DNA of 43,222 bases from Polyangiaceae bacterium. Its GTDB lineage: Bacteria; Myxococcota_A; Polyangia; Nannocystales; Nannocystaceae. Where the stretch lies: NCBI GenBank assembly GCA_026989935.1, contig JALSIN010000419.1:1-43222 (forward strand), written 5' to 3'. A program made the translations under genes and the position numbers. Of the stretch, positions 1 through 43,222 are shown piece by piece. Each line of letters opens with the position of its first letter. Position 1 is the first letter of the stretch. The notes under the pieces are model-generated. The model made no database searches and was not told the origin of the DNA. It worked only from the letters and a program-made list of their open reading frames with translations.

Positions 1-125
1 AAAACCGACCGTCGCCCCTCCTCCACCGACCCCTCGCGACCGGACCGGCGGCTGATCGGTTACGGACCTCCCCACACGCTCCGGCCGCGCTTGCACCTCG
101 CTGGCCCTGTGGCCACGATTGAGCC

Positions 126-896
126 GTGAAGGACGACGCCACCCCCCCACAGCCAACCTTCTCGTTGTCCAAGTCGGATGCGGTGTCGTTCCTGCGCGCG
201 TTCGACGACGGATCGGTAGACCTGGTGGTCACCGATCCACCGTACGAATCACTCGAGAAGCACCGTGCCATCGGAACCACCACGAGGCTCAAACACAGCA
301 AGGCCTCCAGCAACGATTGGTTCGCGATTTTTCCGAACAGTCGCTTCGAGGAACTCTTCGCCGAAATCTACCGTGTGCTAAAGAAGAACCGACATTTCTA
401 CCTGTTTTGCGACCAGGAGACGGCCTTCTTCGTAAAGCCCCTCGGAGAAGCCGCGGGCTTTCGGTTCTGGAAACCTTTGATTTGGGACAAACGGAAAATC
501 GGAATGGGCTATCATTACCGTGCCCGGTACGAGATGATCCTTTTCTTTGAAAAGGGTAAGCGCAAGCTCAACGATCTCGGAATCCCCGACATTATCGAGG
601 CGGACCGTATCTACCGCGGCTATCCGACGGAAAAACCCGCCAAAGTGTCTCGTGTCCTCATCTCACAGAGCACACAACCGGGAGAACTCGTCGTCGATCC
701 ATTCGTCGGTTCGGGAAGCACCGGAGTGGCTGCAGTAGATTTGGGGCGTTCCTTCGCTGGCAACGACATCTGCGACGAGGCCTTGCGCGTGGCACGGGAG
801 CGCATTTGCGCCGCAGGCGGCATCGAACGACCGGCGGCCTGCCAACGCAAGACATCCACGCATCAACTCACCCTCGGAATCGGAGCGCGGACGTGA
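126..896 (+). CDS. Site-specific DNA methyltransferase (N6_N4_Mtase, beta-type motif order)
   Basis: GTG start; VVTDPPYE (motif IV, DPPY) precedes VVDPFVGSGSTGVAA (motif I, FxGxG). Confidence 0.93.
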   Translation: MKDDATPPQPTFSLSKSDAVSFLRAFDDGSVDLVVTDPPYESLEKHRAIGTTTRLKHSKASSNDWFAIFPNSRFEELFAEIYRVLKKNRHFYLFCDQETAFFVKPLGEAAGFRFWKPLIWDKRKIGMGYHYRARYEMILFFEKGKRKLNDLGIPDIIEADRIYRGYPTEKPAKVSRVLISQSTQPGELVVDPFVGSGSTGVAAVDLGRSFAGNDICDEALRVARERICAAGGIERPAACQRKTSTHQLTLGIGART

Positions 897-1351
897 ACGG
901 AAAGAAGTACGCGGACCTCGTGGCGGCATACATTGCGACGAGGTTTCGGACACGCAACATCCAGGTGTACCGGGAAGTACCACTTGGCACCTCGATTCTC
1001 GGGAGGCCTCGGCGGATCGATGTGATGGTCTCCGACCCGACGAGCAATCGAGCACTCGCGGTCGAATGCAAGTTCCAGAAGACACAGGGCACAGCAGACG
1101 AGAAGATCCCCTATGCGCTCCAAGACATCGGCGCGTTGCGCATGCCCGGATGCATCGCCTATGCCGGTGATGGCTTTTCCGAGGGTATCCTCCATCTGCT
1201 CCAAGCGTCCGAGTTGGCGGCCTATTGTCTTCCGGACCCCGAGGACCTTTCGTCCTGCTCCGAAACCTGGGAGTTGGACCACGTTCTGGCGGTGACGTTT
1301 CGCTGGTGGGACGTCTTCATCGGGAGGAAGAAACCGGTCCGCCCCGACTGA
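893..1351 (+). CDS. Putative type II restriction endonuclease, PD-(D/E)XK fold
   Basis: GTG start at 893 overlaps the methyltransferase TGA (GTGA); RIDVMV...ALAVECKFQ fits a D-(x)n-ExK nuclease core; adjacent to cognate-like methyltransferase. Confidence 0.75.
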   Translation: MNGKKYADLVAAYIATRFRTRNIQVYREVPLGTSILGRPRRIDVMVSDPTSNRALAVECKFQKTQGTADEKIPYALQDIGALRMPGCIAYAGDGFSEGILHLLQASELAAYCLPDPEDLSSCSETWELDHVLAVTFRWWDVFIGRKKPVRPD

Positions 1352-1387
1352 GCCCCGCTTCGGCAGGTCGAAGGAATCCACGCACCG

Positions 1388-1408
1388 CCGCGGGCGAGGT
1401 TCCCGCGG
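1388..1408. terminator. Possible hairpin downstream of the R-M pair
   Basis: CCGCGGG(1388-1394)...CCCGCGG(1402-1408) perfect 7-bp inverted repeat; no U-tract. Confidence 0.3.
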
Positions 1409-1529
1409 TGGACATCGTTCGGGGCCGTTGCAACCCGAAATCGAGGGGCGTGCAGGAACCACACGCTGCACGAACCGCGACCCGCTCGGGCGAACGCCGA
1501 GCCCGACGGCCGTTCCGGGGGCGCGGGCC

Positions 1530-2003
1530 TTAGCCGCGGCGTTCGAGGTAGTCCACGAGGCCGTCGTGGGCCTCGGTGATCCGGCGCATCAGCTCGGTGG
1601 CGGCGGCGAACTTCTCGGGATCGCGGGCGTGGCGGTCGGGGTGGTACTTGCGCAGCAGCCGGCGGTAGGCGTGCTTGACGTCGGCGACGGAGGCGCCGGG
1701 CTCGAGCTCGAGGACCCGGTACCAGCGGCGGCACTCGACCTCCTCGGCGAGCGTGGCGGTGTAGCCGGGGCGGCGTTTGGCCTCCTGGTAGGCGCGCTCC
1801 CAGGCCTCCTCGGCGGCGTCCCGCACCGCGCGGGCCCGCCGGCCCACCCGCGCCCCGACCGAACCGTCGAGGTCGGTCGGATCGTCTTCGAGCAGCTCGC
1901 GCAGGTCGTCCCGCCAAAGGGCCCGGCGAAAGTCCGTGAGGTTCGCGCGCGCGACGTCGAACAGGCGTTTGGTCACCGACATGGCCTGGATCGACTCTAG
2001 CAT
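1530..2003 (-). CDS. J-domain (DnaJ-like) protein, C-terminal J domain
   Basis: DVKHAYRRLLRKYHPDRHARDPEKFAAATELMRRITEAHDGL; HPD motif. Confidence 0.88.
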   Translation of the reverse strand: MLESIQAMSVTKRLFDVARANLTDFRRALWRDDLRELLEDDPTDLDGSVGARVGRRARAVRDAAEEAWERAYQEAKRRPGYTATLAEEVECRRWYRVLELEPGASVADVKHAYRRLLRKYHPDRHARDPEKFAAATELMRRITEAHDGLVDYLERRG

Positions 2004-2020
2004 CCCTTCGGCGGGGCGGC

Positions 2021-2602
2021 CTACGCCTCCTCGTCCCCGTCGCCGAAGAACCCGGCCTCGTCGTCGTCCTCGACGATCTCCATGTCCACCGGCCGCAGGC
2101 GGATGAGGGTCTTGTCGTCCTCGCTCACCTCGTCGTCTCCGGTCGCTTCGGGCGCAGCCCCGTCCCCGGCCACCCGATCGTCGCTCTTCGCGGCGCCCAC
2201 CGGGCGCACACGCACCGTCTTGGCGCGTACCGGTCCCTTCGAGATCGCCCCCATCGCAGACGCCTTGACGGGTGGACCGCTGTCGCGCGGACGCAGCCGC
2301 GAGATCGCGTCCTGCAGCCGCAACATGGTCACCGCGGACAGCTCGCCGAAGGCGATCCCCATCCCGGAGGGCTCGTCCTGGTGGCGCACGACCGTGCCCA
2401 CCGCGTCCACCACCACCGGGTCGTCCACCAGCAGGGTAAACCGCAGCTTGACCGCCGTCCCCACCGGCACCCGCTCCTCGGTGTGGAGGAACAGGCCGTG
2501 CTCGGACAGCTCCGAGACATAGGTGGGGGCGCCCCCCTCGAAGGCCCGGTTGACGGGGATCCGTTCGGAGCGCCGCCGCTCCTTCGCACGCTCCTTTCCC
2601 AT
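2021..2602 (-). CDS. PilZ domain protein
   Basis: RRRSERIPVNRAFEGG...YVSELSEHGLFLHTEERVPVGTAVKLRFTL; PilZ-like RxxxR and (D/N)xSxxG-type pattern. Confidence 0.75.
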   Translation of the reverse strand: MGKERAKERRRSERIPVNRAFEGGAPTYVSELSEHGLFLHTEERVPVGTAVKLRFTLLVDDPVVVDAVGTVVRHQDEPSGMGIAFGELSAVTMLRLQDAISRLRPRDSGPPVKASAMGAISKGPVRAKTVRVRPVGAAKSDDRVAGDGAAPEATGDDEVSEDDKTLIRLRPVDMEIVEDDDEAGFFGDGDEEA

Positions 2603-2645
2603 GGCAGGACTGTGACAGACGGACGCGGCCGGCGCAAAGCGGCGC

Positions 2646-4157
2646 CTACGCCCCCTCCTTGAACTTGATCTCGAACTTCTCCACGTGGAAGGCCTTGCGG
2701 CCGTGGACCTCGATGCCGCACTGGATCCGCTTGACCGTGTCGTCCACCGCCGGCTTCTCCTCGTTGCGCATCAGCTCCGCCACCTTCGGGTGGGCCGTGA
2801 CGAGGACCTTCTCACCGGGCGGGTGCACGGCGGCCTCGCGCCGGATCTGGCGCAGGATCTCGTAGGCCACGGCGGCCTTGCTCTTGGTGTAGCCACGGCC
2901 GTTGCAGTACTCGCAGCTCTCCGTGAGCATCCGTTGCAGGCTCTCGCGGGCCCGCTTGCGCGTCATCTCCACCAGGCCCATCTCGGAGATCTTCGTGATG
3001 TGGGCCTTGGCGCGGTCCTTGCGCAGCGCGTCCTGCAGGCGCCGGTAGACCTTGCGCCGGTTCGACTCCCGGTCCATGTCGATGAAGTCGATGATGATGA
3101 GGCCCCCCAGGTTGCGCAGCCGGAGCTGCTCGGCGATCTCGTCGGCCGCCTCGAGGTTCGTCTGCGTGATCGTCTCTTCGAGGGTCTTGCCCTTGGCGCC
3201 GACGAACTTGCCGGTGTTGACGTCGATGGCCGTCAGCGCCTCCCCCTGGTCGAATACCAGGTAGCCGCCCGACTTGAGGTGGACGACGCGCTCGAGGGCC
3301 CGGTCGATCTCGTGCTCGATGCCGTAGCTGTCGAAGATCGGGTCGCGGCCGCCGTACAGCTCGATGCGCTCGGCGTAGGCCGGCATGAAGGCCTGGACGA
3401 AGCGGACCATCCGGTCGTGCTGGGCGCGGTCGTCCACGATGACCCGGTCGAGGGCCGCGGTCAGGTGGTCGCGCACGACCCGCAAGGCCAGGTCCAGGTC
3501 CCGGTAGAGCAAGACCGGCGCGCGGTGGACGCGGGCGTTGGCCTGGATGTTCTCCCAAAGCCGCAGCAGGTAGTCCATCTCGGCGCGGATCTGGCCGTTC
3601 GTGGCGTCCTCGGCCACGGTGCGCACGATGAAGCCGCTGCCGGGCGGGCGCATCTGCTCGACGAGCCGCCGCAGCCGCCGGCGCTGGCGGCCGGAGGTGA
3701 TCCGGCGGGAGATCCCGATGTGGCTGACGGTGGGCATGTAGACCACGTTGCGCCCGGGCAGAGAGATGTAGGAGGTGATCCGCGCCCCCTTCGTGCTGAT
3801 CGGGTCCTTGACCACCTGGACGAGGATCTCCTGGCCCGGGTGGACGAGCTGGGTGATCTCGGGCGGCTGCCCGCTGCGGCGCGCCCCGCTTTCACCCACG
3901 GTCACGTCCTGGGTGTCGCCCTCGGTGCGCGGCGCGATGTCGCCTGCATACAGGAACGCGGCCTACTCCTCGCCGATGTCCACGAAGGCGGCCTGCATCC
4001 CGGGCAAAACGCGCAGAACCCGCCCCTTGTAGACGTTCCCCACGCAGCCCCGGGCGCGGGAACGCTCCATCCAGACCTCGGAGAGGATGCCCTGTTCGAT
4101 GACGGCGACCCGGCTCTCCGGGCCGTCGGCGTTGACGACGATGACGGATTCGGCCAC
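2646..4157 (-). pseudogene. rng: Ribonuclease G/E family gene interrupted by in-frame TAG at 3963-3965 (3' part 2646-3905; 5' part 3963-4157)
   Basis: Same reading frame on both sides: VAESVIVVNADGPESRVAVIEQGILSEVWMERSRARGCVGNVYKGRVLRVLPGMQAAFVDIGEE*AAFLYAGDIAPRTEGDTQDVTVGES...; catalytic AIDVNTGKF, LIIIDFIDM and CEYCNGRGY retained. Confidence 0.85.
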
Positions 4158-4238
4158 TTCCCGCGGGGGAGTAGCACAGGCCGGCCCCGCCCGGAAGCCG
4201 CCCCTCGGGGCCCGCCGGGTGCTAGCCTGCCCGGCGCC

Positions 4239-5402
4239 GTGGCGCCCCGCGTGTCGATCCGCCCCCACCTCGCCCACGTCCCGTTCGACCCGGACGCCTT
4301 CGCGGCCCTGGTGGACGACTTTCGCAGCGGCCGGCTCGAGCGGCTGGCCGCCCCCCTGCCGCGACCGCCGAAGCCGCTTCCGGCGCCGCCCACCGACGTG
4401 CGCCCCGACGCCGTGGCGCGACCGCGCCTCGAACGCCGCGGGGCGGCGGCCCTGGCCGCGGGCAAGCTCGCGCTCGTGGTGATGAACGGCGGGATGGCCA
4501 CGCGCTTCGGCCAGACGGCCAAGGGGGTGTTCCCGATCGCCGAGGACGCCCCCGACGTGTCCTTCCTGCGCGTCAAGATCGCCCAGGCCCGGGCGGCCGA
4601 GCGCGCCTTCGGCGGCGCGGTGCCGGTGGTCGCCATGCAGAGCTTCGCCACGGAGGGACCCACGGCGCAGCACCTTGCGGCCCTCGGGGACCAGGCGGCG
4701 GGCGTGGACACTTTCCTGCAGTCGCTGCTGCCGCGGGTGCGGCCGGACGGAACGGCGCTTTGCGAGGTCGAGGGCGCCGGCGCCTGGCCCGACACCGTCG
4801 TGTACGCCGCCCCCGGCCATGGCGACCTGCTCGGGCGCCTGCGGGCCAGCGGCATGCTCGCGGCCCTGCGCGAACGCGGCGTCGAGCACGTGCTGGTCTC
4901 GAACGTGGACAACCTGGGGGCCACCCCCGACCCGGCCGTCTTCGGCGCGCACCTCGAAGCCGTCGAGCGGGGCGCGGCGATGACGGTCGAGGTGGTGCCC
5001 CGCACCGAGGGCGATGCGGGCGGCTGCGTCGCAGTCCATCCGATCCTGGACCGCCCCACGATCATCGAGGGCTTTCGCCTGCCGCCCGACACCGATCTCG
5101 CCGCGCTGCCCCACTTCAACACGAACACCCTGTGGTTTACCCTCGACGCCCTGGACGCCGAGATCCCCCTCGACTGGTTCGCGGTGCGCAAGTCGATCGC
5201 CCTGCCGGACGGCGAGACCGTCGAGGTGGTCCAGTTCGAGCGTCTCATCGGCCAGGCCGCCGACCACTTGGGCGCCGCGTTCGTCACGGTGGACCGCGCC
5301 GCCCGCTTCCTGCCGGTCAAGACGCGCGAGGAGTGGGCCGCCCGGCGCCGCCAACTGCTCGCCGCCGCCCGGGCCGCGGGCCTCGCCGTGCCCACGGTGT
5401 AG
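4239..5402 (+). CDS. UDPGP-type UTP--sugar-1-phosphate uridylyltransferase
   Basis: KLALVVMNGGMATRFGQTAKGVFP; VSNVDNLGATPDP; HFNTNTLWF; GTG start 4239 (alternative 4251). Confidence 0.88.
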   Translation: MAPRVSIRPHLAHVPFDPDAFAALVDDFRSGRLERLAAPLPRPPKPLPAPPTDVRPDAVARPRLERRGAAALAAGKLALVVMNGGMATRFGQTAKGVFPIAEDAPDVSFLRVKIAQARAAERAFGGAVPVVAMQSFATEGPTAQHLAALGDQAAGVDTFLQSLLPRVRPDGTALCEVEGAGAWPDTVVYAAPGHGDLLGRLRASGMLAALRERGVEHVLVSNVDNLGATPDPAVFGAHLEAVERGAAMTVEVVPRTEGDAGGCVAVHPILDRPTIIEGFRLPPDTDLAALPHFNTNTLWFTLDALDAEIPLDWFAVRKSIALPDGETVEVVQFERLIGQAADHLGAAFVTVDRAARFLPVKTREEWAARRRQLLAAARAAGLAVPTV

Positions 5403-5451
5403 CGGTTCCCCCTTCGGCCGCGGGCCCCGATGCGCTAGGCTCGCCGCGCCC

Positions 5452-5934
5452 ATGGCTCCCACGTTCCAACCAGGCATCTACAAGACGACCCAGTTCCTGC
5501 CGGGCCACGAGGCCCAGGTGGGCCCGAACATGCTGGTGCTCATCCGCACGGACGGCGAGTTCGCCCCCGCCTCGGTGCTGCTGCCCAACAACAACAAGTA
5601 CAACCAGTGGTTCTTCGCCATGCCGGGGATCAAGATCCCCGCGACCAGCTTCGGCTGGGCGGACAGCCTCGTCAAGCTCCCCCTGGAGGGCTTCTATCGT
5701 CTCAAGAAGGAGTTTACCTTCGGCGAGGGCGGGCGCTGGGTCGAAAACGCCGTGGTGCAGCTCGGCTACACCCGAGCCGCGGAGCCGATCCTGTTCATCG
5801 CCACGCGGCGCAGCCCGCTTACGAGCAACACGCTTTGGTTTTCGGACAAGGGGGTCAAGGTGGACCTCGACGGCCTCGAAGACCTCATCGAACCCCTGTC
5901 CTGGTACCAGGAGCCCGACAAGAAGGTGCACTGA
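5452..5934 (+). CDS. Hypothetical protein, about 160 aa
   Basis: ATG start; MAPTFQPGIYKTTQFLPGHEAQVGPNMLVLIRTDGEF...; coding-like composition, no recognised family. Confidence 0.75.
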   Translation: MAPTFQPGIYKTTQFLPGHEAQVGPNMLVLIRTDGEFAPASVLLPNNNKYNQWFFAMPGIKIPATSFGWADSLVKLPLEGFYRLKKEFTFGEGGRWVENAVVQLGYTRAAEPILFIATRRSPLTSNTLWFSDKGVKVDLDGLEDLIEPLSWYQEPDKKVH

Positions 5935-5975
5935 CCCGGGGTCTCCGCGCCCGCAACGGGCCTCCCGGGCCGCGG

Positions 5976-6425
5976 TCAGCCGTCGGCCGCCGAGGTCTGC
6001 ACGGCGGCCTGCGCGAAACGTCGCACGACCACGAAGGTCACGACGCCCACGATCATGCCCGCCACGTGGGCGAGCACGGCCGGCATGCGCGTGACCAGCG
6101 AGACGATCGCCGGGCCCGGGCAGTAGCCGCCCAGGCCCCAGCCCACGCCGAAGATCACGGCGCCGGCGAGGAGGCGGCCGTCGATGGGCCGGTCGCGGTC
6201 GGGCACGCACACACGGGTCTCGACGAGGGGATGGGGCAGGCGGGCGAAGACCCGCCAGGCCACGGCCATGACGGCGATGCCGCCGGCCATGACGCCCGCC
6301 AGGGCCGGGTCCCAGGCCCCGGCCACGTCGAGGAAGCCCAGGACCTTCTCGGGCAGGAGCATCCCCCCCACCCCGAGGCCGAGGGCGAACACCAGGCCGG
6401 CCACGAACGACAGGACCGCCTTCAC
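5976..6425 (-). CDS. YeeE/YedE-family (DUF6691-like) membrane protein
   Basis: GVGWGLGGYCPGPAIVSL; multiple TM segments; paired with the next gene. Confidence 0.85.
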   Translation of the reverse strand: MKAVLSFVAGLVFALGLGVGGMLLPEKVLGFLDVAGAWDPALAGVMAGGIAVMAVAWRVFARLPHPLVETRVCVPDRDRPIDGRLLAGAVIFGVGWGLGGYCPGPAIVSLVTRMPAVLAHVAGMIVGVVTFVVVRRFAQAAVQTSAADG

Positions 6426-6859
6426 GATGCCACCCCCAGGACGCGAAGCACCGTCACCGTGACCATGCCGGCCGCGACGAAGGTGGCCGTGGCGGCGATC
6501 GAGCGCGGTGCGAGGCGGGAGACGCCGCAGACGCCGTGGCCGCTGGTGCAGCCGCAGCCCAGGCGCGTGCCGAACCCCACGAGGAAGCCGGCGAGGGCCA
6601 TGACCGGCAGGGTGCGGGGGGCGGCGGCCGGGAAGACCTGGGGCGCGACCGCCAGCAGGACGAGGCCGCCGGCCAGCAGGCCGCCCACGAACGCGGCGTC
6701 GGTGGCGCGATCGCCGGGGGTGCCGGCGGTGGGGGCGAGCAGGCCGGCGAAGATCCCCGAGATCCCGGCGATCCGGCCCAGGCCGAGGAGCATGATCGCG
6801 GCGGCGACGCCCACCAGGAGGCCGCCGGCGACCGGTCCGGCGAAGGCTTGGAGACTCAT
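6422..6859 (-). CDS. YeeE/YedE-family membrane protein (sulfur-compound transporter-like)
   Basis: FLVGFGTRLGCGCTSGHGVCGVSRL motif; TGA overlaps the start of the downstream partner. Confidence 0.88.
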   Translation of the reverse strand: MSLQAFAGPVAGGLLVGVAAAIMLLGLGRIAGISGIFAGLLAPTAGTPGDRATDAAFVGGLLAGGLVLLAVAPQVFPAAAPRTLPVMALAGFLVGFGTRLGCGCTSGHGVCGVSRLAPRSIAATATFVAAGMVTVTVLRVLGVAS

Positions 6860-7081
6860 GGCGCGCAGGGTAGGCCGCCCGTCCCGGCGCGCAAGCCCGA
6901 CCGGCGCCCGTGTCGCGCTCCCTCCCGCCCGGCGGCGGCCCGCGGCTCCGAAACGGGCGCTGTCTTCCCGCCGCCGGACGCCTCGCGGGCGCGCTGCCCG
7001 CGCCGCCCGCCTCGGTCGGGGCCCGGCGGGCCCGCAGGCCGCGGGGGCCGGGGCGGGCGCAAAACGAGCCGTCCCGGCCCC

Positions 7082-7110
7082 TTGACCCGACCGGTGCAGA
7101 GACCTATAAG
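7082..7110 (+). promoter_or_regulatory. Sigma70-like promoter for imelysin gene
   Basis: TTGACC (7082-7087), 17-bp spacer, TATAAG (7105-7110). Confidence 0.6.
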
Positions 7111-7119
7111 TCGCTCGTC

Positions 7120-7138
7120 GCAAATGAAAATCACTTTC
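7120..7138 (+). promoter_or_regulatory. Fur-box-like operator overlapping the imelysin start codon
   Basis: GCAAATGAAAATCACTTTC matches 14/19 of GATAATGATAATCATTATC. Confidence 0.5.
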
Positions 7139-8284
7139 AAGTTCATCCCCTCCCTCGCACTCACCGTGGCGGCTTGCTCGGCCCCGGGGCCGGCCGACGA
7201 CGGTCAGGAAGCCACCCGGCGCGCCATCGTGCGCTCGGCGGCCGACCAGGTGGTGGTGCCGGCCTACCAGGCGGCGGCCGAGCGCCTGCGGGCGCTGGCG
7301 AACGCCACGACCACGCTGGCCGACGCCGCGGCGAACGATCCCGCCGCGGCCGATCCGAGCGCGGCGCGGGCGGCGTTCGCGGACGCGATGGATGCCTGGC
7401 AGCGCGTCGAGATGCTCCGGTTCGGCCCTGCGGGCCCGGCCGGCCTGGTCACGGGCGGCGAGAGCCTGCGCGACGAGATCTACTCGTGGCCCACCACGAA
7501 CCCCTGTCGCATCGACGAGGAGCTGACCGAGGGGTCGTTCGACGACCCGAACTTCTTCACCGCGAACCTCGTCAACGTGCGCGGGCTGGACGCGGTGGCC
7601 TACCTCCTGTTCGTCGAGACGCCGGACAACGCCTGTGACGCGACGCGCCCGATCAACAAGGACGGGGCCTGGGAAGCGCTCGGCAGTGACGAGATCACGC
7701 GCCGGCGCCTGCGTTACGCCGCCCTCGCCGCCGCGGACGCCGCGGATCGCGCGGCCGCCCTCGCGGCCCGATGGGCGCCCGACGGCGGAGACGCCTACGC
7801 CGGCTTCGTGGGGGCGGGCTCCGAGGGATCCCCCTACCCGACCACCCGCGTGGCCCTCGACGAGTTCGCCGTGGGGCTCTTCGACCTCGAGGCGGATGTC
7901 AAGGAACGCAAGCTGGCCGCGACGGACCCCGAAGCCCTCGAAGGCCGCTACGGCGGGCGCAGCGAGGCCTACGTCCTGGCGAACCTCGACGCCGCCCGCG
8001 CCGTGTTCCACGCCGCCCCGACCCCCGAGGCGGGCACCGGCTTCGACGACTGGCTGCGCAACCTCGGGCAGGCGGGGCTGGTCGCCGACGTGGAGGCCGC
8101 CTTCGCCGCGGCCGACGCCGCCGTGCGGGCGGTCGGTCCCTTCGACGAGGCGCTCGCGCGCGACGGCGCGGCCCTCGTCCCCGCCGCCGAGGCCGTCGGA
8201 GAGCTGACCGCCCTGCTCAAGGGGCCCGTCCTCGCCGCCCTGTCGCTCATGCCCCCGGCCGACGGCGCGGGGGACGCCGACTAG
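7124..8284 (+). CDS. Imelysin-family (Peptidase_M75-like) lipoprotein
   Basis: Lipobox LTVAAC; DAWQRVEMLRFGPAG, YSWPTTNPCRIDEEL, NVRGLDAVAYLLF typical of imelysin proteins. Confidence 0.88.
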   Translation: MKITFKFIPSLALTVAACSAPGPADDGQEATRRAIVRSAADQVVVPAYQAAAERLRALANATTTLADAAANDPAAADPSAARAAFADAMDAWQRVEMLRFGPAGPAGLVTGGESLRDEIYSWPTTNPCRIDEELTEGSFDDPNFFTANLVNVRGLDAVAYLLFVETPDNACDATRPINKDGAWEALGSDEITRRRLRYAALAAADAADRAAALAARWAPDGGDAYAGFVGAGSEGSPYPTTRVALDEFAVGLFDLEADVKERKLAATDPEALEGRYGGRSEAYVLANLDAARAVFHAAPTPEAGTGFDDWLRNLGQAGLVADVEAAFAAADAAVRAVGPFDEALARDGAALVPAAEAVGELTALLKGPVLAALSLMPPADGAGDAD

Positions 8285-8290
8285 CGCCCC

Positions 8291-11200
8291 ATGCCCGACG
8301 CGACGGCGTGGATCGGCGCGCCCGGCCACGACGCCCTGGCGTGGGCGCTGGGCCTTGCGGCGAAGGCGGCGCGGTCGCTCGCCGCCGCCCTGCTCGATCC
8401 CGGCGAGCGCCTGGCGGTCTACTACTGGCCCGGCGCGGCCGTCCTCGCCGCCTTCGCCCTGTCGCGCACGGCCTCCCTTCGCGGCGCGCTGGCCCGCACG
8501 CTGGCCATCGTCCGCCACCCGTCGTCGCGGCTCGACGCCAAGCTGGCGCTCGCGAACGTGGGGCTCGCCACGGCGGTCGGCGGCGCGGTGGGGCTTTCGT
8601 CGCTGCAGGTGGCGGTGACCACGGTGCGCGTCCTCGACGGGATCTTCGGGATCCCCGAAGCGCCCGCCTGGCCGCCGGTCGCCGCCACGGTCCTCTACAC
8701 GGCCGTCCTGTTCGTCGTCTGGGACGCGAGCCGCTTCTTGCTCCACCTTGCGATGCACCGGATCCCCGCCCTGTGGGCGCTGCACGCGGTGCACCACTCC
8801 GCCGAGGTGCTCACGCCCCTGACGCTGCACCGGATCCACCCCTTCGAGCGGGCGCTGTACGCCCTGCGGGACGTGCTCGTCACGGGGATCCTCGCCGGGG
8901 CCTTCTTCCACGTCTTCCGCGGGCAGGTGGCGCCCGTCACGATCGCGGGGATCCACGCGCTTTCGTTCCTGGCGAACGCAGCCGGTGCGAACCTGCGGCA
9001 CAGCCACGTGTTCGTGTCCTTCGGCGCGCTGGACCGGTGGTTGCTGTCGCCGGCGGCCCACCAGCTCCACCACGCCCGCGCCGCCGGCCCCCGCGCCCCG
9101 AACCTCGGCACGTGGCTTACGGTCTGGGACCGGCTCGCCGGCACGTACGTGCGCCCGCGGGGCGACGCGCCGCCCCCGTTCGGCCTGCCGCCCGGCGCCG
9201 CCGGCCACGACCCCAGACGGCTCGGCAGCGTCCTGCTCGCCCCCGTCGCGGCCTTCGTCCGCGCGCTCGTGCCGCGCCGAGGTTCCCGGGCCGCGCTGGC
9301 CGCCGCGGGGGTCCTGGTCCCCGCCCACGCCGCCGCAAACGCCCCCACGGACCCGCGGGCCTTCGAGGGTCCCACGGCGGTGGCCGGCCCGGCAGGGGAC
9401 GACGGCGACCCGCCGGCCGAGCGCACCGCCCCGGCCGCGACGCCTGGGACCGACCGGGCGAAGCCGGAGGCCGCGCCCCCGAACCCGGGCCCGAACGACG
9501 GCGGCGACACGACCGTGACCGGCCCGGCGCAGGGCGACGGCGCGACCCCGCCGGCGGAGGACGAAGGCGAGACCGCGATGGACGCCGGCGCGGGCGACGG
9601 CGACGAGGGCGGGCGCCGCCGCATCGAGGTGGGGTCGATGTTCGAGGGCGACCGGCGCGGTCGGGTGGCCGGCTCGGCGCACGTGGTGGACGAGCGCGAG
9701 CTCGCGCGCAACGAGTACGACGACGTGCACAAGATCCTGGCCGCCGTCCCCGGCGTGTACGTGCGCGGCGAAGAAGGCTACGGGCTGCGGCCCAACATCG
9801 GGCTGCGCGGCGCGAACCCCGACCGTTCCACCAAGGTGGCCCTGATGGAGGACGGGATCCTGTTGGCGCCGGCCCCCTACGCCGCCCCGGCCGCCTATTA
9901 CTTTCCCATGCCCACGCGCATGGCGGCGGTCGAGGTGGCCAAGGGGCCGTCGTCGATCCGCTTCGGACCCAACACGGTCGGCGGCGCGGTGAACCTCCGC
10001 ACGCGCCGGATCCCCGCCTTTCCCACCGTGCTGGCGGACGTGGCGGGCGGGCGGTTCGGCTACGGCAAGGTGCACGCCTACGCCGGCACGACCGTGCGCG
10101 GCTTCGGCGTCCTGGCCGAGGTCGTCCGCCTGCAAAGCGAGGGCTTCAAGCGGATCGACGGCGGCGGCGAGACCGGCTTCGGTCGCAACGAGGCCATGCT
10201 GAAGGTGGGGTACCAGGCCGAGGACGGGCGCGGCACCACCCATCGCGTCGAGCTCAAAGGCGCGTTCTCGAACGGCCGCGAGCACGAGACGTACCTGGGG
10301 CTTGCGCGCGGGGACTTCGAGGCCGACCCCTACCGTCGCTACGCCGCGAGCCGGCGCGACCTGTTCACCCTGTGGCGCAGCCTGGCCGAGCTGACGTACG
10401 GGCTGTCCACGCCGCAGGGCCTGTCGTTTACGGCGCGCCTGTACCGCCACGACATGCGCCGTCGATGGAACAAGTTCGACGGCTTTCGCGACGGGCCGGA
10501 CGTGGCGCGGATCCTGGCGAACCCGCAGGCCGGCGAGAACCAGGTGTTCATGGCGCTGCTGCGCGGCGAGGAGGACACGGCCGGACCCGAGCAGGCGCTG
10601 CTGCTCGGCGACAACGACCGCCGGTTCTTCGCGCAGGGGGCCGACCTCTCCGCCTCGTGGAAGGCGCGCTTCGGGATCGTGGACCAGGCGCTGTCGTTCG
10701 GGGCGCGCGTCCACCACGACGGCGTGGACCGGGACAAGACGCAGTCGGCCTACTGGATGACCGCGGGCGTCCTCGTCCCCGAGGGATCGCCCGCCGAGCC
10801 GAAGGTCCGCAACCGCGCGCGGGCCCTGGCCGGGGCCTTCTACCTCTACGACGTGGTCACGTTGTGGGAGCGCTGGACGATCGCCCCGGGGCTTCGCGTC
10901 GAGGTCATCGACACGAGTTTTCGAGACGTGCAGACGGGCGAGACCCGCGACCGGCTGGACACCGTCGTCCTGCCGGGTCTTTCGACCCACGTGTTCGCCA
11001 CACGGTGGCTGGGGCTGTTCGCGGGCGTGCACCGGGGCTTTTCGCCCGTCACCCCCGGCCAGTCGAGCACCGTCCGGCCGGAGGACAGCCTCAACTACGA
11101 AGTCGGAGCCCGGGTCACCCACCCCTCGGTCACGGCCGAGGCCGTGGGATTCGTCAGCGACTACCGCAACCTGAACGCCGCGTGCACCCTGTCGGCCGGG

Positions 11201-11725
11201 TGCGACCCGGGCCAGGTGGGCGACCAGTTCAGCGCCGGCCGGGCGCTCGTGGCCGGCGTCGAGTCCTCCCTGCGGGCCGCGCACACCTTCCGCAGGGGGA
11301 TCCGGCTGTTCGGCGGCGCGAGCTACACGTACACCCACGCCCGGTTCTCCACCAGCTTCGTGTCCGGCTTCCCCCAGTGGGGGACGGTCACGGCCGGCGA
11401 CGCGCTGCCCTACGTGCCCGCCCACCTCGTGTCGCTGTCGGCCGGCACGGGCGGCCGCCGCTGGGAGGTGTCGGCCACGGGCCGGGCGCAGGGCGCCATG
11501 CGGGACGTGGCCGGCCAGGGCCCGATCCCCGAAGGCGACCGCATCGGCGGCTTCTTCGTCCTCGACCTGGCGGCCCACGTGGACCTGCACGCGCGCCTTC
11601 GCCTGTACGGCCTGCTGCAAAACGCCACCGCCACCCGCGCCGTCGCCTCCCTGCGCCCCATGGGCGCCCGCCCGATCGCGCCCCTTACCTTCATCGTGGG
11701 GGTCAAGGTGCGCGCCCTGCCGTAG
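8291..11725 (+). CDS. Fusion ORF: fatty-acid-hydroxylase/sterol-desaturase-like membrane domain (N) plus TonB-dependent receptor (C)
   Basis: N-terminal His boxes HLAMH, HAVHH, HQLHH; C-terminal plug DVHKILAAVPGVYVRGEEGYGLRPNIGLRGANPDRSTKVALMEDG... then beta-barrel-like sequence; no stop between; possible internal GTG start at 9269. Confidence 0.88.
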   Translation: MPDATAWIGAPGHDALAWALGLAAKAARSLAAALLDPGERLAVYYWPGAAVLAAFALSRTASLRGALARTLAIVRHPSSRLDAKLALANVGLATAVGGAVGLSSLQVAVTTVRVLDGIFGIPEAPAWPPVAATVLYTAVLFVVWDASRFLLHLAMHRIPALWALHAVHHSAEVLTPLTLHRIHPFERALYALRDVLVTGILAGAFFHVFRGQVAPVTIAGIHALSFLANAAGANLRHSHVFVSFGALDRWLLSPAAHQLHHARAAGPRAPNLGTWLTVWDRLAGTYVRPRGDAPPPFGLPPGAAGHDPRRLGSVLLAPVAAFVRALVPRRGSRAALAAAGVLVPAHAAANAPTDPRAFEGPTAVAGPAGDDGDPPAERTAPAATPGTDRAKPEAAPPNPGPNDGGDTTVTGPAQGDGATPPAEDEGETAMDAGAGDGDEGGRRRIEVGSMFEGDRRGRVAGSAHVVDERELARNEYDDVHKILAAVPGVYVRGEEGYGLRPNIGLRGANPDRSTKVALMEDGILLAPAPYAAPAAYYFPMPTRMAAVEVAKGPSSIRFGPNTVGGAVNLRTRRIPAFPTVLADVAGGRFGYGKVHAYAGTTVRGFGVLAEVVRLQSEGFKRIDGGGETGFGRNEAMLKVGYQAEDGRGTTHRVELKGAFSNGREHETYLGLARGDFEADPYRRYAASRRDLFTLWRSLAELTYGLSTPQGLSFTARLYRHDMRRRWNKFDGFRDGPDVARILANPQAGENQVFMALLRGEEDTAGPEQALLLGDNDRRFFAQGADLSASWKARFGIVDQALSFGARVHHDGVDRDKTQSAYWMTAGVLVPEGSPAEPKVRNRARALAGAFYLYDVVTLWERWTIAPGLRVEVIDTSFRDVQTGETRDRLDTVVLPGLSTHVFATRWLGLFAGVHRGFSPVTPGQSSTVRPEDSLNYEVGARVTHPSVTAEAVGFVSDYRNLNAACTLSAGCDPGQVGDQFSAGRALVAGVESSLRAAHTFRRGIRLFGGASYTYTHARFSTSFVSGFPQWGTVTAGDALPYVPAHLVSLSAGTGGRRWEVSATGRAQGAMRDVAGQGPIPEGDRIGGFFVLDLAAHVDLHARLRLYGLLQNATATRAVASLRPMGARPIAPLTFIVGVKVRALP

Positions 11726-12048
11726 GCGGCCGCGCCCCCGCGCGCCCGCCGGCGGCCGGATGGCCACCTCGACGGCCCCCCGCGCGAGCACCGCCCCCGC
11801 CCCCGGACGCCCAGGACACGTCGAGCGGACCCGGCGCGGGCCCCCCGGGCAAGAGGCCGCACCCCCACGCGGGTAACGAGGGCGCGATGGGGACGCGGCA
11901 GGCGCAGGAGGTCCTGCGGTTCTTCGTGACGGTCACGGTGGGGACGGGGTACGGCTGCATGACGGTCCTTTCGCCCCGGAAGGTCGGCCGCGCGGCTCGA
12001 CCGTTGCGCGCCGAGACGCCGCGGGCGCCGTGGCATCCTTGGAGGCGC

Positions 12049-12495
12049 GTGGGTGCGTCCCGCCGACACCTGGCCCTCCTGCTCGCGGGCGCGCTCGGAG
12101 CGTGCGCCGGCGACGGCCCGGCCTCGACCGCCGCCGGTGACGGCCGGGCGCCGCCGCCGGGCACGTCGGGCGCGGGCGAGACGGACGGCTGCGCGGGGAT
12201 CTACGACGCGGTCCAGTGCGAGAAGGCCGGCCCACCCTGCCGCTTCGAGCCCGGGGCGTTCTTCGACGCCGACCCCGACCTCGGCTGCACACCGCATCCC
12301 CGGCCGTCGGGGTTTTGCACCTCGGAGGCGGCCACGGACCTGTCGGACGCCTGCTACGTGGATGCGACCGGCAGCCGGGTGGCCTGCTTCGAGGTCACCG
12401 TGATGCCACCGCCCGGCTGGCGTCCGTGCGGCACGGAAGATCCACCGTGGTGCGACCTGCGCGCCCCCGCCTGCTGTTGCGACGTGCTCCCGTAG
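12049..12495 (+). CDS. Small Cys-rich putative lipoprotein
   Basis: GTG start with upstream GGAG; signal LALLLAGALGAC; 12 Cys after the lipobox Cys, ending PACCCDVLP. Confidence 0.75.
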   Translation: MGASRRHLALLLAGALGACAGDGPASTAAGDGRAPPPGTSGAGETDGCAGIYDAVQCEKAGPPCRFEPGAFFDADPDLGCTPHPRPSGFCTSEAATDLSDACYVDATGSRVACFEVTVMPPPGWRPCGTEDPPWCDLRAPACCCDVLP

Positions 12496-12536
12496 CCCCT
12501 TGCGTTCGATGGGCGGCGGGCCTATGCGTCGCGTCC

Positions 12537-12869
12537 GTGGCCACCCAGTATCGCGCGCACGTGTTCGACTCCGACGACTGGGAGGCGGTCGATTCGTACT
12601 GGAGCTCGCCCCTTTCCTACTGGGTGAAAAAGAGCGTGCGGACCGATCCCCCCGTCCCCCTGCGGGTGACGACCCTCGGGCAGGTGGTGGACGAAAGCGA
12701 CGAGGGCTTCATCAACTACGGCGGCCTGTCCGCCGTGTTCGTGCACACCGTCTGGGCGAAGGGGACCCCGGGGCAGCGGATCCGGGTGGCGATCTCCGAC
12801 GAACCCATCGAGGCCCTGCCCGACGACGACGGCCAGCCGCCCGGCACCGACGCGCCCGCCGAGCCGTAG
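12537..12869 (+). CDS. Hypothetical protein, about 110 aa
   Basis: GTG start; MATQYRAHVFDSDDWEAVDSYWSSPLSYWVKKSV...; coding-like composition. Confidence 0.65.
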   Translation: MATQYRAHVFDSDDWEAVDSYWSSPLSYWVKKSVRTDPPVPLRVTTLGQVVDESDEGFINYGGLSAVFVHTVWAKGTPGQRIRVAISDEPIEALPDDDGQPPGTDAPAEP

Positions 12870-13030
12870 GCGGGGCCGCCGCGACGCACCGCCGGATCCA
12901 CACGCGCTCCGTTGCCGGCGCCACCCCGTGCCCCCGGTGGGAGGCCGCGTCGCTCGCCTCCGCGCACACGCCTGCGGTGCGCGGCGACGGTGAGGTTGCG
13001 CACGCCATCGTCGGACCATGCGCTTTATAT

Positions 13031-13064
13031 GAACTTGATTTTCAAAGTCGTTTTCGACTATACG
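13031..13064 (+). promoter_or_regulatory. Promoter with Fur-box-like operator (13031-13049) upstream of DUF4856-like gene
   Basis: TTGATT (13035-13040), 18-bp spacer, TATACG (13059-13064); reverse complement GACTTTGAAAATCAAGTTC matches 12/19 of the Fur consensus with core TGAAAATCA. Confidence 0.45.
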
Positions 13065-13071
13065 GAACGCC

Positions 13072-14502
13072 ATGAACCGCGCAACCTTTCGTCCCCTCCA
13101 CGGCCCCGCCCCGTCCCGGCGCGCCCTCGCGGTCGCACTGGCGGCCGCCGCCGGCTGCACGAGCCCCGACCCCGACGCCGGTCCGGACGAGCCCCCCGAG
13201 GTCTATGCCTTCGAGGGCCGCACGGGCGAAAGCAGCGTCGCGTACGAGGGACAGGTCCTCCGGCTCGTCCTCATCGAGCTGCTCGGCACCGAGGTCGAAG
13301 CCTTGACGGACGAGATCGACACCGCGGGGTGGGTGCCGGCCGAAGGCGAGGTGTTCGCACGGCTGCTGGCGGTCTATCAGTACGACGCCGCCCTCGTCGG
13401 CTCGAAGCCCGTGCCGTTCGAGACGACTCCGCCGCTCATGCAGGCGACCCTGGCCGACCTCGGTACCGGCAAGAGCCTCCAGGGCAAGGTCGCCGGCAAC
13501 GACCCCGTGGGACAACACGAGGACTGGGAGGCGTCCTTCGTCGGCTGGCCCGGCGCGGCGAGCCCGGACGACCTGGTGCAGCGGTGGTTTTCCGAGATCG
13601 AGACCCTCGCCATCGACCGCGCCGCGGGCGACCCGGCGCTGGCGCCCGACGGCACGCCGATCCCGGTCGTCCACGTCTCCCCGGAGGGCCGCCACTACCC
13701 GGAATTGCTGTCCAAGTTCCTCCTCGGCGCCATCGCCTACTCCCAGGCCACGGACGACTACCTCGACGACGACGTACCCGGCAAGGGCATCTTGGCCGAC
13801 CACGAGGCGCTCGACGACGACAAACCCTACACGCCCCTGGAGCGGCAATGGGACGAAGCCTTCGGGTACTTCGGCGCCGCGCGCGACTACCTGCGGTACA
13901 CGGACGAGGAGATCGCGGGCCAGGGCGGACGCGATGGGTGGAAGGGCGGCCACCACGACACGAACGGCGACGGCGCCCTCGACCTGACCGCGGAGTTCAA
14001 CTTCACGCCCGCCGTCTACGCCGCGAAGCGGGACCTCGGCGCGGCGACCATGGTGGACTTCTCCGGCACGATCATGCGTGCCTTCCTGCGCGGCCGGCAC
14101 CTGCTCGACCGCACGGACGGGCCCCTGTCGGATGAGCAGATGGCCCAGCTTCGGGCCGAACGAGACCGCATCGTCGCCACCTGGGATGAACTCGTCGCCG
14201 CGTCCATCGTCCACTACCTCAACGTGACGATTGCCGCCACGGAGACCATTGGAACCGCCGACTACGACTTCCTCGCCCACGCCAAAGCGTGGAGCGAGAT
14301 GAAGGGGCTGGCCCTCGGCCTGCAGTTCAACCCGCGCAAACGGATCTCCGACGACGCGTTCCTCGCCCTGCATGAGGCCCTCGGGGACCGGCCGGCCCTC
14401 GAAGCCGGCGAGGCAGCGGCGTACGTCGCCGGCCTGCGGGCGGCGCGGGACCTGCTGGCCGACGTCTACGGCTTCGAGGCGGCCGACGTGGAGGCCTGGT
14501 AG
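13072..14502 (+). CDS. DUF4856-like lipoprotein
   Basis: Lipobox LAAAAGC; AFEGRTGESSVAYEGQVLRLVLIELL, HEDWEASFVGW, HYPELLSKFLLGAIAYSQATDDYLD. Confidence 0.75.
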   Translation: MNRATFRPLHGPAPSRRALAVALAAAAGCTSPDPDAGPDEPPEVYAFEGRTGESSVAYEGQVLRLVLIELLGTEVEALTDEIDTAGWVPAEGEVFARLLAVYQYDAALVGSKPVPFETTPPLMQATLADLGTGKSLQGKVAGNDPVGQHEDWEASFVGWPGAASPDDLVQRWFSEIETLAIDRAAGDPALAPDGTPIPVVHVSPEGRHYPELLSKFLLGAIAYSQATDDYLDDDVPGKGILADHEALDDDKPYTPLERQWDEAFGYFGAARDYLRYTDEEIAGQGGRDGWKGGHHDTNGDGALDLTAEFNFTPAVYAAKRDLGAATMVDFSGTIMRAFLRGRHLLDRTDGPLSDEQMAQLRAERDRIVATWDELVAASIVHYLNVTIAATETIGTADYDFLAHAKAWSEMKGLALGLQFNPRKRISDDAFLALHEALGDRPALEAGEAAAYVAGLRAARDLLADVYGFEAADVEAW

Positions 14503-14521
14503 CCGCCCGAAGCGACGCGGG

Positions 14522-15073
14522 TCATCGGTCCACCCGGCGCGACAGCGCGGCCCGGATCCTGCGCGCCCACGGCGAGCGCGCCCCGGCAAGGGTCAAAAGG
14601 CGCAGGGCGTGGGCGTCCGCGACCGGCTGCACCGAAAGCCGCGACCCCCGGCGCAACAGCTCCATCCCGTCCAGGGCCGGGTCCGCGCGCAGCTCGGAAA
14701 GCGGCACGGCGCGGTCGAACGCCTCGACGAAGGCGAGGTCTACGAGCACCCAGCGGGGCGCCTCCGGCGTCGCCTTGGGGTCGAACCCCTTCGACGACGG
14801 GTCGAACTGGGTCGGGTCGGGCCGGGCCGGCGAGGCCACCTTCGCAAGGCCCACCAGCGCCGGAGGCTTGGCGTTCGAGTGGTAGAAGAACACCGGATCT
14901 CCGGGCCGCATGCGGTCGCGCATCACGTTGCGGGCCTGGTAGTTGCGCACGCCGTCCCACGGCGCCACGCCCTCCCGGGCAAGGTCCTCGATCGAGTACT
15001 CGGACGGCTCGCTCTTGACGAGGAAGCAGGCGAAGGGACGGGCGGCCACGGGCGCAGGATACCACCCGTGCAC
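14522..15073 (-). CDS. EVE-domain protein
   Basis: ACFLVKSEPSEYSIEDLAREGVAPWDGVRNYQARNVMRDRMRPGDPVFFYHSN; start could be GTG at 15049. Confidence 0.92.
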   Translation of the reverse strand: MHGWYPAPVAARPFACFLVKSEPSEYSIEDLAREGVAPWDGVRNYQARNVMRDRMRPGDPVFFYHSNAKPPALVGLAKVASPARPDPTQFDPSSKGFDPKATPEAPRWVLVDLAFVEAFDRAVPLSELRADPALDGMELLRRGSRLSVQPVADAHALRLLTLAGARSPWARRIRAALSRRVDR

Positions 15074-15098
15074 GGCGCCACCCGGCCATGCACTTCCG

Positions 15099-17207
15099 TC
15101 ACCGCGGCAACGGACCGGGGGCCAGCGGGTCGGCGGCGGGGGCCCGGCGCCGCGCCTCGTGGCGGGGGGCGTCGCCCAGCAGCGAGCGCAAGGTGGCCTC
15201 GTCCTCCCGGGTCACGGCGGGCCCGGCGGCGGCGGGCAACAGGCGCACCGGATACCGCACGTGGTAGACCGTGTCGTCGCGCCGGGCGGCCGGCACGTCG
15301 AGGGCCCAGCCGGCGTCCACCAGGCACGCCGTGAGGGCGGGGTCGTCGTGGACGAGTTCCACGTCTTCGAGCGCAACGCCCATGACCTCGCCGCGGGCGA
15401 TCTCGAACCGAAGCACGGCGCGGCCGGCCTGGTCCCGCGCGCGCGCCACCGCGTGCCGATGGCACACCCGCACACGCGGCAACACGCGGATCCGCAGGTA
15501 GCTGCGGATGATGTCTTGTGTCAGCAAGCCCCGCAGCCCGTCACCACCCCGTCCGGCGCGCCGCACCTCGTCGAGCGCCGCACGGCGCAGCCGGTCCCGG
15601 TACCACACCGGTAGCGCGAACCCGTCGCGCACCGCGTCGCGCTCGACGGCGTACAGGTGCACCCCGAAGGCGGCGGGCGCCGGCGCCCGGACGCGCACCG
15701 GCACCGTGCGCCGGACGGTCGTCCCCCCCAGGGAAGCGGTCACCTCGACCCGGCGCGGCCGGCCCGACGCCCGCACGCCGTGCGCGACCACCCGCGCGCC
15801 GCTCGGGACGAAGGGCGGCAGCGGGTCGGCGAACCGGACCCCGCGCGCACGCACGGACCGCAGGCGCGCCACCTGCGGCGCAGCGAGGACCGCCGCCGCG
15901 TTGTGCGCGTCGATGGCGGCCAGCGGCACGGGCGCAAGCCGCCCCGACACGGCGTCGGCGAACGCCACCACCGGGTGCCGCGGGCCGGGGGGCTCGTACT
16001 CGGCGGGCACGTCCACCAGCAGCAGGACGTCCGCCCGGCGCAGGCGGCGGGCGAGGCCGGCGGGCGGCGGCGCCTGCGGCACCATGCCGTCGGTGACCAG
16101 CAGCACCAGGGGGCGGCGCGCCCCGGCCCGCGCCGCCTCGTCGAGGGCGCGCGCGAGCGCCCCGTACACGTCGGTGCCGGGCGCTCGGCCGTGGGCGAGG
16201 ATCTGCGAGCGCCAGCGGTCGCGCAGGGCGTGATAGTCCCCCACCCGGGCGCCGCGCGGTGCCTCGAGCGGCGTCACGTGTCGGGCGAAGACCGCGCCCG
16301 CAAGCGCCACGGACGGCGGCATCGCCTCGAACAGGACCCCGAGCGCCCGGATCGCCTTGTCGGGCAGGGTCGGATCGGTCGAGACGGACCGGTCCACGAG
16401 CACCACCACGCGATCGAACGACCGCAGCCGTCCGCGACCCACCTCCAGGACGACGTCCAGGCTCGAACCGCCGAATCCGTCCGGGGTCGCCCGTGCTTCG
16501 ACGCGCAGCCCCGAAAAGCCACGGTCGGCGGCGGACCAGGCCACGACGTTCTCGCGGTTCGCCTCGACCTCCAGCACCGGGGACGTGCCGCTGGGTGTTT
16601 CGTCCACCCAGAATCGATCGACGCCGCGGACGAGGATCCGCCGCCGCCGGGCAACCCCCGGGCTCGGCTTGCCGCGCTCGGGCAGCCGGATCTCGTACCG
16701 TCCGGCGCGCAGGGTCGTCGCCGCGCGAACGGTCACCTCCACCTGGACCGTGGTCTCCGGCGGAATCTGGAAGGCCACGAGCTCCCCGGCCGACACGGCC
16801 CCGACCTCGACCGTGCGCACGAAGAAGCTGCCGACGTCCCGCGCCGTTCGGGTGTCCAGGTCCCGGACCGGCACGCCGGGCACCCATCGACCCTCGCGCA
16901 AGATCGAAAGCCCCTCGATGCGCGCGCCGGCCGGCAGGCCCCAGGTGACCACCACGTCGCGCGGCACCGCCGACGCATTGTTGAGGGCCATGCGGTAGCG
17001 CAGCCACGCCCGCCCCCGCGCGCGCGGCTCGACGATGACCTCGTGGGACAGCTCCGCCACCGGGGCGTAGCCGGCCTCGGCCGCCACCTTGGGATCGGCC
17101 TGCACGGTGTCCGCCGCCGCCGCCGCCGGCCCGAGCGCCACGGCCCCGGCGAGCAGGCGCGCGACCGCGCGCGTGGCGTGTCGATGCTTGAAACGAAGCC
17201 GGGGCAC
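15099..17207 (-). CDS. Secreted VIT-like/VWA-domain protein with C-terminal AgmX/PglI-like domain
   Basis: Signal peptide near RAVARLLAGAVALGPAAAAA; RVVVLVDRSVSTDP; VLLVTDGMVPQ; C-terminal VCHRHAVARARDQAGRAVLRFEIARGEV. Confidence 0.8.
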   Translation of the reverse strand: MPRLRFKHRHATRAVARLLAGAVALGPAAAAADTVQADPKVAAEAGYAPVAELSHEVIVEPRARGRAWLRYRMALNNASAVPRDVVVTWGLPAGARIEGLSILREGRWVPGVPVRDLDTRTARDVGSFFVRTVEVGAVSAGELVAFQIPPETTVQVEVTVRAATTLRAGRYEIRLPERGKPSPGVARRRRILVRGVDRFWVDETPSGTSPVLEVEANRENVVAWSAADRGFSGLRVEARATPDGFGGSSLDVVLEVGRGRLRSFDRVVVLVDRSVSTDPTLPDKAIRALGVLFEAMPPSVALAGAVFARHVTPLEAPRGARVGDYHALRDRWRSQILAHGRAPGTDVYGALARALDEAARAGARRPLVLLVTDGMVPQAPPPAGLARRLRRADVLLLVDVPAEYEPPGPRHPVVAFADAVSGRLAPVPLAAIDAHNAAAVLAAPQVARLRSVRARGVRFADPLPPFVPSGARVVAHGVRASGRPRRVEVTASLGGTTVRRTVPVRVRAPAPAAFGVHLYAVERDAVRDGFALPVWYRDRLRRAALDEVRRAGRGGDGLRGLLTQDIIRSYLRIRVLPRVRVCHRHAVARARDQAGRAVLRFEIARGEVMGVALEDVELVHDDPALTACLVDAGWALDVPAARRDDTVYHVRYPVRLLPAAAGPAVTREDEATLRSLLGDAPRHEARRRAPAADPLAPGPLPR

Positions 17208-17296
17208 GATGCCCGTACAACGTAGCGCACCGCGCCCGGCGGCGCCGGTCCGAACGGCCCCGCGCACACGGACGACCGGCGCACGGGCGGTCCCGG

Positions 17297-18007
17297 TTAC
17301 GCGAGGGGCACGGGCTCGCCCGACAGAAAGTGGACGGTGGACGGCCGCAACGGCCCGGAGCCGAACGCGCGACGCGGATCGTCGGGCGTCCCCTCGCAAA
17401 GCCCCTCCCAGGGGGACCAGTCGGGCCGACCGCCGGGACGGGCCCGGCGCAGCCCGCTTTGCCACACGCCGATGACGAACGTGTGCGCGTAGACCGAAAC
17501 ACCCGCAAGGTCGGCCAGAGCCTGCACGAACGCCTGCCCGCGCGCGGCGCCGGCGGTCTCGCAGGTGCGAAACCACACGCGCCCGTCCGGCGCAAGACGC
17601 TCCAGCACGGCGCACACGAGCCCGAAGTGCGGGTGGGAACGGACGAGCCACGAACGGTCGAAGACGTCGTCGCCCAGCCGCACGAGGCCCCACTTGCCGT
17701 GGGACCAGACCTGGAGTTCGGCGATGGGGCGGTCGTCGGCCGCGTCCGCCACCGCACGCAGCGCCGTGTCCCAGCGGTCCGCGGCGATGGCCTCGTCGAT
17801 CCGGCCGAGCCCGCGGTAAAGGCCCGTGCCCACCCGCCAGGCGTGGGACAACCCGAGGCGCAGCCGTCCGCCGCGGCACGTCGGATCGAAGATCACCACG
17901 CGCCGCCCGGATCCAGCCTCGCAGGGCGGACCGTCGGGCCGCCCGCACGCGGGCGCAACGCACCGCGCCCTGCCGCGCCCGAAGGCGCCGCCGTTGCGGC
18001 CCTGCAT
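17297..18007 (-). CDS. DUF4347-like (caspase-like fold) protein with His/Cys motif pair
   Basis: ELQVWSHGKWGLVRLGDDVF and GRVWFRTCETAGAARGQAFVQALADLAGVSVYAHT resemble the DUF4347 SHG...GC..G pattern. Confidence 0.6.
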   Translation of the reverse strand: MQGRNGGAFGRGRARCVAPACGRPDGPPCEAGSGRRVVIFDPTCRGGRLRLGLSHAWRVGTGLYRGLGRIDEAIAADRWDTALRAVADAADDRPIAELQVWSHGKWGLVRLGDDVFDRSWLVRSHPHFGLVCAVLERLAPDGRVWFRTCETAGAARGQAFVQALADLAGVSVYAHTFVIGVWQSGLRRARPGGRPDWSPWEGLCEGTPDDPRRAFGSGPLRPSTVHFLSGEPVPLA

Positions 18008-18035
18008 ACCCGCATGCTAGCAAGAATCAGGGAAG

Positions 18036-18992
18036 ATGCCCCCTTGTCCCGAAGCCGTCCGGCGCCCTGCGGCGCACCTGCTCGCCGCACTCACCCTCGC
18101 CGTCGCCTGCGCCCAGAGCACGAACACCCCATCCGCCGGCTTCTCCGCGGGCGCTTCTTCGACCTCGGCGAACACGACGGCCACGGGCACCACGGCCACC
18201 GGCGCCACGACGATGGAGGCGGTCGGATCGAGCGGATCGACGGGAACCGCGGGATCGACCGACGCCACCGGACCGGGCACCACGGCCACGGCCTCGACCG
18301 GTCCGGCCGGCACGGCGACGGGTGCCGTGGGCTCGACGGGCGCCACCGGACCGGCCACCGCCGGCTCGACGGGGCCCGGCACCACCGGAGCCGCTACCAC
18401 GGGCATGGGAAGCACCGCCGGCACGACGGGCGGCGGGGCGTGCAACGTGGCCGTCCTCCTGGACTTCTCCACCTGCCCCGGCGGCTTTACGACCGGCAAG
18501 GCCCACCCCCTTTCGAGTACGAACAGCTGGGCCTGCGGCGACCCGATCCTCGGCCCGGTGGGCACGGGCATGTGGGGCACGAACCTGTTCGGGAACTACA
18601 ACACCGACGAGAGCTCCTACCTCGAATCGCCCTCGATCTCCCTGGCCGACTGCCAGGGCTACGCGGTGTCCGTCCGGGTACGCCACTGGTACGACATCGA
18701 GCCGGGCTACGACGGCGGGAACATCCAGATCAGCACGGACGGCGGAAACTCGTGGCAGGTCGTCACCCCCACCGGACACCCCTACGACGAGCTGTCCTTG
18801 AACGCCTCGTACAGCCCGCCGGCGGGCGAGCCGGGCTTTTCCGGGTTCGACGCCGTGTGGCGCGATTCGTTCGTGGACCTGACCCCGTACGTCGGCAGCG
18901 CGGACGTGCGGATGCGGTTCGTGTTCGGAAGCGACTTCTCCGTCGAGTACGACGGCTGGTTCATCGACGAGATCGAGGTGGTCGTGCAATAG
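18036..18992 (+). CDS. Secreted lipoprotein with T/G/S-rich linker and MAM/immune-inhibitor-A-like domain
   Basis: LTLAVACAQ lipobox-like; long STG/ATG repeats; C-terminal VRVRHWYDIEPGYDGGNIQISTDGGNSWQVV...DGWFIDEIEVVV. Confidence 0.8.
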   Translation: MPPCPEAVRRPAAHLLAALTLAVACAQSTNTPSAGFSAGASSTSANTTATGTTATGATTMEAVGSSGSTGTAGSTDATGPGTTATASTGPAGTATGAVGSTGATGPATAGSTGPGTTGAATTGMGSTAGTTGGGACNVAVLLDFSTCPGGFTTGKAHPLSSTNSWACGDPILGPVGTGMWGTNLFGNYNTDESSYLESPSISLADCQGYAVSVRVRHWYDIEPGYDGGNIQISTDGGNSWQVVTPTGHPYDELSLNASYSPPAGEPGFSGFDAVWRDSFVDLTPYVGSADVRMRFVFGSDFSVEYDGWFIDEIEVVVQ

Positions 18993-19106
18993 ACCTACAT
19001 CGGAACACCTTGTACGACATGTAGTTTTGCAGCCGTTGCGGTGAAATCGGCGGCCGAACCCTTCGAGGGCAACGCGCGCCGGCCTCGGTCGCGGCAAAGT
19101 GCGAAA

Positions 19107-20612
19107 ATGGACCCCATGCGAACCTGGCCGTTTGTCCTCCACGTCGTCGCCGCAGGTCTCCTGTCCTCCGCCGGTTGCAGCGGCGGGTCGAACCGGGGCT
19201 CCGCACAGACCACCACCGCAACCACCACGACCACCGGCCCGGGGGTGACCAACGGTCCGGGGGTGACCAACGGCGGCGGCGCGACGGACTCGACGACCAG
19301 CACCACCGGGGGGACGACCGTCAAGTTCGACGTGGGTCAGGGCGAGTCCGACAGCTCCGGCGAATCGGCGGGCGACTGTCCACCCGTGACCGGCGACGCC
19401 GTATTGACGGGCACCGTCTACGCGCCGAACCAGGAGATCCCCGTCTCGGGTGCGCTCGTCTACGCCGGCACGACCCCCCCCGACCCGATCCCGCAGACAG
19501 TCTACTGCGCCGAATGCGTGGAGCTGCCATGCGGCACCGCGCACACCCTCACGAACCCCGACGGCTCCTTTTCGCTGGAGGTTCCTTCCGGCACCCAGTA
19601 CGTCGCCGTCCAGAAGGGGCAGTTCCTGCGCGTGGTCCAGCTCGACGTCCAGCCCGGGGACAACCCCCTCGGCCCGGACGTCACGAGCCTGCCATCGTAC
19701 AACGATCCGGCCAACGGCCTCTACATCCCGAAGATCGCCGTGGCCTACGGCTCGTACGATCGTCTCGAGGACGGCCTGGCCAAGCTCGGGCTCGGGCAGA
19801 CGAACGTGGACAACGCCTCCTACTCGGAGACCCTCATCGGCGGGACGGAGCAGTTCGACATTTGGGACAACGACGGCGACCCCTTCGGCGGACCGAACGG
19901 CATCACGTTCAAGGGCCCGTTCTCCCAGCTCCTGTCCAACTACGCCCTGATGGAGCAGTACCACATCATCTTCGTACCCTGCTCCAACGACTACGCGCTA
20001 TCAGCCCTCAACGACCAGAACGTGGTCAACAACGTGCGGCAATGGGTCGAGGCCGGCGGCAAGTTCTACGTCGCCGATTGGTCCAACGAGTTCATCGAGA
20101 AGACGTTCCCGCAGTACCAGGAGTTCTGGTCGGACGGGTGGGGTACGGACATCGACTTCTATGACTCCCTGGCCACCGTGCTCGACCCGGACCTTTTGGC
20201 CTGGCTCGAGGCGTTGCCGGCCGACCTCAAGGACATCAACCCCAAGAACGGGGGGAACGCCGGTCATCCGACGGTCAACAACCTCCCGACCATCGAGCTG
20301 GTGAACAACTGGTCGGGGGTCAAGGAGATCGCGGAGATCCTGGTCCCCGACGGCATGGGCGGGATGGTCAACGTCGGGCACAAGGTGTGGATCGAAGGGC
20401 CGGGCGACGGCGACATCATCCCGTCGAACACGAACTGGCCCATGACGATCACGGGGCAGTACGGCTGCGGCAAGCTGATGTTCACCACCTACCACACGGC
20501 CGAAGGCGGCGCGTACATCGGTCTTACGCCCCAGGAGCTGGTGCTCATGTACCTCATCCTGGAGATCGGGGTGTGCCAGACCCCCTACGAGCCACCGCCC
20601 CCGCAGGGTTGA
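19107..20612 (+). CDS. Lipoprotein with carboxypeptidase-regulatory-like domain and glutamine-amidotransferase-like region
   Basis: LLSSAGC lipobox; GTVYAPNQEIPVSGALVYAG...TNPDGSFSLEVPSG; HIIFVPCSNDYA...NVRQWVEAGGKFYVADWS. Confidence 0.75.
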   Translation: MDPMRTWPFVLHVVAAGLLSSAGCSGGSNRGSAQTTTATTTTTGPGVTNGPGVTNGGGATDSTTSTTGGTTVKFDVGQGESDSSGESAGDCPPVTGDAVLTGTVYAPNQEIPVSGALVYAGTTPPDPIPQTVYCAECVELPCGTAHTLTNPDGSFSLEVPSGTQYVAVQKGQFLRVVQLDVQPGDNPLGPDVTSLPSYNDPANGLYIPKIAVAYGSYDRLEDGLAKLGLGQTNVDNASYSETLIGGTEQFDIWDNDGDPFGGPNGITFKGPFSQLLSNYALMEQYHIIFVPCSNDYALSALNDQNVVNNVRQWVEAGGKFYVADWSNEFIEKTFPQYQEFWSDGWGTDIDFYDSLATVLDPDLLAWLEALPADLKDINPKNGGNAGHPTVNNLPTIELVNNWSGVKEIAEILVPDGMGGMVNVGHKVWIEGPGDGDIIPSNTNWPMTITGQYGCGKLMFTTYHTAEGGAYIGLTPQELVLMYLILEIGVCQTPYEPPPPQG

Positions 20613-20830
20613 CCCGCCGCACGGAACGGGCGCCCGGGCCCGGGCCCCGCTCCTTCGGGCCCGCCGTCGCGCCCGTCCACGACAGAGCCCAGCCCAAGGT
20701 CGATCTTCGATGACCCGGCCCGCCGATGGGTCGGCGGGGGGCCGCAGGTCCATGGCTTCACCCCTCCGGCAAGGCCCGGCGGGGCCCGGGCCTGTCGGCG
20801 GGCGGCGGGCCCCTGATAGGCTCCGGCGCC

Positions 20831-23041
20831 ATGGAGCATGCCGTCCGCGTCCTGTGGGGCCCGCACCTGGTGTTCGGCCTGCCCGGCCTCGCGCTCGTCG
20901 TCGCGCTCCTCGCGAGGCGGCGGCGGGGCCCCGGCGGACCGACGGACCCGGCGGCCGCCCGGCGCCTGGTCGCCTGGCTGGTCGGCCTCGGCGGCGCGGG
21001 CGCCGTGGCGCACGCGGTGTGGCTCGCGGGACCCGGCGTCCTCGTGTGGTACTGGGCCGCGACCGCCCTGTTCCTGCCGCTTGTGGCACGGCTGCGCGCG
21101 GTCGGCTCGGCGCCCCCGCGGCTGGCGGACGACACGAGCCGCCGCGGTAGCCCCTGGGCGCTGGGCGCGGCGCTGCTGGTCGCCGTCCCGGCGGCAGCGG
21201 CGAACCTCGGCGCCTTGCATACGGCCGCGACGCACCTGCCGGCGTGGAGCGCCGTCTTCCTGGCCGGCGTGCTGCTGTTCGCGTGTGCCTTCGCGGACGC
21301 CCGCGCCTTCTTCCTGCGCGCCGCACCCGTGGCCGCAGGCCTGTTCGCCGCCCTCGTCGTGGTCACCCTGCTCGCCGCCCCCGGGACGGTCGGCCAGACC
21401 CTCGCGCACGCCCTGCGGGAGGCCTGGGCCTACCGCCCCGCGGGCGCCGGCCTCTACGCCTCGGCCGTCACCGTCGCCATGGCCGCCGCCGTGCCGCCGG
21501 CGGTCGCCGCCGCCTTCGTCCCCGCCGCCGCCGGCCACCTCGACCGCGTGCGCGGCGCGACCCTGCGCACCGCCGCCGCGGCCCTCGGCTTCGGCACGAT
21601 CCTGGGGCTGGCCGTCGCCGCCGGGCCGCCCGCCTCGTCCCCCGCCGAGCGCGCCCTGCTGCCCCTCGAACGCCCGCACTCCCGCGGCCTGCGCCCGAAC
21701 CCGGAGGTGGGGCAGACGGTCGTCCTGCCCGAGGACACCCCGCTTCGCCCCGGGCATACCTACGCCATGGTCCTGCGCGCCGACCCGCGGGGCCACCGTT
21801 TCTTCCAGGCCCGCCTCGTGGCCGAGCGCAACATGATCGTGGCGCCCGCCTACCAGGTCCTTGATCGCACGGACACCGTCGTCTTCCGCCCGAAGCCGAA
21901 GTTCCAGGCGCGCAACCCCGGCTGGGACGTGCGCGTGCCCGTCGAGCGCACCGAGCAGCAGGTGCGCGGCCGGCGGTTCTACGTCTTTCGTCCCGCCGAC
22001 CCGGCGATCGATCTCGCCCGCCTGGTACGGCGGCGCTCCCTCGACGACACCCCCTACCTGGTGGCCGACGACTTCCACTTCCTCGGCCGGGTGGCCCGCG
22101 CCGTCGCCCCCGACGAGCTCGGCGAGCACCTGGCCATGTACGAGGTGCGCCCGACGTCGGCCCCCGAAAACCCCGCCTTCCACGAGTTCTTCCGCATGGG
22201 CTACCGCGGCCCGTACGCCGACGACGGCGCTCCTCGCCCCCCCTGGGCCATCGTCGGGCGCGAAGGCTTCGACGCCCCCCTCGGCACCCGGTGGACCCTC
22301 GAGTTTCGCAGCCCGCCGCGCGGCGCCAACATCCTGGGCTTTACGCGGACCGGCAACCTCGAAGCGCCGCCGTTTCGGTTCCTCCTCGGGGCCGACACCG
22401 TCGTCCTGCGGCACCGCGACGGCCCGGCGCACGACGTCTACGTCCCCGTGCGCGGCGCCATGGAGGAAGGCCGGCTCGTATTTCGCGCTACCGTAGATGA
22501 ATGGCGTGACTTCCGGGTGGTCGATCGCATGGAGGCCCTTTCGGGCCCGTACCTCGTGACTCCGCCCTACCGGTTCGACGTGGAGGTGCGCAAGGGGATC
22601 CGGTTCCCGGGCCACCTCGAAGACCGGCGCGCCCTCGTGCCGATCGACCCCCGGGGCGAACCGCAGGGGCCCGCACCACCGCTGCCCTACGATCCGCACC
22701 CCGGAGCCCTATTCACGACCGACCTCGTCGGGCCGTTCCTGGCCGGCGGAGACAGTCTCGGGATCGCGGGGGCGCGGCTTCGGGAGGTCCTGGGCCTGGC
22801 CGGCGCGCTCGTGGCCCTTGCGTGCGTGGCGTTGCTGTTCGCGGCGACCCCGGCGGCGGTGTTGCCGGCTTCGAGGGAGGGCGCCACGGCCCTTTGGCTG
22901 CTGGCGGCCGGCGCGGGGACCCTCGCGGCGATCGTCGAACCGCTGCGGGCCGTCCTCGCCGCCTGGCAGGCGGCGGTGGCCGCAACGGCCGTCCTCCTCC
23001 TCGGGCTCACGATCCGGCGGCTGCGGGCCGCGAAGCGTTGA
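20831..23041 (+). CDS. Multi-pass membrane protein with large soluble region, function unassigned
   Basis: ATG start; multiple hydrophobic segments at N-terminus, about 300-aa non-membrane region, two C-terminal hydrophobic segments. Confidence 0.75.
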   Translation: MEHAVRVLWGPHLVFGLPGLALVVALLARRRRGPGGPTDPAAARRLVAWLVGLGGAGAVAHAVWLAGPGVLVWYWAATALFLPLVARLRAVGSAPPRLADDTSRRGSPWALGAALLVAVPAAAANLGALHTAATHLPAWSAVFLAGVLLFACAFADARAFFLRAAPVAAGLFAALVVVTLLAAPGTVGQTLAHALREAWAYRPAGAGLYASAVTVAMAAAVPPAVAAAFVPAAAGHLDRVRGATLRTAAAALGFGTILGLAVAAGPPASSPAERALLPLERPHSRGLRPNPEVGQTVVLPEDTPLRPGHTYAMVLRADPRGHRFFQARLVAERNMIVAPAYQVLDRTDTVVFRPKPKFQARNPGWDVRVPVERTEQQVRGRRFYVFRPADPAIDLARLVRRRSLDDTPYLVADDFHFLGRVARAVAPDELGEHLAMYEVRPTSAPENPAFHEFFRMGYRGPYADDGAPRPPWAIVGREGFDAPLGTRWTLEFRSPPRGANILGFTRTGNLEAPPFRFLLGADTVVLRHRDGPAHDVYVPVRGAMEEGRLVFRATVDEWRDFRVVDRMEALSGPYLVTPPYRFDVEVRKGIRFPGHLEDRRALVPIDPRGEPQGPAPPLPYDPHPGALFTTDLVGPFLAGGDSLGIAGARLREVLGLAGALVALACVALLFAATPAAVLPASREGATALWLLAAGAGTLAAIVEPLRAVLAAWQAAVAATAVLLLGLTIRRLRAAKR

Positions 23042-24056
23042 GCCCCGCGGCCTCGAGATCGGCCCACAGCGTCCGCTCGAACACGCGTCCCTCGTGCACC
23101 GCAGCAAGGCGCCCCTGTTCGTCCAATACGAGGACATGGGGAAGCACGCGGCCGCCGGCGGCCCGGTACAGGCGGCCGTCGTCCACCGCAAGCGGCAGCT
23201 TGAGCCCGAACCGGTCCCGCGCCGCGCGCGCCGCATGCCGTGCGGCTTCACCGGTGCCGTCCGCCTCGAGCACCAACACGACGCGCCCGCCGGCGGCCCG
23301 CACGGCGCGGCCCATCCGCTCGTACATCGGCAGCTCGCTGCGACACACGCCGCACCACGTGGCCCAGAACACCAGCACCGTCGGTCGCCCGTCGGCCAGC
23401 GCCGCCGTGGACAGGCGCCCGCCGTCGTCGAGCGGCAGGTCGATGGCCGGCAGCCGGTCCCCCGGACCCAGCGGGCGCAGCCGCTCCCAGCGCCGCACCG
23501 CGCGGGCGAGATCCGTGGCCGCCGTGGCGGCCCCCGTTCCCCCGAGCACGGCCGCCAGCGCCAGCGCCGCACCGCGCCGTGCGGTCGATGGCGGCGGCAC
23601 GGGGGCGCCGGCCTCCCGCACGGCGCTGCGAGCCGCGAAGACGTACGCGAGGCCGGCGACGGCCCCCAGCAGCTCCGGCAGATAGGGGCGAGCAAGGCGC
23701 AGGCCGAACCAAACGTCGAGGGCGTGGGCCGTCACGACCACGGCGACGAACGGCACGAGGGCAAGGCCCCGCAGGCGCTCGCCGACCGCGCCCCACTGCC
23801 CCTCGGCCACGGTGGTCAGCAGCACCGGCACGATGAGCGCGCGGGCGAGCTTCGCCGCCACCAGCGCGGTCCCTCCGAGATCCCGCGTGACGGAGAGGTG
23901 CGCGAGCTGCTCCACCACGGGCCCCACCCACACCGCCGCCAGGTAGAACAGGCCGAGCACGAGCCCGTCACGCCGGTCCGGGGCCTGCCGGGCGGCGGAC
24001 AGGGTGGCGCGGGGGGCGAGCAGGTATCCGCCGTATCGTCGAAGACGACGCACCAC
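23007..24056 (-). CDS. Membrane protein with C-terminal TlpA/thioredoxin-like domain
   Basis: N-terminal TM segments; PTVLVFWATWCGVCRSELPMYERM (WCxxC). Confidence 0.85.
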   Translation of the reverse strand: MVRRLRRYGGYLLAPRATLSAARQAPDRRDGLVLGLFYLAAVWVGPVVEQLAHLSVTRDLGGTALVAAKLARALIVPVLLTTVAEGQWGAVGERLRGLALVPFVAVVVTAHALDVWFGLRLARPYLPELLGAVAGLAYVFAARSAVREAGAPVPPPSTARRGAALALAAVLGGTGAATAATDLARAVRRWERLRPLGPGDRLPAIDLPLDDGGRLSTAALADGRPTVLVFWATWCGVCRSELPMYERMGRAVRAAGGRVVLVLEADGTGEAARHAARAARDRFGLKLPLAVDDGRLYRAAGGRVLPHVLVLDEQGRLAAVHEGRVFERTLWADLEAAGLNASRPAAAGS

Positions 24057-24060
24057 CGGT

Positions 24061-25308
24061 TCAACGCCGCGAGCCGAGACGACGTTTCGCCGCCGCCGAC
24101 AGCGCCGAGGGAATGTTGCGGGACTTGGCGACCTTGCGAAGATCCTGCGGCTGCAGGTGCCCGAGCAGCGACATGGCCACCGCCATGGGGGTCTTCGGGT
24201 TCATCACCAGGTTGAGCTTGACCGCGTAGAGCTTGACCCAGTCGCGCCGCGTGGCGATGTAGCGGATGACGTCGTGGGGCAGGCTGCGGTTCGCGGCGTA
24301 GTTTACGACCTCCATCTCCTTGACCCGCGGCGACTTGATCGCGCTCATCGCCACGCTGCGGTTGCTGTCGCGGATCGCCAGCGAGCGCTCGAAGGCGTCG
24401 CCGAGCAAGGCGAGCCGGATCTTCTCCATCGGTCGCAGCTTGGAGAACGTGGCCGCGTCGATGCGCCGGCCGGGCCGGTGCTCGGTTCCGTCCGCCTCCC
24501 CCTCGGCGGCCTCCGACTCGCCGGCGGCCGCCTCGGCCACGGGCAGGTCGAGATCCCCATCGACCGCCAGCAGTTCCCCGAGCAGTTCGTCGTCCGCCTC
24601 GGCGGCCGTCTCCTCGGCGTCCACGTCGTCGTCCGCTCCCGCCTCGGCGAGAGCGGCCGCCTGGGCCGCCTGGGCCTCGGCGGCGCGCGCGGCCGCCGAC
24701 CGGAAGATCTCGTCGCGCGACGGGTCCGGCGGCCCATCCTCGTCGTCCATGGCCTGCCGGATCTCCTCCAGGTTCGGCAGGCGCAGCTCGACCCCTTCGC
24801 GCATGGCCAGCTCGAGCACGCGGTGGACCGTGCTCATCCGGCACTTCGGGTTGTGGTACAGCGCCTCGACGATCTTCGGGAACGCGAGCCACCGCACCTG
24901 GTTGTCCGCGAGCACCTCGCACACGGGCTCGGGCGCCACGCGGGCCACGGCGGCCAGGGTCTCGTCGTCGGCGGCCGGGTGACGCACGATCTTCTCGAGG
25001 ACCCCGGCGTCGTCCACGAACTTGCGCGCCAGGAAGTCGAGGACGCCCGGCGGCAGGTCGGGCGCCGCCAGCGCGCCGTCGAGGATCGGGGGCGGGAGCT
25101 TGGCCACGGCGCGGCCGGCCGTCTCCCCCAGGTCCGGGTCGTTCGTCACCCAGAGCTGGTACGCCGCGCACAGCAGGTCCCGCGGCGGCAGGGGCGCAAG
25201 CCCCATGGCCACGGCCTTGCGCATGGGGGGCGGCGCGCCGGGGCCGACCAGCTTGGCCGCGGCCGGACCCAAGGTGGCGTCGTCGAGGGGGGTGTGGGCA
25301 AACGCCAT
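24061..25308 (-). CDS. Repeat-type (HEAT-like) hypothetical protein with acidic central linker
   Basis: MAFAHTPLDDATLGPAAAKLVG...; helical repeats; Ala/Glu/Asp-rich middle; alternative start 25317. Confidence 0.75.
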   Translation of the reverse strand: MAFAHTPLDDATLGPAAAKLVGPGAPPPMRKAVAMGLAPLPPRDLLCAAYQLWVTNDPDLGETAGRAVAKLPPPILDGALAAPDLPPGVLDFLARKFVDDAGVLEKIVRHPAADDETLAAVARVAPEPVCEVLADNQVRWLAFPKIVEALYHNPKCRMSTVHRVLELAMREGVELRLPNLEEIRQAMDDEDGPPDPSRDEIFRSAAARAAEAQAAQAAALAEAGADDDVDAEETAAEADDELLGELLAVDGDLDLPVAEAAAGESEAAEGEADGTEHRPGRRIDAATFSKLRPMEKIRLALLGDAFERSLAIRDSNRSVAMSAIKSPRVKEMEVVNYAANRSLPHDVIRYIATRRDWVKLYAVKLNLVMNPKTPMAVAMSLLGHLQPQDLRKVAKSRNIPSALSAAAKRRLGSRR

Positions 25309-25360
25309 CGCCGGCATCGTACCCCGCGGGCCGCCGGCATGCCCGCCGCGCGGGCGTACG

Positions 25361-26152
25361 TCAGCGCGGCGGCGCGTCCGGGGGGTTCCGTTCGGCCAGG
25401 ATTCGCAGCCCTTCGAGCACCAGGGTGTCGTCGTGGAAGGCCACGGCGTCGAGGTGGTCGGCGAGCACCCGCCCGAAGCCCCCCGTGGCCACGGTGACGA
25501 AGGGAAACGCAAGCTCCCCCGCAAGCCGCGCGAGCATCCCCTCGACCATGGCCACGTGCCCGAGGACCAGGCCGCTGCGCATGGCCTCGGCGGTGTTGCG
25601 GCCGAGCGCCCGGCGCGGGACGGTAAGGTCGATCCGCGGCAGCTTCGCAGCCCGGGCGAACAGAGCGTCGGCCCCGATCCCCAGGCCCGGCGCGATGACG
25701 CCGCCGAGGTACTCGGGCCGGGGCCCGACCACGTCGAACGTGGTGGCCGTGCCGCAATCCACGATGACGACGCCGTGCCCCGGCCGACCGTAGCGCTCCC
25801 AGGCGGCCACGGCCGTCACGACGCGGTCGGCGCCCACGTCTTGCGGCGGGTCGTACCGGATCGGCATCCCCGTGCGGACCCCCGGCCCCACGACCAGCGG
25901 TTCGACGCCGGCGTACCGAACGAGCGCCTCGACGACGGCCGACAACACCGGTGGCACGACGCAGGCCACCACCGACCGCCGCACGTCCTGCAGCGGCCGG
26001 CCCGCCAGGGCGAGCGCCCGCTCGAACCCGATGGCCACCTCGTCGCGGGTCCAGTCACGGCGGGTGGACAGCCGCAGCTCGGCGTCCAACTCGTCGCCGG
26101 CGAACACCCCGAGGGTCGTGTTCGTGTTGCCCACGTCCACCGCGAGGAGCAT
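25361..26152 (-). CDS. coaX: Type III pantothenate kinase
   Basis: MLLAVDVGNTNTTLGVF; DVGADRVVTAVAAWERYG; GVVIVDCGTATTFDVV; YLGGVIAPGL. Confidence 0.95.
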   Translation of the reverse strand: MLLAVDVGNTNTTLGVFAGDELDAELRLSTRRDWTRDEVAIGFERALALAGRPLQDVRRSVVACVVPPVLSAVVEALVRYAGVEPLVVGPGVRTGMPIRYDPPQDVGADRVVTAVAAWERYGRPGHGVVIVDCGTATTFDVVGPRPEYLGGVIAPGLGIGADALFARAAKLPRIDLTVPRRALGRNTAEAMRSGLVLGHVAMVEGMLARLAGELAFPFVTVATGGFGRVLADHLDAVAFHDDTLVLEGLRILAERNPPDAPPR

Positions 26153-26198
26153 GACCGCACTTTACCGGCCGAGCGCCTGGTTTGGTACCGTCGAAGCC

Positions 26199-27869
26199 GT
26201 GCGGCCCGCCCCCGACGCACCGAGCGAAACCTCCTCGCACGCGAGGGGGGCGGCCGCCGCGGCGCCCCGGCCCTCGGCGTCTGCGATCTGGGGCGTGCCG
26301 TTGCTTGCGGTCTTGGGCCTTGCGCTCGCCCTGTTCGTGCTGGCGCTGCTGCTCGACCTGTGGACGCCGCTGTCCCCGGGTCGCCCGCCGTCCCTCCAGG
26401 TCCTCGCCGACGGCCTGTTACGCCAGAACCTCGACCAGGCGCGCAACACCCTCGGCGGCCTCGGCGAGGTCATGGCGGCGGTCCTGGGGCTTGCGCTGAC
26501 GGTGTCGAGCATCATCGTGCAACTGGCCGCGACACGGTTTACGCCACACGTTACGACCCTGTTCTTCCGCGACCGGACGAACGTCGCCGTGCTGGGCTTC
26601 TTCGTCACCGCCAGCGTCTTCGTGCTGTGGGTCAACTTCTCCCTGGGCGAGGCGTACCTATCCCACTGGGGCATCCTGCTGTCGATGGCGGTCATGACGA
26701 TCAGCCTCCTGCTGCTGTTTCCGTACTTCGCCTACGTCTTCGACTTCCTCGACCCCGGCACGATCATCGGCCGCATCATGCGCGACGGCGTGCGGGCGGC
26801 CGTGCCTCCGTGCCCGGGCGATCCCGCCTCGTGCGCCGCCCGCCGCGCCCAGGCTGCCCGCAGCATCGACCATCTTGCCAATATCGGCCTGAACGCCCTG
26901 CAACAAAAGGACAAGGACATCGCTTCGGCCGCCATCGACGCGCTCGAACACCTTGCGATCACCTATGGCGACCGCAAGGGGGCGCTGCCGACCGGGTACT
27001 TTACCATCGGCCCCCTGCTGCGCCAGACGCCGGACTTCATCAGCCTGTCCGACGAGTCCATCCAGGAGCTCGAGGGGCGCAAGACGTTCCTGGAGTGGAA
27101 GGTTCTGCGTCAGTACCAGATGCTTTTCGGCGAAGCGCTGTCCCAGATCAAGGACACCTGCTACCTGGTGGCCATCGACACGCGCCGGATCGGCGAGGCG
27201 GCGGCGCGGCGCGGCGACCTGGACGCGCTCGACCTTTCGATCAAGTTCTTCAACACCTACCTTCGCGCGACGATCAACGCCTCGGACGTGCGCACCGCCT
27301 ACAACATCCTCCACCAGTACCGGCAGCTCGCGGAGTTCGCCCTCGTCTTCGCGGCCGAGCGCGGAGACGACACGCTCGCCGAGCGCGCCCGCCAGGTGGC
27401 CGGATTCCTGCGCTACTACGGCAGCCTGTGCTACCAGCGGGGGCTTTCCTTCGTCACCGAGGTGATCGCCCACGACGTGGGTCAGCTGTGCGAGACGGCG
27501 TTTCGAGTCGAAAGCCCCGTGCACGACGCGCTGCTCGCGATCTTCTTGACCGTGGACGAAAGCCCCGAGACGGAGGAGCAGGAGACGACCCTGCGGGGTG
27601 TGCGGCGCGCGCAGGTCAAGCTGGCGACGACCTATCTGCTACACCGGCGCCCGGACCTCGCCCGCAAGATCCAGGCGGACATGGCGGACGAGCCCACGGC
27701 GCGGCTGCGGAGCATCTGGCGCGAGCTGGCCGAGCTCGAAGACCGCGAGTTCTGGGAGGTCAACGACCGCGGGACGAACTTCGACTACCTCACCCCGCGG
27801 CAAAAGGCGCAGCTTCCCGCGTTCTTCGCCCCCTTCTTCGACGAGGCCGCAAACCCTGCCGGTGCATGA
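26199..27869 (+). CDS. DUF2254-like membrane protein
   Basis: LRQNLDQARNTLGGLGEVMAAVLGLALTVSSIIVQLAATRFTPHVTTLFFRDRTNVAVLGFFV. Confidence 0.8.
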   Translation: MRPAPDAPSETSSHARGAAAAAPRPSASAIWGVPLLAVLGLALALFVLALLLDLWTPLSPGRPPSLQVLADGLLRQNLDQARNTLGGLGEVMAAVLGLALTVSSIIVQLAATRFTPHVTTLFFRDRTNVAVLGFFVTASVFVLWVNFSLGEAYLSHWGILLSMAVMTISLLLLFPYFAYVFDFLDPGTIIGRIMRDGVRAAVPPCPGDPASCAARRAQAARSIDHLANIGLNALQQKDKDIASAAIDALEHLAITYGDRKGALPTGYFTIGPLLRQTPDFISLSDESIQELEGRKTFLEWKVLRQYQMLFGEALSQIKDTCYLVAIDTRRIGEAAARRGDLDALDLSIKFFNTYLRATINASDVRTAYNILHQYRQLAEFALVFAAERGDDTLAERARQVAGFLRYYGSLCYQRGLSFVTEVIAHDVGQLCETAFRVESPVHDALLAIFLTVDESPETEEQETTLRGVRRAQVKLATTYLLHRRPDLARKIQADMADEPTARLRSIWRELAELEDREFWEVNDRGTNFDYLTPRQKAQLPAFFAPFFDEAANPAGA

Positions 27870-27914
27870 CGGCCGTCCCCGCGCGCCGCGGGTGCGCTAG
27901 ACTTCCCAGCGAGG

Positions 27915-29486
27915 ATGCGACGCAGCCACCGGACACGAATCAAGCTCGGACGACGAACCTTCATCCGCCTGTCCGCGGGCGCCGCCGCCACCTTGGCGGC
28001 CGCCTGCGGGGACGACGGCGGCGGCGCGGGCGGCGGCACCGCGGGCTCGACGGGATCCGGCTCGACGGCGACCGGAACGACCCGTCCCGGCGGCTCGACC
28101 GATGGGTCGGGCTCCCAGGGTGGCTCGACGGGCACCACGGGATCTTCGACCGGCGGGAGCACGGGCACATCCGGGACCACGGGCGGGGCCGGGTGCGAAC
28201 CAGACGCCTACGAGATCGCCTTCGACCCGGAGACGATCCCGGAGGACGGGACGATCTTTCCCCTCGCGGTGATGGCGGGCGAAATGAAGCCCACGTCGGT
28301 CCTGCTCTCCACCATCGTGGACGAGCCCGGTCCCGTGCGGCTGAAGGTGTTTCGGCCCGCCGACGACCCGGGGTCGGTCTGGATGGTCTACGAGGCCGAC
28401 GTCACCCCGAACGCCGACGGCTACCTCAAGGTGCCCGTCGAGGACCTGTGTCCGGGCACCTGGTACCGCTACGGGTTCTTCACCGGCGATCCGGACGCGC
28501 CGTCGGGCCGCAGCGTCCTCGGGGAGTTTCGCACGGCCCTGGCCGACGACGACCTCGAACCGCTGACGGTGGCGATGACGGCCTGCACCTTCACCGGCGG
28601 CCCCTGGCCGGCGCTGCAGGTCATGAGCGACGAGTACTACGACATGGTGCTCCAGCTCGGGGACCAGCTCTACAACGACGACGTCTTCGACGGCCCCGCG
28701 ACGCTGCAGGACTTTCGCAACAACTGGCGCCTGCAGCTTTCGCAACCGGACTACAAGAAATTCTACAGCCGCGCGGGACTGTACGTGACCTGGGACGACC
28801 ACGAGGTCACGGACAACGGCAAGTTCAACCGCGAGACGACGGACCCGGTGGCCGTCCAAAAGCGGGACAACGCGCTCGACGCCTTCTTCGAACTCATGCC
28901 CGTCGAAGGGGGAGGCCGCCCGAACGTCAAGCTGTGGCGCAGCTTCCGCTGGGGCAAGACGGCGGAGATCATCGTGCTCGACTGCCGCTACGAGCGCAAA
29001 CCCAGCGAGGGGATCTACATCAGCCCGGAGCAGATGGCCTTCTTGAAGGAGCGGTTGCTCTCGAGTCCGTGCCACTTCAAGGTGGTGATGAACTCGGTGC
29101 CGATCACGAACATGCCGCTGCCGTGGGACGTGGCCGCCAGCGACCGGTGGGAGGGGTTCCCGGCCCAGCGCGACGAGCTACGCGACTTCATCAACGCCAA
29201 CGACATCCGCAACGTGTGGTGGGTGTCCGGTGACTTCCACGTGTGCTTCGTCGCCAAGGTCGAGTCCGACGGCAACGACCGCTGGAGCAACCAGTACGAG
29301 ATCGCCTGCTCCGCCGGCAACGAGAACCCGGCCGGGTGGACGCTGTTCGGCTCGCAGTTCGACTACGGGGTCGGGACGTACCGCGGGTGCATCATCACCT
29401 TCGACCCCATGTCCGACGCGGTACACGTGCGCTTCCTCGACCCGGACGGCGGCGACGACTACAACAAGGCGCTGACACAGCCGTAG
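27915..29486 (+). CDS. PhoD-like alkaline phosphatase family, Tat-dependent lipoprotein
   Basis: RRTFIRLSAGAAATLAAAC Tat/lipobox; VLQLGDQLYND, YVTWDDHEVTDN, VSGDFHVCF. Confidence 0.9.
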   Translation: MRRSHRTRIKLGRRTFIRLSAGAAATLAAACGDDGGGAGGGTAGSTGSGSTATGTTRPGGSTDGSGSQGGSTGTTGSSTGGSTGTSGTTGGAGCEPDAYEIAFDPETIPEDGTIFPLAVMAGEMKPTSVLLSTIVDEPGPVRLKVFRPADDPGSVWMVYEADVTPNADGYLKVPVEDLCPGTWYRYGFFTGDPDAPSGRSVLGEFRTALADDDLEPLTVAMTACTFTGGPWPALQVMSDEYYDMVLQLGDQLYNDDVFDGPATLQDFRNNWRLQLSQPDYKKFYSRAGLYVTWDDHEVTDNGKFNRETTDPVAVQKRDNALDAFFELMPVEGGGRPNVKLWRSFRWGKTAEIIVLDCRYERKPSEGIYISPEQMAFLKERLLSSPCHFKVVMNSVPITNMPLPWDVAASDRWEGFPAQRDELRDFINANDIRNVWWVSGDFHVCFVAKVESDGNDRWSNQYEIACSAGNENPAGWTLFGSQFDYGVGTYRGCIITFDPMSDAVHVRFLDPDGGDDYNKALTQP

Positions 29487-29599
29487 CTGCGCGGCCCAGA
29501 TCGGTCGGCGGACACGCCGAAATTCGACCACTCGGGCACCTTCGAAAGCACCCGGCGCACGAACCAGGGGCGGTTTCGCGCACGCGGGAAGGGTGCACG

Positions 29600-29944
29600 A
29601 TGCTTGCTTTTCCTCCGGGCATGGCACGACGGACCCCTCGACGCGAACCCTGCCCGGGGACGATGGAGGAAGCCCTCGCGCGGCGCGCAACCCGGCATGC
29701 CCGCGCACGGCGCTATCGCAAGGCCGCCGTCGCTCTCTCCATGTTGGCGAACCGCACGGGCGAACCGCGCCACTACGCGCGGCTCGGGGCCATGTGGCTG
29801 GCGGCCGGCCGCTCCATCGAGGCCATCCTGGCCTTTCGCCAAGCCCTCTACCGCCACCGCCGGGCGGGAGCGGACGCCCGCGCACAGACCGTGGCGCGCA
29901 TCATCGCGCGCGTGGAACCGGGACACACCCGGGCCGCCGCCTAA
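29600..29944 (+). CDS. Small TPR-like basic protein
   Basis: ATG start; RRYRKAAVALSMLANRTGEPRHYARLGAMWLAAGRSIEAILAFRQALYRHRR. Confidence 0.6.
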   Translation: MLAFPPGMARRTPRREPCPGTMEEALARRATRHARARRYRKAAVALSMLANRTGEPRHYARLGAMWLAAGRSIEAILAFRQALYRHRRAGADARAQTVARIIARVEPGHTRAAA

Positions 29945-30043
29945 GAGACCTTCAACGGGTCCCGCCCGCCAGCAGACCGACGCCCCATCCCACGCCCGGA
30001 CCGGCCCCCTCGGACGCCACCGACAGCCGGCAAGGTCGGATGG

Positions 30044-30065
30044 AACCTACCCCCAAGGGTGGGTT
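30044..30065 (+). terminator. Putative hairpin terminator
   Basis: AACCTACCC-CCAA-GGGTGGGTT, 9-bp stem with one G-T pair, followed by T. Confidence 0.4.
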
Positions 30066-30143
30066 TCGTCCGGCTCGACACCATATGACACCTTTCGACT
30101 TGACTGCTACGGTCTTCTTTGGGTACCACGAATGGGAGGTCTC

Positions 30144-30563
30144 GTGCCGGGATCGATCGACGAAGCCACCGTCCTTCTCGTGGACGACAACGACATTCTC
30201 CTTCGAACCCTCGTCCGAGCACTGCGGTGCATGGGGATTGAGGCCGACGGGGTGACGACCGGGGCTGCCGCGTTGCGGCGCCTGACTGCCCGCCCCTATC
30301 GGGCGGTCATCTCCGACTACATGATCGGCCCGGGGATCGACGGCCTCGAGGTCCTGACCGCGGCCGCGCGCTTCTACCCCGACTCCATTCGCATCCTTCT
30401 GACGGGTAGTGCCGACGATCGCATCACGGCTGCCTGCGAGCAGGGCTCGGTCGTCACGCGCGTGCTCCAGAAGCCCGTGGAGCTGGACCACCTCCGGCAA
30501 GCCATCGGTGGCGCGACGAAGGAACCTCCGAACCCCGAGCAGCCGCAAGCTTCTCAGCCGTAA
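30144..30563 (+). CDS. Single-domain response regulator (REC)
   Basis: GTG preceded by GGGAGG; TVLLVDDNDILLRTL, AVISDYMIGPGIDGLEVL, ILLTGS, QKPVELDHL. Confidence 0.9.
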   Translation: MPGSIDEATVLLVDDNDILLRTLVRALRCMGIEADGVTTGAAALRRLTARPYRAVISDYMIGPGIDGLEVLTAAARFYPDSIRILLTGSADDRITAACEQGSVVTRVLQKPVELDHLRQAIGGATKEPPNPEQPQASQP

Positions 30564-30696
30564 GCGACGGTTCGTGGGGACCGCCTTCGGCCGCGAGCAT
30601 CCCCCGAACGGGGCGGGCCCGCCAAGCTCGGGCAATGCCATCGGGCGCCATGACCGACGGTGGCGCCCCACCCTTCTCTTTGAGACCATACGGGAG

Positions 30697-32082
30697 ATGA
30701 TGCCCCCCCTTTCTCCACAATCGCTGGCGAGCATCGACCCCAGCACCGGCGACGTGCTCGCCACGTACGAGCCCGACGACGCCGCGACCGTCGAGGCTGC
30801 ACTTTCCCGTAGCCGGGCGGCCTACGCACGGTGGCACCGTACGCCCCTCGAAGCGCGCGCCGCCGTCCTGCGCGCCGCGGCTGATCGGCTCGACGCGCAG
30901 CGCAACGACCTCGCCGCCCTCGCCACCGCCGAGATGGGCAAGCGCCCGGTCGAGGCCCGCGCCGAGGTCGAAAAGTGCGCCTGGGTCCTACGACACTACG
31001 CCGACCATGCGGCCGTCTACCTGGCCGACCGGCCCGTGGCCACGGAGGCACGGCGCAGCTTCGTCTCGTTTCGCCCGATCGGCGCCGTGCTCGCCGTCAT
31101 GCCGTGGAACTTCCCATTTTGGCAGGTGTTCCGCTGCGTCGCGCCAGCGCTGGCCGCCGGGAACGTCTGCGTGCTCAAGCACGCCTCGAACGTCACGGGG
31201 TGCGCCAGGGCCATCGGGGCCGTGTTCGACGCCGTCGCCCCGGAGGGGGTCTTCGAAGTCCTCACCCTGCCGTCGTCACGGCTCGCCCCCGTGATCGAAG
31301 ACCCGCGGATCGCCGGCGTGGCCCTGACCGGATCCACCCCGGCCGGCCGCGCCGTGGCCGCCGCCGCGGGCCGCGCCCTCAAGAAGATCGTCCTCGAACT
31401 CGGCGGCTCGGACCCCTACGTCGTGCTCGCCGACGCGGACCTGGACCGCGCCGTGGACGTGTGCCTGCGCGCGCGCTTCCAGAACTGCGGCCAGAGTTGC
31501 ATCGCCGCCAAGCGTTTCGTCGTGGTGGACGAGATCGCCGACGCCTTCGTCGAACGCCTCGTGGCACGGATGTGCGCCCTGCGGGTGGGGCCGCCCGCCG
31601 ACCCCGACACCGACCTCGGGCCGATGGCCCGGACCGACCTGCGCGACGCGCTGCACGACCAGGTCGTGCGCTCGGTCGAGGCGGGCGCCACCTTGCGACT
31701 TGGGGGCGAAGTCCCGCGCGGCCCCGGTGCCTTCTACCCGCCGACCTTGCTCGACGGCGTCCGGCCGGGGATGCCCGCCCACGACGAGGAGCTGTTCGGT
31801 CCGGTCGCCGTGGTCGAGCGCGCCGAAGGCGAGGCCGAGGCCCTCACCCTGGCCAACGCCACCGAGTTCGGGCTGGGCGCGGCCGTGTTCAGCCGCGAAC
31901 TCGACCGCGCGACCCGGATCGCCCGCGACGAACTCGAGGCGGGGGCGTGCTTCGTCAACGACATGGTGCGATCGGACCCGAGGCTCCCGTTCGGGGGGAT
32001 CCGCGCCTCCGGGTACGGCCGCGAACTCGGCGCGTTCGGGATCCTGGAGTTCGTCAACATCAAGACGGTGGTCGTGGCATAG
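30697..32082 (+). CDS. NAD(P)-dependent aldehyde dehydrogenase (succinate-semialdehyde dehydrogenase-like)
   Basis: VMPWNFPFWQVFR, LELGGSDPYVVL, FQNCGQSCIAAKR, LPFGGIRASGYGRELG. Confidence 0.95.
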   Translation: MMPPLSPQSLASIDPSTGDVLATYEPDDAATVEAALSRSRAAYARWHRTPLEARAAVLRAAADRLDAQRNDLAALATAEMGKRPVEARAEVEKCAWVLRHYADHAAVYLADRPVATEARRSFVSFRPIGAVLAVMPWNFPFWQVFRCVAPALAAGNVCVLKHASNVTGCARAIGAVFDAVAPEGVFEVLTLPSSRLAPVIEDPRIAGVALTGSTPAGRAVAAAAGRALKKIVLELGGSDPYVVLADADLDRAVDVCLRARFQNCGQSCIAAKRFVVVDEIADAFVERLVARMCALRVGPPADPDTDLGPMARTDLRDALHDQVVRSVEAGATLRLGGEVPRGPGAFYPPTLLDGVRPGMPAHDEELFGPVAVVERAEGEAEALTLANATEFGLGAAVFSRELDRATRIARDELEAGACFVNDMVRSDPRLPFGGIRASGYGRELGAFGILEFVNIKTVVVA

Positions 32083-32257
32083 GCCGACCTCACCGCCGCT
32101 GTCCGGCCAAGCAGTCCGGCCGGATCGATCGCCTGGCCACCGGCCCGCAGCGTGCGCGCCTCCCGCCACGCGCTTGGAAGGCCGCCCGTGACGGGCCGGG
32201 CCGAATCCTTTTCGATCGCGCGGCAGCCGGGCCCCGCACGGCGGCGTTGGGGGGCGG

Positions 32258-32332
32258 CCGGCCCGGGCCGGACCAAACCAAACCGGACCGGACCGGACCG
32301 AACCGGACCGACCGGCCGGCCCGCGGTCGGGG
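32258..32332. repeat. ACCGG/ACCGA short tandem repeat preceded by a 14-bp palindrome
   Basis: CCGGCCCGGGCCGG (32258-32271) then ACCAAACCAAACCGGACCGGACCGGACCGAACCGGACCGACCGGCCGG. Confidence 0.7.
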
Positions 32333-32380
32333 TTCGACCTTTCCGGCCGGACGCACCCGCGACACGATCGCATCGGCCCC

Positions 32381-33670
32381 ATGCCCCCCACGTTCTCGAA
32401 CGCCCCGCCCTCCGACATGCCGCCCGTGGACGTCGTCGTATGGGGCCTGGGCACCGGCCGGCACCTGCGCCGCCTGGTTCGCGAGGGGCTGCGCGTGCGC
32501 GTGCTGGCGCTCGACCTTGCGGAGCCCGCCGGTGACGCGATCGCCGCCCGCCTGGCGGCACGTCCGGAGGTGCTCCACGCCTGGCGCAGGCGCCGACTGG
32601 AGATCGTGACCGGCCCCCCCGCGAAGCTCGCGACGGCTTTTTCGGCCTGCCAGGGTGCGCGCGTGTACGTGCACGCGCCGGCCCTCGACGACGCACGCCC
32701 CGAGGCCGCCGCCCTGGCCCGGGGGATCGAGCGCGTGCACGAGGCGCGTCTCTCCGCGCGGGGGCAGGTTGTACGCCTCCGGTCGAACCTGCGACACAAC
32801 CTGCCGCACATCGCGGCCGCCCACGGCATCGACCACCTTCGTGGCCGCGCGGCGGGCGGAGCCATCCTCGTCGTGGCCGCCGGGCCCTCCCTCGACCGCT
32901 TCCTGCCCGTGCTGGCACAGGCGGCACGACACCACCCCACGATCGTGGTGGACACGGCGCTGCCCGTGCTCTCGGCGGCGAAGATCCCCGTCGATCTCGC
33001 CGTGAGCGTCGATCCCCACCCCACCACCGAAGACCACTTCGCCACGGTCGCACCGTCCTTCCCCCTCGCGTTCTTCCCGTACGTGTGGCCGCGCGTCCCG
33101 GCCAGCTTCCCGCCGGGGTTCGTGGCCTTCCCAGACGGCGACCGCTTCCTCGACGCTTGCGCGAAGGACCTCGGTCTACCCGTGGTGGCCGCCGGGGGCA
33201 CCGTCCTGCTGTTCGCGTTGCAGATCGCGGCCGCATGCGAACCGGACCTCGTCGTGCTGGTGGGCGCGGACCTCGCGGTGCCTGGGGGCCGGACGCACGC
33301 CCGCGGTTGCGCTCATGCCCGCGCGGCCGAGGAGGCGTTGCTGAAGACCCGGCGTTCCGACGGCGTGCCCGTACCGACGACCCGGGCCTTGCGCCGGTTC
33401 CAGGACGTGGTCGAGCGACACATCCGCACCGCCCGCCCGACGCACCTCGCGCTCGACGGGGGCGGAGCGGCCCTGGCGGGCGCCGTGATGACCGACCCGC
33501 ACGGCGCCCTGGCCGTCCTCGACCGGTGCCGGAGGGACACGCAGTCCCCGCGTTCGACGTTCCAGCCACCCCCACCACGCCCTGCGTTTGAACGCGCGGC
33601 GCGGCTCGCACGCCTCCGGGCACGCCTCGCCGAATTTGACACGCCGGCCGACCGGGCCAATGATCGGTAG
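32381..33670 (+). CDS. DUF115 / MptE-like protein
   Basis: ILVVAAGPSLDRFLPVL, VVDTALPVLSAAKIPVDLAVSVDP, PDLVVLVGADLAVPGGRTHARG. Confidence 0.8.
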   Translation: MPPTFSNAPPSDMPPVDVVVWGLGTGRHLRRLVREGLRVRVLALDLAEPAGDAIAARLAARPEVLHAWRRRRLEIVTGPPAKLATAFSACQGARVYVHAPALDDARPEAAALARGIERVHEARLSARGQVVRLRSNLRHNLPHIAAAHGIDHLRGRAAGGAILVVAAGPSLDRFLPVLAQAARHHPTIVVDTALPVLSAAKIPVDLAVSVDPHPTTEDHFATVAPSFPLAFFPYVWPRVPASFPPGFVAFPDGDRFLDACAKDLGLPVVAAGGTVLLFALQIAAACEPDLVVLVGADLAVPGGRTHARGCAHARAAEEALLKTRRSDGVPVPTTRALRRFQDVVERHIRTARPTHLALDGGGAALAGAVMTDPHGALAVLDRCRRDTQSPRSTFQPPPPRPAFERAARLARLRARLAEFDTPADRANDR

Positions 33671-35306
33671 CAGGATGTCGCGTTCTCGGCCGCACGCGCC
33701 ACGCAGCGCAAATCGCGCAGCATGGTTCGCCGGCCTCGCCTCGGTGGGGCTCTTGTGGGCGGCCTACGGTGGCTGCGCGGCGCGCCCCGTTCCGGACGCA
33801 ATCCCGCCACCCGCACCCGACACCCTGGGTCCGAGCGCGCCGACCGCCGGGCGCGAGACGGGTGCGCCCGGCACCGAGCACGCCCGACCGACCACGCTCA
33901 TCCGGACCCCGGCCTCCCAGGCGGCGCACCGTTCGGCACAGCGCGCGCTGTTGCCCGATGACGACCTGCTCGACCCACCGAGTGCGGCGGGCTCGCTGCC
34001 GGCCGATCCGGCGGCCATCGCCCCTGCCGCCGACGTGCTCGCCCACCTGCCCGGTAGCTCGGGCCACGGGGACGAGTCGGCCGCCCCGCCCGCCGTGGAC
34101 GGCAACCGCCTCGGCACCTTCGTGCCTCTCGACGGAGCTCCGGCGCCCGAGGCCCTTGGTCGGTTCTACGACGCGCTCGACGCCCTCGCCCGCGGCGAAG
34201 ACCCGGACGGCAAGGTGCGCGTGCTGGTCTACGGCGCGAGCCACACCGAAGCGGACATCTATCCGCACTATCTGCGGGTGTACCTGCAGCACCGGTTCGG
34301 GGACGGTGGCCACGGCTACATCCACGCGGCCCGCCCCAAGCCCTGGTACCGTCACGTGTCGATGCGCGTGTCGTCCACGCGCCACTGGCTTGCCGAACAC
34401 GCCCAGCGCACCCGCGGCCGGCAGGACGGGTTGTTCGGCCTTTCGGGGCTCAGCACCGCGAGCCGCAAGCGGCGGGCCCACACGACGATCGCCCACGCCG
34501 CCGGCTCGGTCGCTTCCCACTACGAGGTCTATTTCCTGGCGCAGCCCGGCGGCGGCGCGTTCGACCTGTTCGTCGATGGTGCCCGCGCGGCGAAGGTGAA
34601 CACGAAGGCCCCCTCGGTGGACGCGGGCGTCCATGTCTTCGACGTGCCCGAAGGGCGCCACACCCTCGAGATCCGCCCACGTGGCGACGGCGAGGTGCGG
34701 CTTTTGGGCGTCGTGGCCGAGCGGGACCGCCCGGGGGTGGTCGTGGACACCCTCGGCATCGGGGGCACGCGCGCGGCGAACCTGCTGTCCTGGGACCAGG
34801 CCCTGTGGTCAGCCTACGTGGCCCGGCGCGACCCCGCCCTGGTCGTACTCGCCTACGGCACGAACGAGGCGACGGACGAGGACCAACCAATCGAGGCCTA
34901 CGCGCGGGACCTCGACGCGGTGCTCGAGCGCATTGCGGCCGCGGCTCCCCACGCAAGCTGCGTCCTGATGGGCCCCGGAGACTTTCCCATCGTTGGCGAT
35001 GACGGTCGTGTGGCCCCACGACCCCGCCTTCTCCAGATCGTCGAGGTCCAGCGCGAGGCGGCGGCGCGTCACGGCTGCGCCTTCTGGGACATGCTGGCCT
35101 ACATGGGTGGGCCGGGAAGCATGGCCACGTGGGTCTCCGCCTCGCCACCGATGGCCCGCAGCGACTACATCCACCTGACGAGGCGCGGGTACGCGAAAAT
35201 CGGCATGGGTTTCGTGGATGCCCTCTTTTCACCCTACGACGCGACCCGGCCACCCCACGAATCGGCCGGCGGTGAGGCCGTGGCCGCCCACGTGACGGCA
35301 CGCTAG
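33660..35306 (+). CDS. SGNH/GDSL-hydrolase family secreted protein
   Basis: N-terminal hydrophobic WFAGLASVGLLWAAYGGCA; YGASHTEADIYPHYLRVYLQHRFGDGGHGY; VVLAYGTNEA; DYIHLT; overlaps the preceding stop. Confidence 0.82.
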   Translation: MIGSRMSRSRPHAPRSANRAAWFAGLASVGLLWAAYGGCAARPVPDAIPPPAPDTLGPSAPTAGRETGAPGTEHARPTTLIRTPASQAAHRSAQRALLPDDDLLDPPSAAGSLPADPAAIAPAADVLAHLPGSSGHGDESAAPPAVDGNRLGTFVPLDGAPAPEALGRFYDALDALARGEDPDGKVRVLVYGASHTEADIYPHYLRVYLQHRFGDGGHGYIHAARPKPWYRHVSMRVSSTRHWLAEHAQRTRGRQDGLFGLSGLSTASRKRRAHTTIAHAAGSVASHYEVYFLAQPGGGAFDLFVDGARAAKVNTKAPSVDAGVHVFDVPEGRHTLEIRPRGDGEVRLLGVVAERDRPGVVVDTLGIGGTRAANLLSWDQALWSAYVARRDPALVVLAYGTNEATDEDQPIEAYARDLDAVLERIAAAAPHASCVLMGPGDFPIVGDDGRVAPRPRLLQIVEVQREAAARHGCAFWDMLAYMGGPGSMATWVSASPPMARSDYIHLTRRGYAKIGMGFVDALFSPYDATRPPHESAGGEAVAAHVTAR

Positions 35307-35316
35307 CCTCGCTCCG

Positions 35317-36192
35317 ATGCTCCGCCTCCTCCGTCGCTTCGCCGCGCGTGCGGCCGTTCTGATCGGCATCGGCGGCACGATGGGCTGTACGCGACCGGCG
35401 TCGGTGCCCCCCACCACACCGGATTCCGCCGCTGCGCGATCCCATCGTCGCGCACCCGCGGCCCAACCGTCCATGCGGACCGACCTCGCCGGTCCGACCG
35501 CCCCTGCGCCCCCCTCCCACGCGACGATCGGCACGGTCCCGCCCCCGACGATCCCCGACGACGAGCCGAGCGTGCGCCCCGGGGTCAACGAGCGCTACCG
35601 CAAGGGCCCCGTGGATCGTTTCGTCGAGCGCTTCGAGGGGCCCAACCGCGAGGTTGCCGTCCACAGGGACGAGATCGTCGCCGCACTGGCAATCGATCCC
35701 GGTGCCGTCGTGGCCGACGTGGGCGCCGGAACGGGTCTTTTCACCTTCGACCTCGCCGAAGCCGTGGGGCCGTCGGGGCACGTCTACGCCGTCGATATCA
35801 CCCCTTCCTTCCTCGACCTGCTGCGCCGCCGCGCCAGCGAGCGCGGTGCCTCGAACGTCACCGTCGTGCAGGCCGACCCGAAGAACGCCCACCTCGAACC
35901 GAACACGATCGACCTGGCCTTCTTGTGCGAGGTCTACCACCACCTCGAATATCCCCGCACGTACCTCGGATCGATCTACGAGGCCCTGCGGCCCGGTGGA
36001 CGCCTCGTCGTCGTGGACTTTCGCCGCGACCCGAACACCTCACCGGCGTGGGTGCTGTCCCACGTTCGCGCAGGGGAAGCCACCGTGATCGAGGAGATCA
36101 CGAGCGTCGGTTTTCGGTTCGAAGGCCGTACGCCGGGGCTTTCGCAAAACTACGTGCTACGGTTCCGAAAACCGTCCGAGCAACCCCTGTAA
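35317..36192 (+). CDS. Class I SAM-dependent methyltransferase with lipoprotein signal
   Basis: [10 protein letters not shown] lipobox-like; [69 protein letters not shown]. Confidence 0.88.
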
Positions 36193-36269
36193 GGGCGCGG
36201 GATTCTTCACCAATTTCATCACCCCTGGGTTTGCGGAATCGCCCCCGGGCAAGTATGGTCGCCTTCGCC

Positions 36270-38825
36270 ATGGCGGACCCGACCAAGCGCGTGCTCCCCA
36301 TCGAGGACGAGATGCGAAGCTCGTTTCTCGACTATGCGATGAGCGTCATCGTCTCGCGCGCGCTGCCCGACGCGCGCGACGGCCTCAAGCCCGTCCACCG
36401 GCGGATCCTCTACGCCATGCACCAGTTGCGCAACACCCATGCGCAGCCCTACAAGAAATCCGCACGCATCGTCGGCGACGTGATTGGCAAGTACCACCCA
36501 CATGGAGACTCGGCCGTCTACGACGCCCTCGTACGGCTGGCGCAGGACTTTTCGATGCGCTACCCGCTCGTAGACGGCCAGGGCAACTTCGGCAGTATCG
36601 ATGGCGACGCCCCCGCGGCCATGCGCTACACCGAGGTGCGCATGGCGAAGCTCGCATCGGAACTGTTGGCGGACATCGAAAAGGATACCGTCGATTTTTC
36701 GCCGAACTACGATGAAAAAGAACTCGAGCCGACGGTGCTCCCGACGCGGGTGCCGAACCTTCTTCTCAACGGCGCCGTCGGGATCGCGGTAGGCATGGCG
36801 ACGAACATCCCACCGCACAACCTGCGCGAGTTGATGGACGCCGCCATCGCCCTGGTGGACCAACCCGACCTCGAGGTGCGCGATCTACTCGACATCGTCA
36901 CCGGCCCGGACTTCCCCACGGGGGGGATCATCATGGGGCGCGCGGGCATCATGCAGGCCTACGCCACGGGCCGCGGCAGCATCACCGTGCGCGCCCGCTG
37001 CACCATCGAGGAGGACGAGAAGGGGCGTGAAGCCATCGTCATCACTCAGATCCCCTACCAGGTCAACAAGACCTCGCTCATCGAAAAGATTGCGGGCCTG
37101 GTGCGCGAAAAAAAGATCGAGGGCATTCGCGATATCCAGGACTACAGCGACCGCTCGGGGATGCGGATCTGGATCCAGGTCCACAAGGATGCGGCGGCCC
37201 AGATCGTCCTCAACCGGTTGTACAAGGCCACGGACCTGCAGACCACCTTTGGCGTCAACATGATCGCCATCGTCGATGGTCGGCCGCAGATGCTCGATCT
37301 CAAGCAGGCTCTCGACGTCTTCTTGCGGCACCGTCGCACGGTGGTCACACGCCGGTCGCGGTTCGAGTTGGACCGAGCCCTTGAGCGCCGGGAGATCGTC
37401 GAAGGCCTCGGCGTCGCCGTGGACGCCATCGATCGCGTCATCGAGATCATTCGGGGCGCAAAGGATCCCGACGAAGCCCGCGCGGCACTGTGTGCCGAGC
37501 CGTTTTCGGGGTTCGCCGCCTTCTTACACCGGTGCGGGCGGCCGGCCGAGGAGATCGAGCGCGCCCGCCGCGGCCCCTATCGCCTGTCGGAGCGCCAGGC
37601 TCGTGCGATCCTCGACATGCGCCTGCAACGCCTCACCGGTCTCGAGCGCGAGAAAATCGAAGAAGAGTACCGCACGCTGTGCGAGACCATCGTGCGCTTG
37701 CAGGACATCCTCGACAACGACGCGAGCCTGCTGCGGGTCATCCGGGAGGAACTCGAGGCCATCCGCGACGAGTACGGCGACGATCGCCGCACCGAAATCA
37801 GCGAGATCGCGGACGAGATCACCCCGATCGATCTGGTCCCCGACGATCCGATGGTGGTGATGCTCACGCGCAAGGGGTACGTCAAGCGGATCCCCACCGA
37901 CGAATACCGCGTGCAGCGACGCGGCGGGGTCGGTGTACGCGGCGGGCGGGGTCGCGACGACGAGGACTTCGTGACGACGCTGTTCGAGGCCGGCGCCCAC
38001 GCTTTCGTCCTGATGTTCACGAACACCGGCCGTGTGTTTCGCAAAAGGGTCTTCGAGTTGCCCAAGACCCGCCGCGACAGCCCGGGCCGGGCCCTCGTAA
38101 ACTTCCTGGCCCTGCGCGAGGGCGAGCACGTCATCGAGATGGTCCCCTACCGAGAGGAGGCCCTGTCCGACACGCAGTTCATCGTCACTGCGACGGCCCG
38201 CGGCACCGTCAAGCGTACGCCGCTCACAGAATACTCCAATATCCGAAGCACTGGCCTCATTGCACTGACCATCGACGAGAAAGATCACCTCATGGACGTG
38301 CGCCTAACGGGCGGATCGAGCGACCTGCTTCTTTCGAGCGCGCATGGAATGACGATCCGTTTCGACGAGAAAGAGGTGCGCCCCATGGGGAGGACCGCGC
38401 GAGGCGTACGCGGCATGGCCCTACGCGAGGGTGACGTGGTGATATCCATGAACGTGGTCGAGGACGACGAACAACTCGTCCTGTCGATCTCCGAACGGGG
38501 CTACGGCAAGCGTACGCCGGTGGCAGAGTACCGCCGCCAATCCCGCGCCGGCCTGGGCCTCAAGAACCTCAAGGTCAACGACCGCAACGGCCCCGTCGCG
38601 GCCACGCTCCTCGTTCGTCCAGGCGACCAGATCATCGTGGTCACGGACCGCGGCAAGACGATCCGCGTGCCGGCGGACGACGTCTCGATCCTCGGCCGAA
38701 ACACCCAGGGCGTACGGATCATCCGCATCCGGGACGACGAGCGGGTGGTGGCCGCCACGCGGGTGATCGAGGACACGGCGGCCGACGACGGCGAACCGGC
38801 CGAGATTCCCACCCCGGCTTCGTAG
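36270..38825 (+). CDS. gyrA: DNA gyrase subunit A
   Basis: [67 protein letters not shown]; GyrA-box QRRGGVG; start could be 36255. Confidence 0.97.
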
Positions 38826-38890
38826 GCTGCCGGGGGCGTTTCCGAAGGGGCTGCCTCCCCGGCGAAGGCCCCACCCCGGCCGCCGCCCGG

Positions 38891-41320
38891 TTACGTCCCC
38901 GACCGGCGGCGATCGGCGGTAGCCGGTGCCGAGGGCTGCCCAGCCGCCGGGACCGCCTCCCCCGGCCCCGTCTCTGCGTCCCCTGGGGCAGGTGTTCCGG
39001 ACATGTCGCCTGCCGCGGGATAAAGCCCCGTTTCGACCAGTTCGGCGGGAAGCAGGTTGCTCGCCGGCCCGGCGGACGTCACCCAGAGCTGGTGGGCCGC
39101 CCGCGTGGCCGCGATGTGCAGCAGATGCCGCGCCTGGTCCTGCTCCGGGTAGTTGGCGGCCGAGACGTCCAAAAGAACCACGTAGTCGAATTCGAGCCCT
39201 TTGACCTGCCGTACGTCGGTGACGTCGATGCCCGGAGTGAACGAGAAGTCCTGATGCGCGACGCGACGCAGCTTCGGCACCTCCGCCACGCGAAGGGCCT
39301 GGAAGTAGAGGTCCGCCTGCTGTGGATAGCGAGCGATGAGCGCCACCGAGGCCGTGGGCTCGCGGGCCATGAGGTCCCGCAGGGCCTCTCCGAGATGGGC
39401 GACGCACTCGCCGGTGTCCCCGAACTCGAAGAAGGCCACCGGCGCGCCTTCCCGTGCCACGATGGCACCGTCTCCGTCGGCCAGCGGCCCCAGTACGTGG
39501 CGCGAAAACGCCATGATCGGGCGCGTCGATCGGTACGTGATCTCGAGCGGCTCGATCGCGGTGTGCGGCAGACCCGCTGCCTGCAGCAACTCCGGCCAGT
39601 CTCGAAAGTCATTGTCGAAGATCATCTTCTGGGCGCGGTCACCCGCGATCGTGACCGACTGGCCCTTACTTACGCAGTCCAGCAGCACACGAACCTCGAG
39701 AGCACACAGGTCCTGTGCCTCGTCGATGACCAGGTGCTCGTACTCGATCCGGCGCCCGCCCGCGAAGATCCCCCCAGACTGGCGCTGCAACAGCCGCAAG
39801 ATCACCACGTCGTCCTCCTCGTCCGGCAAGGCGGCGTCCGAAAGATCCCGTTCGTCGCCGGCGTCGATGGCTTCTGCCTTTCGCATACACCAGGCCACGA
39901 TTTTCTCGACATCCTTCGGCTCGAAGGCATCCGGCGCAGCTTGCTCGATCGCACCGCGGATCCGGTCGGGGTTCGTATTGAGTTCATAATAGTCCTCTGC
40001 CACGTCCGCGAAGGCACGCTCGGCCTCGGACAGCACGGTCTCGAGAGCCGTGCGGGCCGCAGCCGTCTCCGCCAGGCGGTGTGCGCCCGCCCGTAGGGAA
40101 CGGATCCGTCCCATCGGTGCACGCGGGTCCGATCGCCAGGCTTTCGCCGCGGCCTCCCCTACCCGCTCCTCCAGATCTTCGGCCACCGCCTCGTCCTTCT
40201 CGGCGACGAGACGCTCGATCATTTCGATCATGACGGGATGTTTCTTGAAACGCGCGACGACCTCGGGGGTCTGGGTGCTGCGGCCTTGTGGAAGCGGAAG
40301 ACGCAACCGCCGGAGGAGATCCCGCGTCCAGCGACGATAGGTCGTCACGCGCACCCCCTCCACCCCCAGGGACGGGAGCACATGCTTGATGTACTCGACC
40401 AGCGCGTCGTTGAAGACGACCACCATCATCTTGCTGGGTGCGAAGCGTCTCGGGTCCTGGTAGGCGAGGTAGGCGACACGGTGAAGCGCGACGGTCGTCT
40501 TGCCCGAGCCGGCCCCGCCCTGGATCAACACGATCCCGGACTCCGGCTGCGTGATGAGCTGAAACTGCCGGGCGTCGATGAGCGCGGTGATCTCTTGCAG
40601 GTGCTTGTCGGCGCGCGGCGCGTCGTCCTCGCCTCCGATCCCGAGCCGGTTGCGATCGTAACGAAGGGCCGCACCAGCCCCACCGGCCAGCGTGGGCTTT
40701 GCGTGCCCGACCGCCACCCGCCACATCCCGTCCCGGGTGCGCGCAAATGTCCCCTGGGGGCAGGCAATCCGACGCAACGCGCCTCCATGGATCGCCACCG
40801 ACCGGCGCACCTCGAGCCGTCCTTCGAGGACGCGGTCATCAAATGCTTCCTCGTACTCGTCCCCCTCCTCGTACCGGTAGTACAGTCGGCTGACCGGTGC
40901 GTTGCGCCAGTCCACCACGGACAACCCGGAGCCGTCGTCGAGGAGCGTGTGACGACCGATGAGGACGTCCCGCCGCCGCCCCGTGGCCGCGTCTTGCAGG
41001 CGCATGTGCCCGAAGTAGGGGTTTTTGGGATCGACCGGCACGCTACGGCCCTTGCCTCGCTTGGAGCGCAGCGACGCCACCTGGTGCATCTGCTCGACGA
41101 GGGATGCCACGTCCTCTTCCTTGGCCTCTGCGACCGCATCACGCAGTTCGATGAGCTGGGCGTCGAGGTTCCCAAGGACCTGCGATCCAGCCGCGGCTTC
41201 AGACGTAAGACGCGCCTGCAAGCGTTCGAGGATGGTCTCCTCCTCCTCGACGATGGCGCGAGCCTCGTCGGGCAGCTCGTCTCGGGAGGGCGAAGATGAG
41301 CTCGAAGACATGAGCCCCAT
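38891..41320 (-). CDS. HelD-like UvrD/Rep superfamily helicase
   Basis: LIQGGAGSGKTTVALHRVAYLAY (Walker A), HLVIDEAQDLCALE, DVRQVKGLEFDYVVLLD, LLHIAATRAAHQLWV. Confidence 0.92.
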   Translation of the reverse strand: MGLMSSSSSSPSRDELPDEARAIVEEEETILERLQARLTSEAAAGSQVLGNLDAQLIELRDAVAEAKEEDVASLVEQMHQVASLRSKRGKGRSVPVDPKNPYFGHMRLQDAATGRRRDVLIGRHTLLDDGSGLSVVDWRNAPVSRLYYRYEEGDEYEEAFDDRVLEGRLEVRRSVAIHGGALRRIACPQGTFARTRDGMWRVAVGHAKPTLAGGAGAALRYDRNRLGIGGEDDAPRADKHLQEITALIDARQFQLITQPESGIVLIQGGAGSGKTTVALHRVAYLAYQDPRRFAPSKMMVVVFNDALVEYIKHVLPSLGVEGVRVTTYRRWTRDLLRRLRLPLPQGRSTQTPEVVARFKKHPVMIEMIERLVAEKDEAVAEDLEERVGEAAAKAWRSDPRAPMGRIRSLRAGAHRLAETAAARTALETVLSEAERAFADVAEDYYELNTNPDRIRGAIEQAAPDAFEPKDVEKIVAWCMRKAEAIDAGDERDLSDAALPDEEDDVVILRLLQRQSGGIFAGGRRIEYEHLVIDEAQDLCALEVRVLLDCVSKGQSVTIAGDRAQKMIFDNDFRDWPELLQAAGLPHTAIEPLEITYRSTRPIMAFSRHVLGPLADGDGAIVAREGAPVAFFEFGDTGECVAHLGEALRDLMAREPTASVALIARYPQQADLYFQALRVAEVPKLRRVAHQDFSFTPGIDVTDVRQVKGLEFDYVVLLDVSAANYPEQDQARHLLHIAATRAAHQLWVTSAGPASNLLPAELVETGLYPAAGDMSGTPAPGDAETGPGEAVPAAGQPSAPATADRRRSGT

Positions 41321-41347
41321 TCAGTAGCAGGCACGCGACCTGATGAA

Positions 41348-41386
41348 AAGACGCGCGCACGCCCTCTCGGAGCGTGCGCGCGTCTT
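41348..41386 (-). terminator. Intrinsic terminator of the VWA/MYXO-CTERM gene
   Basis: Perfect 15-bp inverted repeat AAGACGCGCGCACGC / GCGTGCGCGCGTCTT, 9-nt loop; T-run (TCTTTT) on the minus strand. Confidence 0.85.
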
Positions 41387-41423
41387 GCTGCAGAGCGAAA
41401 GCCCCTGCGGTCCGTCGCGGCCG

Positions 41424-43222
41424 TTAGGCGCGGCGGCGGCGGCGGCCGAGACCGGCAAGCGCCAGCGTCAGCAGCGTCGCCCCGAGGCCCCGCGGCGTAT
41501 CGTCGGCGCGGCAGCCGCAGCCGTCGTCGTCCGAAGAGGCGCCAGCCGTGTCCGTGCCCCCCGTCGAGCCATCGGTCGCCGTCCCATCGGTGGCCGTAGC
41601 CGTGGCCGTGGCCGTGGCGCTCGCGGGGCCTGCGCTGGTGTCACCGCCGGTGCCCGTTCCGCTCGTGGCGGTCGTGGTGGCACCGCCGCTGCTCGCCCCA
41701 CCGGTCGTCGTGCCACCCCCACTGGTGGTCGCCGGCCCCGTACCGGCCGTGCCACCCGCGGTCCCGGCGGTGCCAGCCGTGCCGGACGCGCCGCCGCTCG
41801 TGGTGGTGCCGACCGGGTCCGGTTCGCCCGTCGTCGGCTCCGGGTTCGCCGAGCAGTCGTTGAACGCGCAGCACGGGTCGAAGGAGAGCCCCTCGATGAT
41901 GGTCTTGAGGGCGTCCTCGAGCTGCTGCTGCGTGCCCGCGTCGAAGGCGGGCGTCGAGCCGCCGGCGCAGTTGGGCACACCGGTGCCGCCCGAGCCCCAG
42001 CAGGCCATGCGGTCGAGGAGCGTCTGGCTCGGCGCGTCCCCGAAGCCGATGACGTAGGTCGTCACGCCCTCGTTGTAGGCGCTGGTCAGCTCCGCAGCGA
42101 CCTGCGAGTCCGTCGAGTAGCCGCTGTAGTCACCGTCCGTGATCAGGATGTTCACGAACACCGTGTTCGCGTCGATGGGATACAGCGCCGGCGGGTTCGC
42201 AATGTACGACTGCCGGTTGCTGTTCGCGAGCTGCAGCCCCAGGTGGGTGTACGTCCCCGAGCCCAGACAGCGCAGGTCGCCCGGCTGCTCGTCGCACGAC
42301 GGCATGTGGCTACGGGTCAGCTGATCGAACGTGTTGCCGAACTGGTTCAGGTCCGGCGGGCTCGTCTTGAAGGTCCAGGTGATCGGCGGACCGCTCCATG
42401 GATCCGTGCAGCCGGGCGCTTCACACGAGGTGTTCGGATCGAGAGCCCAGTCGAAGTTGTCCTTCATGCACGGCCCGTAGTCCACGAGCACCGTCTCCTC
42501 ACCGACGTTGTCGGGCACCTGGCCCTGCTTCGGCTGGTTGTGGCCGAACGCGATGAGGCCGAGGTGAACCAGGTCCTCGACGGGCTGCATGACGGTGCCC
42601 ACCTCGACGTCGAAGATCGAGTTGGCACCGGACAGGGCGTCGCGAGCCTGATCCCAGCCGGTCTGCCCCATGGGACCGGCCTGATTGCCCACGTTGAGCA
42701 TCGACGACGAGGCATCGAGCACGATCATGATCCGCGGCAGGCCGGAGGTACAGGTCGGGATGATGACGTTGTTCTTGATGTCCTCGACGACCTGCTTGAG
42801 CGAGTCGATGAGCTGCTGCGGGTTCCCGGCGTCGATGGCCTGCATGGTGCCGCCGGCCATGGCGATCTCGTCGGTGAACATCTGCCCCTGTGCATCGCCG
42901 AGCGCGACGACGTACGTGGGCACGTCCTTGTTGTTGTAGAGATCCGCCGCCGTGATCGCCGGGTTCTCGCTGGGCGGGTTGAGCTGCTGCACGCCGGTGG
43001 GGTTCGTCCACAGACCGTCGGTCATGAGCAACAGCGCATACAGGCGGTTCTTCGACGGGTCGTTCGGGTCGATGTCGTCCGGGTGGTCGGCCCGGGACTG
43101 GTCGATGAGCTGACTGGCGAAGTCGAGCGCGCCCTTCGTCCAGGTTCCGATACCCGAGCAGTTCTGCCCCTGGCACAGCGGCGCCGGCGTGCTGTTCAGC
43201 GAGTCGATGATGGCCTGGCCGT
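41424..43222 (-). CDS. VWA-domain surface protein with MYXO-CTERM-like C-terminus (5' end beyond window)
   Basis: IMIVLDASSSMLNVG; MLMTDGLW; T/G/S/A-rich linker; C-terminal DDDGCGCRADDTPRGLGATLLTLALAGLGRRRRRA; frame stays open to 43222. Confidence 0.9.
   Translation of the reverse strand, partial: GQAIIDSLNSTPAPLCQGQNCSGIGTWTKGALDFASQLIDQSRADHPDDIDPNDPSKNRLYALLLMTDGLWTNPTGVQQLNPPSENPAITAADLYNNKDVPTYVVALGDAQGQMFTDEIAMAGGTMQAIDAGNPQQLIDSLKQVVEDIKNNVIIPTCTSGLPRIMIVLDASSSMLNVGNQAGPMGQTGWDQARDALSGANSIFDVEVGTVMQPVEDLVHLGLIAFGHNQPKQGQVPDNVGEETVLVDYGPCMKDNFDWALDPNTSCEAPGCTDPWSGPPITWTFKTSPPDLNQFGNTFDQLTRSHMPSCDEQPGDLRCLGSGTYTHLGLQLANSNRQSYIANPPALYPIDANTVFVNILITDGDYSGYSTDSQVAAELTSAYNEGVTTYVIGFGDAPSQTLLDRMACWGSGGTGVPNCAGGSTPAFDAGTQQQLEDALKTIIEGLSFDPCCAFNDCSANPEPTTGEPDPVGTTTSGGASGTAGTAGTAGGTAGTGPATTSGGGTTTGGASSGGATTTATSGTGTGGDTSAGPASATATATATATDGTATDGSTGGTDTAGASSDDDGCGCRADDTPRGLGATLLTLALAGLGRRRRRA

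Follow-up and report, generated by a model that had tools for sequence, protein, structure and literature searches.

The locus analyzed here raises the question of whether an enzyme predicted to sit in the inner membrane and an outer-membrane receptor are truly encoded as one protein and, if so, how each half would reach its own membrane. The analysis was applied to a Polyangiaceae bacterium contig of 43,222 nt (JALSIN010000419.1, assembly GCA_026989935.1, forward strand), which as a whole is referred to as the window.

Conservation of the fusion ORF

An earlier note on this DNA had claimed that one uninterrupted ORF carries the three histidine boxes of a hydroxylase, followed by the plug and barrel of a TonB-dependent receptor, with a signal-like segment and a Pro/Ala/Gly/Asp-rich linker in between. 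All of these elements were located in the order described, and a domain search placed the three domains above the Pfam gathering cut-offs (66.3 bits against 31 for FA_hydroxylase, PF04116; 50.4 against 23.9 for the plug, PF07715; 88.7 against 27 for the barrel, PF00593). The features are as follows:

8291..11725, + strand: fusion ORF with ATG start, 1144 aa, internal stop absent; hydroxylase, signal peptide, linker and TonB-dependent receptor
8702..9145, + strand: fatty acid hydroxylase/sterol desaturase domain, aa 138-285 (Pfam PF04116, E 4.9e-18)
8744..8758, + strand: His box 1, HLAMH, aa 152-156
8783..8797, + strand: His box 2, HAVHH, aa 165-169
8999..9007, + strand: extra conserved HSH (H237, H239), invariant in 13/13 homologues
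9059..9073, + strand: His box 3, HQLHH, aa 257-261
9269..9337, + strand: predicted internal signal peptide, VPRRGSRAALAAAGVLVPAHAAA, with the predicted cut after A347 (9331) or A349 (9337)
9332..9610, + strand: low-complexity Pro/Ala/Gly/Asp linker, probably belonging to the N-terminus of the mature receptor; 33% identical in the sister genome, an acidic linker being found also on the unfused receptor of G011
9665..9988, + strand: TonB-dependent receptor plug, aa 459-566 (Pfam PF07715, E 3.6e-13)
10331..11611, + strand: TonB-dependent receptor beta-barrel, aa 681-1107 (Pfam PF00593, E 1e-24)

The junction DNA of the window is 82% GC, and base composition alone gives a chance of ~38% that the frame stays open across it. 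The open frame is thus weak evidence by itself, and conservation had to decide; at this GC content, the length of an open frame was not accepted as a sign of fusion in its own right.

A scan of the genome contigs gave matches in L003 and L004 only. The first of these, from the sister genome (Deltaproteobacteria isolate J032, G001), encodes the same fusion, with 1147 aa, after the same imelysin gene. The two proteins are 92% identical in the plug, 79% in the barrel and 77% in the hydroxylase, but the signal-like segment (38%) and the linker (33%) are much less alike, and the indels between the two genes preserve the reading frame. Among 19 relatives, the same in-frame fusion was identified in G001, G003, G004, G005 (truncated at a contig end), G007 and G009, so that it recurs in the sister and in at least five further genomes of the family, at identities reaching down to 40-50%. 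In G002, the hydroxylase frame leaves one contig end and the receptor frame enters from another; probably this genome also carries the fusion, broken in assembly at the repetitive linker. All seven complete junction frames are open, with a joint chance from composition of ~1e-7 if they were independent, a figure to be taken as a guide since the genomes are related.

The compared sequences are draft metagenome assemblies and, together with the permissive composition of the junction, this speaks for an error in which a stop or frameshift between two separate genes was missed. However, at least six other genomes with the same fusion, its divergence and the frame-preserving indels largely refute such an error, which we regard as barely credible. 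The fusion is established because it is conserved across genomes with open frames and frame-keeping indels and, at the level of sequence comparison, it is confirmed as real and conserved and not an assembly artefact. Homologues that always encode two proteins, the second starting at the equivalent of 9269, would have spoken against it and did not occur. In the literature, no description of hydroxylase and receptor fusions was found. In the trees, G005, G006 and L004 branch without resolution, and the receptor fusion may have arisen once or more often. The receptor of G005 is also frameshifted near its C-terminus (L008:2753-3319, two overlapping frames), by assembly error or decay.

Export signals at the junctions

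In all eight fusions, the hydroxylase closes with its usual C-terminus, immediately after which come Arg-rich residues, a hydrophobic core and, at -3/-1, small residues. This layout is kept despite the poor sequence conservation at the junction. The signals were scored by a rule-based scan, with composition-preserving shuffles as the control. Every junction (8/8) passes the signal-peptide rule, an equal score being reached by 0-0.2% of the shuffles (0.15% in the case of the window). For the window, where the hydrophobic core is Ala-rich and modest, the prediction (Arg-rich, hydrophobic, AxA) agrees with the Sec signal peptide and AHA-A site proposed before, and the predicted cleavage candidates are VPAHA/AANAP or AHAAA/NAP. 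The corresponding junctions read RRGRGRGVALLLVLSGLAGLVGEAQA/QAP in G004, ARRAASLGLLASLGLSSHARA/QSP in G007 and RKPWTPGVKLSVLAGGLLIPTTVTA/AEP in G003. Downstream, every fusion has a long Pro- and acid-rich linker (~110 residues in the window). In L013, L014, L018 and L019, the N-terminal linkers of the receptors contain a repeated acidic DxDLSD[FML], possibly a docking repeat for a periplasmic partner.

The hydropathy maxima of the hydroxylase were mapped, with an Arg-rich loop at residues 61-84 and the His boxes held in Arg/His-rich segments. From hydropathy, the positive-inside rule and family knowledge, we infer that its C-terminus is cytoplasmic, which is where the n-region of a following signal peptide would have to lie. 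AlphaFold models, with a mean pLDDT of 29 for the full fusion (3 rows) and 36 for the hydroxylase half (2 rows), were too poor for use.

Other partners, a split pair and the uptake context

A second fusion was found in three genera of another family of the class (G014, G020 and G021), where the same hydroxylase is in frame with imelysin instead, and the receptor is encoded separately downstream and has a signal peptide of its own. Each junction is a lipoprotein signal (VLLLLGGC, AAVLLLSC and VLLCLIGC), with a lipobox in 3/3. A lipobox is meaningful only if signal peptidase II cuts there, as acylation requires cleavage. In G020, an ATG lies shortly before the lipoprotein signal, so that this one member of the imelysin fusions may have an internal start. 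In the hydroxylase tree, the three hydroxylases form one clade (100/97), adjoining that of G034, which is unfused and encoded after the DUF4856 and imelysin genes; its end, RLFKARGSA, corresponds to the point where the signal peptide of the window starts. As judged from these sequences, the hydroxylase is joined to two different exported partners, and each join keeps a predicted export signal of the partner's type.

Genome G011 has an unfused hydroxylase of 370 aa, which follows DUF4856 and imelysin and precedes exbB, exbD and tonB (L021:5954-7814; ExbB, ExbD and TonB were identified by visual inspection of the sequences). This operon is compact but has no receptor gene, an unfused receptor being located elsewhere (L019). 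In the receptor tree, the latter nests inside the fused clade (100/99 with G003, G004 and G007), and in the hydroxylase tree the hydroxylase groups with that of G007 (89/92). Both placements indicate that G011 re-split an earlier fusion. Its free receptor has its own signal peptide and an acidic linker, DVDLTDF (compare DVDLSDF in G003), which argues that the linker forms the N-terminus of the mature receptor and not a tether. The unfused pair also suggests that hydroxylase and receptor do their work unjoined.

The neighbors of the fusion ORF in the window, where an Rfam search found nothing, are the following:

2646..3905, − strand: ribonuclease E/G family gene with a thioredoxin-like C-terminal domain (PF10150, PF20833), ordinary
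7124..8284, + strand: imelysin (Peptidase_M75) lipoprotein gene (Pfam PF09375, E 1.1e-26), signal peptide with Cys (LTVAAC), 6 nt upstream of the fusion ORF
11959..12495, + strand: Cys-rich small lipoprotein-like ORF between the receptor and the DUF4856 gene, no Pfam hit above cut-off, operon membership uncertain
13072..14502, + strand: DUF4856 lipoprotein gene (Pfam PF16148, E 2.1e-15)

In L003, the imelysin homologue and the fusion ORF overlap by 11 nt. Most relatives have the order DUF4856-imelysin-hydroxylase, with DUF4856 upstream, whereas in the window it lies downstream of the fusion; judging by this gene order, the operon of the window is rearranged. In L015:1-970, similar Cys-rich sequence likewise lies beside the receptor and is repeated immediately upstream of it.

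The imelysin and DUF4856 neighbors, as well as exbB-exbD-tonB in G011, point to an iron-type uptake. It had been suggested that the hydroxylase works with the receptor's substrate uptake, and the operon context supports this as a candidate role. Imelysin-TonB receptor operons provide a comparison, the imelysins LruB and LIMLP_14180 of Leptospira responding to iron limitation and peroxide (PMC7567364); the window, too, has imelysin beside a FecA-like receptor, but neither a hydroxylase nor a fusion is described in Leptospira. The literature search on imelysin with DUF4856 found nothing direct.

Regarding the enzyme, 11 His are invariant in the 13 hydroxylase homologues, and HLAMH, HAVHH and HQLHH match the diiron motifs HX3-4H, HX2HH and HX2HH. 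The hydroxylase is thus probably an active diiron enzyme. It resembles the PF04116 superfamily in its domain and His boxes, the difference being the fusion with an exported partner. For this fatty acid hydroxylase superfamily, a membrane lipid would be the first guess as substrate. Assignment as the ornithine lipid hydroxylase OlsE was ruled out by the curated equivalog cut-off (NF052566, 43.7 bits against 475).

For the receptor, the nearest solved chain is FecA (E 2e-22), and the scores fall below the cut-offs for the FecA ferric dicitrate receptor (NF041676, 95.9 bits against 1100) and the TonB-dependent siderophore receptor (TIGR01783, 109 bits against 223.5). Plug and barrel are like those of FecA-like receptors, but where FecA has its signalling domain, the receptor of the window has a low-complexity acidic/Pro-rich stretch. 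Plasmid records contain unfused receptors at up to 38% identity and distant hydroxylases, with metal-efflux genes near the receptor in two of three records, and the hydroxylase and receptor together in none of the three plasmid neighborhoods. On the Aurantiacibacter atlanticus and Marinobacter salarius plasmids (L043 and L045), related receptors at 32-39% identity are surrounded by metal efflux genes of the CusA/CzcA and cation-diffusion types. Metals besides iron may therefore be involved in the ligand of this group of receptors.

A candidate polyprotein and its rivals

Three models had been put forward for the fused ORF, namely, a polyprotein cut by signal peptidase, an internal start at GTG 9269 and a genuine tether between the membranes. 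We consider it probable that the gene encodes a polyprotein, with signal peptidase cutting near residues 347-349. This model is the best supported of the three given the predicted export signal at every junction and the lipobox in the second family. The N-terminal 325-330 residues would be a complete diiron enzyme of the fatty-acid-hydroxylase type, embedded in the inner membrane so that its C-terminus faces the cytoplasm. Next, the Arg-rich n-region would act with the hydrophobic core and AxA as an internal cleavable signal peptide, with Sec exporting all that lies downstream and signal peptidase I cutting there. The receptor, with its acidic/Pro-rich N-terminal linker, would reach the outer membrane along the normal pathway, and the hydroxylase would remain in the inner membrane, where its presumed target is a membrane lipid or the ligand that is taken up. 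The fusion would ensure 1:1 co-synthesis of two proteins from one iron-type uptake operon (imelysin, DUF4856, FecA-like receptor and hydroxylase). In this model, cleavage, membrane topology and enzyme substrate are the parts that we infer, whereas the sequences themselves document the fusion and its conservation, intact active-site motifs, the conserved export signal, the second fusion to a lipoprotein and the later split.

Initiation at GTG 9269 would instead yield a receptor precursor, with the fused chain a by-product or not made at all. This codon is well placed just before VPRRGSR and is still GTG in the sister, though nearby codons differ, and GTG, ATG or TTG codons lie close to the junction in some other members. 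However, GTG 9269 is common to the window and the sister genome only. In G003 and G007, ATG, GTG and TTG are absent from the ~40 codons between the conserved end of the hydroxylase and the hydrophobic core, and the first start-like codon lies inside the core (up to 39 codons on in G003 and 34 in G007), which rules out initiation close to the signal peptide as a mechanism common to all members. Moreover, no purine-rich ribosome-binding site was found before 9269 (nor before ATG 8291) and, as a stop codon is absent between the halves, ribosomes finishing the hydroxylase must read into the receptor. Internal initiation is thus disfavored, and we consider it unlikely. A permanent tether, in which the uncut chain would run from the inner to the outer membrane with the linker crossing the periplasm, would fit the length and the Pro- and acid-rich composition of that linker in all fusions, but not the small -3/-1 residues kept in every junction, nor the lipoboxes of the imelysin fusions. 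Also, the linker persists in G011 on a receptor that is unfused yet nests in the fused clade, and a barrel assembling in the outer membrane with an inner-membrane anchor would be unusual. This makes a tether very improbable.

Within the polyprotein reading, the uncut fusion could itself be a functional intermediate, whose release by signal peptidase waits for hydroxylase folding, iron loading or lipid binding; we hold this to be unlikely. It is likened to LtaS, whose processing waits for its glycolipid. If true, a membrane enzyme that depends on iron would, through its own state, control when an iron-uptake protein (the receptor or the imelysin lipoprotein) is delivered.

Internal cleavage of this kind has parallels. 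The FbcH cytochrome b/c1 polyprotein of Bradyrhizobium japonicum reportedly has an internal signal peptide and is cut after synthesis (Thony-Meyer 1989, Cell, listed among the references of PMC6256036). As in the window, one gene encodes a multi-pass inner-membrane protein and, behind it, an exported one preceded by an internal signal peptide; however, both FbcH products belong to one inner-membrane complex, the second product of the window would be an outer-membrane barrel, and the sequences are unrelated. A literature search on the FbcH polyprotein found nothing direct. In Staphylococcus aureus, the signal peptidase SpsB cuts LtaS after its multi-pass membrane domain, freeing the downstream domain (PMC10865820). 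LtaS is, though, a single enzyme of a Gram-positive cell, and in the window cleavage would separate two unrelated proteins.

To our knowledge, few natural bacterial polyproteins are sorted through an internal signal peptide, and the literature search found none described that delivers its halves to the inner and outer membrane, respectively. If the internal signal is missed in annotation, such ORFs look like impossible two-membrane proteins. With two partners (a barrel receptor and an acylated lipoprotein) and one re-split, these genomes provide a natural comparison set for the fusion of uptake genes and, as far as the sequences indicate, the fusion ties a diiron hydroxylase of lipid type to a TonB-dependent uptake of iron type.
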